A DNA stretch of 64,000 bases, from the NCBI RefSeq assembly GCF_964355755.1, contig NC_092670.1, positions 13,019,201-13,083,200 on the forward strand. Direction: 5' to 3'. Of the stretch, positions 1-64,000 are shown one piece after another. How positions within the stretch are numbered: position 1 is the first letter of the stretch; each line of letters opens with the position of its first letter. The stretch comes from Antedon mediterranea. Taxonomy: Eukaryota > Echinodermata > Crinoidea > Comatulida > Antedonidae. A program made the position numbers and the translations under genes. Below the pieces are notes generated by a model. The model was not told the origin of the DNA, made no database searches, and saw nothing but the letters and a program-made list of their open reading frames with translations.

Positions 1-499
1 AGTTGTATACAACTAATAATAACAAAGGGGAGTTTTACATTGTCCTTTGTAACATAATTTGTATTGTATTTCCGCCTTTATAACAAATACATGTATTTAT
101 ATATTACTATCTATAAAAAAATAAACCTGCAGTATTTACAAAAAGGCAAGTGTCCTTGTACAACATGTATGTTATAAGTTAGGCCTATATATTGCATTCG
201 TATACGAGTTTTGCTACAAGGGAGAGGGGGGGTTGGGGTACATATAGAGAACCATGGCGTCAGTGGGGAATTTTCATTAATTGATACTTCGCATATGCAC
301 CCATCAGAGGCGAGCTTGTCGATTCGGAGGTTAATTTTATCTCATCCAAAATAAATTATGTATTATTAGGAGGTCATCATTAACCTTTTCACGTTCAACC
401 TATTAGGTCATCAATTTCCGACTTACCCAGAGCTTGGTTCGAATTACAGTTGAGACTGAGTGCGATAGTGACTCCGGATTGCGATATTTCTTTTCTCAA

Positions 500-707
500 T
501 CGTGGTTTCCATTAGCGACGTAACGTAACGCAAACGACACAACGTAAGAAAATGCCCTTCCAATAATTGTGTTTGCCCCCGCCTAGGTGAAATCAAACCT
601 GCGATGTTTGCAGCACTGGTACGTCGTCGGTTTCCACCTGTGATTACGCAATACATCACTTTGCGTCAATACGTCGTTGCGTTGCGTCCTAGTGGGGACC
701 ACGCTTT
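500..707. mobile_element. MITE-like element with GCGTTGCGT-rich inverted ends
   Basis: The left end (CGTGGTTTCCATTAGCGACG) is the imperfect reverse complement of the right end (CGTCCTAGTGGGGACCACG). It belongs to the same family as the copies at 9441-9802. No coding capacity. Confidence 0.5.
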
Positions 708-1971
708 ACATAAGTTATGGATCCCTCGTGAAACGTCACAAAATAAACCCTCCGGGTTCACCGAGAGAGTGCGGAGTGAACTTTCCAAAAACTTCCAGTC
801 AAGTTTTCCGCTCATTTCGAATTGCATCGTTTAAGGAGTAACATCTAAAGTGGGGAGCGGTGGAACTCAATTTCCTCAGTAACTTTTATTCAAGATATTA
901 TTGTCCCCCTCAAAACAATTTGTTTTCAGTATTTTTTTTCCCAATCAAACTGTCCATATAAAACATATATTATAAAACTACCAATATCAATTATAAAAAA
1001 AAACACAAATGTACACAATATTATTTATTCAATCGATTATTATAGACTGGCTTATAATTTAATTACCGCATTAATTGTGTTAGCTTTGGCGATAATAAAA
1101 CATTTCTCCTCAACTATATAATAGTCACGACACATAATTTAAAAATCAAAATAATACACTGGTCTGGTAATAATTAAATTAAAATAAATTAATATATTAT
1201 ATGCGACGTAAATGGTTCCTCTGCTTCTTCTTCGTTATATATTTTTTAGGATATTTAATGGATCATATTATTATTAGGCGTTATACATTATGTTATAATA
1301 TAACGGTAACATATCATGACTATTTGAAGATATTAAAAGTGAGAAAACCCACAAAAGGCAAAAAAAAATAAAAAAATACTGCTGGTCTCCTACACAGCAA
1401 ACAATAGTACAATTTATTACCACAACACAGTTACCTACGTGTGAACCAGGAAATTAAGAAATTATCTAAATTTATGTACCGTAAAATCCAGAATAAATAA
1501 ATGAATAAACAAATGAATTTACTTCTACCATACTTTACCAAGCAACTATTGCGTCACCAGGTCCATTACAATTATTATTTCTATATTAAAGAAAAAGGAA
1601 AAACCAACATTGAGAAAATAGTTTATACTTCCAAACGTTATACATATTTCATCATGTTTTTTTAGAAATACTCAGAACAAAACACAACCAACGTTGAATT
1701 AATACCAACATAAACAGATATAAAAAAGCATATAACACGACAGCTGCTAAAAGAAATTAGAGATTATTTTGGTGCAGGCGAGAATGTGAACATCGCTTCC
1801 GACAGCGACAGCGTGCAAAAATAGCACCCCTCCTGGGACACTCCTACCCCTATTCAGGGGAAATCCTTTTGGGTCCCAACTGTGTCCTCTTAATTAGGAG
1901 TTTTGCTGTATTTATTTTTATAATAATAATAATTGTATTGCATTATTACGTTTACGGACGATGACTCTTTA
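708..1971. other. AT-rich stretch, nothing recognised
   Basis: Apart from the end of the MITE at its left border, this holds homopolymer-rich AT DNA. The short open frames match no family and lack splice-supported context. Confidence 0.5.
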
Positions 1972-2075
1972 GTTTTTAGTCGCGTGCAACGCGACTCTAC
2001 AGCTTTGCTCTACACTATGTCGGTTGGTCGGCAAACACTAACTTGAGCACGCGACTGCAGCCATGTATATGGCCT
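1972..2075 (+). mobile_element. Short form of the AGTCGCGT stem-loop element
   Basis: It begins AGTTTTTAGTCGCGTGCAAC with a GTCGCGT/ACGCGAC hairpin. It contains a brief GGTTGGTCGG stretch and ends GCACGCGACTGCAGCC followed by a small hairpin and GGCC. The same ends flank the long forms at 6621-7400 and 29757-30494. Confidence 0.55.
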
Positions 2076-2284
2076 TTTTTTCTTTTTACTCGTGAAACGA
2101 ATTGATTACGAATAGGAGGACAGTCTCGAACTATGTTCCGCTTTTTTCGTTAAACAAAAAAATATAGAATAATGAATACGCATGCGCTGACGCTTTCGAT
2201 TCGCGCTAATTCTACTTTTTTTTCGAAAGTTCTGTATAGTAGCAGGGTGGAATTTGGAACAAACAAACAATGTTTATGTTTTAG

Positions 2285-2616
2285 CAAAGAACTTATAACA
2301 CAAGAATCTCCTGTTCTTCAATTTGCATTCAAAGCACATCGGAAGTACAGGGTTAAAAGGTCAAACTGGGCGACGCCATTTCACAGCATGGAGCAGCTCC
2401 CCCTCCAAACTAGGAAGTCAATTACTCTATCCCCCTAGCGACCCCCAAGAGTATTAGCAGATCCCCTCTATGATTTTGACTTTCTAATTTGATGCGGGCG
2501 CCCTACTCCATGGCTCACAATGGCGCCACCCATTAGCTCTATTCTATCCCACAATGCCTTTCGAAATTGTTACGCGCTTCGGACGAACAGGAGATTCTTG
2601 TGTTATAAGTTCTTTG
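2285..2616. mobile_element. MITE with 32-bp inverted ends and 7-bp target duplication
   Basis: The ends CAAAGAACTTATAACACAAG... and their reverse complement are perfect over about 31 bp. The direct repeat GTTTTAG flanks the element (2278-2284 and 2617-2623). The 332-bp interior has no credible gene; the open frame at 2172-2438 crosses the element border. A 7-8 bp duplication is compatible with hAT-type insertion. Confidence 0.75.
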
Positions 2617-2820
2617 GTTTTAGTTCGAACTTGGACTACAAAATACAAATTCAGCTTGTTTAGACGAAGGATACTTCATCTTCTCTTCATTAGGGATTAA
2701 ATAAATGCAAAATAGCCCGCTACTATCTCTTAACTATAATCTTAATACTGTATACACAAATATACACACATAATTTATATTATTATATATACTTTACACT
2801 GTATGTTAAAGGGTAGCTCC

Positions 2821-2926
2821 AGTTTTTAGTCGCGTGCAACGCGACTCTACAGCTCCCTGTGTCGGTCGGTTGGTCGGTAAACACTAACTTGAGCACGCGA
2901 CTGCAGCCATGTATATGGCCTTGTTA
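2821..2926 (+). mobile_element. Second short AGTCGCGT stem-loop element
   Basis: Near-identical to 1972-2075: the same hairpin start, a short TCGGTCGG tract, and the same GCACGCGACTGCAGCC end. The shared ends with little between them suggest a defined non-autonomous element, not random simple sequence. Confidence 0.55.
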
Positions 2927-3490
2927 AAAAGGGGTTATTCCACGACGCTTTTGAAAGTGGATTTTTATCAATGTTATTGCAAAGGTTCTATTTCTATTCT
3001 CTAATAACTAATAGAAATTTTAAACCCAGAGCTCTATAGACCCTTCAAAAATAATTTACCTATAAGATCCATAATTCTATTGAATAATTATCTTTTTTGT
3101 GTATCTTTTAACCATTTATTACTGTTATGTGTATCTTTTTAACATATCACCTACATGTACATATTGAGAGATTTGCATGTAGTTTTCGATATAATTGATG
3201 ACTAACATAATAAGTACAGTTTGCTGCTCTGAGTATTTAAACATTGGCACATGAGAATCACGGGATTGATACTTGGTGAATGCTTTCAATAATAATTATC
3301 CACCTATCTACAAATTAGGCCTTCTATTTAATACATTATTAATAACTTGATAATGAATAGAAAGTAATTGGATGGTTCAATAATTGGATGGCATATTAGT
3401 ATGGTTAATTAGTCGATTTCATAAGAATTTAAACAACGTATGTACTCCAGTACATAAATATTAAAATCGGAAACTCTATACCCACACTCT
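2927..3490. other. AT-rich gap 3' of gene A
   Basis: No gene, repeat family or RNA is recognised here. It lies beyond the candidate poly(A) signal of gene A. Confidence 0.5.
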
Positions 3491-3496
3491 TTTATT
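3491..3496 (-). promoter_or_regulatory. Candidate poly(A) signal of gene A
   Basis: The plus strand reads TTTATT, which is AATAAA on the gene A strand, 37 bp past the stop codon. The placement is normal for a cleavage signal. It is supported by motif only. Confidence 0.45.
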
Positions 3497-3532
3497 TACA
3501 ATGACACTCGTGCAATAGTTTGTTTTCTGTAA

Positions 3533-6500
3533 TCACTTCTTAATAGCGGGCTTAATAGTCATATATGTAGGTTCTTTGTTTTCTACATTTATGTTCTCTT
3601 TCCTTATTACATTTTGATACGGAGGTTCAAACTTATGTTGACCTTCAAACTGATGTTGATCTTTAAACTGATTTTGACCTTCAGCCTGATGTTGACCATC
3701 AGCCTGATGTTGATCTTCAACCTGGTGTTGACCTTCAACCTGATGTTGACCTTCAACCTGATGTTGACATTCAACCTGATGTTGACCTTCAACCTGATGT
3801 TGACCTTCAACTTGATGTTGATCTTCAATCTGATGTTGATCTTCAATCTGATGTTGATCTTCAATCTGATGTTGACCTTCAACCTGATGTTGACCTTTAA
3901 CCTGATGTTGACCTTCAACCTGATGTTCAAACTGATGTTGACCTTCAAACTGATGTTGACCTTCAAACTGATGTTGACCTTCAAACTGATGTTGACCTTC
4001 AGACTGATGTTGATGTTCAGCCTGATGTTGCTGTTCAGCATTATGTTGACCTTCTGCATTATGTTGACCTTCAACCTGATGTTGTTCTTCAACCTGATGT
4101 TGATGTTCAATCTGATGTTGATCTTGTTCCTCTTCGTCTTCACTTGCCGTACCACCAATCTCAAAAGGAAGAGCATCTAAGCGACAGCTGTTATCCCACA
4201 TATTTACAACTCCTCTTGGTTGATAGGGACCGCCGTTTGTCATCAGTGACTGACAATCGGGGGGTAGTGGAAGTGAAAGTCGTGTATTGTCAAATTCTGA
4301 AAAAATAAACATTTACAACAATTATAATTATAATACAATACACGGTATACCACGAATATAGTGTAACCTCTAGTATTAAAATGGAACCTTCACTCTTCCC
4401 TATGGGCACCAAAGTGTAACTCGATAGAGGTGTCGTCTGAACAGGGGTTATCTTACTATTCAATAAAATAGTTTTTCTTACCATATTTTGCTGTGATTTC
4501 GTTAACTTTGTCTGCTGCATTGGCCATTCCACACGTTCGAAAATGAGGTACTAGCTTTCTAAAATCATTGTCATTCATATTGAGATATCTAGTAACAGCA
4601 AGCTCAATGTCAGTATTGTTCTTTTCTTCCTGATCAAAGTCTTGGTAGAGAAACTCTAAAAATTCTTGTGTCGGTGGGCTCGATTGGATAGCATCGCAGA
4701 TTGTGTTCATCTTGTCTTTGTTTACATTAGTTTGGGGTTTTTTTAAATGCTTTTCTCTCGTTGTGTTGCTTAGATGTATTGTTGTTGTGTATGTTCTTTC
4801 CGTAACAGTACAATCTATAAGGTGTATATCGGATGTTTCGGAAACTGGAATGCCCCATCTAACAGATGATACATTGTCATCGAAAACACCCACATGATAT
4901 TTATATAACGGCACCTGTAAATATAACACACTTTACCTTTAAAAAATGGTACCGTATGCATTTTATTATTTATATTTAGAAAATTAAAGGCTCAGCAAAT
5001 GTTTGTTACTTCATACTGCTTATTTTGATAGAAAAAACACACACACAATTTGTGAAGAAACAGAATTCCTGAATTTGCCTACCAGTATCCTTCTCAACTT
5101 TCAACATGTACATGCTAAATACCCTATGTCTGTTTCTGTTATCACTGCCAAATGATTGTCTTAAACATTCATAGTATAATCTATACTATTAATTTTATGA
5201 TTATTTAACATTATTAATTAATTGTTTTTAAATAACTTAATAGTGTATAAAAACATTTGCTTAGTCTGGTCTGCTCGTGCTTACAGGTGCTCGGTACACT
5301 TTGAAGCTAGTTTGTAATATTACCTTACGATCATCGATAATGATATGAATGTTAGAATCTTTGTTGCAATAGCATTGCTTCCCAGAATCCAATGCGTTTC
5401 CTGGGTCTTCTTTCTATAAATATTAAATGGTATTGATATGATTTTTACAAATTTATTTTTACTTACTATAAAGCAAGAAGAACAATTAGCACAAACGAAA
5501 AGATGCATTGTCCTCAAAGCATGACATTAATTAAGATTAATAAAATTACACTTTGAATATTTTGCAGTCTTTATAAAGTTCCGTAGACAAGCCTGTCAGA
5601 TGTGTTGTCAAAGTAAATATCTGACAATAAGCAAGTAAAATAGGTATACAATTATAATTATATCAAAATGGCTTGTATATCAGTGTGCTTAAAAACACTT
5701 TAAAAACAATAAACATTTTAAAATTCATAATAACTTTAGCTTAAGTGAATTCCTCATTGTATGTGTGCTTCGTTATGATTGAAGTTTGACAATACATATA
5801 ATAATGGAATTGACAACTTTTACGCACATATTTTTAAATGATCATTAAAGTATTGGAATATAACAGTTATTTTCTTACATAGATTTTTCTGAATTCTACG
5901 AGAACCTCTTGTCGCCCGTGAACATATCCTCTACATGCGTTTATCTCCAAAAGCGTCATCCACTCGAGTTCTGTACAAGTATCGTTCGCTTGGACCATTT
6001 CTGTTTTGAACTTGCTGAAGTGCTTCACTATTATACACGACTTATTATTCTTTATGTATGCCGTACCATCAGACTTGCACATTTTGGTCCAGTCGCCATT
6101 TTCCTGCTTACAAGATATAATAGATCTTGGTTTTTGTAGTAACTTATTTGGTACATTACCGTACAGCTCGACACGAAGTGTCACGTACATATCGAATGTG
6201 AGACCTGGTGGACCACACATTACTTCTGGGCATAAGGGAATCTTTCCATCGGTTTTCATATATCCCAAGTTGTAGATGAAAACATACGCCTGCTTTGGCA
6301 ACGCGCCTTCTGGAATTGTCAATGAAATGTTGCCCAGCGTTAGTGTCGCACCTTCATGCCCAACAATCGCGACTAGCATTCGTTTATCTTCAGATACTAT
6401 GTATTTTTCCCATGGCTTCTCCTGTTTTAAAGTTCGTATTGCATCAGTGTACATACTTCTAATTTTTGGTTCTTTTATGGTGTTTTCTTCAATCTGTCCT

Positions 6501-7795
6501 GGTTCTTCCTGATAAAATATAATACAATTTCATTCGTTATTGTTGAACCAGGGAAGAGTGGAATTTCTTCTCCCTGGTTGTACACTATCAACATTTTTTA
6601 ATCGATTAGGATAGACGTTTAGTTTTTAGTCGCGTGGAAGCGACTCTATTGTTCACTATGTCGGTCGGTCTGTCGGTCTGTCGGTCTGTCGGTCTGTCGG
6701 TCCGGTATCACTATGCGTTTTATCGCTTTCTGACCTTATCTTGATATCAGTTTAATCTAGCTAGGTCAATTTTTCACAGTATATTCCTTATGGCCAGGAA
6801 TCGATGTGGTTATGTTTTCACGGTGCGCAATAAAAAAATTACGCGTTCTACGCACGATTTAACGAGATCACGTTTGTAATCATATCTTCACAACCATGAA
6901 TCACAATTAAATAAAATTTGGTACTCATAAATTTCAGGGCATAAATCATCATATGGCAATACAATTACGTGCGTAGCGCATGTAACACATACGTACGCGC
7001 GCTTAAAATTTTCAAAATTTATTTTCGATGAAGTAAGAGTACGTTTAAGGCAATTTTAAGCGTTTACAAAATTGCCATGAGTGCCCATATTTTTGCGCGC
7101 GCACGCGTTAAATGTTGTTGTGCACTCTTTTTGCCCGATTTCTGTTTTCTTGACCTACTTTTCAACTCGAAATTACGTTATACGAGCACGTCAAAAGTGA
7201 CAGGCTACGCACGTGTAAATTAAAAAAATATAAATGTTTTTAAACATTTCAACATTTTTAAACATGTTCAGTAATTTCGGTCAGTATAGTTCACTATGTC
7301 GGTCGGTCGGTCTGTCTGTCTGTCGGTCTGTCGGTCTGTCTGTCGATCCGGTATCACTATGCATTGTAGCACGCGACTTAATGGCTGTTGGCCTTGTTAG
7401 TTATATGGATAATTCTGAATAAAGTTATACATTTTTACATAGTTTTTATAGTTTAGTTTGATTTGATACGTTAAATGTTGGAATGTTTTTGATGTATATT
7501 ACCTTGGTTTCAGGTGGCATGAAGTATGCGTAATCATTTTCCTCGCAATTTGACTGATCTTCTTTGTCTTTCTGATTGGTGCTACAATATTCTTTTTTCA
7601 ATGCACTTTTGCGATTTTCTTCAGACGAATTCGTCATGTTATTGGTCATGTTTTCATTTTCTTGTTGATGATTGTCACCCTTCGATTTGCGATCGTATTC
7701 ATGATTCATTGATGCATTTAAACAGTTAGAATTCCCGATATTAAATATGACATCTTTCCCGTCGTACTGCACTACTTCTTGCAAAGAATCTGAAC
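3533..7795 (-). CDS. Gene A: ZU5-UPA-death-fold protein with hexapeptide-repeat tail (5' end not found)
   Basis: Five exons are joined by eye: 7503-7795, 5879-6508, 5324-5413, 4482-4914 and 3533-4296. All have GT-AG borders and matching phases, giving about 736 residues plus an unseen N-terminus. The first exon begins in phase 1 after ACAAG and encodes a polar linker rich in N, E, K and S. The 210-codon second exon is a ZU5 domain, recognised by GATLTLG, TIPEGALP and CGPPGLTF. Its end, the 30-codon exon and the start of the next exon fit a UPA domain. The 4482-4914 exon closes with a helical death-fold segment (EFLEFLYQDFDQEEK to FRTCGMANAADKV). The last exon carries the QHQxEG repeat and a YQNV/YMTI tail. 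The order matches UNC5/UNC5CL/PIDD relatives, so a cytoplasmic death-signalling adaptor role is inferred. No transmembrane segment is seen in these exons. A minus-strand AATAAA lies at 3491-3496. Confidence 0.75.
3623..4120 (-). repeat. Coding minisatellite in gene A, 18-bp unit, about 28 copies
   Basis: An 18-bp unit encodes QHQxEG, with x being V, F, I or A. It repeats about 28 times inside the last exon of gene A. It sits between the acidic SEDEEE stretch and the PYQNV tail, exactly where paralogues B and D have only a short link. Variants include QHNAEG and QHQIED. One junction lacks two codons but stays in frame. Because the unit has no stop in several frames, the other minus frame (3607-4176) and one plus frame (3614-4180) are also open; those are shadows. 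Confidence 0.9.
5879..6508 (-). CDS. Gene A ZU5 exon
   Basis: This phase 0-0 exon of 210 codons starts after ATCAG (GAAGAACC) and ends at the donor TAT|GTAAGA. ZU5 signatures are GATLTLGNISLTIPEGALP and VMCGPPGLTF. The C-terminal 60 residues (LLEINACRGYVHG to FRKIY) begin the UPA region. Length is identical in paralogues B and D. Confidence 0.85.
6621..7400 (+). mobile_element. Long AGTCGCGT element with (TCGG/TCTG)n tracts, inside gene A intron
   Basis: It starts AGTTTTTAGTCGCGTGGAAG, then a TCGG/TCTG tetranucleotide tract and GGTATCACTATGCGTTTTAT. About 500 bp of unique sequence follows, then a second tetranucleotide tract, ending ACGCGACTTAATGGCTGTTG. A reverse-oriented copy lies at 29757-30494. 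It occupies the intron between the linker and ZU5 exons of gene A. There is no coding capacity; the class is unknown. Confidence 0.6.
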
Positions 7796-8231
7796 CTTGT
7801 CAGAAATAGTGTAAGGAGCAAAACATAAATTGTTTTCGGAATATGCGTCACGAAAATATTATTATTATCATGAAATAATTTTTAATAATTTTTACCTATA
7901 TTGACGTTAAAAATGTACAGTACTGAATGTATCCTTCTTTAGAGAAAGCTTGCCAACATTTTTTGTTCTGTGGGACTATTGCCCTGTCATGAATAATGTC
8001 ATAGCAACATACAGCAAATGTAAAGACCAATTTACATAGACGGGCGGTAACGGTAAGCGTTCTTATGAACATTTAAACAGAACGAGGAACAGATTCGATT
8101 GCTCATCATAGGAACAGATTCGATTTTGTGAAAATACCGCGCGGTAATTGTAGATTCTGGCCAATCAACGACATGATTGATATGACGTCACCTATCAACA
8201 ACTTGTTAGCGCGATTCGAGTCGAAGATGAC

Positions 8232-9147
8232 TGTCACGCCAAAATCAGTCCGGGCCAAAATCGGTCCGGCGGACCAGTTTTGGCTGCCAAAATCAGTCCG
8301 GGGGACCATTTATGGCTGCCAAAACCTGTCCGGCCGGACCAATTTTGGCCGCCAAAACTGGTCCGGCCTGGATAAAATTGGTCCGGGCAGTAGGACTGTT
8401 TTTGGCCGCCAAATATGGTCCGGTCTTACAAATATATGGTGCGCAATATGAGTCATAATGTATATATCATTAAAAAAAAAGGCCATGATTAGTCATTATA
8501 TTGAAAACTATGGGGTTTTATTTGTTATTTTAATATTATAAATTAAGCCTGTTTTTTTATTATCATTATTAGTAGTAACTCATCAATAATAAGTACTAAT
8601 TGTTAGGCTTTTTGTATACAATATGTATCTCTGCCTGTTTTTAATCCATTTTGTTCTTTTTTAACATCTTCGTTTCCCCATGATGTTAAAAACAATTTAA
8701 TTTATTAATTATTTATGGTTAATCAATCAATATATCAATTCAATACAATTATTAGAAAAAAAATTATCCAATATTGATTAGGCTGAGGAAAAGGAAAAAG
8801 GCCTCAATCATAAATCAAATCTAGCTGGCAATATCAGCGTCTCATACCCGTTCATGTGAGTGTGTGGCAGGCCGAAATATGAGTGAACACCTAAGTCATG
8901 TTTTTAGATAAAATACATTTGTTTATAGTATTTATCCGACAAGATAACTTACTAATATATATCATGGGATATTTTTATAGCCATAAACAATTTAAAACAG
9001 CATCATAGGCCTAGTAATTCAATTAAAATCGACAGAAGAAAAGCCCGGACCGATTTTGGCAGTGGCGGACTGCTTTTGGCCACAATTTTAGAGCCAAAAC
9101 TGGTCCGGCCGGACCGATTTTGGCCCCGGACCATATTTATCGTGACA
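8232..9147. mobile_element. Foldback DNA element with GGTCCGGCCGGACC iterons
   Basis: It is bounded by TGTCACG and CGTGACA with a TGAC direct repeat on each side (8228-8231 and 9148-9151). Both ends carry repeated palindromic words of the form CCAAAAnTGGTCCGG/CCGGACCAnTTTTGG, about six at the left (8239-8427) and two or three at the right (9046-9132). The middle is AT-rich and non-coding. The GC-rich ends contrast strongly with the local base composition. Confidence 0.65.
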
Positions 9148-9440
9148 TGACAATAAATACGAGTGCCGTAGGCCTAGCCTATATAGTTTCGGAACTTCTA
9201 TGATTATTCAGAAATACAAACAACTGTACTACGACGTGTCATGACTGATTGTTTGTATTGATATATGATTATATATACAAATAAGGATAGTGTAAAGAAA
9301 AGATTTGGGACGTTATTAGGCAACCAGTCCCTCTAAAACCTATAGGCCTTCCCTCTGCAACATGCACTGCCTCGAGGCCTATAAGCACATAGGCCTACTT
9401 TCCACCTCACCGCTCGCGAATTCCACGCGCTGTGGCCTTA

Positions 9441-9802
9441 AAGCTTGGTTCCCACTAGAACGTAACGCAAGGACGTAAACGCAACGCAAGCGTTTTAACC
9501 AATGACAAGCGAAGTTATAGACAGTTAGCAATCACAAGCGAATAAGCCATCGCTTGTGATTGGTCAATTCACTTGCGTTGCGTTCCGTCCTTGTGTTGCG
9601 TCGCTAGTGGGAACCACGCTTTAGCTTGGTTCCCACTAGAACGTAACGCAAGGACGTAAACGCAACGCAAGCGTTTTAACCAATGACAAGCGAAGTTATA
9701 GACAGTTAGCAATCACAAGCGAATAAGCCATCGCTTGTGATTGGTCAATTCACTTGCGTTGCGTTACGTCCTTGCGTTGCGTCGCCAGTGGGAACCACGC
9801 TT
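9441..9802. mobile_element. Two tandem copies of a 180-bp MITE
   Basis: Each copy begins AGCTTGGTTCCCACTAGAAC and ends in the inverse, CTAGTGGGAACCACGCTT, with inner inverted words ACGCAACGCAAG. The two copies (border about 9621) are nearly identical, indicating recent tandem duplication. Related copies lie at 500-707 and 9935-10097. Confidence 0.7.
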
Positions 9803-9934
9803 GTAAGATGATCAACAAAAGCGTGTTTTAGATTATGATTTTACCTTTTAGTGGAGTATACGGTAACGGGTCAAATCCTACAACATGTTAGCTCGCTTGG
9901 CTATGAGCGGTCTGCGTATACTTATGTTTCTGTA

Positions 9935-10097
9935 AAGCTTGTTCCGACTAGAGACGCAACGCAGGGACGTAGTGGCAACTCAAGCGAGTTATGTTTACCA
10001 ATGACAAGCGACAGTTCGGATAACTCATCGATTGTTTTGGTCAAATAATTTACGTTGCATTTACATCTTTGCGTTGCGTCTCTAGTTGGGAACAAGC
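9935..10097. mobile_element. Diverged third copy of the GCGTTGCGT MITE
   Basis: It starts AAGCTTGTTCCGACTAGAGA and ends TCTCTAGTTGGGAACAAGC, the same layout as 9441-9802 with many substitutions. Confidence 0.6.
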
Positions 10098-10474
10098 ATA
10101 AGAGTGTGCAAAATTACGTTTTGACTCGATAGCTGCGTGTAGTCTAGTGTACCGAGAGGAAATTAAAAGTCAACAAAGTTCTGTATGTGTAATAACTATA
10201 GAAAATATATACCCGTCCCAGATACACGACATGACAGTTCATCAGTTTGAATTATAAAGCAGTTTACAGGAAAAAACTTTAAATATTAGGCCTAAGTTGC
10301 AATAAGAACGTCAGTTATAAAACAGAAATGAGACTCACCTAACAAGTTATATCAATATCTTTCACCTTAATAATAACCGTTACTTCCTGGACATTCGATT
10401 CCCTATCTGTCAAAGCGAGCGCAGACTTTTAAGGCGATTAACTCGTGTCTCTGTATTGTAACCCCACTCAATTG

Positions 10475-10555
10475 TTGTGACGTGATGAGTCATGGCATAA
10501 TAAAAAAAATGGGGATTTTATTTTATCCACCTTGAATCAGGTTAAGTTCCCCCTC
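10475..10555. promoter_or_regulatory. Conserved AP-1-like block upstream of gene A
   Basis: It contains TGAGTCA (10486-10492), followed by an ATAATAAAAA word and GGGGATTTTATTTTAT. The same order occurs upstream of gene D at 35340-35393. AP-1 binding and promoter function are inferred from motif and conservation between duplicates only. Confidence 0.3.
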
Positions 10556-10618
10556 TAGTCCTACATTAAATAAATAATGTAATCGCGGCGGTATAGGCTA
10601 CAGTATTAATGTCAGCTT

Positions 10619-11513
10619 TGTTTTTAGTCGCGTGGACGCGACTCTATAGTTCACTATGTCGGTCGGTCGGTCGGTCTGTCGGTCTGTCGGTCCGGTATCA
10701 CTATGCGTTTTATCGCTTTTCTGTACTTTTTGAACTGTTTTGATGTACAGACAATTAGTCGCGTGGATGGACGCGACTCTATAGTTCACTATGTCGGTCG
10801 GTCTGTCGGTCTGTCGGTCTGTCTATCGGTCCGGTATCACTATGCGTTTTATCGCTTTTCTGTACTTTTTGAACTGTTTTGATGTACAGACAATTAGTCG
10901 CGTGGGTGGACGCGACTCTATAGTTCACTATGTCGGTCGGTCTGTCGGTCTGTCGGTCTGTCTGTCGGTCTGTCTGTCGGTCCGGTATCACTATGCGTTT
11001 TATCGCTTTTCTGTACTTTTTGAACTGTTTTGATGTACAGACAATTAGTCGCGTGGGTGGACGCGACTCTATAGTTCACTATGTCGGTCGGTCTGTCGGT
11101 CTGTTGGCCTGTCTGTCGGTCCGGTATCACTATGCGTTTTATCGCTTTTCTGTACTTTTTGAACTGTTTTGATGTACAGACAATTAGTCGCGTGGATGGA
11201 CGCGACTCTATAGTTCACTATGTCGGTCGGTCTGTCGGTCTGTCGGTCTGTCTGTCGGTCCGGTATCACTATGCGTTTTATCGCTTTTCTGTACTTTTTG
11301 AACTGTTTTGATGTACAGACAATTAGTCGCGTGGGTGTACGCGACTCTATAGTTCACTATGTCGGTCGGTCTGTCGGTCCGGTATCACTATGCGTTTTAT
11401 CGCTTTTCTGTACTTTTTGAACTGTTTTGATGTAAAGAAAAGTTTTAAAGTACATTACTTTTTGAAAGTTCATTTTTTTCTGAGAGCACGCGACTTATGG
11501 CTGTTGGCCTTGT
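10619..11513 (+). repeat. Tandem array of the AGTCGCGT element, six units of about 140 bp
   Basis: Units start at about 10625, 10757, 10896, 11047, 11188 and 11328. Each has the GTCGCGTGG...GACGCGACTCTATAG hairpin, a variable TCGG/TCTG tract, and GGTATCACTATGCGTTTTAT to GATGTACAGACA. The array closes with the family's 3' end (GCACGCGACTTATGGCTGTT). The SVGRSVGL-type reading frames here are repeat shadows, not genes. Confidence 0.8.
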
Positions 11514-11572
11514 TAATTTACTTAAAAGTAACCAGGGAGAACTAGGTACCATGTTGGTGATCTGATCTTTCC

Positions 11573-11602
11573 TTCCCCCCACCCCCCCCCCCCCCCCCCC
11601 CC
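11573..11602 (+). repeat. Poly(C) tract
   Basis: A run of about 30 bases is almost entirely C (CCCCCCACCCC...). It is a simple mononucleotide repeat, strongly strand-asymmetric against AT-rich surroundings. Confidence 0.9.
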
Positions 11603-11609
11603 ATGAAAA

Positions 11610-14600
11610 AGCAAAACTTCTGGGATTTCTTATACCTACTTTAATTTATTTAATTTTTAATTTCCGAGAATTACCGTTATTATGTAACCGATGATTCTGT
11701 GGATACGGTAGAGCCTACAGTAGATTGGCCATTTTAAACGGAATCTAATTTAAGGGCGAATTTCATTAACCTCAATCTTTTATTTATTAGTCCTTAGTTT
11801 CGCTCACGTATCTTAGTATTGTTGCACTTGCTTATTGGGCCTACGATCAGAAGATCTAAACCTCACATTATTACATAATACTCCTACATTTCTACAATGA
11901 AGCCTAGAGATAGCGGCAATTTGACGCACATCTACACATACCACATTGATATTACTGTACTTCATTGCAGGCCTTAATTTATTATTATAGTTCAGTTTGG
12001 ATTCCTATAGTAGGCCTACTTGATAGTAAGTAACTGGATAAAAGAAAAACCCAGGTAAACTGTGTGGTATTTCCCTCTCTATTCCGTCTATTACACTATA
12101 TATGAGTAGCCTTGGGAATAACAATGTTTCAAGTCTGATACTTGCTAAAAAGCTAAGTGAAAATGATAATACTTGACAGCTGTAATATTTATTTGTATTG
12201 TTAAAAGGTCCGTGAACTTTTTGACGGATAATAGTTCCTTATTAGAGCTGTACCTCGGTACGGAATGTACCTGTATATTATATTACATGTCTTTTAAATC
12301 CGGGAAGTATGGCAGTAAAGCTATACGTTCACACTGAAACCGTATTCCGGTCCGGCGGCCGTATAAGTAATATAATAAATAAGATACCATGTTCCGTTCC
12401 GTAACGATACTGTTAGCATTCCTTTATTTATTTGACGTTTTACAACATGATACTCAAGAGTGGTTCTCGATTTTCACGTGGAAACATATTGATTTCACTC
12501 CAAAAAAAATAAATTCGAGTACTACATTTTTTCGAATTCGATACCACCTACACACTTTCTGCATGACGCGGACAAATAACAAACATGTCAAGCAAATAAA
12601 TAATAAACACCGACAAACAACTAAAATAATAAACAGTGAAAATCAAATAAGTAGGCCTGAAGCAAATATCATGCTAAATAACTAGTAACGAAAAACGAAT
12701 ACATAAACAAACGGAAAAATAAACCAACGATAAACTTCATTAAATCAACACTGAAAAACAAATAAATTAACAAACAAATACAAACAAATAAATACATAAA
12801 CGACAAACAAATAACTAATGTACCTAGTAACACAACATGCCTGTTCTTATTTTTAAATGGATCATGAAAAATTAATATTCAGAATGAATATAAATTAAGG
12901 TACCTGTAAATCCAGGAGAAATACCTATTGTATCTGATACTTCTATTTATATACTTTTAGCTAACCATACTTCAGATCACCATTTCTATATTTAAAAGTA
13001 AGGTAGGGCTATAAACCGAACAGAGGAAATAAATATGTTTACTTCCTGTTAATGTTCTATAGTTTTTTAAAAAGAAAAAATAATAATTATAAAGCAATAT
13101 TTTCCAAATCTATCCATGGTACTGTAAATACACCCTCAGCTAATAAGTTTCGTCAGATCAGAGAAGAGTTAATTAATTCTTCCCTGGTCAGATCTATTTA
13201 TATAGTAATATTTATATTTATGATTATAATGTTATATTATGGTTAATTAATATCAAGATTTCTAGAAACCAAAAATCAACGTTAATGAAATATTATATAT
13301 TGTGTTTGAAAAAACGCAATGTACTCTATCCGATAATTAACGGCCCCTCCGCCCCACCACACCCAACTTCAAACTGTAGGTAACGATATCAATTAAAAAT
13401 TTGTTTTTATATCTTGTTATAAGGCCTACCGTATGTCTTATTGCATCTTTCCATTATATACTAGTATTAGCATGGTATGTAGAACCATTGTTTTATTGGG
13501 AATTTAATTGTTTTTGATAATTATTATGCCATATTAGTTGAAACATCAGCATAATTTGTTTGAATTGTATGATAGAAAACTCGATTTATCATCATAAAGA
13601 AATGTTGAGATTATATGTTAAAATTAAATTTAGTATTTAAAGAGAAGAAAATCCCCATAATGGCATGGTGAACACCTATTGATGGAAATAAAAAATCAAA
13701 TAAGTTATAAAGGTGTTGTACGGTATCAACATCTTTCACTGTAGTCTACTGTTTTAGCTGTAGCCTAATCTAAATAAACATTTTTTGTGTACAAATACTG
13801 AAGTTACTTGGAGGCATTTACAAATATTCTCAACGATTGAGTGGTTCAAATTACATTATTCAAAAATAAAATGATAAATTATCATCTGATTATGAAGATC
13901 ATTTTACCATATCTTGTGACTTCTTTTTTATTATTAAACTTTGTTTATTAAGGGTGACTCCTCAAAACAGCCGAGGCTGACATGCATGAGGCCCCAACAC
14001 TTTAAATAACGGGAACGATACAAATAGGAAAAACAAGAAATAGAATTATAAAAAAAAGGAAAAAATAGCCAATGCAAAAATATATAATTATATGAACATT
14101 TCGAAACCCTCAGGCTTAACGGATTTAGGGGTGAGAGCCATAACAGATTTAGGGGTGAGAGATATTTTTAATCGAAATATTAAATGATATTGAGTTTCAG
14201 ATTCCGATGAGTAGTGTATTGAACAGAGACGGTGCTTTATATAGAAAACTGTCCTTGAAGGTAAAGATGAGCAAAAGGAACAATGAAGTAACCTTTTGTA
14301 GAACTTCGGGTGCCAGAAAATTTCAAAAACTTCTAAAAAAAGTTGGTGGATATACGGTGGATTTTTTTTAACAGTGAGAAAATAAATAATAATACTATAT
14401 TTTAATTCGTATCAATTTTTTTAAGAACCAGAATATATTTTTACAAGCATTAGGCTAGGCCTATAATAAACAAATAATAAAACTAATAATATAATTGCAC
14501 CATTAGTTAAAATAATTAAATATTTGCTGAAAACAAAATAGAAGTATAAAAACAGCACATTTCAGTTACCGTTCTCTTGTGTTGAAAGATGAATTATAAT

Positions 14601-15750
14601 TAAAAATAAATGAACTGTATTTTATGCAAAAATCTGAAATAATTATTAACAAAAACTAAACTAATAGATTATTGTTATCTAAAGGAACCTACTAATTCAG
14701 AATACTAATATTTGTTTTATTTAGAAAAAAGAAACATTATTTAGTTTTGTAAATTAGTATAATAATTTTGCCATATTTATTATTATAATTTTGTTTTACC
14801 TCTGGGTATCTCTTGGTCAACTCTGACGCAGGCTAATTATTGTACTTAAAGCTCAGTAAATTTGAGGACAATTGAAAACAATTCGCCATTCGCAAATAAT
14901 AATATTACCTGGCCAAACACCTTGTGTTCTCTTCATAATTATTCTTCGTCGGCGTTAACATTTTACACCAGAATGTAGGCTACAGGTTATACAGTGCATG
15001 TCATTGCATTATAATAACAACACCATCAGCAGACCATTCTAACCCATGTACTGACAGTCTAATGTGAATTTACTATTACACAATCACTTTATAGTCTACA
15101 TGTACTCCTGATCCTATTTTTTATTCATCGGTATTCCCCATATTTCCTTCTCCTTTTTTGTTGAAGTTTTTTTTATAAAAAAGTATTATACTCACAGAGT
15201 AGTCTCCAGGTATCACTGTGTTGCATCTCCCATTTATTATATAATTTATGTTTGTCTATTTATAAGTCTTTGTCGTTTGTACACGTTTAGTTGGATTAAC
15301 TATTTTAACATGACAATGTCACCTTTATCTATTTATTTCATCTATCTATGTAATCCTGCAAATCTATGACTTTCTCATAACCATACAGTTAGTTCCTGCT
15401 GTTAAATTTTACAATACAAATTGTCACCGAAAAGTTCGCAGAAGTAGATTTTGTAATATTCGGTATTTTTTAATACCATGAATGACCGAGAAATAAAGTA
15501 CTGCCATCGGGTAATAACCAAAAGCATAGCAATACAAACTAAAAATACGCTGCTATTGTCACTTCCATGGCAAAATATATTATTGGAAATACCAACTTTA
15601 TTTTCTGAACTAAAATAAAACTTTTTTAAAACCAAGGTATAAGAAATCTATACTAAAAAAATTTATGAATCGTGACTTTATGAGGGAGTAAAAATATGCA
15701 TTAATATACAAATTGGTGATAACCCCAACCCCGCTATCTGTTGGAATAAT
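11610..15750. other. Gene-free AT-rich flank
   Basis: No coding exon is supported. The stretch holds poly(A) words, several AGGCCTA motifs, and blocks matched in order at 35.5-39.8 kb. Open frames at 12389-12685 and 13052-13246 are low-complexity and unsupported. Confidence 0.5.
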
Positions 15751-15756
15751 CTCGAT

Positions 15757-15898
15757 AAATTATAAAGATAAGATTTTCTTTTTTGAAAGAGCTATTTAAA
15801 AAACGGAGAGTACTCACTCGAACGTTTCGATCTCTATCAGAGATCTTTATCAAATGACTGCTTGTTTACGAGAAGCCCGAAAATCTTATCTTTTATAA
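15757..15898. mobile_element. Small hairpin MITE
   Basis: The left TATAAAGATAAGATTTTC and the inverted right GAAAATCTTATCTTTTATA enclose about 100 bp. That interior includes an internal palindrome, GATCTCTATCAGAGATC. Confidence 0.5.
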
Positions 15899-16534
15899 AC
15901 ATAGAAGTTAAATCTTCGATGATTTAGATAAATTAATTATGTTAGTAGCCTAGGCCTATTCTAAAAGTACAATGATGGGCGAATACCTCCACTCTCCCTA
16001 CCCCCACTTGGTACCTTGAATCCAAGGACAGTTCTGTTACTTCCCCCAATCCCCATAACCCAAAGTACTTTACTGGGGATAACCTTTTTCTGCTTTTTAC
16101 ACACATGTAATCTGATACGTATTTGCAATAATGTATCTTTTATTTGTTTGAAATATAAGTATTGTTTTGGTATAGGCCAGAATGGTAAGCAATGGATGTT
16201 TTGACCATGATTATTACGCAATAATGTTGAACACGTATTTGCAATAATTTACCTTTAGGAGGAAATAGATATATTATTTACACTCTTTTGTACACGTAAA
16301 TTTATTACAATTTTGTGTGAGATGACGACATTAAATTAGGCTTACTTTGCAAACAGAGGGCGCTCTGTTTAATATTTGGTCAACAAATTAAGATACAGAT
16401 AACTCGAGAGGATATGTGACGTCATCAAAATATCGATTTTCTTAAAAATCTATATGCATGGTTAATTGTTATTATATATTACACCAGGACGATAAATTAC
16501 ATTTTGGTTTCATTTAATTACTTTTCTGCTTCAT

Positions 16535-16745
16535 TATTGGCTACCGACATTGCATTTTAGTGACATCTTGTTACTCTATTTGCTCTATTGGCTACCGACA
16601 TTGCATTTTAGTGACATCTTGTTACTCTATTTGCTCTATTGGCTACCGACATTGTATTTTAGTGACATCTTGTTACTCTATTTGCTCTATTGGCTACCGA
16701 CATTGCATTTTAGTGACATCTTGTTACTCTATTTGCTCTATTGGC
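16535..16745 (+). repeat. 51-bp tandem repeat, four copies
   Basis: The unit contains GGCTACCGACATTGCATTTT, AGTGACATCTTG and TTACTCTATTTGCTC. Copies are almost identical. The unit is a multiple of three, which is why long open frames appear; no gene is proposed. Confidence 0.85.
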
Positions 16746-16761
16746 TATTGATCATTGTATT

Positions 16762-17335
16762 TTATAACTGACTTTTCTGCTCTATTTTCTACCGATTTTT
16801 TTTTGGTAACTTTTCTGCTATATTAGCTATTGGTAACTTTTCTGCTCTATTGGCTATCGCTCTTTTGTTTTTGGTAACTTTTCTGCTCTATTGACTATCG
16901 ATCTTTTTTGTTGGTAACTTTTCTGCTCTATTGGCTATCGATCTTTTGTTTTGGGTAACTTTTCTGCTCTATTGGCTATCGATCTTTTTTTTTTGGTAAC
17001 TTTTCTGCTCTATTGGCTATCGATCTTTTGTTTTGGGTAACTTTTCTGCTCTATTGGCTATCGCTCTTTTGTTGTGGGTAACTTTTCTGCTCTATTGGCT
17101 ATCGATTTTTGTTGTTGTTGGTAACTTTCTGCTCTATTGGCTATCGATATTCTTTTTTTTTTGCTAACTTTTCTGCTCTATTGGCTATCGATCTTTTGTT
17201 TTGGGTAACTTTTCTGCTCTATTGGCTATCGATCTTTTGTTTTGGGTAACTTTTTTGCTCCATTGGCTATCGATTTTTTTGTTAAAGTTTCTGTTATATT
17301 AGCTATCGATCTCTTTTTTGGTAACTTTTCTATTC
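16762..17335 (+). repeat. Satellite array, about 41-bp unit, about 14 copies
   Basis: The unit is close to CTGCTCTATTGGCTATCGAT followed by a T-rich run and GGTAACTTTT. Length varies in the T tract. It shares the TGCTCTATTGGCTA core with the adjacent 51-bp repeat, so both descend from one sequence. A diverged array lies at 41890-42420. Confidence 0.8.
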
Positions 17336-17369
17336 ATTTAAATCACTATACTTGTTTTTAGTAACTAAA

Positions 17370-17660
17370 TTGAGTGCGTCTGTAATTTTTTGTACTACAA
17401 ATTTAATACATTTGAGAATAATTGAAAATAAATTCGCAAAACGACATCTTTTTGTTATTTTAAATATAATTATACCTGTTCAAACACCGTCTCTCTTCTA
17501 ACATTTCTTCGATCGTTGGCATTGACATTTATTTTGCACCACAATATACAGGCTTTCTCGTGTGTATGTCATTGCATAATATATAGAACACTGGACCAGT
17601 ATAACCTAGGCACTGACAGTCTGCACTGTATAATGTAAATTATATTACACTATCGCTTTA
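17370..17660. repeat. Third copy of the flank block seen at 14840 and 39010
   Basis: This shares GAGAATAATTGAAAA, ACATTTCTTCG, TTTTGCACCACAATATACA and CATTGCATAAT with 39030-39200 and, more weakly, with 14860-15010. It lies directly 3' of gene B, showing that the flank block was copied with the gene cluster. Confidence 0.55.
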
Positions 17661-17724
17661 ACGTGCGGTACTCTTTCAAAATTTGTGAATTTGTGAACGT
17701 TCTGCTATAGTTTGTTTTCTATAA

Positions 17725-19660
17725 TCACTTTGGTGAAAATCCCATATATGATAGATTACTGTTTTCTACATTTGAGTTCTCTTTCCTTTTAACATTTTGA
17801 TAAGTAGGTTTAGCTCGATCTGGATAGCCTAGTTCTTCTTCACCATCACTTGACGCCCCAACCTCAAAAGGAATTAACTTTTGTGGTCCACAGCTGACAT
17901 CCTCTACATTCGCTACTCCGTGTGAAAATATACCGCCGGTTGCACCCAGAGGTTGAATATCTGGTGTCAGAGGAAGCGACCGTCGTGACTTGTCATAGCC
18001 TAAACAAAAGACAATTAGAATCATTCAACAATGCGCCAAAACAGTTATTCTTATAGTAGAAGCAGAATATTAAAAAAAAAACATTTTTTTTACCCAAAAT
18101 GTCTGTAATTTTGTCAACTTGATCTGCTGCATCAGCCATTCTACACCTTCGGAGATGGGGTAAAAGCTCTTTAAAATCGATGTCGTTCATATTAAGATAT
18201 CTGATGATAGCCAGCTCTAGAGAAATATAGTTCTTTTCTTCTTGGTCGAAACATTGATACAGGAACTCTTCAAATTCTGGTGTCAGGCCCTTTTTGATGA
18301 CAGGACAGATTATGTCCATGTTTTCCTTGCTTAAGTTAGTTTGTGGTTTTTTAAAATGGTTTTCCCTGTTCTCAGTCACATTTATTTTGGTTGTGTGTAC
18401 ATTTCCGGTAACTTCTACATGATGTATATCGGATGCGTTCAAAGCATCCGATATAGGGATGCTGAATGTAACTGAAGATAATTTGCTATCAAAAACACTT
18501 GCAAGGTAGTTATGTTCTTCGTTATATAATGGCACCTGTAAAACATTATTTTTGTTTATTTTTTATACCAGTAGTAGAATGATACAATATTATTAATACA
18601 ATGATCTCTATTCTTCATTTAATTTATTTTTTCATTTTTTTATAAATAATATTACACATTTCAGTAACGCTCATATTTGGCCTAATTTACTCAGTACCAA
18701 TTTTCCTCCTCAATGGTACATTTACGTTTTCTTATACATACCTCGTCGTGACCTTCAAAAATGATATTAATTTCTGAATCCTCACTGCAATAGCAGTGCT
18801 TCTCTGAATTCAATGAGTTGATTGGATCTTCATTCTATAATATTAATAGTTAGAGATAATAATAGTTCAATTTAAAAAGTAGTACACAGTTCCAATCAGT
18901 TTAGATCATCTTGTCAGGTCAAGCCTGTCTAGTGCCGGAAATCATGAATATTCAGAATAAATAGTTGTAGTAGAATATTTTTTATAAATGGCATTGAAGA
19001 ATATTGAAATTTTATACAAATGCTACTTACATCAACTTTCCTAAATTTAACTTGAATCTCTTCTTTTCCATGGACAGATGATGATTTACATGCGTTTATC
19101 TCAAAAAGTCTCATCCGTTCAAGTTTTGAACCATCTTCGTTTGTTTGGTCTACTTCTGCGTTGAACTTTGTGAAATGGTTCACTATTACACACATCTTAT
19201 TATACTTAATGTATGCCATGCAATCAAGCTTGTACATCTTAGTCCAGTCGCCATCTCCCTGTTTACAGGATACAAGAGATCTTGGTTTTTGTAGACATTT
19301 TTCAGGTATGTTACCGAACAGCTCAATACGAAGTGTCACGTACATTTCGAATGTAAGACCTGGTGGACCGCACATTACTTCTGGACATAGCGGAATCTTT
19401 CCATCGGTTTTTATATATCCTAAGTTATAGATGAAAACATACGTCTGCTTTGGCAACGCGCCTTCTGGAATTGTCAATGAAATCTTTCCCAACGTTAGCG
19501 TCGCACCTTCCTTGTCAACAGTCGCAACTAACATTCGTTTATCCTCAGATAGTATGTATTTCAAACCTGGATTATCCTTTAAATATCTCTTTAAACAAGT
19601 GTATATACTCTTAATTTCAGGTTCCTGTATGGTGCTGTCTGGAACTTGTCTTGCCTCTTC
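17725..19660 (-). CDS. Gene B: ZU5-UPA-death-fold protein, N-terminal exon missing
   Basis: Four exons are seen: 19031-19660 (ZU5, 210 codons), 18742-18834 (31 codons), 18094-18535 (UPA end plus death fold) and 17725-17999 (tail). All phases match genes A and D, giving 479 residues with no internal stop. ZU5 motifs include GATLTLGKISLTIPEGALP and CGPPGLTF. The death-fold part runs from GLTPEFEEFLYQCFDQEEK to LRRCRMADAADQVDKI. The tail ends in PTYQNVKRKEN and SYMGFSPK. The linker exon found upstream of the ZU5 exon in A and D is not seen between 19660 and gene C at 21602, and a foldback element occupies much of that gap. B may be 5'-truncated, driven from another exon, or a recent pseudogene. 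Exons and introns are nearly identical to gene D, which points to recent duplication or gene conversion. Confidence 0.7.
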
Positions 19661-20188
19661 CTGGTGAGAATAAAATGAATATAGGCCTAACGTCCATGTT
19701 TCTTATTCGTTATTTAAAAAAATATTTGTTGTCTTTTGCGAACGTTATTGTATTGTTATTGAAAATTAATGCCGCTACATACTTTCAATTATTAGATTGT
19801 TTATGTTTTGTTTCATAATTAGCCAGTCAGCCTCTGCTGACAATTGCATATTGTTTAAAAAAAACAAAAAGGTGTTTATGTTCTTTGGTAGCCTATCTCT
19901 ATTTTCGTTTTTTTATACTAACGAATTAAATAATAAACCATAAGTCGTTATTCACATTATCAAGATAACCCTACATACATACATACATACTGAAAAAATG
20001 ACAATGCTGTGAGTATCAGTGGCTGGATCTCAATAGAGATATAAAAAAAAGCGAAAAGCTAAATCAAAACGATAAAGTAAAACAGACAGGAAAATTGGCA
20101 GAGCTTTCGGGCAACACTAGCCCTTCATCAGTGCAAGTGAATATATATATATCCAATCGAGTTTGAACAATACTATGAAGGCCCTTAA

Positions 20189-20262
20189 TTGTGGTCTAAT
20201 GGTTAGGACAGCTGCATATCAAGCAGACGGTCCGAGTTCGAGTCTCGATTGGGGCGACTTTT
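20189..20262 (+). pseudogene. tRNA-like sequence, anticodon loop ATATCAA
   Basis: It contains the A-box GTGGTCTAATGGTTAGGAC, an anticodon stem CTGC/GCAG around ATATCAA (anticodon position ATC), and the B-box GAGTTCGAGTCTC, followed by TTTTT. The 5' acceptor strand does not pair with the 3' GGGGCGAC, so this is a tRNA remnant or SINE head, not a functional gene. Confidence 0.5.
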
Positions 20263-20306
20263 TCTCATTCTCACAGATTTCCTCATCTTTATCGTTTCAA
20301 ATTAAT

Positions 20307-20520
<214 letters not shown>

Positions 20521-21601
20521 TATGTATATATATTTAGTCTTGCACTGATGAAGGGCTAGTGTTGGCCGAAAGCTCTGCTAACTTTTCTGGCTGTTTTACG
20601 TTATCTTTGTCCTGAGAGGCTAACCTTGGCAGTGTAATAATACACCTTCTCATCATTCGATTGTTCTGCGTCTGTATAAATGACACAATAGTCAATATTA
20701 TTTGGTTACAATACTTTAGTAATAAACTTCTCTATATATTGTAATATTTAAAATAGACATTAGGCCTAATTATAAACTCCAATTTGTTTATGTTATTGTC
20801 TATGCTTGTGCAATATCAAAACCATGACCTGGTTAGCAAAGCAAGCATACAATGCGGATTGATCGTGTGAATTTAGGTGATTTTCTAGAAATTGATACTA
20901 AGCTAAACCACTGTTGTGTGTGATAGGTAATTCACTCAGCTTTGCCTCGTGTGAATTAGGGTGGTGCGTTCTGTATTAACATTCACTGTATACACAAGCA
21001 AATGAAATCAAATATTTTGAATATATATAAAAGCCGCTTGCATAATAAAAAAAAATGAATTTAAATAGTAAACACGTGTCATTAAAAAAAATACAGCCTC
21101 AAATCGATTTTTAAAATTTTTAAATAGGACTCCTCGTCGTTGTAAAATCTTTAAGCTAATGTGGAGAAAGACATTTTTTACAATAAAGCAAATCAAAGAA
21201 ATCATACATATACAACTTTGCATACAAAGGAATACAACTTGTGCGTGTCATACATACAGTTTAAAATCGTATTTCGTATTTCGTTTTTTTTTTATGTTTG
21301 CGTTAATTTGTCGGCTCTTCTAAATGTATTATCAAAACCTATTTTAAAGATAACAATTAAAGGTTGCATATTTGCTTGGCAAAATGCATCTTCGTTTAGG
21401 AAGGACAATTTTTAGTAATTGATGATTAAGATAATATTCTTTACAGTAGGAAGGGCAGGTCACGTCAGGACAATACAAATAATGTGTAAAATTAGTAGGT
21501 CTACTATGATGTGTCAGATCGAGGAGAAATAAATTAATTTCGAGAAAACGATCCTATTTGGAGGGAACGAAATAATAGCTGATGTGGCCGAAATAGGCCT
21601 A

Positions 21602-24600
21602 CTAAGCCTGATGAAGCTCTAAAAAGTTACCTTGTTCTTCTTCCTTCTTTCGAATGTAAAAAGGAAGATCTTGTAAGTCACAGTTATCATCCCCCAATTG
21701 AATATTTGGAGTCAATGGAGATCTGCGTGACATGTCAAAATCTAAACATAAGAAATGAAAAAAAAAATAGAATCATTATATTAAATAATGTACAAGCTCC
21801 TTATGTTAAAAAATATAGTCATGAGTTGGATGCACAAAACATAACATGATGAAAATAGTATTATAATAATGAATATTAGCATATTATACATTATACCTAT
21901 TATAGTCGCTTTTATGCAATACAGCATATTCGATTAAATAAGGGGCCATAATTATTTTAAACAACACTAAACTCTAAACATAACAGAATTATAATCAAAT
22001 AATATTTTAAAGTTATTGTATTAGTTTTAATTTAATACAGCGGAATGACACGCAGTACCTGCGATTTCGTTCACTTTGTCTGCTGCATGGGCCATTCCAC
22101 ATGTTCGAAGATGAGGTTCTAGCTTTCTAACATCATTGTCATTCATATTGAGATATCTAGTAACAGCAAGCTCAATGCTAGTATTGTTCTTTTCTTCCTG
22201 ATCAAAGTCTTGGTAGAGAAACTCTTCGAATTCTTGGGTCAGGTTCTTCTCGATGGTAGCGCAGATTATTTTCATGGAGTCTTTGTTTACGTTAGTTTGA
22301 GTTTTTTTTAAATGATTGTCTCTGCTCGTCATGCTTAGATTTATTTTGGACATGTATGCGCTTCCCTTGACAGTATAGTTTATATGGTATACGTCAGAGG
22401 TTTCCAAAACTGAGATCCCCCAACTAACGGATGAGAAATTTCTATCAAAAACGGCATATGTATATAACGAAACCTCCTGAAACAAATAACTGTAGTGTTA
22501 CTTGACCTTCATTATAAATATTCATTTTAAAGCAAAGATATAAATGGAATCATTAAAGGATAATGTTAACAGTCAAGTATTACGGTATGTTAAATCATGA
22601 ACGAATTTTACCTATCTCTAAATCAACGTAAAATGTTTAATCGCGGAAATTGAATTTATTTAAAAGGTATTTTAAATTTAAACACATTCACACAAATTAA
22701 TGATAAAGCTGTATTTACAAATTTGGACATGAATGGTATGAAACATAATAAATGAGTTTGATATATTATGTAAAAATCAACCAGTCGCTGTATTCCACGT
22801 CTAATACTGTATACGTATGTGATCAAACATTATCGTAATAAGCCTACACTACTCTATTGAGAGTTGAAATTTCGCATACTTTTACGAACTTGAGTTACAT
22901 CGTCTCCTGCATACGCTTGAACTCAGTCACTCAGTCTCTGCTATCATATAAATGCAACTGTACCTGCTTTGAATTTTAACTTACTATGGGATTTTCAATA
23001 CCGATATCAATTGCTGTATCCTTATCTCTATTCTTCTTTTATTTCTTTTTATAAAATAATATTACACATTTTAGTAACGCTCATATTTGTTACCAGTACC
23101 AATTTTCCTCCTTAATGGTACGTTTTCTTATACATACCTCGTCGTAACCTTCATAAATGATATCAATTGCTGTATCCTTATTGCAATAGCAGTGCTTCTC
23201 TGAATTCAAAGAGTTGATTGGATCTTCATTCTATATTAATAGTTAGATATTAAAATTGTTAGTCTTTGTCTTTACAATGTCCACGAGATACATTGACATT
23301 ACTGTAGTTTTAATACAAACATAAAAAAAAAATTAGAATTACGATGTTTAGCCTAAACCTCTCAAAGTAAAACTATTAAAAATAATAGTGGAGTTGATAT
23401 TCAAACAAAGGCTAAACTACTTTATATAACACCTAAATAAATTCCTGTCATTTGATTGGACGATTGTGGGTCACATGGCGTGCAATAGTACGCACTATTA
23501 AACGATCGTTTAATGTTATTGTTATGACTGGTTTAGCAATGGAAATACATTTTCGGAGAGAGATATACAATATAATATGTACTCATTTAGATCAAAAAGG
23601 CATTTAAATTAGCTTTAGATCATTTTTAGGACTTTGATTAATTAATGGCAACATCTCTACAAGGCGTGGAATCGTAGAAAAGAAACATAATTAGCCTAGA
23701 TGAGTGTCTGTCGAAGTTTTGCCTTTCAGCCTAGCTAGTACTAGGCCTGTTAGTAATAGGCTATGCCTAGCCTAGGCGTTTTAGCCTTGCTAGGCCTAGG
23801 ATTATTTGGTCGTTTGTTGACATAATTAACACTAAAGTAGGTGCTTGTGATAAAATCTATATAAATATACATTTAATATATTATTATTAAAAACTAAATG
23901 TTAATGTTTTAATCAATATGAATCAAGTGTAGGCCTTGGCTAGGCCTACCTTTTATTTCATTCAAATGACCGGAATCTATTTAGATGTTATGTAAAACAA
24001 AATAATGAATGTTTTAAATTCGTGTAACGGTACAAATAATGGCATTTGGTGAATGATGAAAGGTTAAATATTAACTCGGCTTTGCCTCGTTGATATATAA
24101 CCTTTCATCATTCACTTCATGCCATTATTTGTACCATTACACTCATAAACATTCATTATTTGTATAATATTGCACTTTGATACTAATGTCGATTACATAA
24201 ACTTTTCTGAATTCAACGTAAATATCTTCTCTTCCGTAGAATGATTCTCTACATGCGTTTATTTCCAAAAGCATCATTCGCTCGAGTTCTGAACAATCAT
24301 TTCCTTGGTCCAATTCTGTTCTGAAATGTGTGTCTTGTTTCACTGCTATACAAATTAGAGTTTAGAAATGTGTTATAAGTGTACATGAGTAGACAATTTT
24401 AAGAGAAAGATTGAATTCCAATAAGAGCCCAGCATATTTCTTTGCTCCATCTGTAGTTTTTCACCCCTATTATAATAGTGACAACATTTGTTACTTTAAG
24501 TTTACCTTTTGCATTTGTTCCTTTGAGCATGCGTAATGCGTCGTTGTAATTAAGTTGATCAATGTGTGTGATCCATTCCTTTTGAAATATTTTCTGCTGA

Positions 24601-26932
24601 TTTTCGTCTAAAACTAATATTTCTCCTAGGTCTTTAAGAAGCTGTCCACTTTGATGCATTTCCCATATGTGTATTAATGCATATTTGTCAATTATAGACA
24701 GTGTGAGAACTATAGATCCTTTTCCTATGTGCAATAATTTCGAACCATTTACTTGGACGTAGTAGTAAACACGATGCTGTAGTTTATTATTAAATTCCTT
24801 CGCAGCATCAGCATTTAGACTGCCAACATATTGGTCAAGTTGATCTAAGATGTCATCATCTATGTCGTTTTCGTTCTTTCTTTTAAGAGTTACGGTTAGT
24901 TGAGCTTCTATAATAATTGAATGATTAGAAAATATTTTCTGTACGGTATATTATCGATTATATTCGTGCAATATTTAGTAACTAATGAGATTTATCTGTA
25001 TACAATTCCTTACGTTAAACCAGTAATTAGATATACGTGTGTGACGTGCAGTTTCGATTTCGTGGTAATGAAAGGATGTTAGTGGTTGCTAGGAGCAGCT
25101 TTTTAAAACTCACAATAAAAGGTGAAGGTGAGTCCCGTATTCATTCTGAACGTAGGGGTGAGCTGTTAGGAGCTCATTGTACTAAGCCTCGGCATTATGT
25201 GGTAGGGTGGCCAGTTCCTTTCCACACCGCCTTTTTCTCCCTAGTATTTTAAACCAGGTACTCATTTACAGCTGAGTGGACTGGGAGTTGTCTGGAATTG
25301 AACCCGGGTCTATCTTTATGACAGTCAAGTGTCCTAACCACTCGGCTATCCAACTCCAACAATACATATATTTAAATATAAATCAGTTAAAACAGTTTTC
25401 GAAGATAATGTGATTTAATAAATGGAGGAGATGTAGATTATTAAAAATATAAATGTTTACGTTTGTATCAACTAAATTTAAGTAAAAAAATAATTGCAGT
25501 ATTTTCAACTTGGTTAATGTTAAGAGTGTAAGACATCTTGGCATTTTATTTAAAGGGCTCCAAGTAATTGTCTGAAACACGAGAAACATATCACCTTTGA
25601 ATTATACATCAATTTGTTTATTGACCGTACCGTATCAATAATGTCTTACCCTTTAAATTAACTGTATCAACTTTAAACAAATTATCGATAATGTTATGAT
25701 ATAACACGTACAGAAAATGTTGCTTAAAACTTTAACAACCTTACATACCTTGCGTAAGAATTTCCACAGCTTTATGTAGTCCAATATTTGTCAAGGTCTT
25801 AATAAATGTTTCCATTTTCCCACTTTCTTTACAAATAATATGTGTGTGTTGTAGATCAAAAATAAGATCCCACCCATCTTTATAGTTCTTTGGTGGCCTA
25901 TTGTACGAAGTATCAATTTTTTTTACATCTTCCTCTATTAATTCATTTCCAAACTTTGTAATTTGTTGTTGATGATGGCTGAATTTCGTAATAATCTTGT
26001 TTTTAACTTCAGAAAGTGAGGGTATGTGTACGAAAGTTCGAAGTTTGTCTACAATACCAAACTGCTTGGTGGCCTTAATGGTATCAAACAGAAGGGTGAG
26101 ATCTTTTGAACTTAGTTCTCCAGAATTAATTAATTGATTGAGCAAGTCCATCGTTGTAGTGGCCCTAGATAAATCAGCTTCTTCAATATAACCATGATAC
26201 AAAACTTTCAGTTTACTGATAAGTGATCGTTCATCATACCAAGTTGAAAAACATACTAAAGCCTGATTAAAAGAGTTTTCTAAAAAAGGAAGAAGCCCAT
26301 AATATATAAAAAAAAAACTTTAACAATACAAACATTGGATCTTATAATTTGTAAAATGTACTAATGGCAAAGGTCCAAGAAGCAGTATTTTATTTCAAAT
26401 CAGGTTAAGACATGACTCAATAATTCATTTCTGGCATAAATTAGGATGTTATAGAGGGCGCTATACACAGGTATGGAACAGGTTTCGGTTTGGCCAAGTG
26501 ATAGTCTTCAGTTTATGGAACTGATGCTCATCAACATCATCCTTGTTTTTTTAAAATATAGATATAGTTGAGTTGAGAGAGATTAGGGCTATGATCAGTT
26601 GTATTTAGAACATATGTCAGTAATGTAATTCTTTATCATAGAAAATAATAAATCTGCCTTACCCTGATTTGTAAATCTGTCTTTTATTTTTAATATTATA
26701 AATTAATCAAAACATGTGTATTAATACCAAAACTATGAGCAAATTAAGGTATCAAACACAATTTATAATGGCAAATTGTTTTGCTGGTCCGTGAATAATC
26801 AGGGATGATTAAATTATTCGTAATCATCACCGCCATGAGTGAAAATTAGTAATATGTGAAATCCTGTAGGTCTACAACAATTTTGTACAGTCGATGTACG
26901 TAAAATAGAGGTGACTTACCTGATTCAGCCAT
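21602..26932 (-). CDS. Gene C: DED / TRADD-N-like / UPA / death-fold chimera, 581 aa
   Basis: Seven exons are joined by eye: 26920-26932, 25749-26279, 24506-24907, 24197-24345, 23138-23230, 22059-22476 and 21602-21741. They total 1746 nt with every phase matching and no stop. The ATG (MAES) precedes a GTAAGT donor. Exon 2 holds a death-effector-like domain (STWYDERSLISKLKVLYHGY to TIKATKQFGIVDKLRTF), aligning in pattern with the FADD DED. A second helical DED-like stretch follows (KNYKDGWDLIFDLQ to IGLHKAVEILTQ). Exon 3 encodes an alpha/beta domain with GKGSIVLTLSIIDKYALIHI and a long acidic helix, similar in pattern to TRADD-N domains; this assignment is tentative. Exons 4-6 match the end of the ZU5 exon, UPA and death fold of genes A, B and D. 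The last exon is short and lacks the YQNV tail. An adaptor role in apoptosis or immunity is inferred. The exon 4 donor (GTAATC) is weak. Confidence 0.7.
24003..24159. mobile_element. Hairpin MITE in gene C intron
   Basis: Arms of about 65 bp (TAATGAATG..., GGTACAAATAATGGCAT, GAATGATGAAAGGTTA) are inverted around a short CGGCTTTGCCTCG centre. It ends 37 bp inside the intron after the exon 4 donor of gene C. Confidence 0.7.
24197..24345 (-). CDS. Gene C exon 4: truncated ZU5 exon (UPA start only)
   Basis: This stretch aligns with the 3' end of the ZU5 exons of A, B and D (AVKQDTHFRTELDQ versus IVKHFSKFKTEMVQ in A; LLEINACRESFYGREDI versus LLEINACRGYVHGRQEV). The ZU5 core upstream is gone. The acceptor TTTGTATAG|CAGTG lies within what is coding sequence in the paralogues. 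Phase 1 in, phase 0 out. Donor TAT|GTAATC is weak. Confidence 0.6.
24506..24907 (-). CDS. Gene C exon 3: TRADD-N-like alpha/beta domain
   Basis: This phase 1-1 exon of 402 nt is bounded by TATAG|AAGC and AAAAG|GTAAAC. It reads EAQLTVTLKRKNEND, a helical DAAKEFNNKLQ segment, YYYVQVNGSKLLHIGKGSIV, then IWEMHQSGQLLKDLGEILVL. A predicted strand, G-S-hydrophobic strand, long helix, and D-E-N turn are typical of invertebrate TRADD-N-like domains fused to death-fold and TRIM proteins. The family name rests on pattern memory. A symmetrical phase 1-1 exon is the kind that moves easily by exon shuffling. Confidence 0.5.
25125..25357 (-). mobile_element. tRNA-derived SINE in gene C intron
   Basis: The minus-strand head (25284-25357) has a seven-pair acceptor stem (GGAGTTG/CAACTCC), A-box TAGCCGAGTGGTTAGGAC and B-box GGGTTCAATTCC. 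The body continues with GGTACTCATTTACAGCTGAG-type sequence (given here as the plus strand). It lies between exons 2 and 3 of gene C. Confidence 0.6.
25749..26279 (-). CDS. Gene C exon 2: death-effector domain plus second DED-like fold
   Basis: The acceptor CTTCCTTTTTTAG is followed by AAAACTC; entry phase 1 completes the exon 1 codon. The donor is CAAG|GTATGT, phase 1. It encodes about 177 residues. The first 80 follow the DED pattern: a hydrophobic six-helix layout with MDLLNQLINSGELSSKDLTL resembling the FADD LDLFSMLLEQ region. Residues from about 115 to 175 look like a second, more diverged copy. No caspase, kinase or nucleotide-binding motif is visible. Confidence 0.7.
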
Positions 26933-28120
26933 GTTGTAAAATAACAGTGGTTATTCTCTTGTTTTCATTTCTAAAAAAAGTTGATAGTACCGGTAATGTA
27001 GAAAACAATTAGGTATAGGAAATATACCTATGCTGGAGTATTGCTGTGCATTAAAACCTGTTTATAATTACTTCGTCGTTGTAAGTTTCTAAACTCACCA
27101 GTTAGTTCTACCGCCAATTTTGAGGTGGTCACCATGTTTATAAGAATCTAGTCTAGAATGTGTGAAGAGCTACGATCGTCTTTAAAAGCGGTTTTACAGA
27201 CCACATTTTATGCCGGTCTTTAAGTAGAATGATTCTAATTATAAACCAAATCTGCTAATAAAGACCACTAAATCCCTGATCGACTTTCATTGGAGACCAA
27301 ATTGCAAAAGGAAAACACAAATAATATAGGCTATGTATAGCCACAAACCAGAGTAACTTTTAGAGGCCATACCAGGGAACCCAACTGGCCATAAAAGAGA
27401 TCCATCATAGACTTCTGGCCTACAAAAAGCCAAACTGCTCAAAGTGATATTTTATTAAGTGTTTTTTGATGATTGAATCTTACCTTGATAGTTGTTAAAA
27501 ATCATTCCAATATACAGCAATATTATTAGTCAATTTATTTCCAATAGGGTAGTATTACTTCTTCTAAACTTGTAACCCGCAAACAACATAGATATAGGGT
27601 CCATGTATATTGTATATACACGGAAGTATTATAATAAACTATTGTATGTATACACAATGCATTTATAGTTGAATAGCTAATTACAATAACAGCTTCTAGC
27701 CCACTCTTTCAATATTTTACTTTGTAACCAATATTAAGCTTTATCCATAATATATACCGCTTGGTAAAATTAGTATGTATGTTATAAGAAGTTGCTGTTT
27801 TTATATAAATGTTTGGGGTTATCCGTAGAAAGTGAACAAACCATTCTGGACCCACCGTCATCAAAGCGGGAGTGAGGCATGCGTGACCGGCAGAAGGCCG
27901 TACGTACACAATGACGTAACTTTATCGTAGTAAAGTATAATCATTCATCAGGACGTTACGGTATTACTTGGCATGAGAAATAATTGTCAGGCATTTGCAA
28001 AGTATATTACTTGCTTTGTATGTTTCGGTTTTACCATGACTCAAACTCAAAACCTCTTCTTTCTACTGAGGTAACGATTAGGCCTACTGTGTGTTTCTTT
28101 CCATTATCCTGCTAATGCTA
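26933..28120. other. Gap upstream of gene C start
   Basis: This contains the presumed promoter and 5'UTR of gene C, but no TATA box or other core motif is convincing. Otherwise it is AT-rich unique sequence with no repeat recognised. Confidence 0.4.
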
Positions 28121-28126
28121 TGCATT

Positions 28127-28224
28127 CACACTTGTTCTGTTTCACGGAACGAAAGATGGCGCCGTTTCTGTATACGATTTTCCATTATTTATTTACTTCC
28201 GTTCCGTAAAACGTAACAAGTGTA
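28127..28224. mobile_element. Small MITE-like inverted repeat
   Basis: CACTTGTTCTGTTTCACGGA at the left is the imperfect inverse of TTCCGTAAAACGTAACAAGTG at the right. The AAGATGGCG inside it is not taken as a gene start. Confidence 0.45.
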
Positions 28225-28299
28225 CGTGATTTTAGATTAATAGTGTTTCTTTCTTAAACGAATTTGACGCGCCTGAATCATCGCTCAACAAAGACTTTG

Positions 28300-28450
28300 C
28301 TCAGTTTCTGAGTGATTTAAAGCGTGCCATAATACCGGCAAGGGTTCGAGGCTCACTCTCACCATTGTTCTGGCGGTAGTCTTCTCGGATAAGGACTATG
28401 AACCGTCGGTCCAGTGTACACATTTAGCTCGTGTGCACTTTAACCTATAG
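28300..28450 (+). mobile_element. Partial tRNA-derived SINE
   Basis: GGTTCGAGGCTCACTC (B-box) is followed by TTCTGGCGGTAG, TCTTCTCGGATAAGGACTAT, GGTCCAGTGTACAC and GTGTGCACTTTAA. This is the body shared with the reverse-oriented copies at 36721-37023 and 55930-56229. The A-box end is degraded. Confidence 0.6.
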
Positions 28451-29750
28451 TACATTTTTCGAAACGAGTAGTGGAGCAAATTATTATAATTTCAGTTATG
28501 ATTTAACACACAGTGGTTGACTGGTTTCATGTGCTATTGAACAAGTGTATCATTATCTTTCATATTCAACATTCATCATTATCTTTGTCATCATAAATAA
28601 TTACTATATCACAATAATAACAATAATCTTCATTTATCACTGTCGGCATCAGTAGAATTGACAAAATCATGTTATCCATTCCAAATACGAAATTAAACTT
28701 TACTAAATCGAATATTTGTATTTTATAATTTATTAATCAATCAAACACTTTATGATTCAAGAAATAAGTTGTATATTTATAACTGTATATATGTGTTAAT
28801 GATTATGATGCGGACCTATATTCTCTTGAGTTCTTTAAAAGCCAGATGACCAAAACATCGAGAACATAGAGAAATGGCGTTGAAGTATTTGGTTTAGTGA
28901 AGCCAATAATATAAGCTAAGACGTATAAAAGTTCCTTTTTTAAAGAATTAAATTACGATATTTTTCTTGAGGAACTGCTTGTATTATAAATATCATTCAT
29001 GTTTTAAAAATGTAATAAATATATGAAGTAAGTTTTTGTATAATTTAGACTAAATAAATGTCATAAACAGTATTCTTTAAAAATTACATTACATTTCACG
29101 CTTCTTTGGTTTCGACAGTTGTCATTGGTTATTGTTATTATTCAAATGACAATGATCACTATTATTATTATTTATCACATTTGAATACAATAAATTACTG
29201 TTTTTGGCTTTTGGCATAAATGGCAATATTGAGAGGTTCATTAATTATTGTACGGTTCAAAAATTGTTTTCTTGGGTTTTTCAAGTTTACTTTTACATTC
29301 TCGATCACACTTTCTGGCTGTGACATATACACAATATTAGGCCTAATACATACAATATTTTAAGCAAATGTTTGAAATAGTAATTTTCCATAGATCGTTC
29401 GTACGTTAAATTATTTACAAGTCCATGCCATGCACATTGCACAATATTAGACGCTAAAATATGGAATAACGTGATCATCAATAGAGTGGTCAGTAATAGA
29501 CATATCAATAATTGGAAGGTCAATAAACGGATTGGTAAATTTTGGAGGGCTCAATAATTGGAGTATAATCATTAAATGGAGATAATATTACTTAGTAAAC
29601 TGTCGATAGTTTAAATAAGGATTTAACATAATAATCAGTACTGTACACTAAATACATAAAGTAATCTGCAACAAATGTAAATACATGAAAAAGAACGCAG
29701 AGGAAGGTAAATATTAGTTGATCTAAAATCCTAATCCAAACGATCTCAAT
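28451..29750. other. AT-rich stretch, nothing recognised
   Basis: It contains only low-complexity TTATTATTA words and unsupported short frames. Confidence 0.5.
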
Positions 29751-29756
29751 GATAAA

Positions 29757-30494
29757 CAAGGCCATATAGATGGCTGCAGTCGCATGCTCATTAGTGTTTA
29801 ACGAACCGACAGACCAACCTACCAACTGACCGAAATTACTGAACATGTTTAAAAATGTTGAAATGTTTAAAAACATCTATATTTTTTTAATTTACACGTG
29901 CGTAGCCTGTCACTTTTGACGTGCTCGTATAACGTAATTTCGAGTTGAAAAGTAAGTCAAGAAAACAGAAATCGGGCAAAAAGATTGCGCAATAACATTT
30001 AACGCGCAGTGCGTGCGCAAAAATCTGCGCACTCATGGCAATTTTGTAAAAGCTTAAATTGCCTGAAACGTACTCTTATTTCATCGAAAATAAATTTTGA
30101 AAATTTTAAGCGCGCGTACGCATACGTTGCATGCGCTACGCACGTAATTGTATTGCCATATGATGATTTATGCCCTGAAATTTATGAGTACCAAATTTTA
30201 TTTAATTGTGATTCATGGTTGTGAAGATATGATTACAAACGTGATTTCGGTAAATCGTGCGTAGACCGCCTAATTTTTTATTGCGCACCGTGAAAACATA
30301 ACCACATCGATTCCTGACCATAAGGAATATACTGTGAAAAATTTACTTAGCTAGATTAAACTGATATCAAGATAAGGTCAGAAAGCGATAAAACGCATAG
30401 TGATACCGGACCGACAGACCAACCGACAGACCGACCGACCGACAGACCGACCGACATAGTGAACTATAGAGTCGCGTCCACGCGACTAAAAAAA
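29757..30494 (-). mobile_element. Long AGTCGCGT element, reverse copy
   Basis: The full-length inverse of 6621-7400. The right end (plus strand) is GAGTCGCGTCCACGCGACT, preceded by a GACCGACC tract. The internal AACATGTTTAAAAATGTTG and CACGTGCGTAGCCTGTC words match. The left end carries GGCTGCAGTCGCATGC. The two copies diverge by point changes only over most of their length. Confidence 0.65.
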
Positions 30495-30774
30495 ACCACA
30501 CACAACAATGCATAATTAAGTTTAAGCTAAGTTTGGCTCTAACTAATGATTTCTGTTCAAATCATTTCTGTTTTAAAACTCAATTTGATATTGTTTTTCT
30601 TGAATTGTAAAACTTTCGGCGTGTATTCAAGAGAAACAAAACATAAGTAGAATGTCTTTACAATTAGTTACAACTTGGTTAAGGGTTTGTTTATGGTCTA
30701 TGATATTACGAGATATACATTATTGTGAATTTGTTGTATGTACATTAACCAAATATTCTTAAAATACTGGATAA

Positions 30775-31125
30775 ACAGGCACGAATGTGCGATACACGGG
30801 GTACAGCAAAAGAAGCTGTAATGACGTTATAAGACGGGATGTGACGTCACATATACATCAATAACCTCGGTACCAAATACGGTTATATGGTACCATCTTC
30901 GAGACGTCATATGGCTGCATCCGGTTTGAAATTTAAAAAAATCCGGCTCTATAGCTTTGAGAACATGTCCCTGTAGTATATTCATGCCAAATCCCAGCTC
31001 AATACTACAACGAATAAGGGATCGGAGGAGTAGTACTTTATAAATCTCACTTTCTACTCAATAGTGTCGGATGGAGGAGAAGATGAGAGAGTCCTAGACT
31101 CGGGTACCCCGAGTAATAAAAACAA
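30775..31125. repeat. Dispersed repeat, second copy at 61920-62640
   Basis: Shared words include ACGGGGTACAGCAAAAGAAG, CCGGCTCTATAGCTTTGA, ATGCCAAATCCCAGCTCAAT and CTAGACTCGGGTACCCCGAG. It lies just 3' of gene D. No coding capacity; the class is unknown. Confidence 0.6.
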
Positions 31126-31296
31126 ATACAGTAGTACCGAGAAACGGGTGATGTTGACAATGCTTAAAACAGTGTATACCATTTTGTGAACCCTTCGAAT
31201 GGAAATATTACCCTTGGAACTCTTCCAAAACAAATTCCCACATTCTTTCAAAATGTGTGTAGGCCTACGTTTTGTTAAGCCTATAGTTTGCTATTA

Positions 31297-33913
31297 TCAC
31301 TTTGGTGAAAACCCCATATATGATGGATTTTTGTTTTGTACATTTGAGTTCTCTTTCATTTTAACATTTTGATAAGTAGGTTCAGCTCGATCTGGATCGT
31401 GTAGTTCTTCTTCACCGTCACTTGACGCCCCAACCTCAAAAGGAATTAACTCTTGTGGTCCACAGCTGACATCCCCCACATCCGCAACTCCTTGTGAAAA
31501 TATACCGCCGGTTGCACTCAGAGGTTGAATATCTGGTGTCAGAGGAAGCGACCGTCGTGACTTGTCATAGCCTAAATAAAAGACAATTAGAATCATTCAA
31601 CAATGCGCAAAACAGTTATTCTTATAGTAGAAGCAGAATATTAAAAAAAAACATTTTTTTTTACCCAAAATGTCTGTAATTTTGTCAACTTGATCTGCTG
31701 CATCGGCCATTCTACACCTTCGGAGATGGGGTAAAAGCTCTTTAAAATCGTTGTCGTTCATATTAAGATATCTGATGATAGCCAGCTCTAGAGAAATATA
31801 GTTCTTTTCTTCTTGGTCGAAACATTGATACAGGAACTCTTCAAATTCTGGTGTCAGGCCCTTTTTGATGACAGGACAGATTATGTCCATGTTTTCCTTG
31901 CTTAAGTTAGTTTGTGGTTTTTTAAAATGGTTTTCCCTGTTCTCAGTAAGATTTATTTTGGTTGTGTGTACATTTCCGGTAACTTCTACATGATGTATAT
32001 CGGATGCGTTTAAAGCATCCGATATAGGGATGCTGAATGTAACTGAAGATAATTTGCTATCAAAAACACTTGCAAGGTAGTTATGTTCTTCTTTATATAA
32101 TGACACCTGTAAAACATCATAGAAAAAAAAAGATTTATTTATTATTTACAATTCTACAAAATGCACTTATTCACGGATCATAGTAAATGTTGTGCAAGCA
32201 GTACAAATTGCTTTATCAAGTATGGACATTAATGTACAATGATACAACATTATTAATACAATGATCTCTATTCTATATTATTGAATTTTTTTCGGGATTT
32301 TTTTTATAAAATAATATTACACATTTCAGTAACGCTCATCTTATTTGGCCTAATTTACTCAGTACCAATTTTCCTCCTCAATGGTACATTTACGTTTTCT
32401 TATACATACCTCGTGACCTTCAAAAATGATATTAATTTTTGAATCCTCACTGCAATAGCAGTGCTTCTCTGAATTCAATGAGTTGATTGGATCTTCATTC
32501 TATAGTTAGAGATATCAATCACACTGGTTATATAATAATAGTTCAATTAAAAAAAGTAGTACTGTACACAGTTCCAATCAATTTAGATCATCTTGTCAGG
32601 TCAAGCCTGTCTAGTGTCGGAAATGAATATTCAGAAGAAATAGTTGTAGTAGAATATTTTGTTTATAAATGGCATTGAAGAATAGAAATTTAAATGCAAA
32701 TGCTACTTACATCAACTTTCCTAAATTTAACTTGAATCTCTTCTTTTCCATGGACAGATGATGATTTACATGCGCTTATCTCAAAAAGTCTCATCCGTTC
32801 AAGTTCTGAACCATCTTCGTTTGCTTGGTCTACTGCTGCATTGAACTTTGTGAAGTGGTTCACTATTATACAAATCTTGTTATTCTTAATGTATGCCATG
32901 CAATCAAGCTTGTACATCTTAGTCCAGTCGCCATCTCCTTGTTTACAGGATACAAGGGATCTTGGTTTTTGTAGACATTTTTCAGGTATGTTACCGAACA
33001 GCTCGATACGAAGTGTCACGTACATGTCGAATGTAAGACCTGGTGGACCGCACATTACTTCTGGACATAGCGGAATCTTTCCATCGGTTTTCATATATCC
33101 TAAGTTATATATGAAAATATACGTCTGATTTGGCAACGCGCCTTCTGGAATTGTCAATAAGATCATGCCTAATGTAAGCGTTGCACCTTCCTTGTCAACA
33201 GTCGCAACTAACATTCGTTTATCTTCAGATAGTATGTATTTCAAACCTGGATTATCCTTTAAATATCTCTTTAAACCAGTGTACATACTCTTAATTTCAG
33301 GTTCCTTTATGGTGTTGTCTGGAACGTGTCCGGATTCTTCCTGCTGCGAATAAAAAAACACAAAAATCAATGTTTACTATTCATTATTGTACATAATTGA
33401 ATATTGTCGATCAGATCAACTTTTTGTTTGTAGGCCTATTCACAAATTTAAAAATAACAGTATTAATAATAATAGTTTATTGTTATATAGTGCTGAAATA
33501 TATTATATATAATGTTAAATAATGTTGCATAAGGTTTATATTAATTTGGTTTATTTGTTTTGGTTTAGTGCAATCTTTTGGTAAATGATACATTTTTTAC
33601 AATCTGAAAAAAAACCTTTAAAATTGTAAACTTGTATTTCCATGTACCTTAATGGTTCCTGGTTGTTCGTATGTGTGAACATCGTCCTCACCATTCGACT
33701 CTTCTTCTCTGTCTTTCTGAATGGTGCAATATGCACTTAGGCGATTTTCTTCAGACGAATTCGTCGTCGTGACATTGGTCATTTTTTTCTTTTGTTGTTG
33801 ATGATCATTGTCATATTTTGGTTGGTGATCGTTGTCATGATCCATTGGTACATTTTTGGAATTCCCGATATTCAGCATGACATTTTCCCTGTTGTAGAAA
33901 ACTACCTCTTCTC
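31297..33913 (-). CDS. Gene D: ZU5-UPA-death-fold protein (5' end not found)
   Basis: Five exons: 33648-33913, 32711-33340, 32410-32499, 31665-32106 and 31297-31571. They give about 567 residues plus an unseen start. The linker exon begins in phase 1 after ACAAG, as in gene A. It is rich in D, H, N, Q and K and ends at AAG|GTACAT. The ZU5 exon may use either of two acceptors three bases apart (CAGCAG). ZU5 signatures are GATLTLGMILLTIPEGALP and CGPPGLTF. The 30-codon exon contains HCYCSEDSK. The next exon finishes UPA and gives a death fold (LTPEFEEFLYQCFDQEEK). The tail exon has SLPLTPDIQPL, an acidic GEEEL stretch, PTYQNVKMKEN and SYMGFSPK. Protein and introns are nearly the same as gene B. 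A ZU5-UPA-death signalling adaptor is inferred by domain order. Confidence 0.75.
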
Positions 33914-35339
33914 CTTGTCTAAGAGCAATTAGCAAAACAACAAGTTAAAATTTGGGAATTAGCGTCATATAATCAAACGAATTTGTGGCTTAATTTGACG
34001 TAAAGAATGTAATGAATGCCCAAACTCCTATTGCCTAATACTACTAAAACTACAAATTGTATTATTATGTACTAAATAAACAAAAATACAATACAAAACA
34101 CCTATAGCATATTACTTACTAATCTTGACCTTTCTTTCTTTCTTTATAATTTTGGCCTTCGGCCCATATTACATAATAACATGAATCAATATTTAGGCGG
34201 TCGTTTCTTAAACGAAAGCATTTTCTAAAACATTAAAATACAATTATTTCTCTTGATTTGGACATTCCTGAAGTTAAAACTTTTTTCAATGTATATAGCA
34301 AACAATCTTAATTCTTTTTTATTTCTAAATACATAATTCAAATAGGCCATAAGATTATTTGTTTTCTGTTTAAATATAATATTTCTTCTGGAAGGCACTC
34401 AAACTCAATGTAATGGTCTGTGCCGGTTTGACTATAGGTCGCAGATCGATTCAAATCCTATATTTAATTCAGTAAGAGCTTGAATACGCATCTATTGAAA
34501 GTTTGTTGTTAGTTAAGAAAACAGTCCGTGTGACGTGTATTTTTGTGTGACTTGAATAATATTCGTGTGACAAGAGAGTACCTACAACATATAAATTGAA
34601 TCGCTTTACGTAATACGAAGGACACTCAAGGCCACGTGACACGCGTAATACACGCAAGGACGAATTACAGATCGAGATAAAAAGTCTCGCGCGTGACACG
34701 CATATAACATTTGACATCTAACATTAAAACGAGTAGGTCTACCGTCTGTTATGGTAAATGATGAAATTCATTATCATTAACTCTCTGGTTTAGTCATTTT
34801 TAAATAAGTTGTTATACTGTACTAATGTTGGTGTTAGATTGTTTATTAGCGCCCTCTACAATTTATCTATTTAAAATGTTACAGCGCCCTCTAAATGATT
34901 TCATAACGCCTCCAAATATATAATTTTCTAACGTCTGAAAACCATATACGAAGTTATATTGAATTATAATATGGCTGAATTAAAACAGTCAGAGCTCTGT
35001 GTCTGATGCATAAATTACTGTAGGCCTATCTACAAACAAAAACTCTACTTAATGCCGTTAGTAATTAAGTAACATTATCACGTTAAATCAGAAATGATAG
35101 ACTCTAAACAATTATATTTTAATCTCACCAACCTAACTTGGTTCACGGTGGGCACAACCTTTGAAGACGATAACGATTTTCCCCGATATTGACGTTGAAA
35201 ATGTAATGTATTATAGAGAAAGATTGTCCGTAAATGTTTCCCGACTGTAGGCTACTGACTATCATAAAATAACATCTTAACTGCACAAAGTAAGGTTTTT
35301 AAATGTCACAGTGGCACTCAACTGTGAAACAATTGTACC

Positions 35340-35393
35340 GATAGTATTGAGTCATGCTATAATAAAAAGGGGGAATTTTATTCTATGCACCTT
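35340..35393. promoter_or_regulatory. Conserved AP-1-like block upstream of gene D
   Basis: TGAGTCA (35348-35354), then GCTATAATAAAAAGGGGGAA and TTTTATTCTATGCACCTT, in the same order as 10486-10555 upstream of gene A. Function is inferred only. Confidence 0.3.
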
Positions 35394-36720
35394 ACAGAAG
35401 AATGTATTAAATTGTTGCCCACGTCTATACATAATATGCAGTTTATTGTTATAGGCCTACTAAATAAATAATGTAATCGCAGTTAGCTAAACTTCTTAAT
35501 AAGGTCAGTGTCCTTAATTACTCAAAAGTCAAGCAGGTCGAGGCATAGTTCCTTAATTAAATTTTCGCGAGCCGAACCTATCTATATCTCCCTTTCCATC
35601 CCTGTTTAAAAGTTTGAACATCCGGGTTATTCGTTATTTCTCATCTCGCCCTCATTTCAAAGAATTCTGTCCGACACTGGGATTCGCGTATTCACGTGTG
35701 TGTGCTAAAGGCACCATGTGATTAGATTTCTTATTACCAAATATTCTTATGATACTGGGCAAATATATTCTCGTATGTGGAAGTACAGCCCTGGAATTCG
35801 GGTAGGACATTGTGGATGCATGGACAAGCCAATTGAATGTTTCTATGCCATTTGAAACTTAAAGTGATAAATTATGTATCCACCAGACAGTTTTAAAGTA
35901 ACATTTTACAACTACTTGCTTTCACCGAAACAGCAATCAGAAAAGTTGATCGTTACTTTATAGACTAATGCAGTTTCATGAAGCAGGAAGAACATTATCG
36001 TCAATATACAGTAGATCTGTCTAGTAAGCCTTTGATATAATAGTTTATATAAATCCTAAAATAAGGCATACACACTCCACATTGACACGTTTTGGTATTC
36101 CCCATTATTATTCCGTTTATTATAACTAATTTTTAGCCTTGGGTAAATAAACATGTATACTTTTCGTTACGTATAGTAGTGAGGAATTTCTAAAAAGCTA
36201 GAATGAAAACAATAAACAACAATAGACTGCTTTGCGGTACTGTATTGTTAAAAAGTCCGTGAACTTTCTTTTACGGAATACTAATGCCAGTTCCCTTGTT
36301 AAGCAGGGACCCAGGTACCTGTAGGTACCTTGCCCGTACATCCAGGAAGTATACGGTAGGCCTACTGTTAAATAGTAATGGTATTTGTTTTTTAGTTGAC
36401 ATTTTACAGTACCGGACCCAAATGTAGTTTCACTTTAAAAATACATAATAAAGAATAATTTCACTCTACAAAACATATAACTATTCTTTACTGTGCAATT
36501 TTTTAGTTCAATTAAAATTCCATGACTAAATTTTTAGATGCTTCTCTGATTAGACTTGCTCTATGTCGATGTGTGTTTGTAAAGGATTATACCTATGAAA
36601 CTTAAACCAATTTTTACGTAGAATTGTCGTCTAAAACCAGACTATTTTTTAGTCTTTATAATTGTTTATGAATTACACGCGTGCTACGTGTGTCACACGT
36701 GGATGAATAGGGAAAATTCA

Positions 36721-37023
36721 TTTATTTATTATTTATTTACGCTGGGTGACCTCTTCAGTCAAAGACTTCTCTCGCCCATAGGGCCCAGTTATGATTAATG
36801 GGTGCGAGTGATTTGTGTACTAGTACAACGGTGTAAACCCCTACTCATCTCGAAAGAGAGATAAAGTGAACATGATCTAGATATGTACACTGGACCTACA
36901 ATGTATAGTCCTTATCCGAGAAGACTTGTTCTACCACCAGAACCATGGAGTGAATGAGCTTCTAACCCTTGCCTATGTTTTGGCTACGTAATTACGGTTC
37001 CACTGTCTTAACCTGATCGGTAC
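36721..37023 (-). mobile_element. tRNA-derived SINE
   Basis: Read on the minus strand it has a degraded A-box, B-box region, body (GGATAAGGACTATACATTGT, AGTGTACATAT), ACTGGGCCCTATGGGCG and an A/T-rich tail (TAAATAATAAATAAA). It is homologous to 55930-56229. Confidence 0.7.
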
Positions 37024-38990
37024 CTATACGATAAAGAAATAAATCAATTCTTCTTCATGCTTACTTAAATTAACAAATGGAACACAGACGATAAAGAAAT
37101 AATATAAACACGGTGCATACATTATCCTTTGCTCAATAGTAACACTAAACAAACAAACTAACAAATAAATAAATAAATTAACAAACAATATTTATGACCT
37201 ATTTGCTCATACTCGGGTAAGTATTAACACAACATTGTGGTAAAGGGTTTTATTCATTACCAATTATGAAATTATGAATGAATATAAATACCTGTATAAG
37301 TACCTGGGTAGGCCTACATGCATAAATAATAATTGCGCAATAATAAAATCGATTATTCTATAAATATACCCTAAGGTAACCAGTGACATCAGATTTCTAT
37401 ATTTAAAATTAAGGTATTATCCAATATACAGAAAGGAAATAACAATTTTTATTTCCTGTTAATTTTCTATTTTTGTGAATTTCAAGGTTTAAGATTATTT
37501 TCATTTTTTAAAGAAACTACTGTGGTACAACTTAAAAAGTATATTAGTATATAACATGTTTAGAAATTAACAATTTATTTCTAAATATCCTAAAATATTT
37601 TTCCTACATATAGCTGACATTTTTTGTGCCAAACTTGTTGTAGGTAATTGAATAAATATTTTCTTTTTTTTTAACTGAACCTCACCTGTGGTGTAGTATC
37701 GATTCAAAAATAAAGGTTCAACATATTAACAAATAAACTATTTGTATTATTTCGTTGTATTATTTAACTAAACTTAAACATTTAGAAACTATATTAGTCA
37801 TTATCATGTAGGTAATAGTGGGTGGTGCATTTACAATGATTAACAGATTGCTAGTACTCCAGCAAACTTCGAATTTTTCAAGAAAAGTTTATAGTGCTAG
37901 TGTATAGATGACAAGTTGATACACTCCGGAAAACTGCAGTAACGCTCTTTAATGTAGGCTTCAAATATGCCAACTGACAACCTTTTGCAACTGCTGAAAA
38001 CTTGTTTGCAGACTAAGTTAAGTTTATGCACCTTGCCTAGTCTATACTAGCAAACATTAGTTTGTAAAAAAATCGACAGTGTAGGCTAGTCTGGCTAGTT
38101 TGAGGTTTTTGAACTAGTCAACGAATCAAGCAGTATTTGTGATGGACAAAATTACAGCGCAGAAAAACTAGTGTAAAGGTATGAGGTATATATATTATAT
38201 AAACTTGGAGTTTTAAAACAATGATTGGTAGTCTATACACCGTACTGCTACTCCGAGAAAAATAGAGGACAGTTGAGGAATCAAGTTGCTGTTAATTTGT
38301 CATAATATTGTTTTGTAATATTACACATTATTATGGCTGTGATTAGAATTTATTAACATTAAAATACATTCCTTTTGCAAAAACGTCGCTGTTAGGCCTT
38401 TAGACCTGTTCTCGATATTATTTTTTCAATTTAATAAAAAGTTAAACCAGTGAAGTATACAAAATTACTCCACTTCTAAAGAGTTATGTAGAGCATTTTG
38501 TGTATATGCTTTTTCTTGTGAACAAGAATGCCAACTTTTAAGAAGGATAGTGAATAAAATTACTTATGGTTATCCTTGGCAATCTTCAAAAAGTACCAAA
38601 AAGGTTTGTTTCAAAATAATAAATAAGTTGCATTATGTAAAATTGTTCTACTTATTGTATCATTATTGATTTATAATTATCTTTCTGAAAAAAATAGAAG
38701 CAAAATAGACCATTTCAGTTTTATCTTGAATTGACAAAGGTTTAAGAAAAACTGAGATGAAAAATACGTTATGCAAAGCTCTATTTTATTTTTGTGAACA
38801 TTCAAATGTGTATTATGTACGTGAGCAATCCACCTTGGTGGAACCCAACATGTATATGGAGAAGCAAATACAAGTTATTGGATACGGATACATTTAAGTT
38901 ACAAAACATAAACTAATAATTGTAATTCCTAGTATTCTAATTGCATACGTATCTTGAATTATTATTTAATTAATATAATTTTTATCAATA
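37024..38990. other. AT-rich flank, nothing recognised
   Basis: Part of the gene D flank duplicate. It holds (AAAC/AAAT) simple words and no supported exon. Confidence 0.5.
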
Positions 38991-39839
38991 GTATTTGTTG
39001 GCGTCTGTGATTGCCGTAATTGCTTTTGAGAATAATTGAAAACAATTCGACATTTTTTCTCCTATTTAAATGGAAGTTATTTACCTGTTCGAATAATTTG
39101 TCTTCTCTTTTAGCATTTCTTCGTTGGCGTTGGCATTGATTTTACACCACAATTTACATGCTCTCCTGTGTATGGCATTGCATAATCAATATATTACACC
39201 AGTGTAGCACAGGAACTGACTATCTGCACATCAATACCGCGTATAATATAGTGCTCGTGCTCCGCATACTACTTTTTTTGGCAATCCCCATAATGTTTAA
39301 AAAAATAACTATTATAGTTTTAAAAGTTATATATTATCATTCGTCAGCTTACACTGTGTTTCATCTACCATTTACAATATACTTTATTTGTATTAGGACA
39401 ATGTGTGGGTTGTGTCCATTATAAGTCATGCGCAGGTCCCTTTAAAAGGATTTAATAGTTTTAAATGACAATATGATGTTCCCTTTATCTATTCGTTTTA
39501 TCTATTGATGATACCTTTCTCTAATACCAGTGACATTTTCCTCCAGTAGTTCCTTGTGTATTGCGAATTTTTAAAAATATACATTTAACAAAATCGCGGA
39601 AGTTACAGGCGATTTTTTTATAATGGGTTTTTTTTGTTATCGTGAATGACTAAGAAAATAAAAGTTACTTTATCGCAAAATTTAGTTAGCCTTATTGTTA
39701 CGAATAATACCATAATGAGTGAATTTTACTTCCTTAATTCTAAATAAGAAATTGGGTAATAACCAAAAACATAAAATAAAATTAAAAATTACCACACAGA
39801 ATAACTTATTGGAAATACCAACTTTTTAAAACCAAGCTA

Positions 39840-40392
39840 TTTAAAGATGTATTGTCCCTTTGACTAATTCCAAAAAAATAAAAAATAATAGATTTCGAAA
39901 AAAGGTGGGTCATTTTGAAGTATCATAATAGTTATTAACTATCACCAAACATTTTTCGGGAAAAAAAAAATTTAACTGAAATACAGACGTTTTTTTGTTA
40001 AAAAAATAACTTTGACTTCCAGTCAAAGTTTTCAATCAAAACATATCCCATAATGAAACGCGCTTGTTTGGCTACTCTGTATGCATAATCATAAAACCTC
40101 CTCATGATCTGTGTGAAAATACCTTCTTAACCATGACGAGTTGTAAACAATCCTAATTTAGCATGCATAATGTGTACTCATGGTTTGAAATCTTTGTTTA
40201 CTTTCGCTCGTGACGATTTTCCAGACGAAATGTAATCAAACTAATTTACCTGTTAATTACGTAAACTTGTTGTTTTTGGCTCAAATTTTCGACTTAAAGT
40301 GAATAACTTTAATATTTCTTTGATATGGCCACTTTAAATTTAGAATATTTTGACCTTCATTTTTTTGTGTTTCAAGGGACAATACATCTTTA
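39840..40392. mobile_element. MITE with ATGTATTGTCCCTT inverted ends
   Basis: Left TTAAAGATGTATTGTCCCTT and right AAGGGACAATACATCTTTAA are perfect inverses over 20 bp. The interior is non-coding. A partial relative lies at 61041-61260. Confidence 0.7.
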
Positions 40393-40543
40393 ATTCAATT
40401 CAATTCAATCATTAACCCTGAAGACGTGGCCCGTATCCCATACGGTGTAATTTACTGTTCCAGGACGCGAGGCCTGTATATTTACAGGTAGACTTTTTGG
40501 GGTCACTGAAACTTTATGAGCATTTGACCTTTGACCTAGTTAA

Positions 40544-40996
40544 ACAAAATGCAATTTTTCGGAAGACCAAACAATTTCACATAACAATAAAACCAACAAT
40601 TGCAGAAAGTTACAGTCATAAAAATGTATTTTGCGTTTTTTCTAAACCTATTAAAAATACCATATTTATCCTCGGTCACCTGGGGTTAAAACCTCGCGTC
40701 TTCAATAAACTAATAATAATTATAGGAACCCTGACTGTATCAGAAGAGTAAAATAGCAATGTAAAAGTATAGCAAACTACATGGAGAATGCTAGCTCTTC
40801 TGATACAGTCAGGGTTCCTATATAATATTAGTTTATTGAAGACGCGAGGTTTATATCCCAGGTGACTGAGGATAAATAAGGTATTTTAATAGGTTTAGAA
40901 AAAACGCAAAATACATTTTTATGACTGTAACTTTCTGCAATTGTTGGTTTTATTGTTATGTGAAATTGTTTGGTCTTCCGAAAAATTGCATTTTGT
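40544..40996. repeat. Large near-perfect inverted repeat, about 205-bp arms, 46-bp loop
   Basis: The left arm 40544-40748 and right arm 40795-40996 are reverse complements with only scattered small differences (for example AATAATAATTATAGGAACC against its partner GGTTCCTATATAATATT). Transcribed from either strand it would form a long RNA hairpin. The open frame 40497-40751 is an arm shadow. Confidence 0.85.
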
Positions 40997-41889
40997 GTTT
41001 ATGATAGGGCGTATTATGATATAATTGCCTTTATATTAGTTTAAAAAAGAAAATAATAATAATAAAATACTCAACTTCAGTTCGGATACGTTTTTGAACT
41101 TTTGATTTAAAATTAATTATATTAACTAACAATACTAAAACTATTACTATTATTATTAAAATAATATTGTAATTATTAGTGTGGCAGATTGGTAGATTTT
41201 TTTGCCATTGCTATTACGCAATAATATCGAATACTGTTCTTAGATTCGGTACTCTAATGTAACGTCATTCTATTATTGGAAGTGTTTGTGTGACGACACA
41301 ATAAATAAATTAAGCACTGAGAATCCGAGCTTTTCTATTCAGAGGGCGCTCTATTTACATAAGGTCCAAAATTGATGAGATACGATGACGTCACCAATAT
41401 TTTGATTTTCTTGAAAAAGGCATGTTACTGTAGTATACTATTTACAAACAAATCCCACCAAAAACAAACTTATAATTAAAAATATATTTATTTTTGTTAT
41501 CGAACATTCTTCTTTTAATTTTCATATCAACTAATTGTATTTTTTTTTCTCTTTTGTGGGGGCAACCCACTTTTATTGCAATGATAAACAATATGGTGAA
41601 GGTTACAGCATATATTTCTATCTATCTATTTATCAATGAATATTTAAGTGATATTACACAGACAGAGGTTAAAAGATTATATAAAATATTTTGATATTGT
41701 GTTGAAATCTAGATAAAACAAACATGTATACAGAGAACATTTATATTACAGAGCTAAAACGATATAAAGATTGATATTCAGTATTAAAAAGAGATTCGAT
41801 ATAATATAAATATATATGATAAAATGGTATATTGCATTATAAGATTATGTTTTGTTTGAATACTTTTATAAAATTGTATAGTTTTACAT

Positions 41890-42420
41890 TTTGAAATTTT
41901 AGTGACCTTTTTGCTCTTTTATAATTAATTAGCTAATGTCGATTTTTTTTATCGAAAATTGTTAATTTCTGCTCCATATATTGGCTATCGAAACATCGCT
42001 TTTTAGTGACTTTTATACTCGAGCATTGCTTTATAATACTGTACAGTATATATTTTTCCTATTGGCCATTGATCATCGTATTGTTATTGGTTCTGCTCTA
42101 TTGGTATCAGCCATTTTGTTACCTTTTTTGCTCTATTAATTTGGCCATTTAACATTTTATTTTAGTGAAATTGTTTTGCTCCATTTGCTCTCAAACATCG
42201 TTCTTTTAATTACTGTTCTACTTCATTGGATCTACATTGTGTATTTTAGTGACTTCTTTGCTCTACTGCTGACCATTGTATTTTTTTTTTGTTACTTTCT
42301 TGCTCTGTTGGCAATTGAATGTTGTTCTTTGTTTACCTGTTTTTTTAATTACTTTTTTCTCAATCGACCATTGTATTTTTGTTTATTTGATATTAGCTTT
42401 TCTGCTTGATATCAAAACTG
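41890..42420 (+). repeat. Diverged satellite related to 16762-17335
   Basis: Repeated words TTTTGCTCTATT, TTGGCTATCGAAACATCG, TTTTAGTGAC and GGCCATTGATCATCG occur with irregular spacing. The array has decayed compared with the 16.5-17.3 kb copy. Confidence 0.55.
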
Positions 42421-42885
42421 TTATTTTGATATTATTAATGGCGATTTTCTTCTCTTGACTAAACTATTATAATAATAACTACTATTTATAATAATGCTAG
42501 TATCCAAATATTATACCTGTGTGCTACATTAATGCCATAATAACAATATTCTGTTATACACCAGTATACAATATGATTTGAGAATTATAGTGATTTGTTT
42601 ATTTGTTGTTATGATAGCCTAAAGAATGATGAAATTATAAATGATTTACTGTAAAATAATGTTACCAGTTTATTTATTTTATACGTAGCTATAAATAATT
42701 TCGTAAATGCCATACAATGATAACAAAATCGACATATCATATCGACCTGTATATAATATATACAATATATATAATATAATACGTTTTTTATTTGTATGAC
42801 AATTTTGAATTCACAGTATATAACCCCTCCTTGGGACACCAGGAGATGCTTTCCTATGACATAAGTGATGGGGATCTTAATTAAA

Positions 42886-44188
42886 ACATGGACGGCAAAC
42901 CCCTACTCAGAGACCGAAGGTGTCTCATTAATAGAGCTTCTACTGTTAACACATGGACGGCAAACCCCTACTCAGAGACCGAAGGTGTCTCATTAATAGA
43001 GCTTCTACTGTTAACACATGGACGGCAAACCCCTACTCAGAGACCGAAGGTATCTCAATAATAGAGCTCTACTGTTAACACATGGACGGCAAACCCCTAC
43101 TCAGAGACCGAAGGTGTCTCAATAATAGAGCTTCTACTGTTAACACATGGACGGCAAACCCCTAATCAGAGACCGAAGGTGTCTCATTAATAGAGCTTCT
43201 ACTGTTAACACATGGACGGCAAACCCCTACTCAGAGACCGAAGGTGTCTCATTAATAGAGCTTCTACTGTTAACACATGGACGGCAAACCCCTAATCAGA
43301 GACCGAAGGTGTCTCATTAATAGAGCTTCTACTGTTAACACATGGACGGCAAACCCCTACTCAGAGACCGAAGGTGTCTCATTAATAGAGCTTCTACTGT
43401 TAACACATGGACGGCAAACCCCTACTCAGAGACCGAAGGTGTCTCAATAATAGAGCTTCTACTGTTAACACATGGACGGCAAACCCCTAATCAGAGACCG
43501 AAGGTGTCTCATTAATAGAGCTTCTACTGTTAACACATGGACGGCAAACCCCTACTCAGAGACCGAAGGTGTCTCATTAATAGAGCTTCTACTGTTAACA
43601 CATGGACGGCAAACACCTAATCAGAGACCGAAGGTGTCTCATTAATAGAGCTTCTACACTGTTAACACATGGACGGCAAACCCCTAATCAGAGACCGAAG
43701 GTGTCTCAATAATAGAGCTTCTACTGTTAACACATGGACGGCAAACACCTAATCAGAGACCGAAGGTGTCTCATTAATAGAGCTTCTACTGTTAACACAT
43801 GGACGGCAAACCCCTAATCAGAGACCGAAGGTGTCTCATTAATAGAGCTTCTACTGTTAACACATGGACGGCAAACCCCTAATCAGAGACCGAAGGTGTC
43901 TCATTAATAGAGCTTCTACTGTTAACACATGGGCGGCAAACCCCTAATCAGAGACCGAAGGTGTCTCATTAATAGAGCTTCTACTGTTAACACATGGACG
44001 GCAAACACCTAATCAGAGACCGAAGGTGTCTCATTAATAGAGCTTCTACTGTTAACACATGGACGGCAAACCCCTAATCAGAGACCGAAGGTGTCTCATT
44101 AATAGAGCTTCTACTGTTAACACATGGACGGCAAACCCCTAATCAGAGACCAAAGGTGTCTCATTAATAGAGCTCTACTGTATTGTTG
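42886..44188 (+). repeat. 65-bp minisatellite, 20 copies
   Basis: The unit reads CATGGACGGCAAACCCCTA, CTCAGAGACCGAAGGTGTCTC, then a TTAATAGAGCTTCTACTGTT segment. Copies are nearly identical; the common variant is CCCCTACTC against CCCCTAATC. GAGAC...GTCTC forms a hairpin in each unit. It is not coding. Confidence 0.95.
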
Positions 44189-44189
44189 A

Positions 44190-47100
44190 AAATATAACTA
44201 TTATGATTCAATAAAGTTAATATATTTACATTATAGTAATGCTATATAGAAATTTAATAATCTCGAGGCCTACATTTTGTCGATATGCATATATGTTTAA
44301 AATGACAGACTATCAATACAGTTATTTCATATCGAAATTGTATATTATTTAGATTAACAGATCTATATTTATATGAATATTAATATTTCAATAAATATGA
44401 TTATCACTATCAAAACAATAGAATTTCAATATCTATTTTGATGAGAGAAGAGTTTAGCATTATTTTTTATTTAGGCGTAAATGTGAAATAATCTCGCTTT
44501 TCTCTAACATGTTGTTGGCTTGCTTTTGTTTAATGATGAAGATTAAACATATAAATTAATGATTGTATAACCTGCACATGTTCTCTGTTGAATTAGGCCT
44601 ACATTCTTGGAAATCAATATACCGTTCGACAGGTTGTTACTTGCCTGCTGCTGCTGGTAAATGTAATACTTTCTTACAGGGGGATTGCCTTAATGTTTTA
44701 TTTGGGTTACAGTTTGTCATGGTCACAGTTACATTAATTGCAGTCAGTTGCATATCAATTCAGTTATTTTTGTTTAAACATAAGTTAAATATTATATTTG
44801 TTCTGATCGTGGAATACAGATAAAACAATGGTTGATTTTAGCTACATTTACTTAGGCTATCTTTTTGACAACATACACAATAAAGTGACGCGTCATAGCC
44901 TATATAACAGCCGATTAATCGCATTAACCTCTGACATCAATCGCAATAAAATACCTATGAGTATAGAATAATATCTATTACAACCTATAAAGTTACATTT
45001 TAATCCAACAAATAATCAATAAATGTTTTATATACAATTTACGTACCTAAGTTTACACTTTCGCTTGACTTTCATCTTGAAAATTTCTGACGCAACTGCG
45101 CATGACACAGACCGTTCGTAAAAAAATAACTTTTTAAATAGAAAGTTTTAAATCGTTTGTTGGTTTTAGTTTAATGTACCGCATTATATACTATTAATTT
45201 TTTAAGTACATAAATATATTATATTCTTGGTGGACATCAAATTATTATTGTTTATAATAACATGATCACGTGATGATAGAGAAGGTTGTAAGATCATCAA
45301 CGAAATTGCACGATTAAGAACATCTTTTTTGAAACAATGTTATATAGATGATATAATAGTTAAAAAAAGAAATTAGTAATTTATCATCACAAATACCATT
45401 TCACAAAAACAAGAATTTAAAACAAAACAAATCAACGAGAACGGGAACAAACAGTTAGGTTACGTTATATAATTTGAATTTTTTTTTAAATAATTTAAAT
45501 CAACGATAAAAAGACTTTTTACAGTACAGTAATATTAAAATAAATATTTTAAATTTATAATACAATTGTATTTTTTTGTCCATTTGTTTACATTTCTATA
45601 AACAATATATTCGATTTTAATTATACAAATGCATGTACGAGTCTTACGTCAAGGTGTGCCGTTGTATCATGCCATTTGCTTACAATGTAGGCCTAAATAT
45701 TATTATTCAATAAACAAACAAGTTAGAACAAGGAAGATGAATAAATATATATAGTATATTTATACAATTTTTCGTTTTTGTATATTTCGTAATTGTTATA
45801 AATTAGAAACGATTTTTTTACTTTTCGATCACGAAAGTTGTATCGGTAAAACGTGCTGGGTTCAATGACATTGTATGTATGTATGTCACAACAAGCTAGC
45901 GTGTGACAATTTCACTGTCTGGGGACAAACATCAGGTTAAACATGCGAGAAAGAATCGGAAACCATTTAATGGTAAAATATAGGCTTAGTACAAGAAATT
46001 AACAATGCAATTAATTATTAAGAATGTATTTAGCATGATAAGGCCTATCATAATTATTTTCAATTCCATTTAGGCCCTATTGGCTGAGTAGCTTAGTGTC
46101 TTCTTAGCCCGCCTAACAATTTGTAACAGACGGTCAAGGAAAGGCCATAGGCCTATTAGGCTTGTGTAAACTTTCTACAAAATAATATACACGACTGTTG
46201 TACGAAAGTCGTTTACTATGATTAAAAATTAAAAAAATTATGAAATGTCTATAAACTCTGTAACCAGTAAATATTGTCCTCTACTGTTCCGATTTTTTTT
46301 GTTTTATTTTAAAAGAACTTTTTAAAAAATAAATCGCCTACAAAAAAAAACACAAATTATTCATATTTTTTTTTAAAAGATAAAACAAATGTTCACACAA
46401 GGCATTGTTACCATATAAAAATTTTTTCAATAAATTACCAACATGTTTAAGTTTTTCAATGAACTTTTCATAATTAATTATACAAAATAAGAGAAGTAAG
46501 AAAATAAATAAATGGCAAAAGAATAACGTTTAACATTTTTCAACGAATATTAAAAGTATTTGAATGTAACAATGGCAACATTAAATAATAACATAGTAAG
46601 CACAACTACTGTATAACATGTTATGGCCATATCCTATAGGCCTATAAAACTATATTTTAATGAAATATTAGCCATATCCCCTCTGCAGCTGTCTTAATTA
46701 AATTATATTTATAAATATTTTGTAGACTTATATTCATTCATTTCTTCATCCATTCTGTCAGTATGTAATAAAAATAAATGTATTCTTAGAAATTAAGTAT
46801 CAGACTTACACCATTATAGCACAATTTTGACTATTTAACAACGCTGTTGATTACATTCATTTATTTATAGGGTAAATAAACCAGAAAACGTGCTAGTTAT
46901 TTTGTACATAACTTATTTATTTGATTTATTTTAAATTGTAACAATAGGACTAAAGAAAAAAACTATAGATGTACTGTATGTATTATTATGTGAATAAAGT
47001 TGAATGAATGAATGAGATAGGCCATGACTTCTTATGGCTTATTTCTTCTAATGAGAACTTCATTTTTTTAGGTGAAAATAGGTAATTTATAAATTGATTG

Positions 47101-47620
47101 TACAAAAACAAGCATGAAAGCTCATTTTCTTTCCTTGTGTCTTTAAATTCCCGTAATCTTGTTTTTCTGTTTTGTTTTGCATTTTAAAAATGTTTTGTGA
47201 TTTTTAATAATGATTGAATGAAAATGTTGACATGAATAATAATTTGAAATAAATGAAATCGCTTTAATATAATATGATATAATGATAATGATTATTAAAA
47301 CCATTTATGATATACAATGCTGTAGGTATAACACAACTTATAGGATGTATTTTTCAAAGTGAAATTACACTTTTTTTCATTTTACTGTTTCATAACATAA
47401 CAAAGTACCATATACAATTTAAGTCCGTGATAGGCGTCACTCGCGATACATATTTTCATATTTATATAATTATATAGGCCTATGTACGTTTATACCTTTT
47501 ATGTGACTGTTCATATTCGTTGCAGTATACCGTTAATACAGTATGTTGTCTTGTCTCATAATGGCATTCATGATCTGTAAAAATATTTAAAAACTTTTCT
47601 TACTTTTACAAGTCATATAT
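44190..47620. other. AT-rich stretch, nothing recognised
   Basis: No exon, RNA or repeat family is supported. The frame at 44563-44823 has hydrophobic runs but no splice or family support. Confidence 0.5.
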
Positions 47621-47627
47621 TTATCTT

Positions 47628-47795
47628 AAAAGCTCTGTCTACACTTTCAAAAAAAGTGTGATGTGCCCAAAGAGGGTAGTGATATTCCCAAATCACCTGC
47701 CCAAATATGCTAGTGATACGACACCATCATGTCCATATATGAGCACATCACATTTGTTTGTCATTTATAAAGTTTGATAGTGTAGACAGAGCTTT
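47628..47795. mobile_element. MITE with GCTCTGTCTACACT inverted ends
   Basis: Left AAAGCTCTGTCTACACTTTC and right GATAGTGTAGACAGAGCTTT are near-perfect inverses. Subterminal words GTGATGTGCCCA and TGAGCACATCAC are also inverted. Flanking TTA/TAA may be target sequence. Confidence 0.7.
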
Positions 47796-47799
47796 AATA

Positions 47800-50070
47800 T
47801 ATTGTTTATCAATCCGAGGATAATACTCCTGTTTTATCATTTTTTGCATTCGAAAATTAATATTACTATTATCAACTCATTTTAAATTAAATAATTATTT
47901 AATAAGTATTATTATTTATTTCTTTAATAGGCCTAAATTATGAAAAATTTAACATTTATGACGGCTTCAAATAAGTGATCGATGAAGCATTTTTCAGGTG
48001 GTTGACTCGTGAAAATGTTTATTTATATTATATGCATACTATAACATTATTGTTTTATTACGATATTTAAATGTATTTTATCACCGTCTTTATTTTCATT
48101 GGTTGAATAATTAGATTTTATTCAACACACTTTTTTATTTTACAATTTAATTATTCTTAAAATTGTAAACGTAGTATAGTAACTTAAAAAAAACAGGCTT
48201 CAAATCGGATTTACTTACCTGATCAGATATTTAAAATAATCAGTATAAACACACAACATCGTCCTTCGGATGAGATCAAATAGGTTGTTATCTCGGTTTA
48301 TTTTAGTTCTCATGACTTCTGGTGAAGGGCAAGACGCTGGTTAGTATTGCATTCTCTAAATTCTTTGTTTATGAGATATTTTATTTTACACTTTCTTTCG
48401 CCTCCAATTTTCCGGACAGGTTTATACCTCACCCTTCTCCACTCCACATCGTCTTCTTGTTCCAGCATTTATTTTATTTCTCAGTTAATCCATATTTTAA
48501 TAAAATTCTTTATCTCACAGCCAAAGAGTCTTCCCAGACAATCGTTGTTGTATACCCAACGTCTTTGTTGACAAATCCGTCCATGATTCCATTAAGTTTT
48601 TAAAAATTATTTCCAATCCGATTTTCAATTAACCAGATAATAACTACGTGATCAACAATCCAGAAAGATATCTTATTTCTTCTTTTGTGAATTAAAATCC
48701 ATCAACCAAATAATTCAAAGTTTAGACTAAAAACCGCTTAAAATCACACAATTCTGCAGTAGGTTTTCTTCTGTTTTCACGTAAAACCAGACCACCTTAT
48801 GGTACGGATAGTCACCTATTCATGATTACTGTAGCTAAAATGATTTGTCTATAGAAACCAATTATATACACATATTATTTCTCTGAACAAGAAAGGCGTG
48901 CATTCTCTAGAAAAATGATACGGGGATTTTCCCTAACAATGCGGTTTTGTTTTATGTAGAGCGTCACATAATGAGCCGTATATTCAGTTATGAATGAACA
49001 TAATAGTATTTAATGTTATCGACCGCGATACATCCGGGCAAGTATGTAGACTTCAACCACATCTATGTTTGCAATGCTTTATTTTATTATATCTGTAATT
49101 GGATAAACGATTAAAGTGATGATAATGTTTCTAAAAAGAAAAAGGGGAATTCCCTTATGAACCCGAAGTCTGACATAACTCTGCAACTTCGTTTCTCATT
49201 GGCCAAGTGTTTATACTGACGTCATCATTTCCGGACATCGTAAATAAGACAAAAAGGGGATAATATCAGGGAAGAGAGAAATTCACTCTTCCAAACTTCC
49301 CTTGCCTTTTATATTTCGTTTTGTCCTTTTCTTTGTATCGTATATGGCAGAAATTGAATAAAAAATAAGTAAAATATGCAGTAAGTATTGTAGGCCTACT
49401 AATACATATAAAAACAAAAACAATAATTTAATTAAATAAATATCTTTAAAAAATCAAATAATACGGTAAGAAACCTCTGTGTTGTGCCCAAATATGGTGT
49501 GATAGGTCCATCGCACATCACATATCCAGTGTATAAATATTGTATTTTGGTTAACATCATGGAAAGGATAGACCAACAAGATGTATATACACAGTATACT
49601 AGACCTATTATTCCATCTATAATAACAAATAATGAAATGTACTAAAAATATCAATTGTAGGCCTAGTCATGTCCATAATTGAATCATCAATAATTAGTGA
49701 AGTTTATAACAGTGGTAGTCAAGTCCCGCAGGCAATTGAGAACAATCGGGGATATTATTATTATATTATCGGAAACAAGAGTGAAAGTTTGTGAGTACCG
49801 ATCTCTGTTTGTAGGCATAAGTCTATTTTACAATAAATTATTGCTAAATATTATTATACTTCTGTCTAAAATTTTACACATTTGTGGTGATTGAACGATT
49901 TTATCAGGTCTGTATACACACTGTTGCTGTATGTTTTTAAAATGATTTATACCTTTTATAACTGTTATATATATTTAATACCTTTAATGCCTATGTTAAA
50001 ATATTTATATATACAGTAGTTTTATTTCTGTTTTAATTTTCATTTTACTTGTATAATGTTTGTGTGCTGC
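47800..50070. other. AT-rich stretch upstream of gene E
   Basis: No exon is supported. A TGACGTCA word lies at about 49218. The open frame 48322-48603 shows no family pattern. Confidence 0.45.
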
Positions 50071-50071
50071 C

Positions 50072-50102
50072 CTCATGAGATTATATCAAATGATATGAGG
50101 GC
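50072..50102. repeat. Short stem-loop before the gene E start
   Basis: GCCCTCAT and ATGAGGGC form an eight-pair stem about 35 bp upstream of the candidate ATG at 50135. It could lie in the 5'UTR. Confidence 0.4.
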
Positions 50103-50134
50103 GTTTTCCAAACCGTTGCTATCAACCGCGAAAG

Positions 50135-50154
50135 ATGGCGGAAGAATTAAAAAG
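50135..50154 (+). CDS. Gene E candidate first coding exon (MAEELK)
   Basis: The ATG sits in an AAGATGGCG context, a YY1-like word common at ubiquitous animal start sites. It reads MAEELK plus two bases, then the donor AG|GTTTGT. The phase (2) matches the candidate exon at 51305-51383. It is short and rests on splice signals and phase agreement only. Confidence 0.4.
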
Positions 50155-50299
50155 GTTTGTTGATTTTCGTATATTTATGTTTTTGTACACTATGATTGTT
50201 GTTTATGCCAGTATGTAATTGAAATATATTTTTTAATACGGTATGATCCAATGTAATAAATGTTGTTTATTTACAGATTTATTTAATTTTGTTCAAAGC

Positions 50300-50690
50300 T
50301 ATGTAAATTAGGCTAATAAGGGCCTAGGCCCTAGGCTAGAGGCTAGCTATGGCTAGCTAGGCTAGGCTAGGCCTACCTAGTACTCTAGTAGGCCTACTAC
50401 TACTAGGCCTAGGCCCAGGCCTAGCTTGATAGAGGAGTTAGAGAGGGTTAGGCTAGGCCTAGCTAGTACTACTACTAGCCGGGTCGGAGCGCCTGGCCAA
50501 AGGCAGCTAGGCCTGTATCTAGCTAACTACCTCTAGCTAATAGGATGCCTAGGCTAGGCTAGCCTATAATAATATAGCCTAGCCTAGTAAACTAGCTAGT
50601 GTACTGTAGGTCTAGGCTAGTAGTAGGCCTAGTAAGCTTTAATTGTAGTACTAAATGATTATGTAGCCTAGCTAGGCCTAGGCTGAACTT
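50300..50690. repeat. CTAG/AGGCCTA-rich low-complexity tract
   Basis: Dense short words GCTAGGC, AGGCCTAG and CTAGCTA. The same words are scattered through the whole window, but here they form a cluster in the first intron of the gene E model. Confidence 0.7.
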
Positions 50691-51304
50691 CAAAGAAATC
50701 AAAGTTTAATCTTTCAATCATCTTTTTATAATTGACGGTGAAAAATAAAAATTCTGGCCATATTTTCATTCTCTCTCTACAATATCTCTGTTCTGTTTAT
50801 ATTTTCACAAAAAACATGACTTTCGCACCTACCTAGGTAGTAGAAGCCTAAATTTAAATTGTTTTGGCATATTTAGGGCAATGAAGTGCATTTAATACAG
50901 GTAGGCCTATTGGCCTAGGCTAGTAGTAGTGTAGTGACAGTTATCAAACCAACACTTTTTACTACGAATTTCAAATGTTTTTTATACTGTAGCACTTTAT
51001 TTTACATTTATTTGAATCTTTACTATTTAGCCTAGTATTACAACTCTCTGGTATTACTAATTAGTAATAGTTACTAGATCATCGATATGTGTACTCTCCA
51101 ATTACCGAAAACCCTTGAGCTTTCCTAATAATGTCTTGGTTTTCTGGAGGAAACTCTGGAATTCCGAATGTTTTTGGACCTCACTCATCAAGAAAATCTG
51201 TTTTTATGAGAGTTTCTGGTTTTCAGAGAGTATTGGAAGAGATGACTATGAATTAATAATAATTTATATATTTAATGTGCCAATTTATTGTTTTCCTTAC
51301 CAAG

Positions 51305-51383
51305 GCAAACATCGTGGGACTTTGGCTCTCCCATTAAGCCGTGCACTTACCCAACAGCATCATCTCAATTAAGCGCCTCAATG
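51305..51383 (+). CDS. Gene E candidate exon 2
   Basis: The acceptor is TTGTTTTCCTTACCAAG and the donor ATG|GTGAGT. After the two bases carried from 50154 it reads RQTSWDFGSPIKPCTYP and on to SASM without a stop, ending in phase 0. Phase 0 also fits the exon at 61660. The family is not recognised. Confidence 0.4.
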
Positions 51384-54300
51384 GTGAGTTTATTATGAAA
51401 ATAATTATAGGAAACCACTCACAGATTATATTATTATCTAACCAAGAGCTTGATTGTTTACTTAAGAAAAGATTGTCTTTTAATTTCACTGAGTTGAGTA
51501 GTATGATTGGAGCAAGGACTGGTGGTGTCATCATAATAAACACCACTTTGGACTTGGTCTCAATCAGCTCTGCAATTTGAAGTGGATACTTAGGTTATCA
51601 TGTCAAAATTATTCTACTGCATGCAATTCAGCAGTTAAAAAACTACTGCAATAACCTATAGTTTTATTTTGTTTCAATAGATGTTTTATCTCAATCAATC
51701 ACTTATAAACAGACAGATTTAATACCAACAAAACTAGATAAAAACAGCATAATAGTTAATATACTATAAATAGTGTGATGAGTAAACAAATTGTGATATT
51801 TTCCATTTTTGTTTTATTTTACCTTTTTTTTGTTCTATTTTCCTTTAAATTTATTTTTTTTCTACTGTTGTCATTGATTCAAAGCTGAATGTTTATCAAA
51901 TAAATTATTAATAATATACACTACATCTTTTGTTTGTTTTTTAGTGACTACTGCAAGTATATTATTACATACATTTATTATTAATTGACAATTGAATGCA
52001 TGAGTGAACATGACACACTACAAATTAAAATGAAAAACCAATGTGTCATATTGATTGATATTTAATATTGCAGCAATTATATTATTTTGAAAGATGCTAA
52101 TATATACCATACTAACACCACGTTTATTTAAATATTAATTAGTTACAGACAAATACATTCAAATGCGGTAACGTTTATTATATACCATTTTGATTATGAT
52201 GCTACATTCAAGATGGCGGATGATTTTCAAATTAAGTTTAAAACCTTTCCATTACAATTCCGGTCATTCTGACATTGACACCCCAAGTGTGCATGATATA
52301 GGGAGCAAACATACACAATGTTATGATTTTAATAATGTACCACATCTGTGAGTACTTTGTGCTATTATTTTGTTTCAACAATATCTTTTATGATATTGTA
52401 CATTCATTAATAATTAACAATTTTTTTTGGTGGACACATTTTTATTATTAAGTTTCGAATGTGAACATTGTTGCGCAGTTTGTAATTCTCTTAACCTATT
52501 TTTAGTCGGACTAAACTCCTTTGTTGTCAACATTCTTCAACCACTGGTCGCAATTTTAGTCTCAAAATGTTAGAAGGCATGCATTCATATTCAGTCTAAT
52601 GGGACATTTTAGTAAAAAATGATCAGAATACATCCTTTTCCTTTATTTACAACCTAAAAACCAGACAACTGAATTTTTTAAGGTCAAACAATGAATTTAA
52701 TTAGCATATTTTTAGCGATATTGATGTATTTATCAAAGTAATTAGCAAACAACAAACGACCCTGGTAACATTTGTAATTCACAGTAGGAAATGCATTTCA
52801 TCAATTTAGTGTGTATTGTAACCATAGCAATTGTACCTGGCAAGTTTACACAGATGCTTTGAAATTTCATTAGAATGTGTGATTGCTTTCTAGTGTCAAT
52901 CATTATATTATGAGAGAGAGAGTAGTTTACTGTATGTTTGTTCGCGACGTTTTTATCCAGTATACTGTTATAGTACAGTACAGTACATATGAATATGATG
53001 AGGTTAGACATAACAGTAATTGTACTGGGAAGTTTTTACAATACATTTGAGAACCACCCCTGGGTACCCAATCTGGGGCTGGTTTCGTAGCTAGTTATAG
53101 TACTGTATACTGTATTTGTAATCGGAATCATTACTCCTGGTTTTCTTGACTTGTACTTTTTTAACGTTTAAAATAAAAAAGTTAAATTTTTGTATAATTT
53201 TCCCATTTATCTTTATCACCCAACTTGTTCCTCAATATGTTTCATCTTGTCTCCTTCACTCTTCTGACTGATATTTTCTATTCGTTTAAAGTTTCAATAA
53301 ACATTTTTAATTTTCTCACATTTTTCTTTTGTTGCATGCTCTATTATGATAATAATTTTGTCAAATGTTTCAATTTGTTCAATTCTTTTATTTACATACA
53401 CATTCAAATTAATTAAAAACCTATTTGTTCAGAAAATTTCAGTGACTTTTATCGTATTTTTTAATTCGTTAATATCTTTGATTATTATTTTCATTATTTA
53501 CAGTATGTTCTTGAAATTGGTTCCTTGAAATGGCTCCAAAACATCGGACCCTCGTCAAATTATTTCCTATAAAAAATTCCTAATTTACATCTTGGATTCA
53601 ATTTTATTCCAATTATTTTGTTGAGGAGGGACTATTTTTCTCCACAAACTGAAAATGGTGATTAAAAATTAATGCAATCCGTCTCCTTCTGGTCCATTTT
53701 GTTTTTTCTAATGATTATTAAAAATAAAATGCAAATTGATTGGTTGATTTATTCTTGAGTGAAATTAAAATTATTAATCATGAGAATGCAAGATAGCCTG
53801 TATGAACATGCTAATTACGGATTTAAATTTGTTATGCTTTAATTTCATATATAATTTACTTCACATTAATATTTAATTAAAGAAAACAAAGGTTAATATT
53901 TCCATGTGAAACTACTATTTTGTCAATTCAATTCAGGTTTATTAAAAATATAAGTGGCATTGCAGAATAATCTGAATTGCGCCAAATTTACATTATTTAT
54001 AATTATATAAAAAGAATAAGAAAATATAAAATTCCATTTAAAAGTTCATTCAAATATAAAATATGTATAAAAATAACAAATGCATACTTTTTGCCAACCA
54101 AAGTTAGTGTTGTTCCAGTTATGATCCACTTTCATAGGAGATGTAATGTTGTATTTAAAAAGAAGTGTAAATAAACTACTTTTACGAATATCAATTTATA
54201 AATGATTAATTTATGCATTCCTATAGGAAATTTACTATTTTCTTTAATATCCATACTTATTGATTTTCCTTGTGGATATTATGCCGCTTGGATATTATGC

Positions 54301-54500
54301 CGGTTATTTATTGACATAGGAAATAATTAGCAACATGCTGTTCCTTTACGTTGATGAGATTTATTCATCTGAGAATACATAAATAATTGTGAGCAATGAG
54401 ATTTGTCGACTGCGAGAGGCATGGATTGTAGTAACTGTCTGATTTCTAGTATTGCTTGTTAGTAGCGATTACTGATACACCGGCTGCTGTCGGCCTCAGC
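51384..54500. other. Candidate intron of gene E
   Basis: AT-rich. An AAGATGGCGGATGATTTTC word near 52211 could be another start, but its frame ends after 18 codons with no good donor. Confidence 0.4.
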
Positions 54501-54530
54501 ATGGACTCTAAGGCCAAGTTGAATTTTTAT
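54501..54530 (+). CDS. Gene E candidate alternative first exon (MDSKAKLNFY)
   Basis: An ATG after GGCCTCAGC opens ten codons, MDSKAKLNFY, ending at the donor TAT|GTAAGT in phase 0. It cannot be an internal continuation of the 51305 exon, because reading from the preceding CAG gives an early stop. It is therefore best seen as a separate start joining 61660. Confidence 0.4.
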
Positions 54531-55925
54531 GTAAGTTTCCTGCATTTTTATTTTAATAATTATTTAGATTTACTGTAGTAATATGCAATTACTGTATGTA
54601 ACTAACTTGGCAACCATTGGAAATACTGACTTGATGTAAGGAATGCTGTAGATATAGCTAGCCCACAAGGTATTTGATTACTGATATAGAATTCTTGGAA
54701 AATATTGTCGTTTAGTGACACAAATCTAATAAATCCTGTTTTTGTGTGTTTTTATATTGAATCTACTAATTTGTGTATACAGATCTATTGCGATAGTAAT
54801 TATTTATCCTTCTCCCGTTAGATAGTTGTTATTAGTTAAATGTTATGATACTCTCTTTTTTGTTAATAAAACTATATCCACATGACATGACCGAATCTGA
54901 CAAATTTACAAAATCAAAAGTTAATTTAACATCTAGCCAAATATTTTGTTTTGTTCACTACTGTAACTTGTAAGCTTTGTTGTTGTTTACTAAGCCTGGT
55001 GTTTAGTTTAAATAATACCTGCCATGGTTAAAACAGTTGTCTAAATATTAAACTTTCCTAATAATGTCATGGGACTGCCATTCATTCAGAGTTTATCTTA
55101 CCCAAATTGTCTAAACTTTACCCCATCCAAACTTTATGCCATCAAACCTTTACTATGCCATCAAACCTTTACTTTATCTTAACTTTACCCCTTCAAAACT
55201 AATACCCCATCCACATCCAAACTTGAAAAGGGGTCCTATTTCAACCAGAAACAAAAACCAATTAATGTGGTTCGTAATCTGGTTTCTATGGAGCAGTTAT
55301 TCGTAACCGAAATCGTAGTCTCAATTTTACCCCAGACGGCCTCTGACTGGCACGACCATTACTAATCAGTCTCTGTTGTGTGATAATGAATATAAAGTAT
55401 AACCCTGGTATAACCAAACACAAAAAACTGTCACCAAATGAGAAAGCAGTTTTATTTTGAGTCAAAATTAACCTGCAATGCTTACTTCTTTGATAGACAA
55501 ATTACTAAACCAGTTTCAAAGACTACCATTATTTGGAGTTTTGAATTAGAAGCAGACCCATTATATTCTTAAGATTATTCATTAGACTGCTATTCTTCGA
55601 CAAATTTTTTAAGTAGTCCCCTCGGGCAAATTACATTTTAATTCAATGAATCTTAATAAATCAAATGTCATTTGTCAGATACTTATTTTTAATTATTAGA
55701 GTATTCTTTTTTGTTTGTTATAATTGATTGATGTGATTATTCTTTATTATTTTTTTACTCTTTTGAAATTATAAACCTAATTAATTATTATTAATTAAAA
55801 TTCTTTTCTTACAGTAATGTTGATTCAAGTTTATTTAGATTTCAGAAATGTTTGAATCGAATTATAATTGTTTGATGTGGTATTGGTAATGCTGGCTTGA
55901 AATCTTGAAATATATTGATTGAAAT
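54531..55925. other. Candidate intron of gene E, left part
   Basis: AT-rich with a small CAAACTTTA-type repeat around 55110-55230. No exon is supported. Confidence 0.4.
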
Positions 55926-55929
55926 ATAT

Positions 55930-56229
55930 ATTTATACTGGGTAACCTCTTCAGTCAAAGACTGGTCTCCCAGAGGGCCCAGTTATGATCAGGGCTGTGAT
56001 GTACTAATACACCGGGGTAACCCCCTACTCGTCTCGAAAGATGTACTAGGTTCTTTAAAGTGCACGCGAGCTACAGTAGATGTGTACACTGGACCTACGG
56101 TTTATAGTCCTTATCCGAGAAGACTCGTTCTACCGCCAGAACCATGGAGTGAGTGAGCCTCAAACCCCTGACAATGTTATGGCTACGTAATTACGGTTCC
56201 ACTGTCTTAACTGCTCGGCCACTCACTCA
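55930..56229 (-). mobile_element. tRNA-derived SINE, best-preserved copy
   Basis: The minus-strand head reads GAGTGAGTGGCCGAGCAGTT (A-box of tRNA Leu/Ser type), then GGGGTTTGAGGCTCACTC (B-box). The body has TTCTGGCGGTAGAACGAGTC, GATAAGGAC and GTAGGTCCAGTGTACAC, ending near ACTGGGCCCTCTGGGAGACC and an AT tail. Confidence 0.75.
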
Positions 56230-57227
56230 TTAGACTTAAGAATGTATTAAAAATGTATGCTCAATTTTCTCTCATGCTTACAGTAATTGTTAATTCAAGT
56301 TTGTGAACAATTTTAAATGCTTCAAATGAAAATAATAGCGTATTCATTAGAAACACATAAATATTGATTTTACCTCATTCCCTAGTTATTATAGTACTGT
56401 AATTTATTCACTATTCTGATATTCACAAGAGGGTTGATAATATGTCTATCACTGTTATTAGTTGCAATGCTGCTTGAATTGGCACCCTATATATTGTACT
56501 GTAATTGGATTGATTGATGGAAAATGAGCCTACATTTTGATGCTGCCTGTTTTGTCTTTTAACATTTGTTTAAAAACAGGAATACTGTAAATTTGAATTT
56601 AGATCTGATGATAAACAGCTAGATGCCTTTTGAGCTAGCTTACAGTTGAACCCTAATGGGACCCAATATACAGTAGGTGACCCCCAGAATTAAAGTGACC
56701 CCAGAATAAGGATTGTCCATACAGTAGTGTTACTTACAGTACAACATATATTTCCCTTGTTTTTTTATTTGATTTGATTTGAATATATTATGAAAATCAT
56801 CATAAAAAATACATACAAAGTGATCAAAATAAATTACTGACATTACAAATAATACATTTATAAAAGATTTTCCAGGATAGCCCAAAAAGCGTATTACTAT
56901 TAGCTTATTTCCATTGGGATCCTTTTATAATCTAAAAAAAATATAAACGTTACAAAGTATTGCATAAACACGTAAATATAACAAAAACAATAATAGAAAA
57001 ACAGACTGATTGTATTCTGTTTACTGAATGAATTGAGGTAGTTTATTCACACAGAAAAGTTTAGAATGTGGTGTCAAAACAGTAATTCTACTATACTGTA
57101 GATCAAACAATTAGAACAAAAGCAATTTAAAAGCGATAGCTGTAATAGCATGGTATTGCTAGGCACGTTTCTATTTCATTAATTTAATGCTTCACAAAAG
57201 GCATCCCATCTCAGCTCCTGTATGAAC

Positions 57228-57405
57228 CACAGTGACCATACTATATGACCCACAGTGACATCCTGTATGACCCACAGTGAGCATCCTGTATGACCCACAG
57301 TGATCATCCTGTATGACCCACAGTGATCATGCTGTATGACCCACAGTGACCATGCTGTTTGACCCACAGTGACCATACTGTATGACCCACAGTGACCATC
57401 ATCCC
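57228..57405 (+). repeat. 23-bp tandem repeat, about 8 copies
   Basis: The unit is CATCCTGTATGACCCACAGT plus GAN. The open frame on the minus strand across it (57179-57442) is a repeat shadow. Confidence 0.85.
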
Positions 57406-57409
57406 TTTT

Positions 57410-60400
57410 TGACAATATAGGCCTAAATTTCTCTCCATACAAACACTGCAGTCCATCTTGCTGGTGTCATTGCCTTCATAATAGCAATCAGAATAAATAA
57501 TAACTATTATTCATCATCGTTAATATCTTTAGGAGATAAGAACATCTAATTGATATTCTCTTTACGTTCAATACAGCTAGCAGTAATAGCTTTCAAAGGG
57601 CAGCCTATGCAGTTTTCTTTTCTTCACTGAGCTCTCTTTGCTTTAATTACCACTAGGATTTAGTACCCTATTTAAGTATACACTGTATGCTAATGGTACC
57701 TATTATGTCTTGCGCCTAATCTCAAACCCATTCCCAATACATTAACTCAATAATTGTATTGAGCTTTTGTGAATTTTTATTTTCTTATTCAACATATTCT
57801 TGTCAATGCAAACATATAATTATGTGAAAAGTCCAATTTATGCGTCTGGCTCACATTTAGATTCGTTTTAACACTAATAGCGATGCTATGAGACTAGCGA
57901 TAGTGATTTTAATTGCAGACGATCAACATAGTCAAATAGTCTCTGATACTGATGAGTGATGTGACGTTTGACAGTAGGTTGAAAATTGTAACTGTCAAAG
58001 TTTTCGGAATCATTACTTAGAAGGGAAGGAAGGTAACTGCATATAGTATGTAGTGATTTACTGTCAATCAATCATAAACGTCATGCTTTTCCTTTTCTTT
58101 AAAGTCTAAAATGACAAAATAGACACTCAGTCCATGGGATTCTGACTGAGAGGCTCAACATATTGATTGTACTGTACACAGGGCTTTCTCCACCATGTCC
58201 GTGAGTGGCCAAGCGGTTCAGACAGTAACTTTGATCCTTTGCCTTGTAATTTGTTCTTGAGCTATGGACAATTTTGTACTCTGTATTCTTTTTTTCGAAA
58301 TAAAAGATGAAATGTATGGCATGGTAACGGTTTGTGGCTCCTTGCTCTATACTGTATCATTACATCGTCATCTGCTGTGAGTCTGTGTGTGCTGAAAGAA
58401 TGAAGCTGCTTTATTGCAATGTATGGTAATTGATAAAAATATTGTTAATAACAGCTATACTGTGAAAAACTTTAGAAACATTGTAAATTTAATGTATTCA
58501 TAGTTAAATTTTTTTGAAAATGAACACTTGTTCAGTTTGTATGATATGGGATTATAAAAAAGCTTTGCATAGAAATGATTACTGCCCATTTTCATTTGTA
58601 CTTGGTCATCTTACACCTGAATTTATAAACCAAAACATCAACATACACGAATTTCCATATAAATTAATTTGCTGATAAAGCCATCACATGAAAGTATTAT
58701 TGAATGTCAATGACAATATTACAATCCTCAGACATATTAGTTTTCAAAATTCATTCTGATCTCATTTGATTATAAAATCCTTGATACTGTATATTATTAG
58801 TAGATAGATGCCACTTGCATTTTGAACAGTAACCTCTATTCTAGCAGGAGCAATCCAGCATGTCTGTTTTGACAGTACAAAATGCGTGCATGATAACTTC
58901 ACTGACTACAATTTTACTGTTACAAATTAATTAGATTTTTGAGTGGAATGGAATACATTCTATGTAGACATTTTCTCTCCATTCAATGATACAGTACAAC
59001 ACGTTCATTAGCACTGCAGCTTGCATCTTTATTCGGATTTAAAAAATACATTTTTAGTCACTTTATAGTTGATATTTCGGTTGCAGCAGCATTCATGTCT
59101 CACCTGGAACAAATATCTCAGGTGTTGATTAGTACCAATGGTACCATTGAATATCTCAGGTGTTGATTAGTACCATTGATTATTACTTTAACCATTGAAT
59201 AGAATCAATCTCATGGAATAAACTTTTCAAATGGAAAAGATCAATCCTACTGAATATTTAGCAAATTGAATATTTTGTGCCATCACTAAAGTAACATCTT
59301 GTGGAAAATTAGCTTGTGATGAATATGGGATGTCATTTTTTTGTCCAGGTGATGACCTGAAATGAATACCAAACTGACAAGCACTCGCTTCTTTTGATAC
59401 TATTAAATATTGTAAATGTATTGTGAATTGGGAATAAATGTGTGAATTAAAAAAAATGCAATTGTGCTCACCTGATCGCCATGTCAACAAATCAAAAATA
59501 AAAATCCTGGAGTTTAGTACTTATAAGTCATAAGTCAGAAGCTATCTTTTGCTTCAAAACATATTCATCTATTTGGAATTGGTGTACTGTATGTTAATTT
59601 TTTACGGAAGTCTTTATGAAGTTATGTATGTTTAAATTGTTAATATTCAAGGACATGCTTTTGATTTATAATTTTAAAATATACATTAAACATCTGCCTG
59701 AGCTGTTGTCAAAAAATACTAGCATGAAAAATAATAAATATTGTATATAATATCACAGCTTTCCTTTCTCTAGGCTGATGACGCAAATTGATAAGACACG
59801 ACTAGAAGATATTAAATTTCAGATTTCTTTTATTTATTTATCATATTTTATGAATGTATTGATAGGTTGCTATAGCAAAGACTAAAATAACATATTTATA
59901 TAATCTTGTGGTAAAGCCACATGCAGTTCTATTTACAGTAGAGATCTTAGATTAACATATTTCTATGGCTGTGTACAGAAGTGATTCTGTATTCAAAACA
60001 TGTTTTTTACATTTAATTAAATTACACTTTAGGAAAAACATCAAAGCTGATAATTCATTTAGTGATTATCACTTTAGTAAATTAACTGCATTTGAACTGC
60101 TTCAATTAAGTGGAATTTAGATAAAAGATGAAGTGAATGGAGATGAGGACACACAATTTTTGTACTTGCATACATTTTTATTTTAAACAAAATAAATTAA
60201 TTTAAACCATAAAATGAACTAAATATTTAAGTTAAATTAAATTGAAAAAAGGAAGGTTAACAATAAATGTTTTCTTTCTTTTGGATGGAAATTTATTCAT
60301 AAAAAAATGTCTAGCTTACCTGGATAAACCGACAATAGCCTTTCTGTCCAAAGAGAAAAAAAGGATTACAAAAGGAAGATAACAGTAGAGCACACCTATA

Positions 60401-61040
60401 TTTTACATAATTAATTTTTAATAGGCCTTTTTAAGGTAACTTACAATATAGTTGAATTCAATTTGAGCAAAAAATGGAAGAAAGTACCTGATATAACCAA
60501 ACTTCAAGAAAAAAATAACTGAAAAGATTTTGTTAAGTGTTTATTTTTTTATAAAAAATTATTATTTTTGTCTTGAAAACATTTTTTTTGTTGCCATTCA
60601 TCCTTATTTATTATTTATTTATTATCTCGCTGAAAATACATCTTTAAACACTGTATTTATCTTAGTGAAACAGATTAGATGAATGAATGACGAAAGAACA
60701 AAATAATGAGGAAAAAAAGGGGATTACTTGCATAAAACTAACATTTTTTCACATAATGAAATATACACCATGCATCGAGCAATAACCGAATTGATTGAAT
60801 ATTACTAAAAGTGATGACCGATTATAAGCAATTCGGTTTCAATTTAAATTGAGAGCATTTAGTAGATTTACGATAAAATTTAAGATTCTTTAAAAAGGAA
60901 AATAATCCACTTCAAATTTGAAGATCACGTTTTATTGAATTTAGCCGACTGAATTTAGCCGACTGAATTTAATAGACGACTGTTGCTCAGCATATTACAA
61001 AAGTCAGCTTTCACCAAACTTATTTTTTTAACAATATTAT
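57410..61040. other. Candidate intron of gene E, right part
   Basis: AT-rich. A SINE-head-like fragment at 58198-58235 (GTGAGTGGCCAAGCGGTTCA) and a 43-bp direct duplication at 59105-59178 are the only structures noted. Confidence 0.45.
59105..59178 (+). repeat. Tandem duplication
   Basis: AATATCTCAGGTGTTGATTA followed by GTACCA(A)TGGTACCATTG occurs twice in a row. It is probably a simple slippage or repair duplication. Confidence 0.75.
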
Positions 61041-61260
61041 TAAAGTTGTATTGTCCCTCAAAACATGAATATGAAAGATGAATAAATAACATTTTGAATC
61101 TAGGCTTTTTTGTAGTTTATTTGGCAAAAAAAAAAAAGATTTCGCAATATCAAAAAGAAAAAAACATTGACTCTTTCTTTAAATTATAGTTTTCTTATTC
61201 ATAAATAATTTTGTTTTTTCAATTTGTTTTTGGTCAAAGTGAATAAATATTGTATGACGT
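61041..61260. mobile_element. Partial copy of the ATGTATTGTCCCTT MITE
   Basis: TTAAAGTTGTATTGTCCCTC matches the 39840 end, and the later AAAGATTTCG and CAAAGTGAATAA words match its interior. The other inverted end is missing. Confidence 0.4.
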
Positions 61261-61659
61261 TAAAGTAAACACAAATTATCCAGGGAGACAATATATTTTT
61301 CTATATTCTTTTTTCTTGGCATACAGCATTAGACAAAATTGTATATTATATCATTATCAAGTATCACTATCAGGCAACTTTTAGTGAAGCTGTAGATTGA
61401 GAAGTTTATGGGTCGATGGAGAAAAAATTTGATACTTTATGAAAATGCCTCACCGAATACCGGACTCTCTGAAAACCAGAAACTCTTCCAATACCAAACT
61501 TTTCTTGTAGATAACAAGGTCCCAATTTTTTTTTCCATTAAAAACACATTGTGAATACCATGACTTCTGGAATCCAGACATATTTGGCCAGCTCAATGTT
61601 GTTCGATATTGTGAGAGTTGACTGTATGTATAATTTAATTGTTCCTTCTTTTTTTTCAG

Positions 61660-61778
61660 GGACGATCAGGAGGTGCTCATATATTTTCTAAATCATTCGG
61701 TGGAAGCTTGAAAGAATGGGAGCAGTTTGGCACACCTTCTTATCCATCACCTTTGGATCGGATTAGAAATGGAAAGAA
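61660..61778 (+). CDS. Gene E shared downstream exon (partial gene)
   Basis: A strong acceptor (GTTCCTTCTTTTTTTTCAG) and donor (AA|GTAAGT) enclose 39 codons plus two bases. The reading starts GRSGGAHIFSKSFGGSLKEW and ends SPLDRIRNGKK. The composition is coding-like (G, S, K, W, P), unlike the surrounding AT-rich DNA. Both upstream exon sets end in phase 0 and fit it. Later exons lie beyond the window. I do not recognise the protein. Confidence 0.55.
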
Positions 61779-62003
61779 GTAAGTCATTCATTTAGTTTAT
61801 ACTTGAATTTCGATTCATTGTTTTCAGAAATTTTATTAGCATTTCCTTCTCCTTACCAAGGAACATTTTGGTACCTCACCCTTGCACCAGGTCAGAAATG
61901 GAAAAGACCAGGAAAGAAATAGAACAAGCATGAATGTGCAATACTCGGGGTACAGCGAAAGAAGCTGTATACAGACGTATACAGTTAGAAAGTAAAGAAA
62001 ATA

Positions 62004-62074
62004 GGTTTCGCCAGGGCTCGAACCGGGACCTTCTGCGTGTTAAGCAGACTTGACAACCACTACACTACGAAACC
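62004..62074 (-). tRNA. tRNA-Val(AAC) or close pseudogene
   Basis: The minus strand gives a seven-pair acceptor stem (GGTTTCG with CGAAACC), the D-loop word AGTGGTT, anticodon loop TTAACAC (anticodon AAC), and the T-arm word GGTTCGAGCC. One T-stem and one D-stem mismatch, and no strong run of T follows, so it may be a tRNA-derived copy and not an active gene. Confidence 0.6.
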
Positions 62075-62286
62075 TCTTACATTAAAAATGTGGGTTACAG
62101 AAAGTTTTTTAATCCATTTAAATTACAAATAAATGGTAATAAGCACAAAGCAAAATAAACATGTGTAAAAGTGATAATTACTGATTACACAAAATAAGTA
62201 TTTTAAAAAATAATAAAAATAAGATATACTCTGTATAATTATCATATTGCGTATACAGTACTTTTCACCATAAAGTTAAAAAAAAA

Positions 62287-62358
62287 GGTTTCGTCCGGGC
62301 TCGAACCAGGAACCTTCTGCGTGTTAAGCAAACGTGATAACCACTACGCCAAGAATCC
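62287..62358 (-). tRNA. tRNA-Val(AAC)-like sequence, probably degenerate
   Basis: Minus strand. The anticodon loop is TTAACAC (AAC), the A-box region GGCGTAGTGG is present, and GGTTCGAGCC forms the T loop. A run of seven T follows directly as a Pol III terminator. Two of seven acceptor pairs are broken (GGATTCT against CGAAACC). It lies 213 bp from the other copy. Confidence 0.5.
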
Positions 62359-62640
62359 GCATATAACCATATAACTACATAACGCTGTGGTGTGTGTCAC
62401 ACATAGTGGCTTCTTAATTAAACAAATTAATTAACAAAAAATTAAAAATCCGGCTCTATAGCTTTGAGGACATGTCCCTGTAGTATGTTCATGCCAAATC
62501 CCAGCTCAATACTATAACGAATAAGGGAGGAGTAGTACTTTAAAAATCGCACTTTTTACTCAATAGTGTCCAGATGGAGGAAGAGAAGGAGAAAATGAGT
62601 AAGTACTAGACTCGGGTACCCCGAGTAAAAAGATAAAGTA

Positions 62641-64000
62641 CCGTATAGTGTCTTTGTTTTAACCTAGGTTCACCATTTTCACACTTTCCAATGATTGGGA
62701 CAGTTTTAAATACTTTGTATCTGAAATGTTCAATTGGCATTAAATCTAAATAATTTTTTTTAGCTTTAAATCCATTTTATTATCACAAAAACAAGCTTAA
62801 AATATAATATGTTAATAAAATATACTCTATAAATATTATTATTTCCGAAGACCAACAAGTGTACATCCTTCAGTGCCATTGATTGCAGTAAATCATCGAC
62901 TAAAGTACTCATTACTTCAGAAAATTGTGTCCTTGTGTTTTTTTATATTTCTTTATTACACTATCTTGTCATCATTGATTTGGAAAAAAAGTTACTGATA
63001 ATGTTTATATTAAAATATATTAAATTATAACAAAAATAAATCGGTACTCCTTTTCTATCTGCTTTCAATTAATGACCACTTTAGAACTGGTCTATAGAAT
63101 AAAGTTATTGATATTGAATATCGAAACGTGGCAGGCTGAAGGCGCTTGACCTTTGACAAGATCGCCTAAATTTTTAATATATTAACTTTACAATACTTAG
63201 TGTTGTATATTCTGGTACAGCCGCTCCATAATCTCTTTGCTTTTCTTCCTTATACTGTATCTATATTTTTTAATTTATACTAACAAATATCTTTTTTATT
63301 AATATAATAATAATAATATATCAAAAATTTATTAAATAATATTCATCGCATAATATGCAATCTACGATAATTTAATTATTTGATATAACAAATTTATTAA
63401 ATACATAACATCATTGGAATAAAAAGAACAAATCACATATCTACACATAATCATAACATCGTATACTCTATCTCTAACAATTTATTCAATCTTCTATCGA
63501 CTAAAGCCGAAGTATAGTCGTTATCTCGGGACCGTTCTATGGCCACCACCAGGTAGGCTTACTTCATTAAGGCTTCTATGAATGGATGTACTGGTTGGGA
63601 GCAGGAACGCTAGTAGACCAAACCCAGTACCGTTTTGATTACGATCAATCGGGAAATTACCTCATGACAATTAATTAATGACCACTTTAGAACTGGTCTA
63701 TAGAATAAAGCTATTGATTCTACATACTGTAGGCCTGTGGCTTTTTATTGGAGTTATAGTTTCAGTGAATGCAGTTTTTTCGTATTTACTTTGTACTATT
63801 TAATAATGAATTCTATTCAAATCACAATTAATGTATCACAATTTTGTTGGATGTTTTATTTATGCAGTAAAGGCAATAGTCTACTTTAAAACCTATAGCC
63901 TGGATTATATGCTTGATTTATTGTCATGTTGTCATTTGAAAATAAAACGAAATGAGTTAAATCGTAGAATCGGAATTAAGACTCCGGAAAATTCATGTTA
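62641..64000. other. AT-rich end of window, with a 43-bp direct repeat
   Basis: TAATGACCACTTTAGAACTG... occurs at 63069-63116 and again at 63671-63716, almost identical, enclosing about 560 bp. No exon is supported. Confidence 0.5.

Follow-up and report, generated by a model that had tools for sequence, protein, structure and literature searches.

A putative chimeric gene joining a DED-TRADD-N head to a UPA-death tail without ZU5 in the crinoid Antedon mediterranea

Proteins in which a DED is followed by a TRADD-N domain and a variable tail, with FIIND and UPA-ZU5 among the tails, have already been published (Kaur et al. 2021, PMC8195603), and TRADD-N was proposed there to act as an intramolecular switch. 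UPA is reported to lower the concentration at which the released fragments of CARD8 and NLRP1 form filaments (PMC7794386), while the autocleavage of CARD8 takes place directly before the last strand of ZU5 (PMC3210808). No mention of a UPA-death tail devoid of ZU5 was found in PMC8195603, whose source data lie outside this comparison, or in the related literature searched. The initial annotation of the locus described here regarded its domain order as being without precedent, which does not hold against the DED-TRADD-N proteins presented in PMC8195603. The type of layout is known from that work, and what appears to be new, as far as these sources go, is a UPA-death tail that lacks ZU5 and is truncated next to the cleavage site.

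The locus lies in a stretch of A. mediterranea DNA of 64,000 nucleotides (the window, to which positions refer unless a contig or locus is named) and consists of seven exons on the minus strand, 26932..21602, which join in phase to encode 581 amino acids followed by a stop codon (Table 1). The preferred reading, with a probability of about 0.66, is that these exons form one chimeric gene, whose DED-TRADD-N head would come from a dispersed family and whose tail would come from a tandem cluster of ZU5-UPA-death genes, with the loss of ZU5. Like the marine-invertebrate DED-TRADD-N proteins of the DEDD2 clade (PMC8195603), the chimera has a constant head of DED and then TRADD-N, with TRADD-N, carrying the uS turn, at the junction with the variable tail. 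Unlike the proteins described there, it ends in a putative UPA-death tail without ZU5, and the source of this tail can be read from the DNA as the adjacent tandem cluster. It resembles the ZU5-UPA-death proteins of the PIDD/UNC5 type in that its tail is paralogous to such genes of the same cluster, but it has neither ZU5 nor the HFS/HFT site and carries DED-TRADD-N in front. Like the UPA-CARD fragments released from NLRP1 and CARD8, it would have UPA and a death-fold-like domain but no attached ZU5; however, it is free of ZU5 by gene structure and not by self-cleavage, its death-fold-like bundle is not identified as a CARD, and it possesses an extra head. FADD similarly combines a DED, and TRADD a TRADD-N, with a death-fold tail, whereas the chimera has both head domains, a putative UPA between them and the probable death fold, and a tail of another family.

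Table 1. Exons of the proposed chimera and its ZU5-UPA-death paralogues in the window
Feature	Positions	Strand	Description
E1	26932-26920	(-)	start exon ATGGCTGAATCAG, phase-1 donor CAG/GTAAGT
E2	26279-25749	(-)	DED (protein residues 25-86) and conserved second half; symmetric 1-1 exon
E3	24907-24506	(-)	TRADD-N-like domain with KGS (uS) turn; symmetric 1-1 exon
E4	24345-24197	(-)	last part of ZU5, with QDT at the HFS/HFT position of the paralogues, then beginning of putative UPA
E5	23230-23138	(-)	middle of putative UPA; exon and flanking intron 84-85% like genes B and D
E6	22476-22059	(-)	end of putative UPA and probable death-fold bundle
E7	21741-21602	(-)	short tail and stop; without the YQNV stretch present in paralogues
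Paralogue A	3533..7795	(-)	ZU5-UPA-death, ZU5 34.4 bits (cut-off 21), HFS; modelled from the second-last known upstream exon
Paralogue B	17725..19660	(-)	ZU5-UPA-death, ZU5 35.2 bits; 5'-truncated versus D, homology to D ends at 19675
Paralogue D	31297..33913	(-)	ZU5-UPA-death, ZU5 30.3 bits, HFT; modelled part

All six introns of the chimera are GT-AG and the phases into E1-E7 are 0, 1, 1, 1, 0, 0 and 1, in agreement with the single consistent frame of 581 codons claimed in the initial annotation; the donor of E4 (TAT/GTAATC) was set at the donor position common to paralogues A, B and D. In a set of 40 simulated sequences (first-order Markov, 64 kb each), stop-free stretches of the length of E2 (at least 177 codons) occur with a mean of 0.05 per sequence, and those of the length of E3 (at least 134 codons) with a mean of 0.38. 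Judged in this way, the length of the open frame is by itself good evidence for E2 and weak evidence for E3, which is settled by its homologues in the genome (354 Mb, 18 contigs searched).

The E2 exon of the window matches Pfam DED at E=1.3e-5 with 25.8 bits, below the cut-off of 35.9, and of the 20 rows of the family alignment 19 match it with E no higher than 1, the best at 3.9e-9. This alignment includes 15 of the 150 scored places (that in the window among them), the locus L021 and, from E3 loci, four distant rows; L055, which contains an internal stop, and duplicates were left out. The family is dispersed and has at least 150 matches in the genome, including the window copy (150 of 437 candidates scored), and E2 and E3 are neighbours at many of the fetched family loci. 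No relatives of either exon were found in viral contigs. When compared with the PDB, the family profile reaches caspase-8, cFLIP and FADD at whole-sequence E-values of 0.005-0.03, and at 0.09 and weaker for single stretches, which offers modest but coherent support for E2 as a DED; the search with E2 alone finds no DED there. The RxDL motif, characteristic of DEDs, was not seen in E2. The second DED suggested for this exon is possible but unproven: the profile of the whole of E2 aligns with caspase-8 residues 17-117, which we take to reach the start of its second DED, but the second half of E2 searched alone finds no DED and the two halves do not align with each other (probability 0.7%).

For E3, the match to TRADD-like_N (PF20694) has E=8.2e-4 and 19.6 bits, below the cut-off of 23.7, and the same family is matched at E up to 1 by 8 of 19 aligned rows (best 1.1e-5). 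These rows were taken from the 40 genome matches of the E3 family, the window copy included, out of 63 candidates; 20 loci were fetched, of which L026 was left out because the local tblastn did not list it. As read from the alignment, the uS position at the turn is occupied by S in 14 rows and by C in the other 5, so that all 19 have one or the other, and the residue before it is G in 14, S in 3 and K in 2. Genome-wide, PF20694 finds two places at E<=0.001, neither of them a member of the E3 family, and thus the assignment rests on the motif, the position and the sub-threshold scores. Searches of the PDB with E3 alone and with the E3 profile return chance matches only and no TRADD. On those grounds E3 may be regarded as a TRADD-N-like domain with S/C at the beta2-beta3 turn, as in the family of Kaur et al. 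Both head domains named in the initial annotation, the DED and the TRADD-N-like exon, therefore stand, at scores below the respective Pfam cut-offs.

Among the 18 relatives examined (out of 39), 17 close E3 with a phase-1 GT donor, the exception being L023, so that further exons normally follow E3. What follows it was surveyed in the flanks of 8 relatives, with Pfam applied to frames chosen by eye from 5, and the result describes adjacency and not transcripts: the next recognised domains are leucine-rich repeats at two loci on C8, Death near a relative on C9 and helicase/HELZ2 near one on C2, and a RING/B-box/NHL frame near a relative on C7 perhaps belongs to a separate gene. The Death exon on C9 starts CATAG/AGGATAGG, i.e. 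in phase 1, as does the acceptor of E4. Judging from their sequences, the E3-family loci display the arrangement described by Kaur et al., a constant head with variable tails, and for the chimera we infer a splice joint from E3 to E4. Retrotransposon associations have been reported for the DED-TRADD-N family (PMC8195603); downstream of the DED-TRADD-N relative on C9, frames at L030:5840-8483 read by eye like a non-LTR retrotransposon. Elsewhere in the genome, matches to ZU5 and to the E2 family cluster 4-25 kb apart on C1 (2-4 Mb), C4 (16-20 Mb) and C8 (24.6 Mb), where further DED/ZU5 fusions are possible; the minus strand of 3 kb at C1:2267001-2270000 contains no open stretch longer than 69 aa.

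The kinship of the tail with the neighbouring ZU5 genes, also claimed at the outset, is supported by blastn (24193-24352 versus 5875-6037 of A, 76%; 24160-24355 versus 18994-19195 of B, 72%) and by the death exon E6, which has five matches in the genome (seven candidates), all located within 42 kb at C1:13,009,392-13,051,279. The other four genes of the E6 family (A, B, D and L059) have ZU5 above the Pfam cut-off, and gene A also yields weak ZU5 matches in the PDB (ZO-1, E=0.17; UNC5B, E=0.51). In the chimera ZU5 has no Pfam match, and a tblastn search of the window, introns included, with A, B and D as queries reveals none hidden; their ZU5 exons match the chimera only from the edge of E4 on. 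At the DNA level, the homology to the ZU5 exons begins 7 nt (versus A) to 10 nt (versus B) upstream of E4, and the E4 acceptor falls inside sequence that is ZU5 coding in the paralogues. The stretch TGTATAATAGTG in A corresponds to TGTATAGCAGTG in the chimera, and the AG so created would act as the E4 acceptor. E4 begins three residues before the position aligned with the self-cleavage motif (HFS in A; HFT in B, D and L059), which is missing in the chimera. The tail is a mosaic, with E4 and E6 closest to A, and E5 and its intron closest to B and D, so that gene conversion or composite duplication is its likely origin.

Some other features of the cluster and its surroundings may be recorded. 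The DNA of gene B (17672-19675) is 91-94% identical to that of D, and no homologue of the upstream exon of D was found nearby. The C-terminal tails of A, B and D keep a YQNV stretch, which we take to be a possible SH2-binding site. The upstream exons of A (7503-7795) and D (33648-33913) have in common a RHIM-like stretch (FNIGNSNCL and LNIGNSKNV); as a domain assignment for these exons RHIM was rejected, with no Pfam match up to E 10. In the last exon of gene A (3626-4125) an 18-bp repeat is present in about 28 copies, read as QHQVEG-like units, and a 65-bp tandem repeat with 20 copies and 97% matches occupies 42881-44181. Inverted copies with 95% identity, parts of which are common to repeats at 10632-11379, are found at 6623-7285 and 29825-30492 and perhaps represent a mobile element.

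The identity of the tail domains is less firmly drawn. E4-E7 match no Pfam family at E up to 10, matches to NCBIfam are chance ones, and a sequence search of the PDB gives none for the full chimera and none for the tail profile. Of the UPA and death fold proposed earlier, UPA has paralogy and its position after ZU5 in its favour but no Pfam or PDB sequence match, and it is a weak assignment; the death fold has a structure model in its favour but no Pfam Death match in the tail, and the E6 bundle is a probable death fold on the strength of that model. None of the 149 listed genome matches to PF00531 (best 150 of 179 candidates scored) lies in the window, the hhalign comparison of the death-exon profile with nine Death domains of the genome gives a probability of 8% over 22 columns, and Foldseek with the E6 model returns 416 matches at E<=10 and none at E<=0.001. 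The profile searches envisaged in the initial annotation thus succeeded in part, finding DED and TRADD-like_N in the chimera and ZU5 in A, B, D and L059, but not Death, UPA or ZU5 in the chimera. The same is true of structure prediction, which produced the bundle in the tail but a pLDDT below 50 in the UPA part and, for E2 predicted from a single sequence, a model with a pLDDT of 39 that was discarded.

A less likely alternative is that two genes are present, namely a short DED-TRADD-N gene of E1-E3, which ends in intron 2 or reads from E3 into intron 3, and a separate short UPA-death gene or cluster remnant made of E4-E7. The frame of E3 is indeed open for 35 codons beyond its donor, intron 2 contains three AATAAA/ATTAAA signals, in-frame ATGs in E4 allow a separate short gene, and gene B shows that 5'-truncated copies occur in the cluster. 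The division is opposed by the phase-1 donor that ends E3 in nearly all relatives examined, by the phase of E4, which matches that of E3, and by the constraint that one of the two selection tests detects on the tail. Intron 3 contains no AATAAA/ATTAAA signal, which would also speak against two genes; however, none is found within 1.9 kb downstream of E7 either, and therefore the absence from intron 3 is no argument for the E3-E4 joint (up to 600 nt past the stop, such signals are present in A and B and absent in D). It is also conceivable, with a very low probability, that the DED-TRADD-N exons are used both with their own tail and with the downstream gene B, which has no N-terminal exon. Compared with D, gene B breaks off 15 bp upstream of its ZU5 exon, tblastn detects nothing near it that is homologous to the N exon of A and D, and no poly(A)-like signal occurs at 19700-21601, between E7 and the region of the B ZU5 exon. 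Yet E3 ends in phase 1 and the ZU5 exon of B is read in phase 0, which prevents a direct in-frame join between the two, although E4 or E5 could be joined to it.

Even less credence is given to a decaying gene, i.e. a chimera that arose but is non-functional. On the tail branch of the chimera omega is 0.46 (LRT 5.62 versus omega=1, approximately p=0.02; five genes, 182 codons of E4 and E6, best of three topologies), and part of this branch may predate the fusion; in a four-gene test including E5, omega is 0.54 and omega=1 is not rejected (LRT 2.54). For the head, dN/dS is 0.37-0.45 against the seven relatives tried (four for E2 and three for E3). In simulations of neutral decay, the probability of retaining a frame without stops is about 0.2 at 0.05 substitutions per site, where an intact frame is not unlikely, 0.04-0.05 at 0.1 and 0.001-0.003 at 0.25. 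Decay would fit with the non-significant test, with an E7 shorter in the alignment than its counterpart in the paralogues and with the lack of a poly(A)-like signal past it, but it agrees poorly with 581 codons free of stops and frameshifts, with introns that are all GT-AG and with the omega obtained from five genes.

Under the preferred reading of one chimeric gene, the phase-1 donor of the head would be joined to a phase-1 acceptor newly formed in a duplicated ZU5 exon, and splicing to an acceptor within this exon would entail the loss of the ZU5 domain, a loss evident from homology. The head might recruit or sense via homotypic DED contacts, and TRADD-N might serve as an intramolecular switch, as Kaur et al. 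have proposed. The tail would be the counterpart of the UPA-death fragment released by self-cleaving ZU5-UPA proteins, in which UPA may oligomerise and so lower the threshold for death-fold assembly, as in CARD8/NLRP1. Since no ZU5 holds the tail, its control would have to lie with the head or with expression. Thus, it may be suggested tentatively, with the odds against it, that the product is a permanently ZU5-free UPA-death effector, in which release by self-cleavage has been replaced by DED-TRADD-N control, with the splice lying three residues before the cleavage site. If true, a single genome would reveal the donor family, the recipient cluster, the breakpoint and the splice phase behind a new adaptor of immunity or cell death, and nature would have provided an experiment on whether ZU5 is dispensable for the working of a UPA-death tail once a TRADD-N switch substitutes for it.
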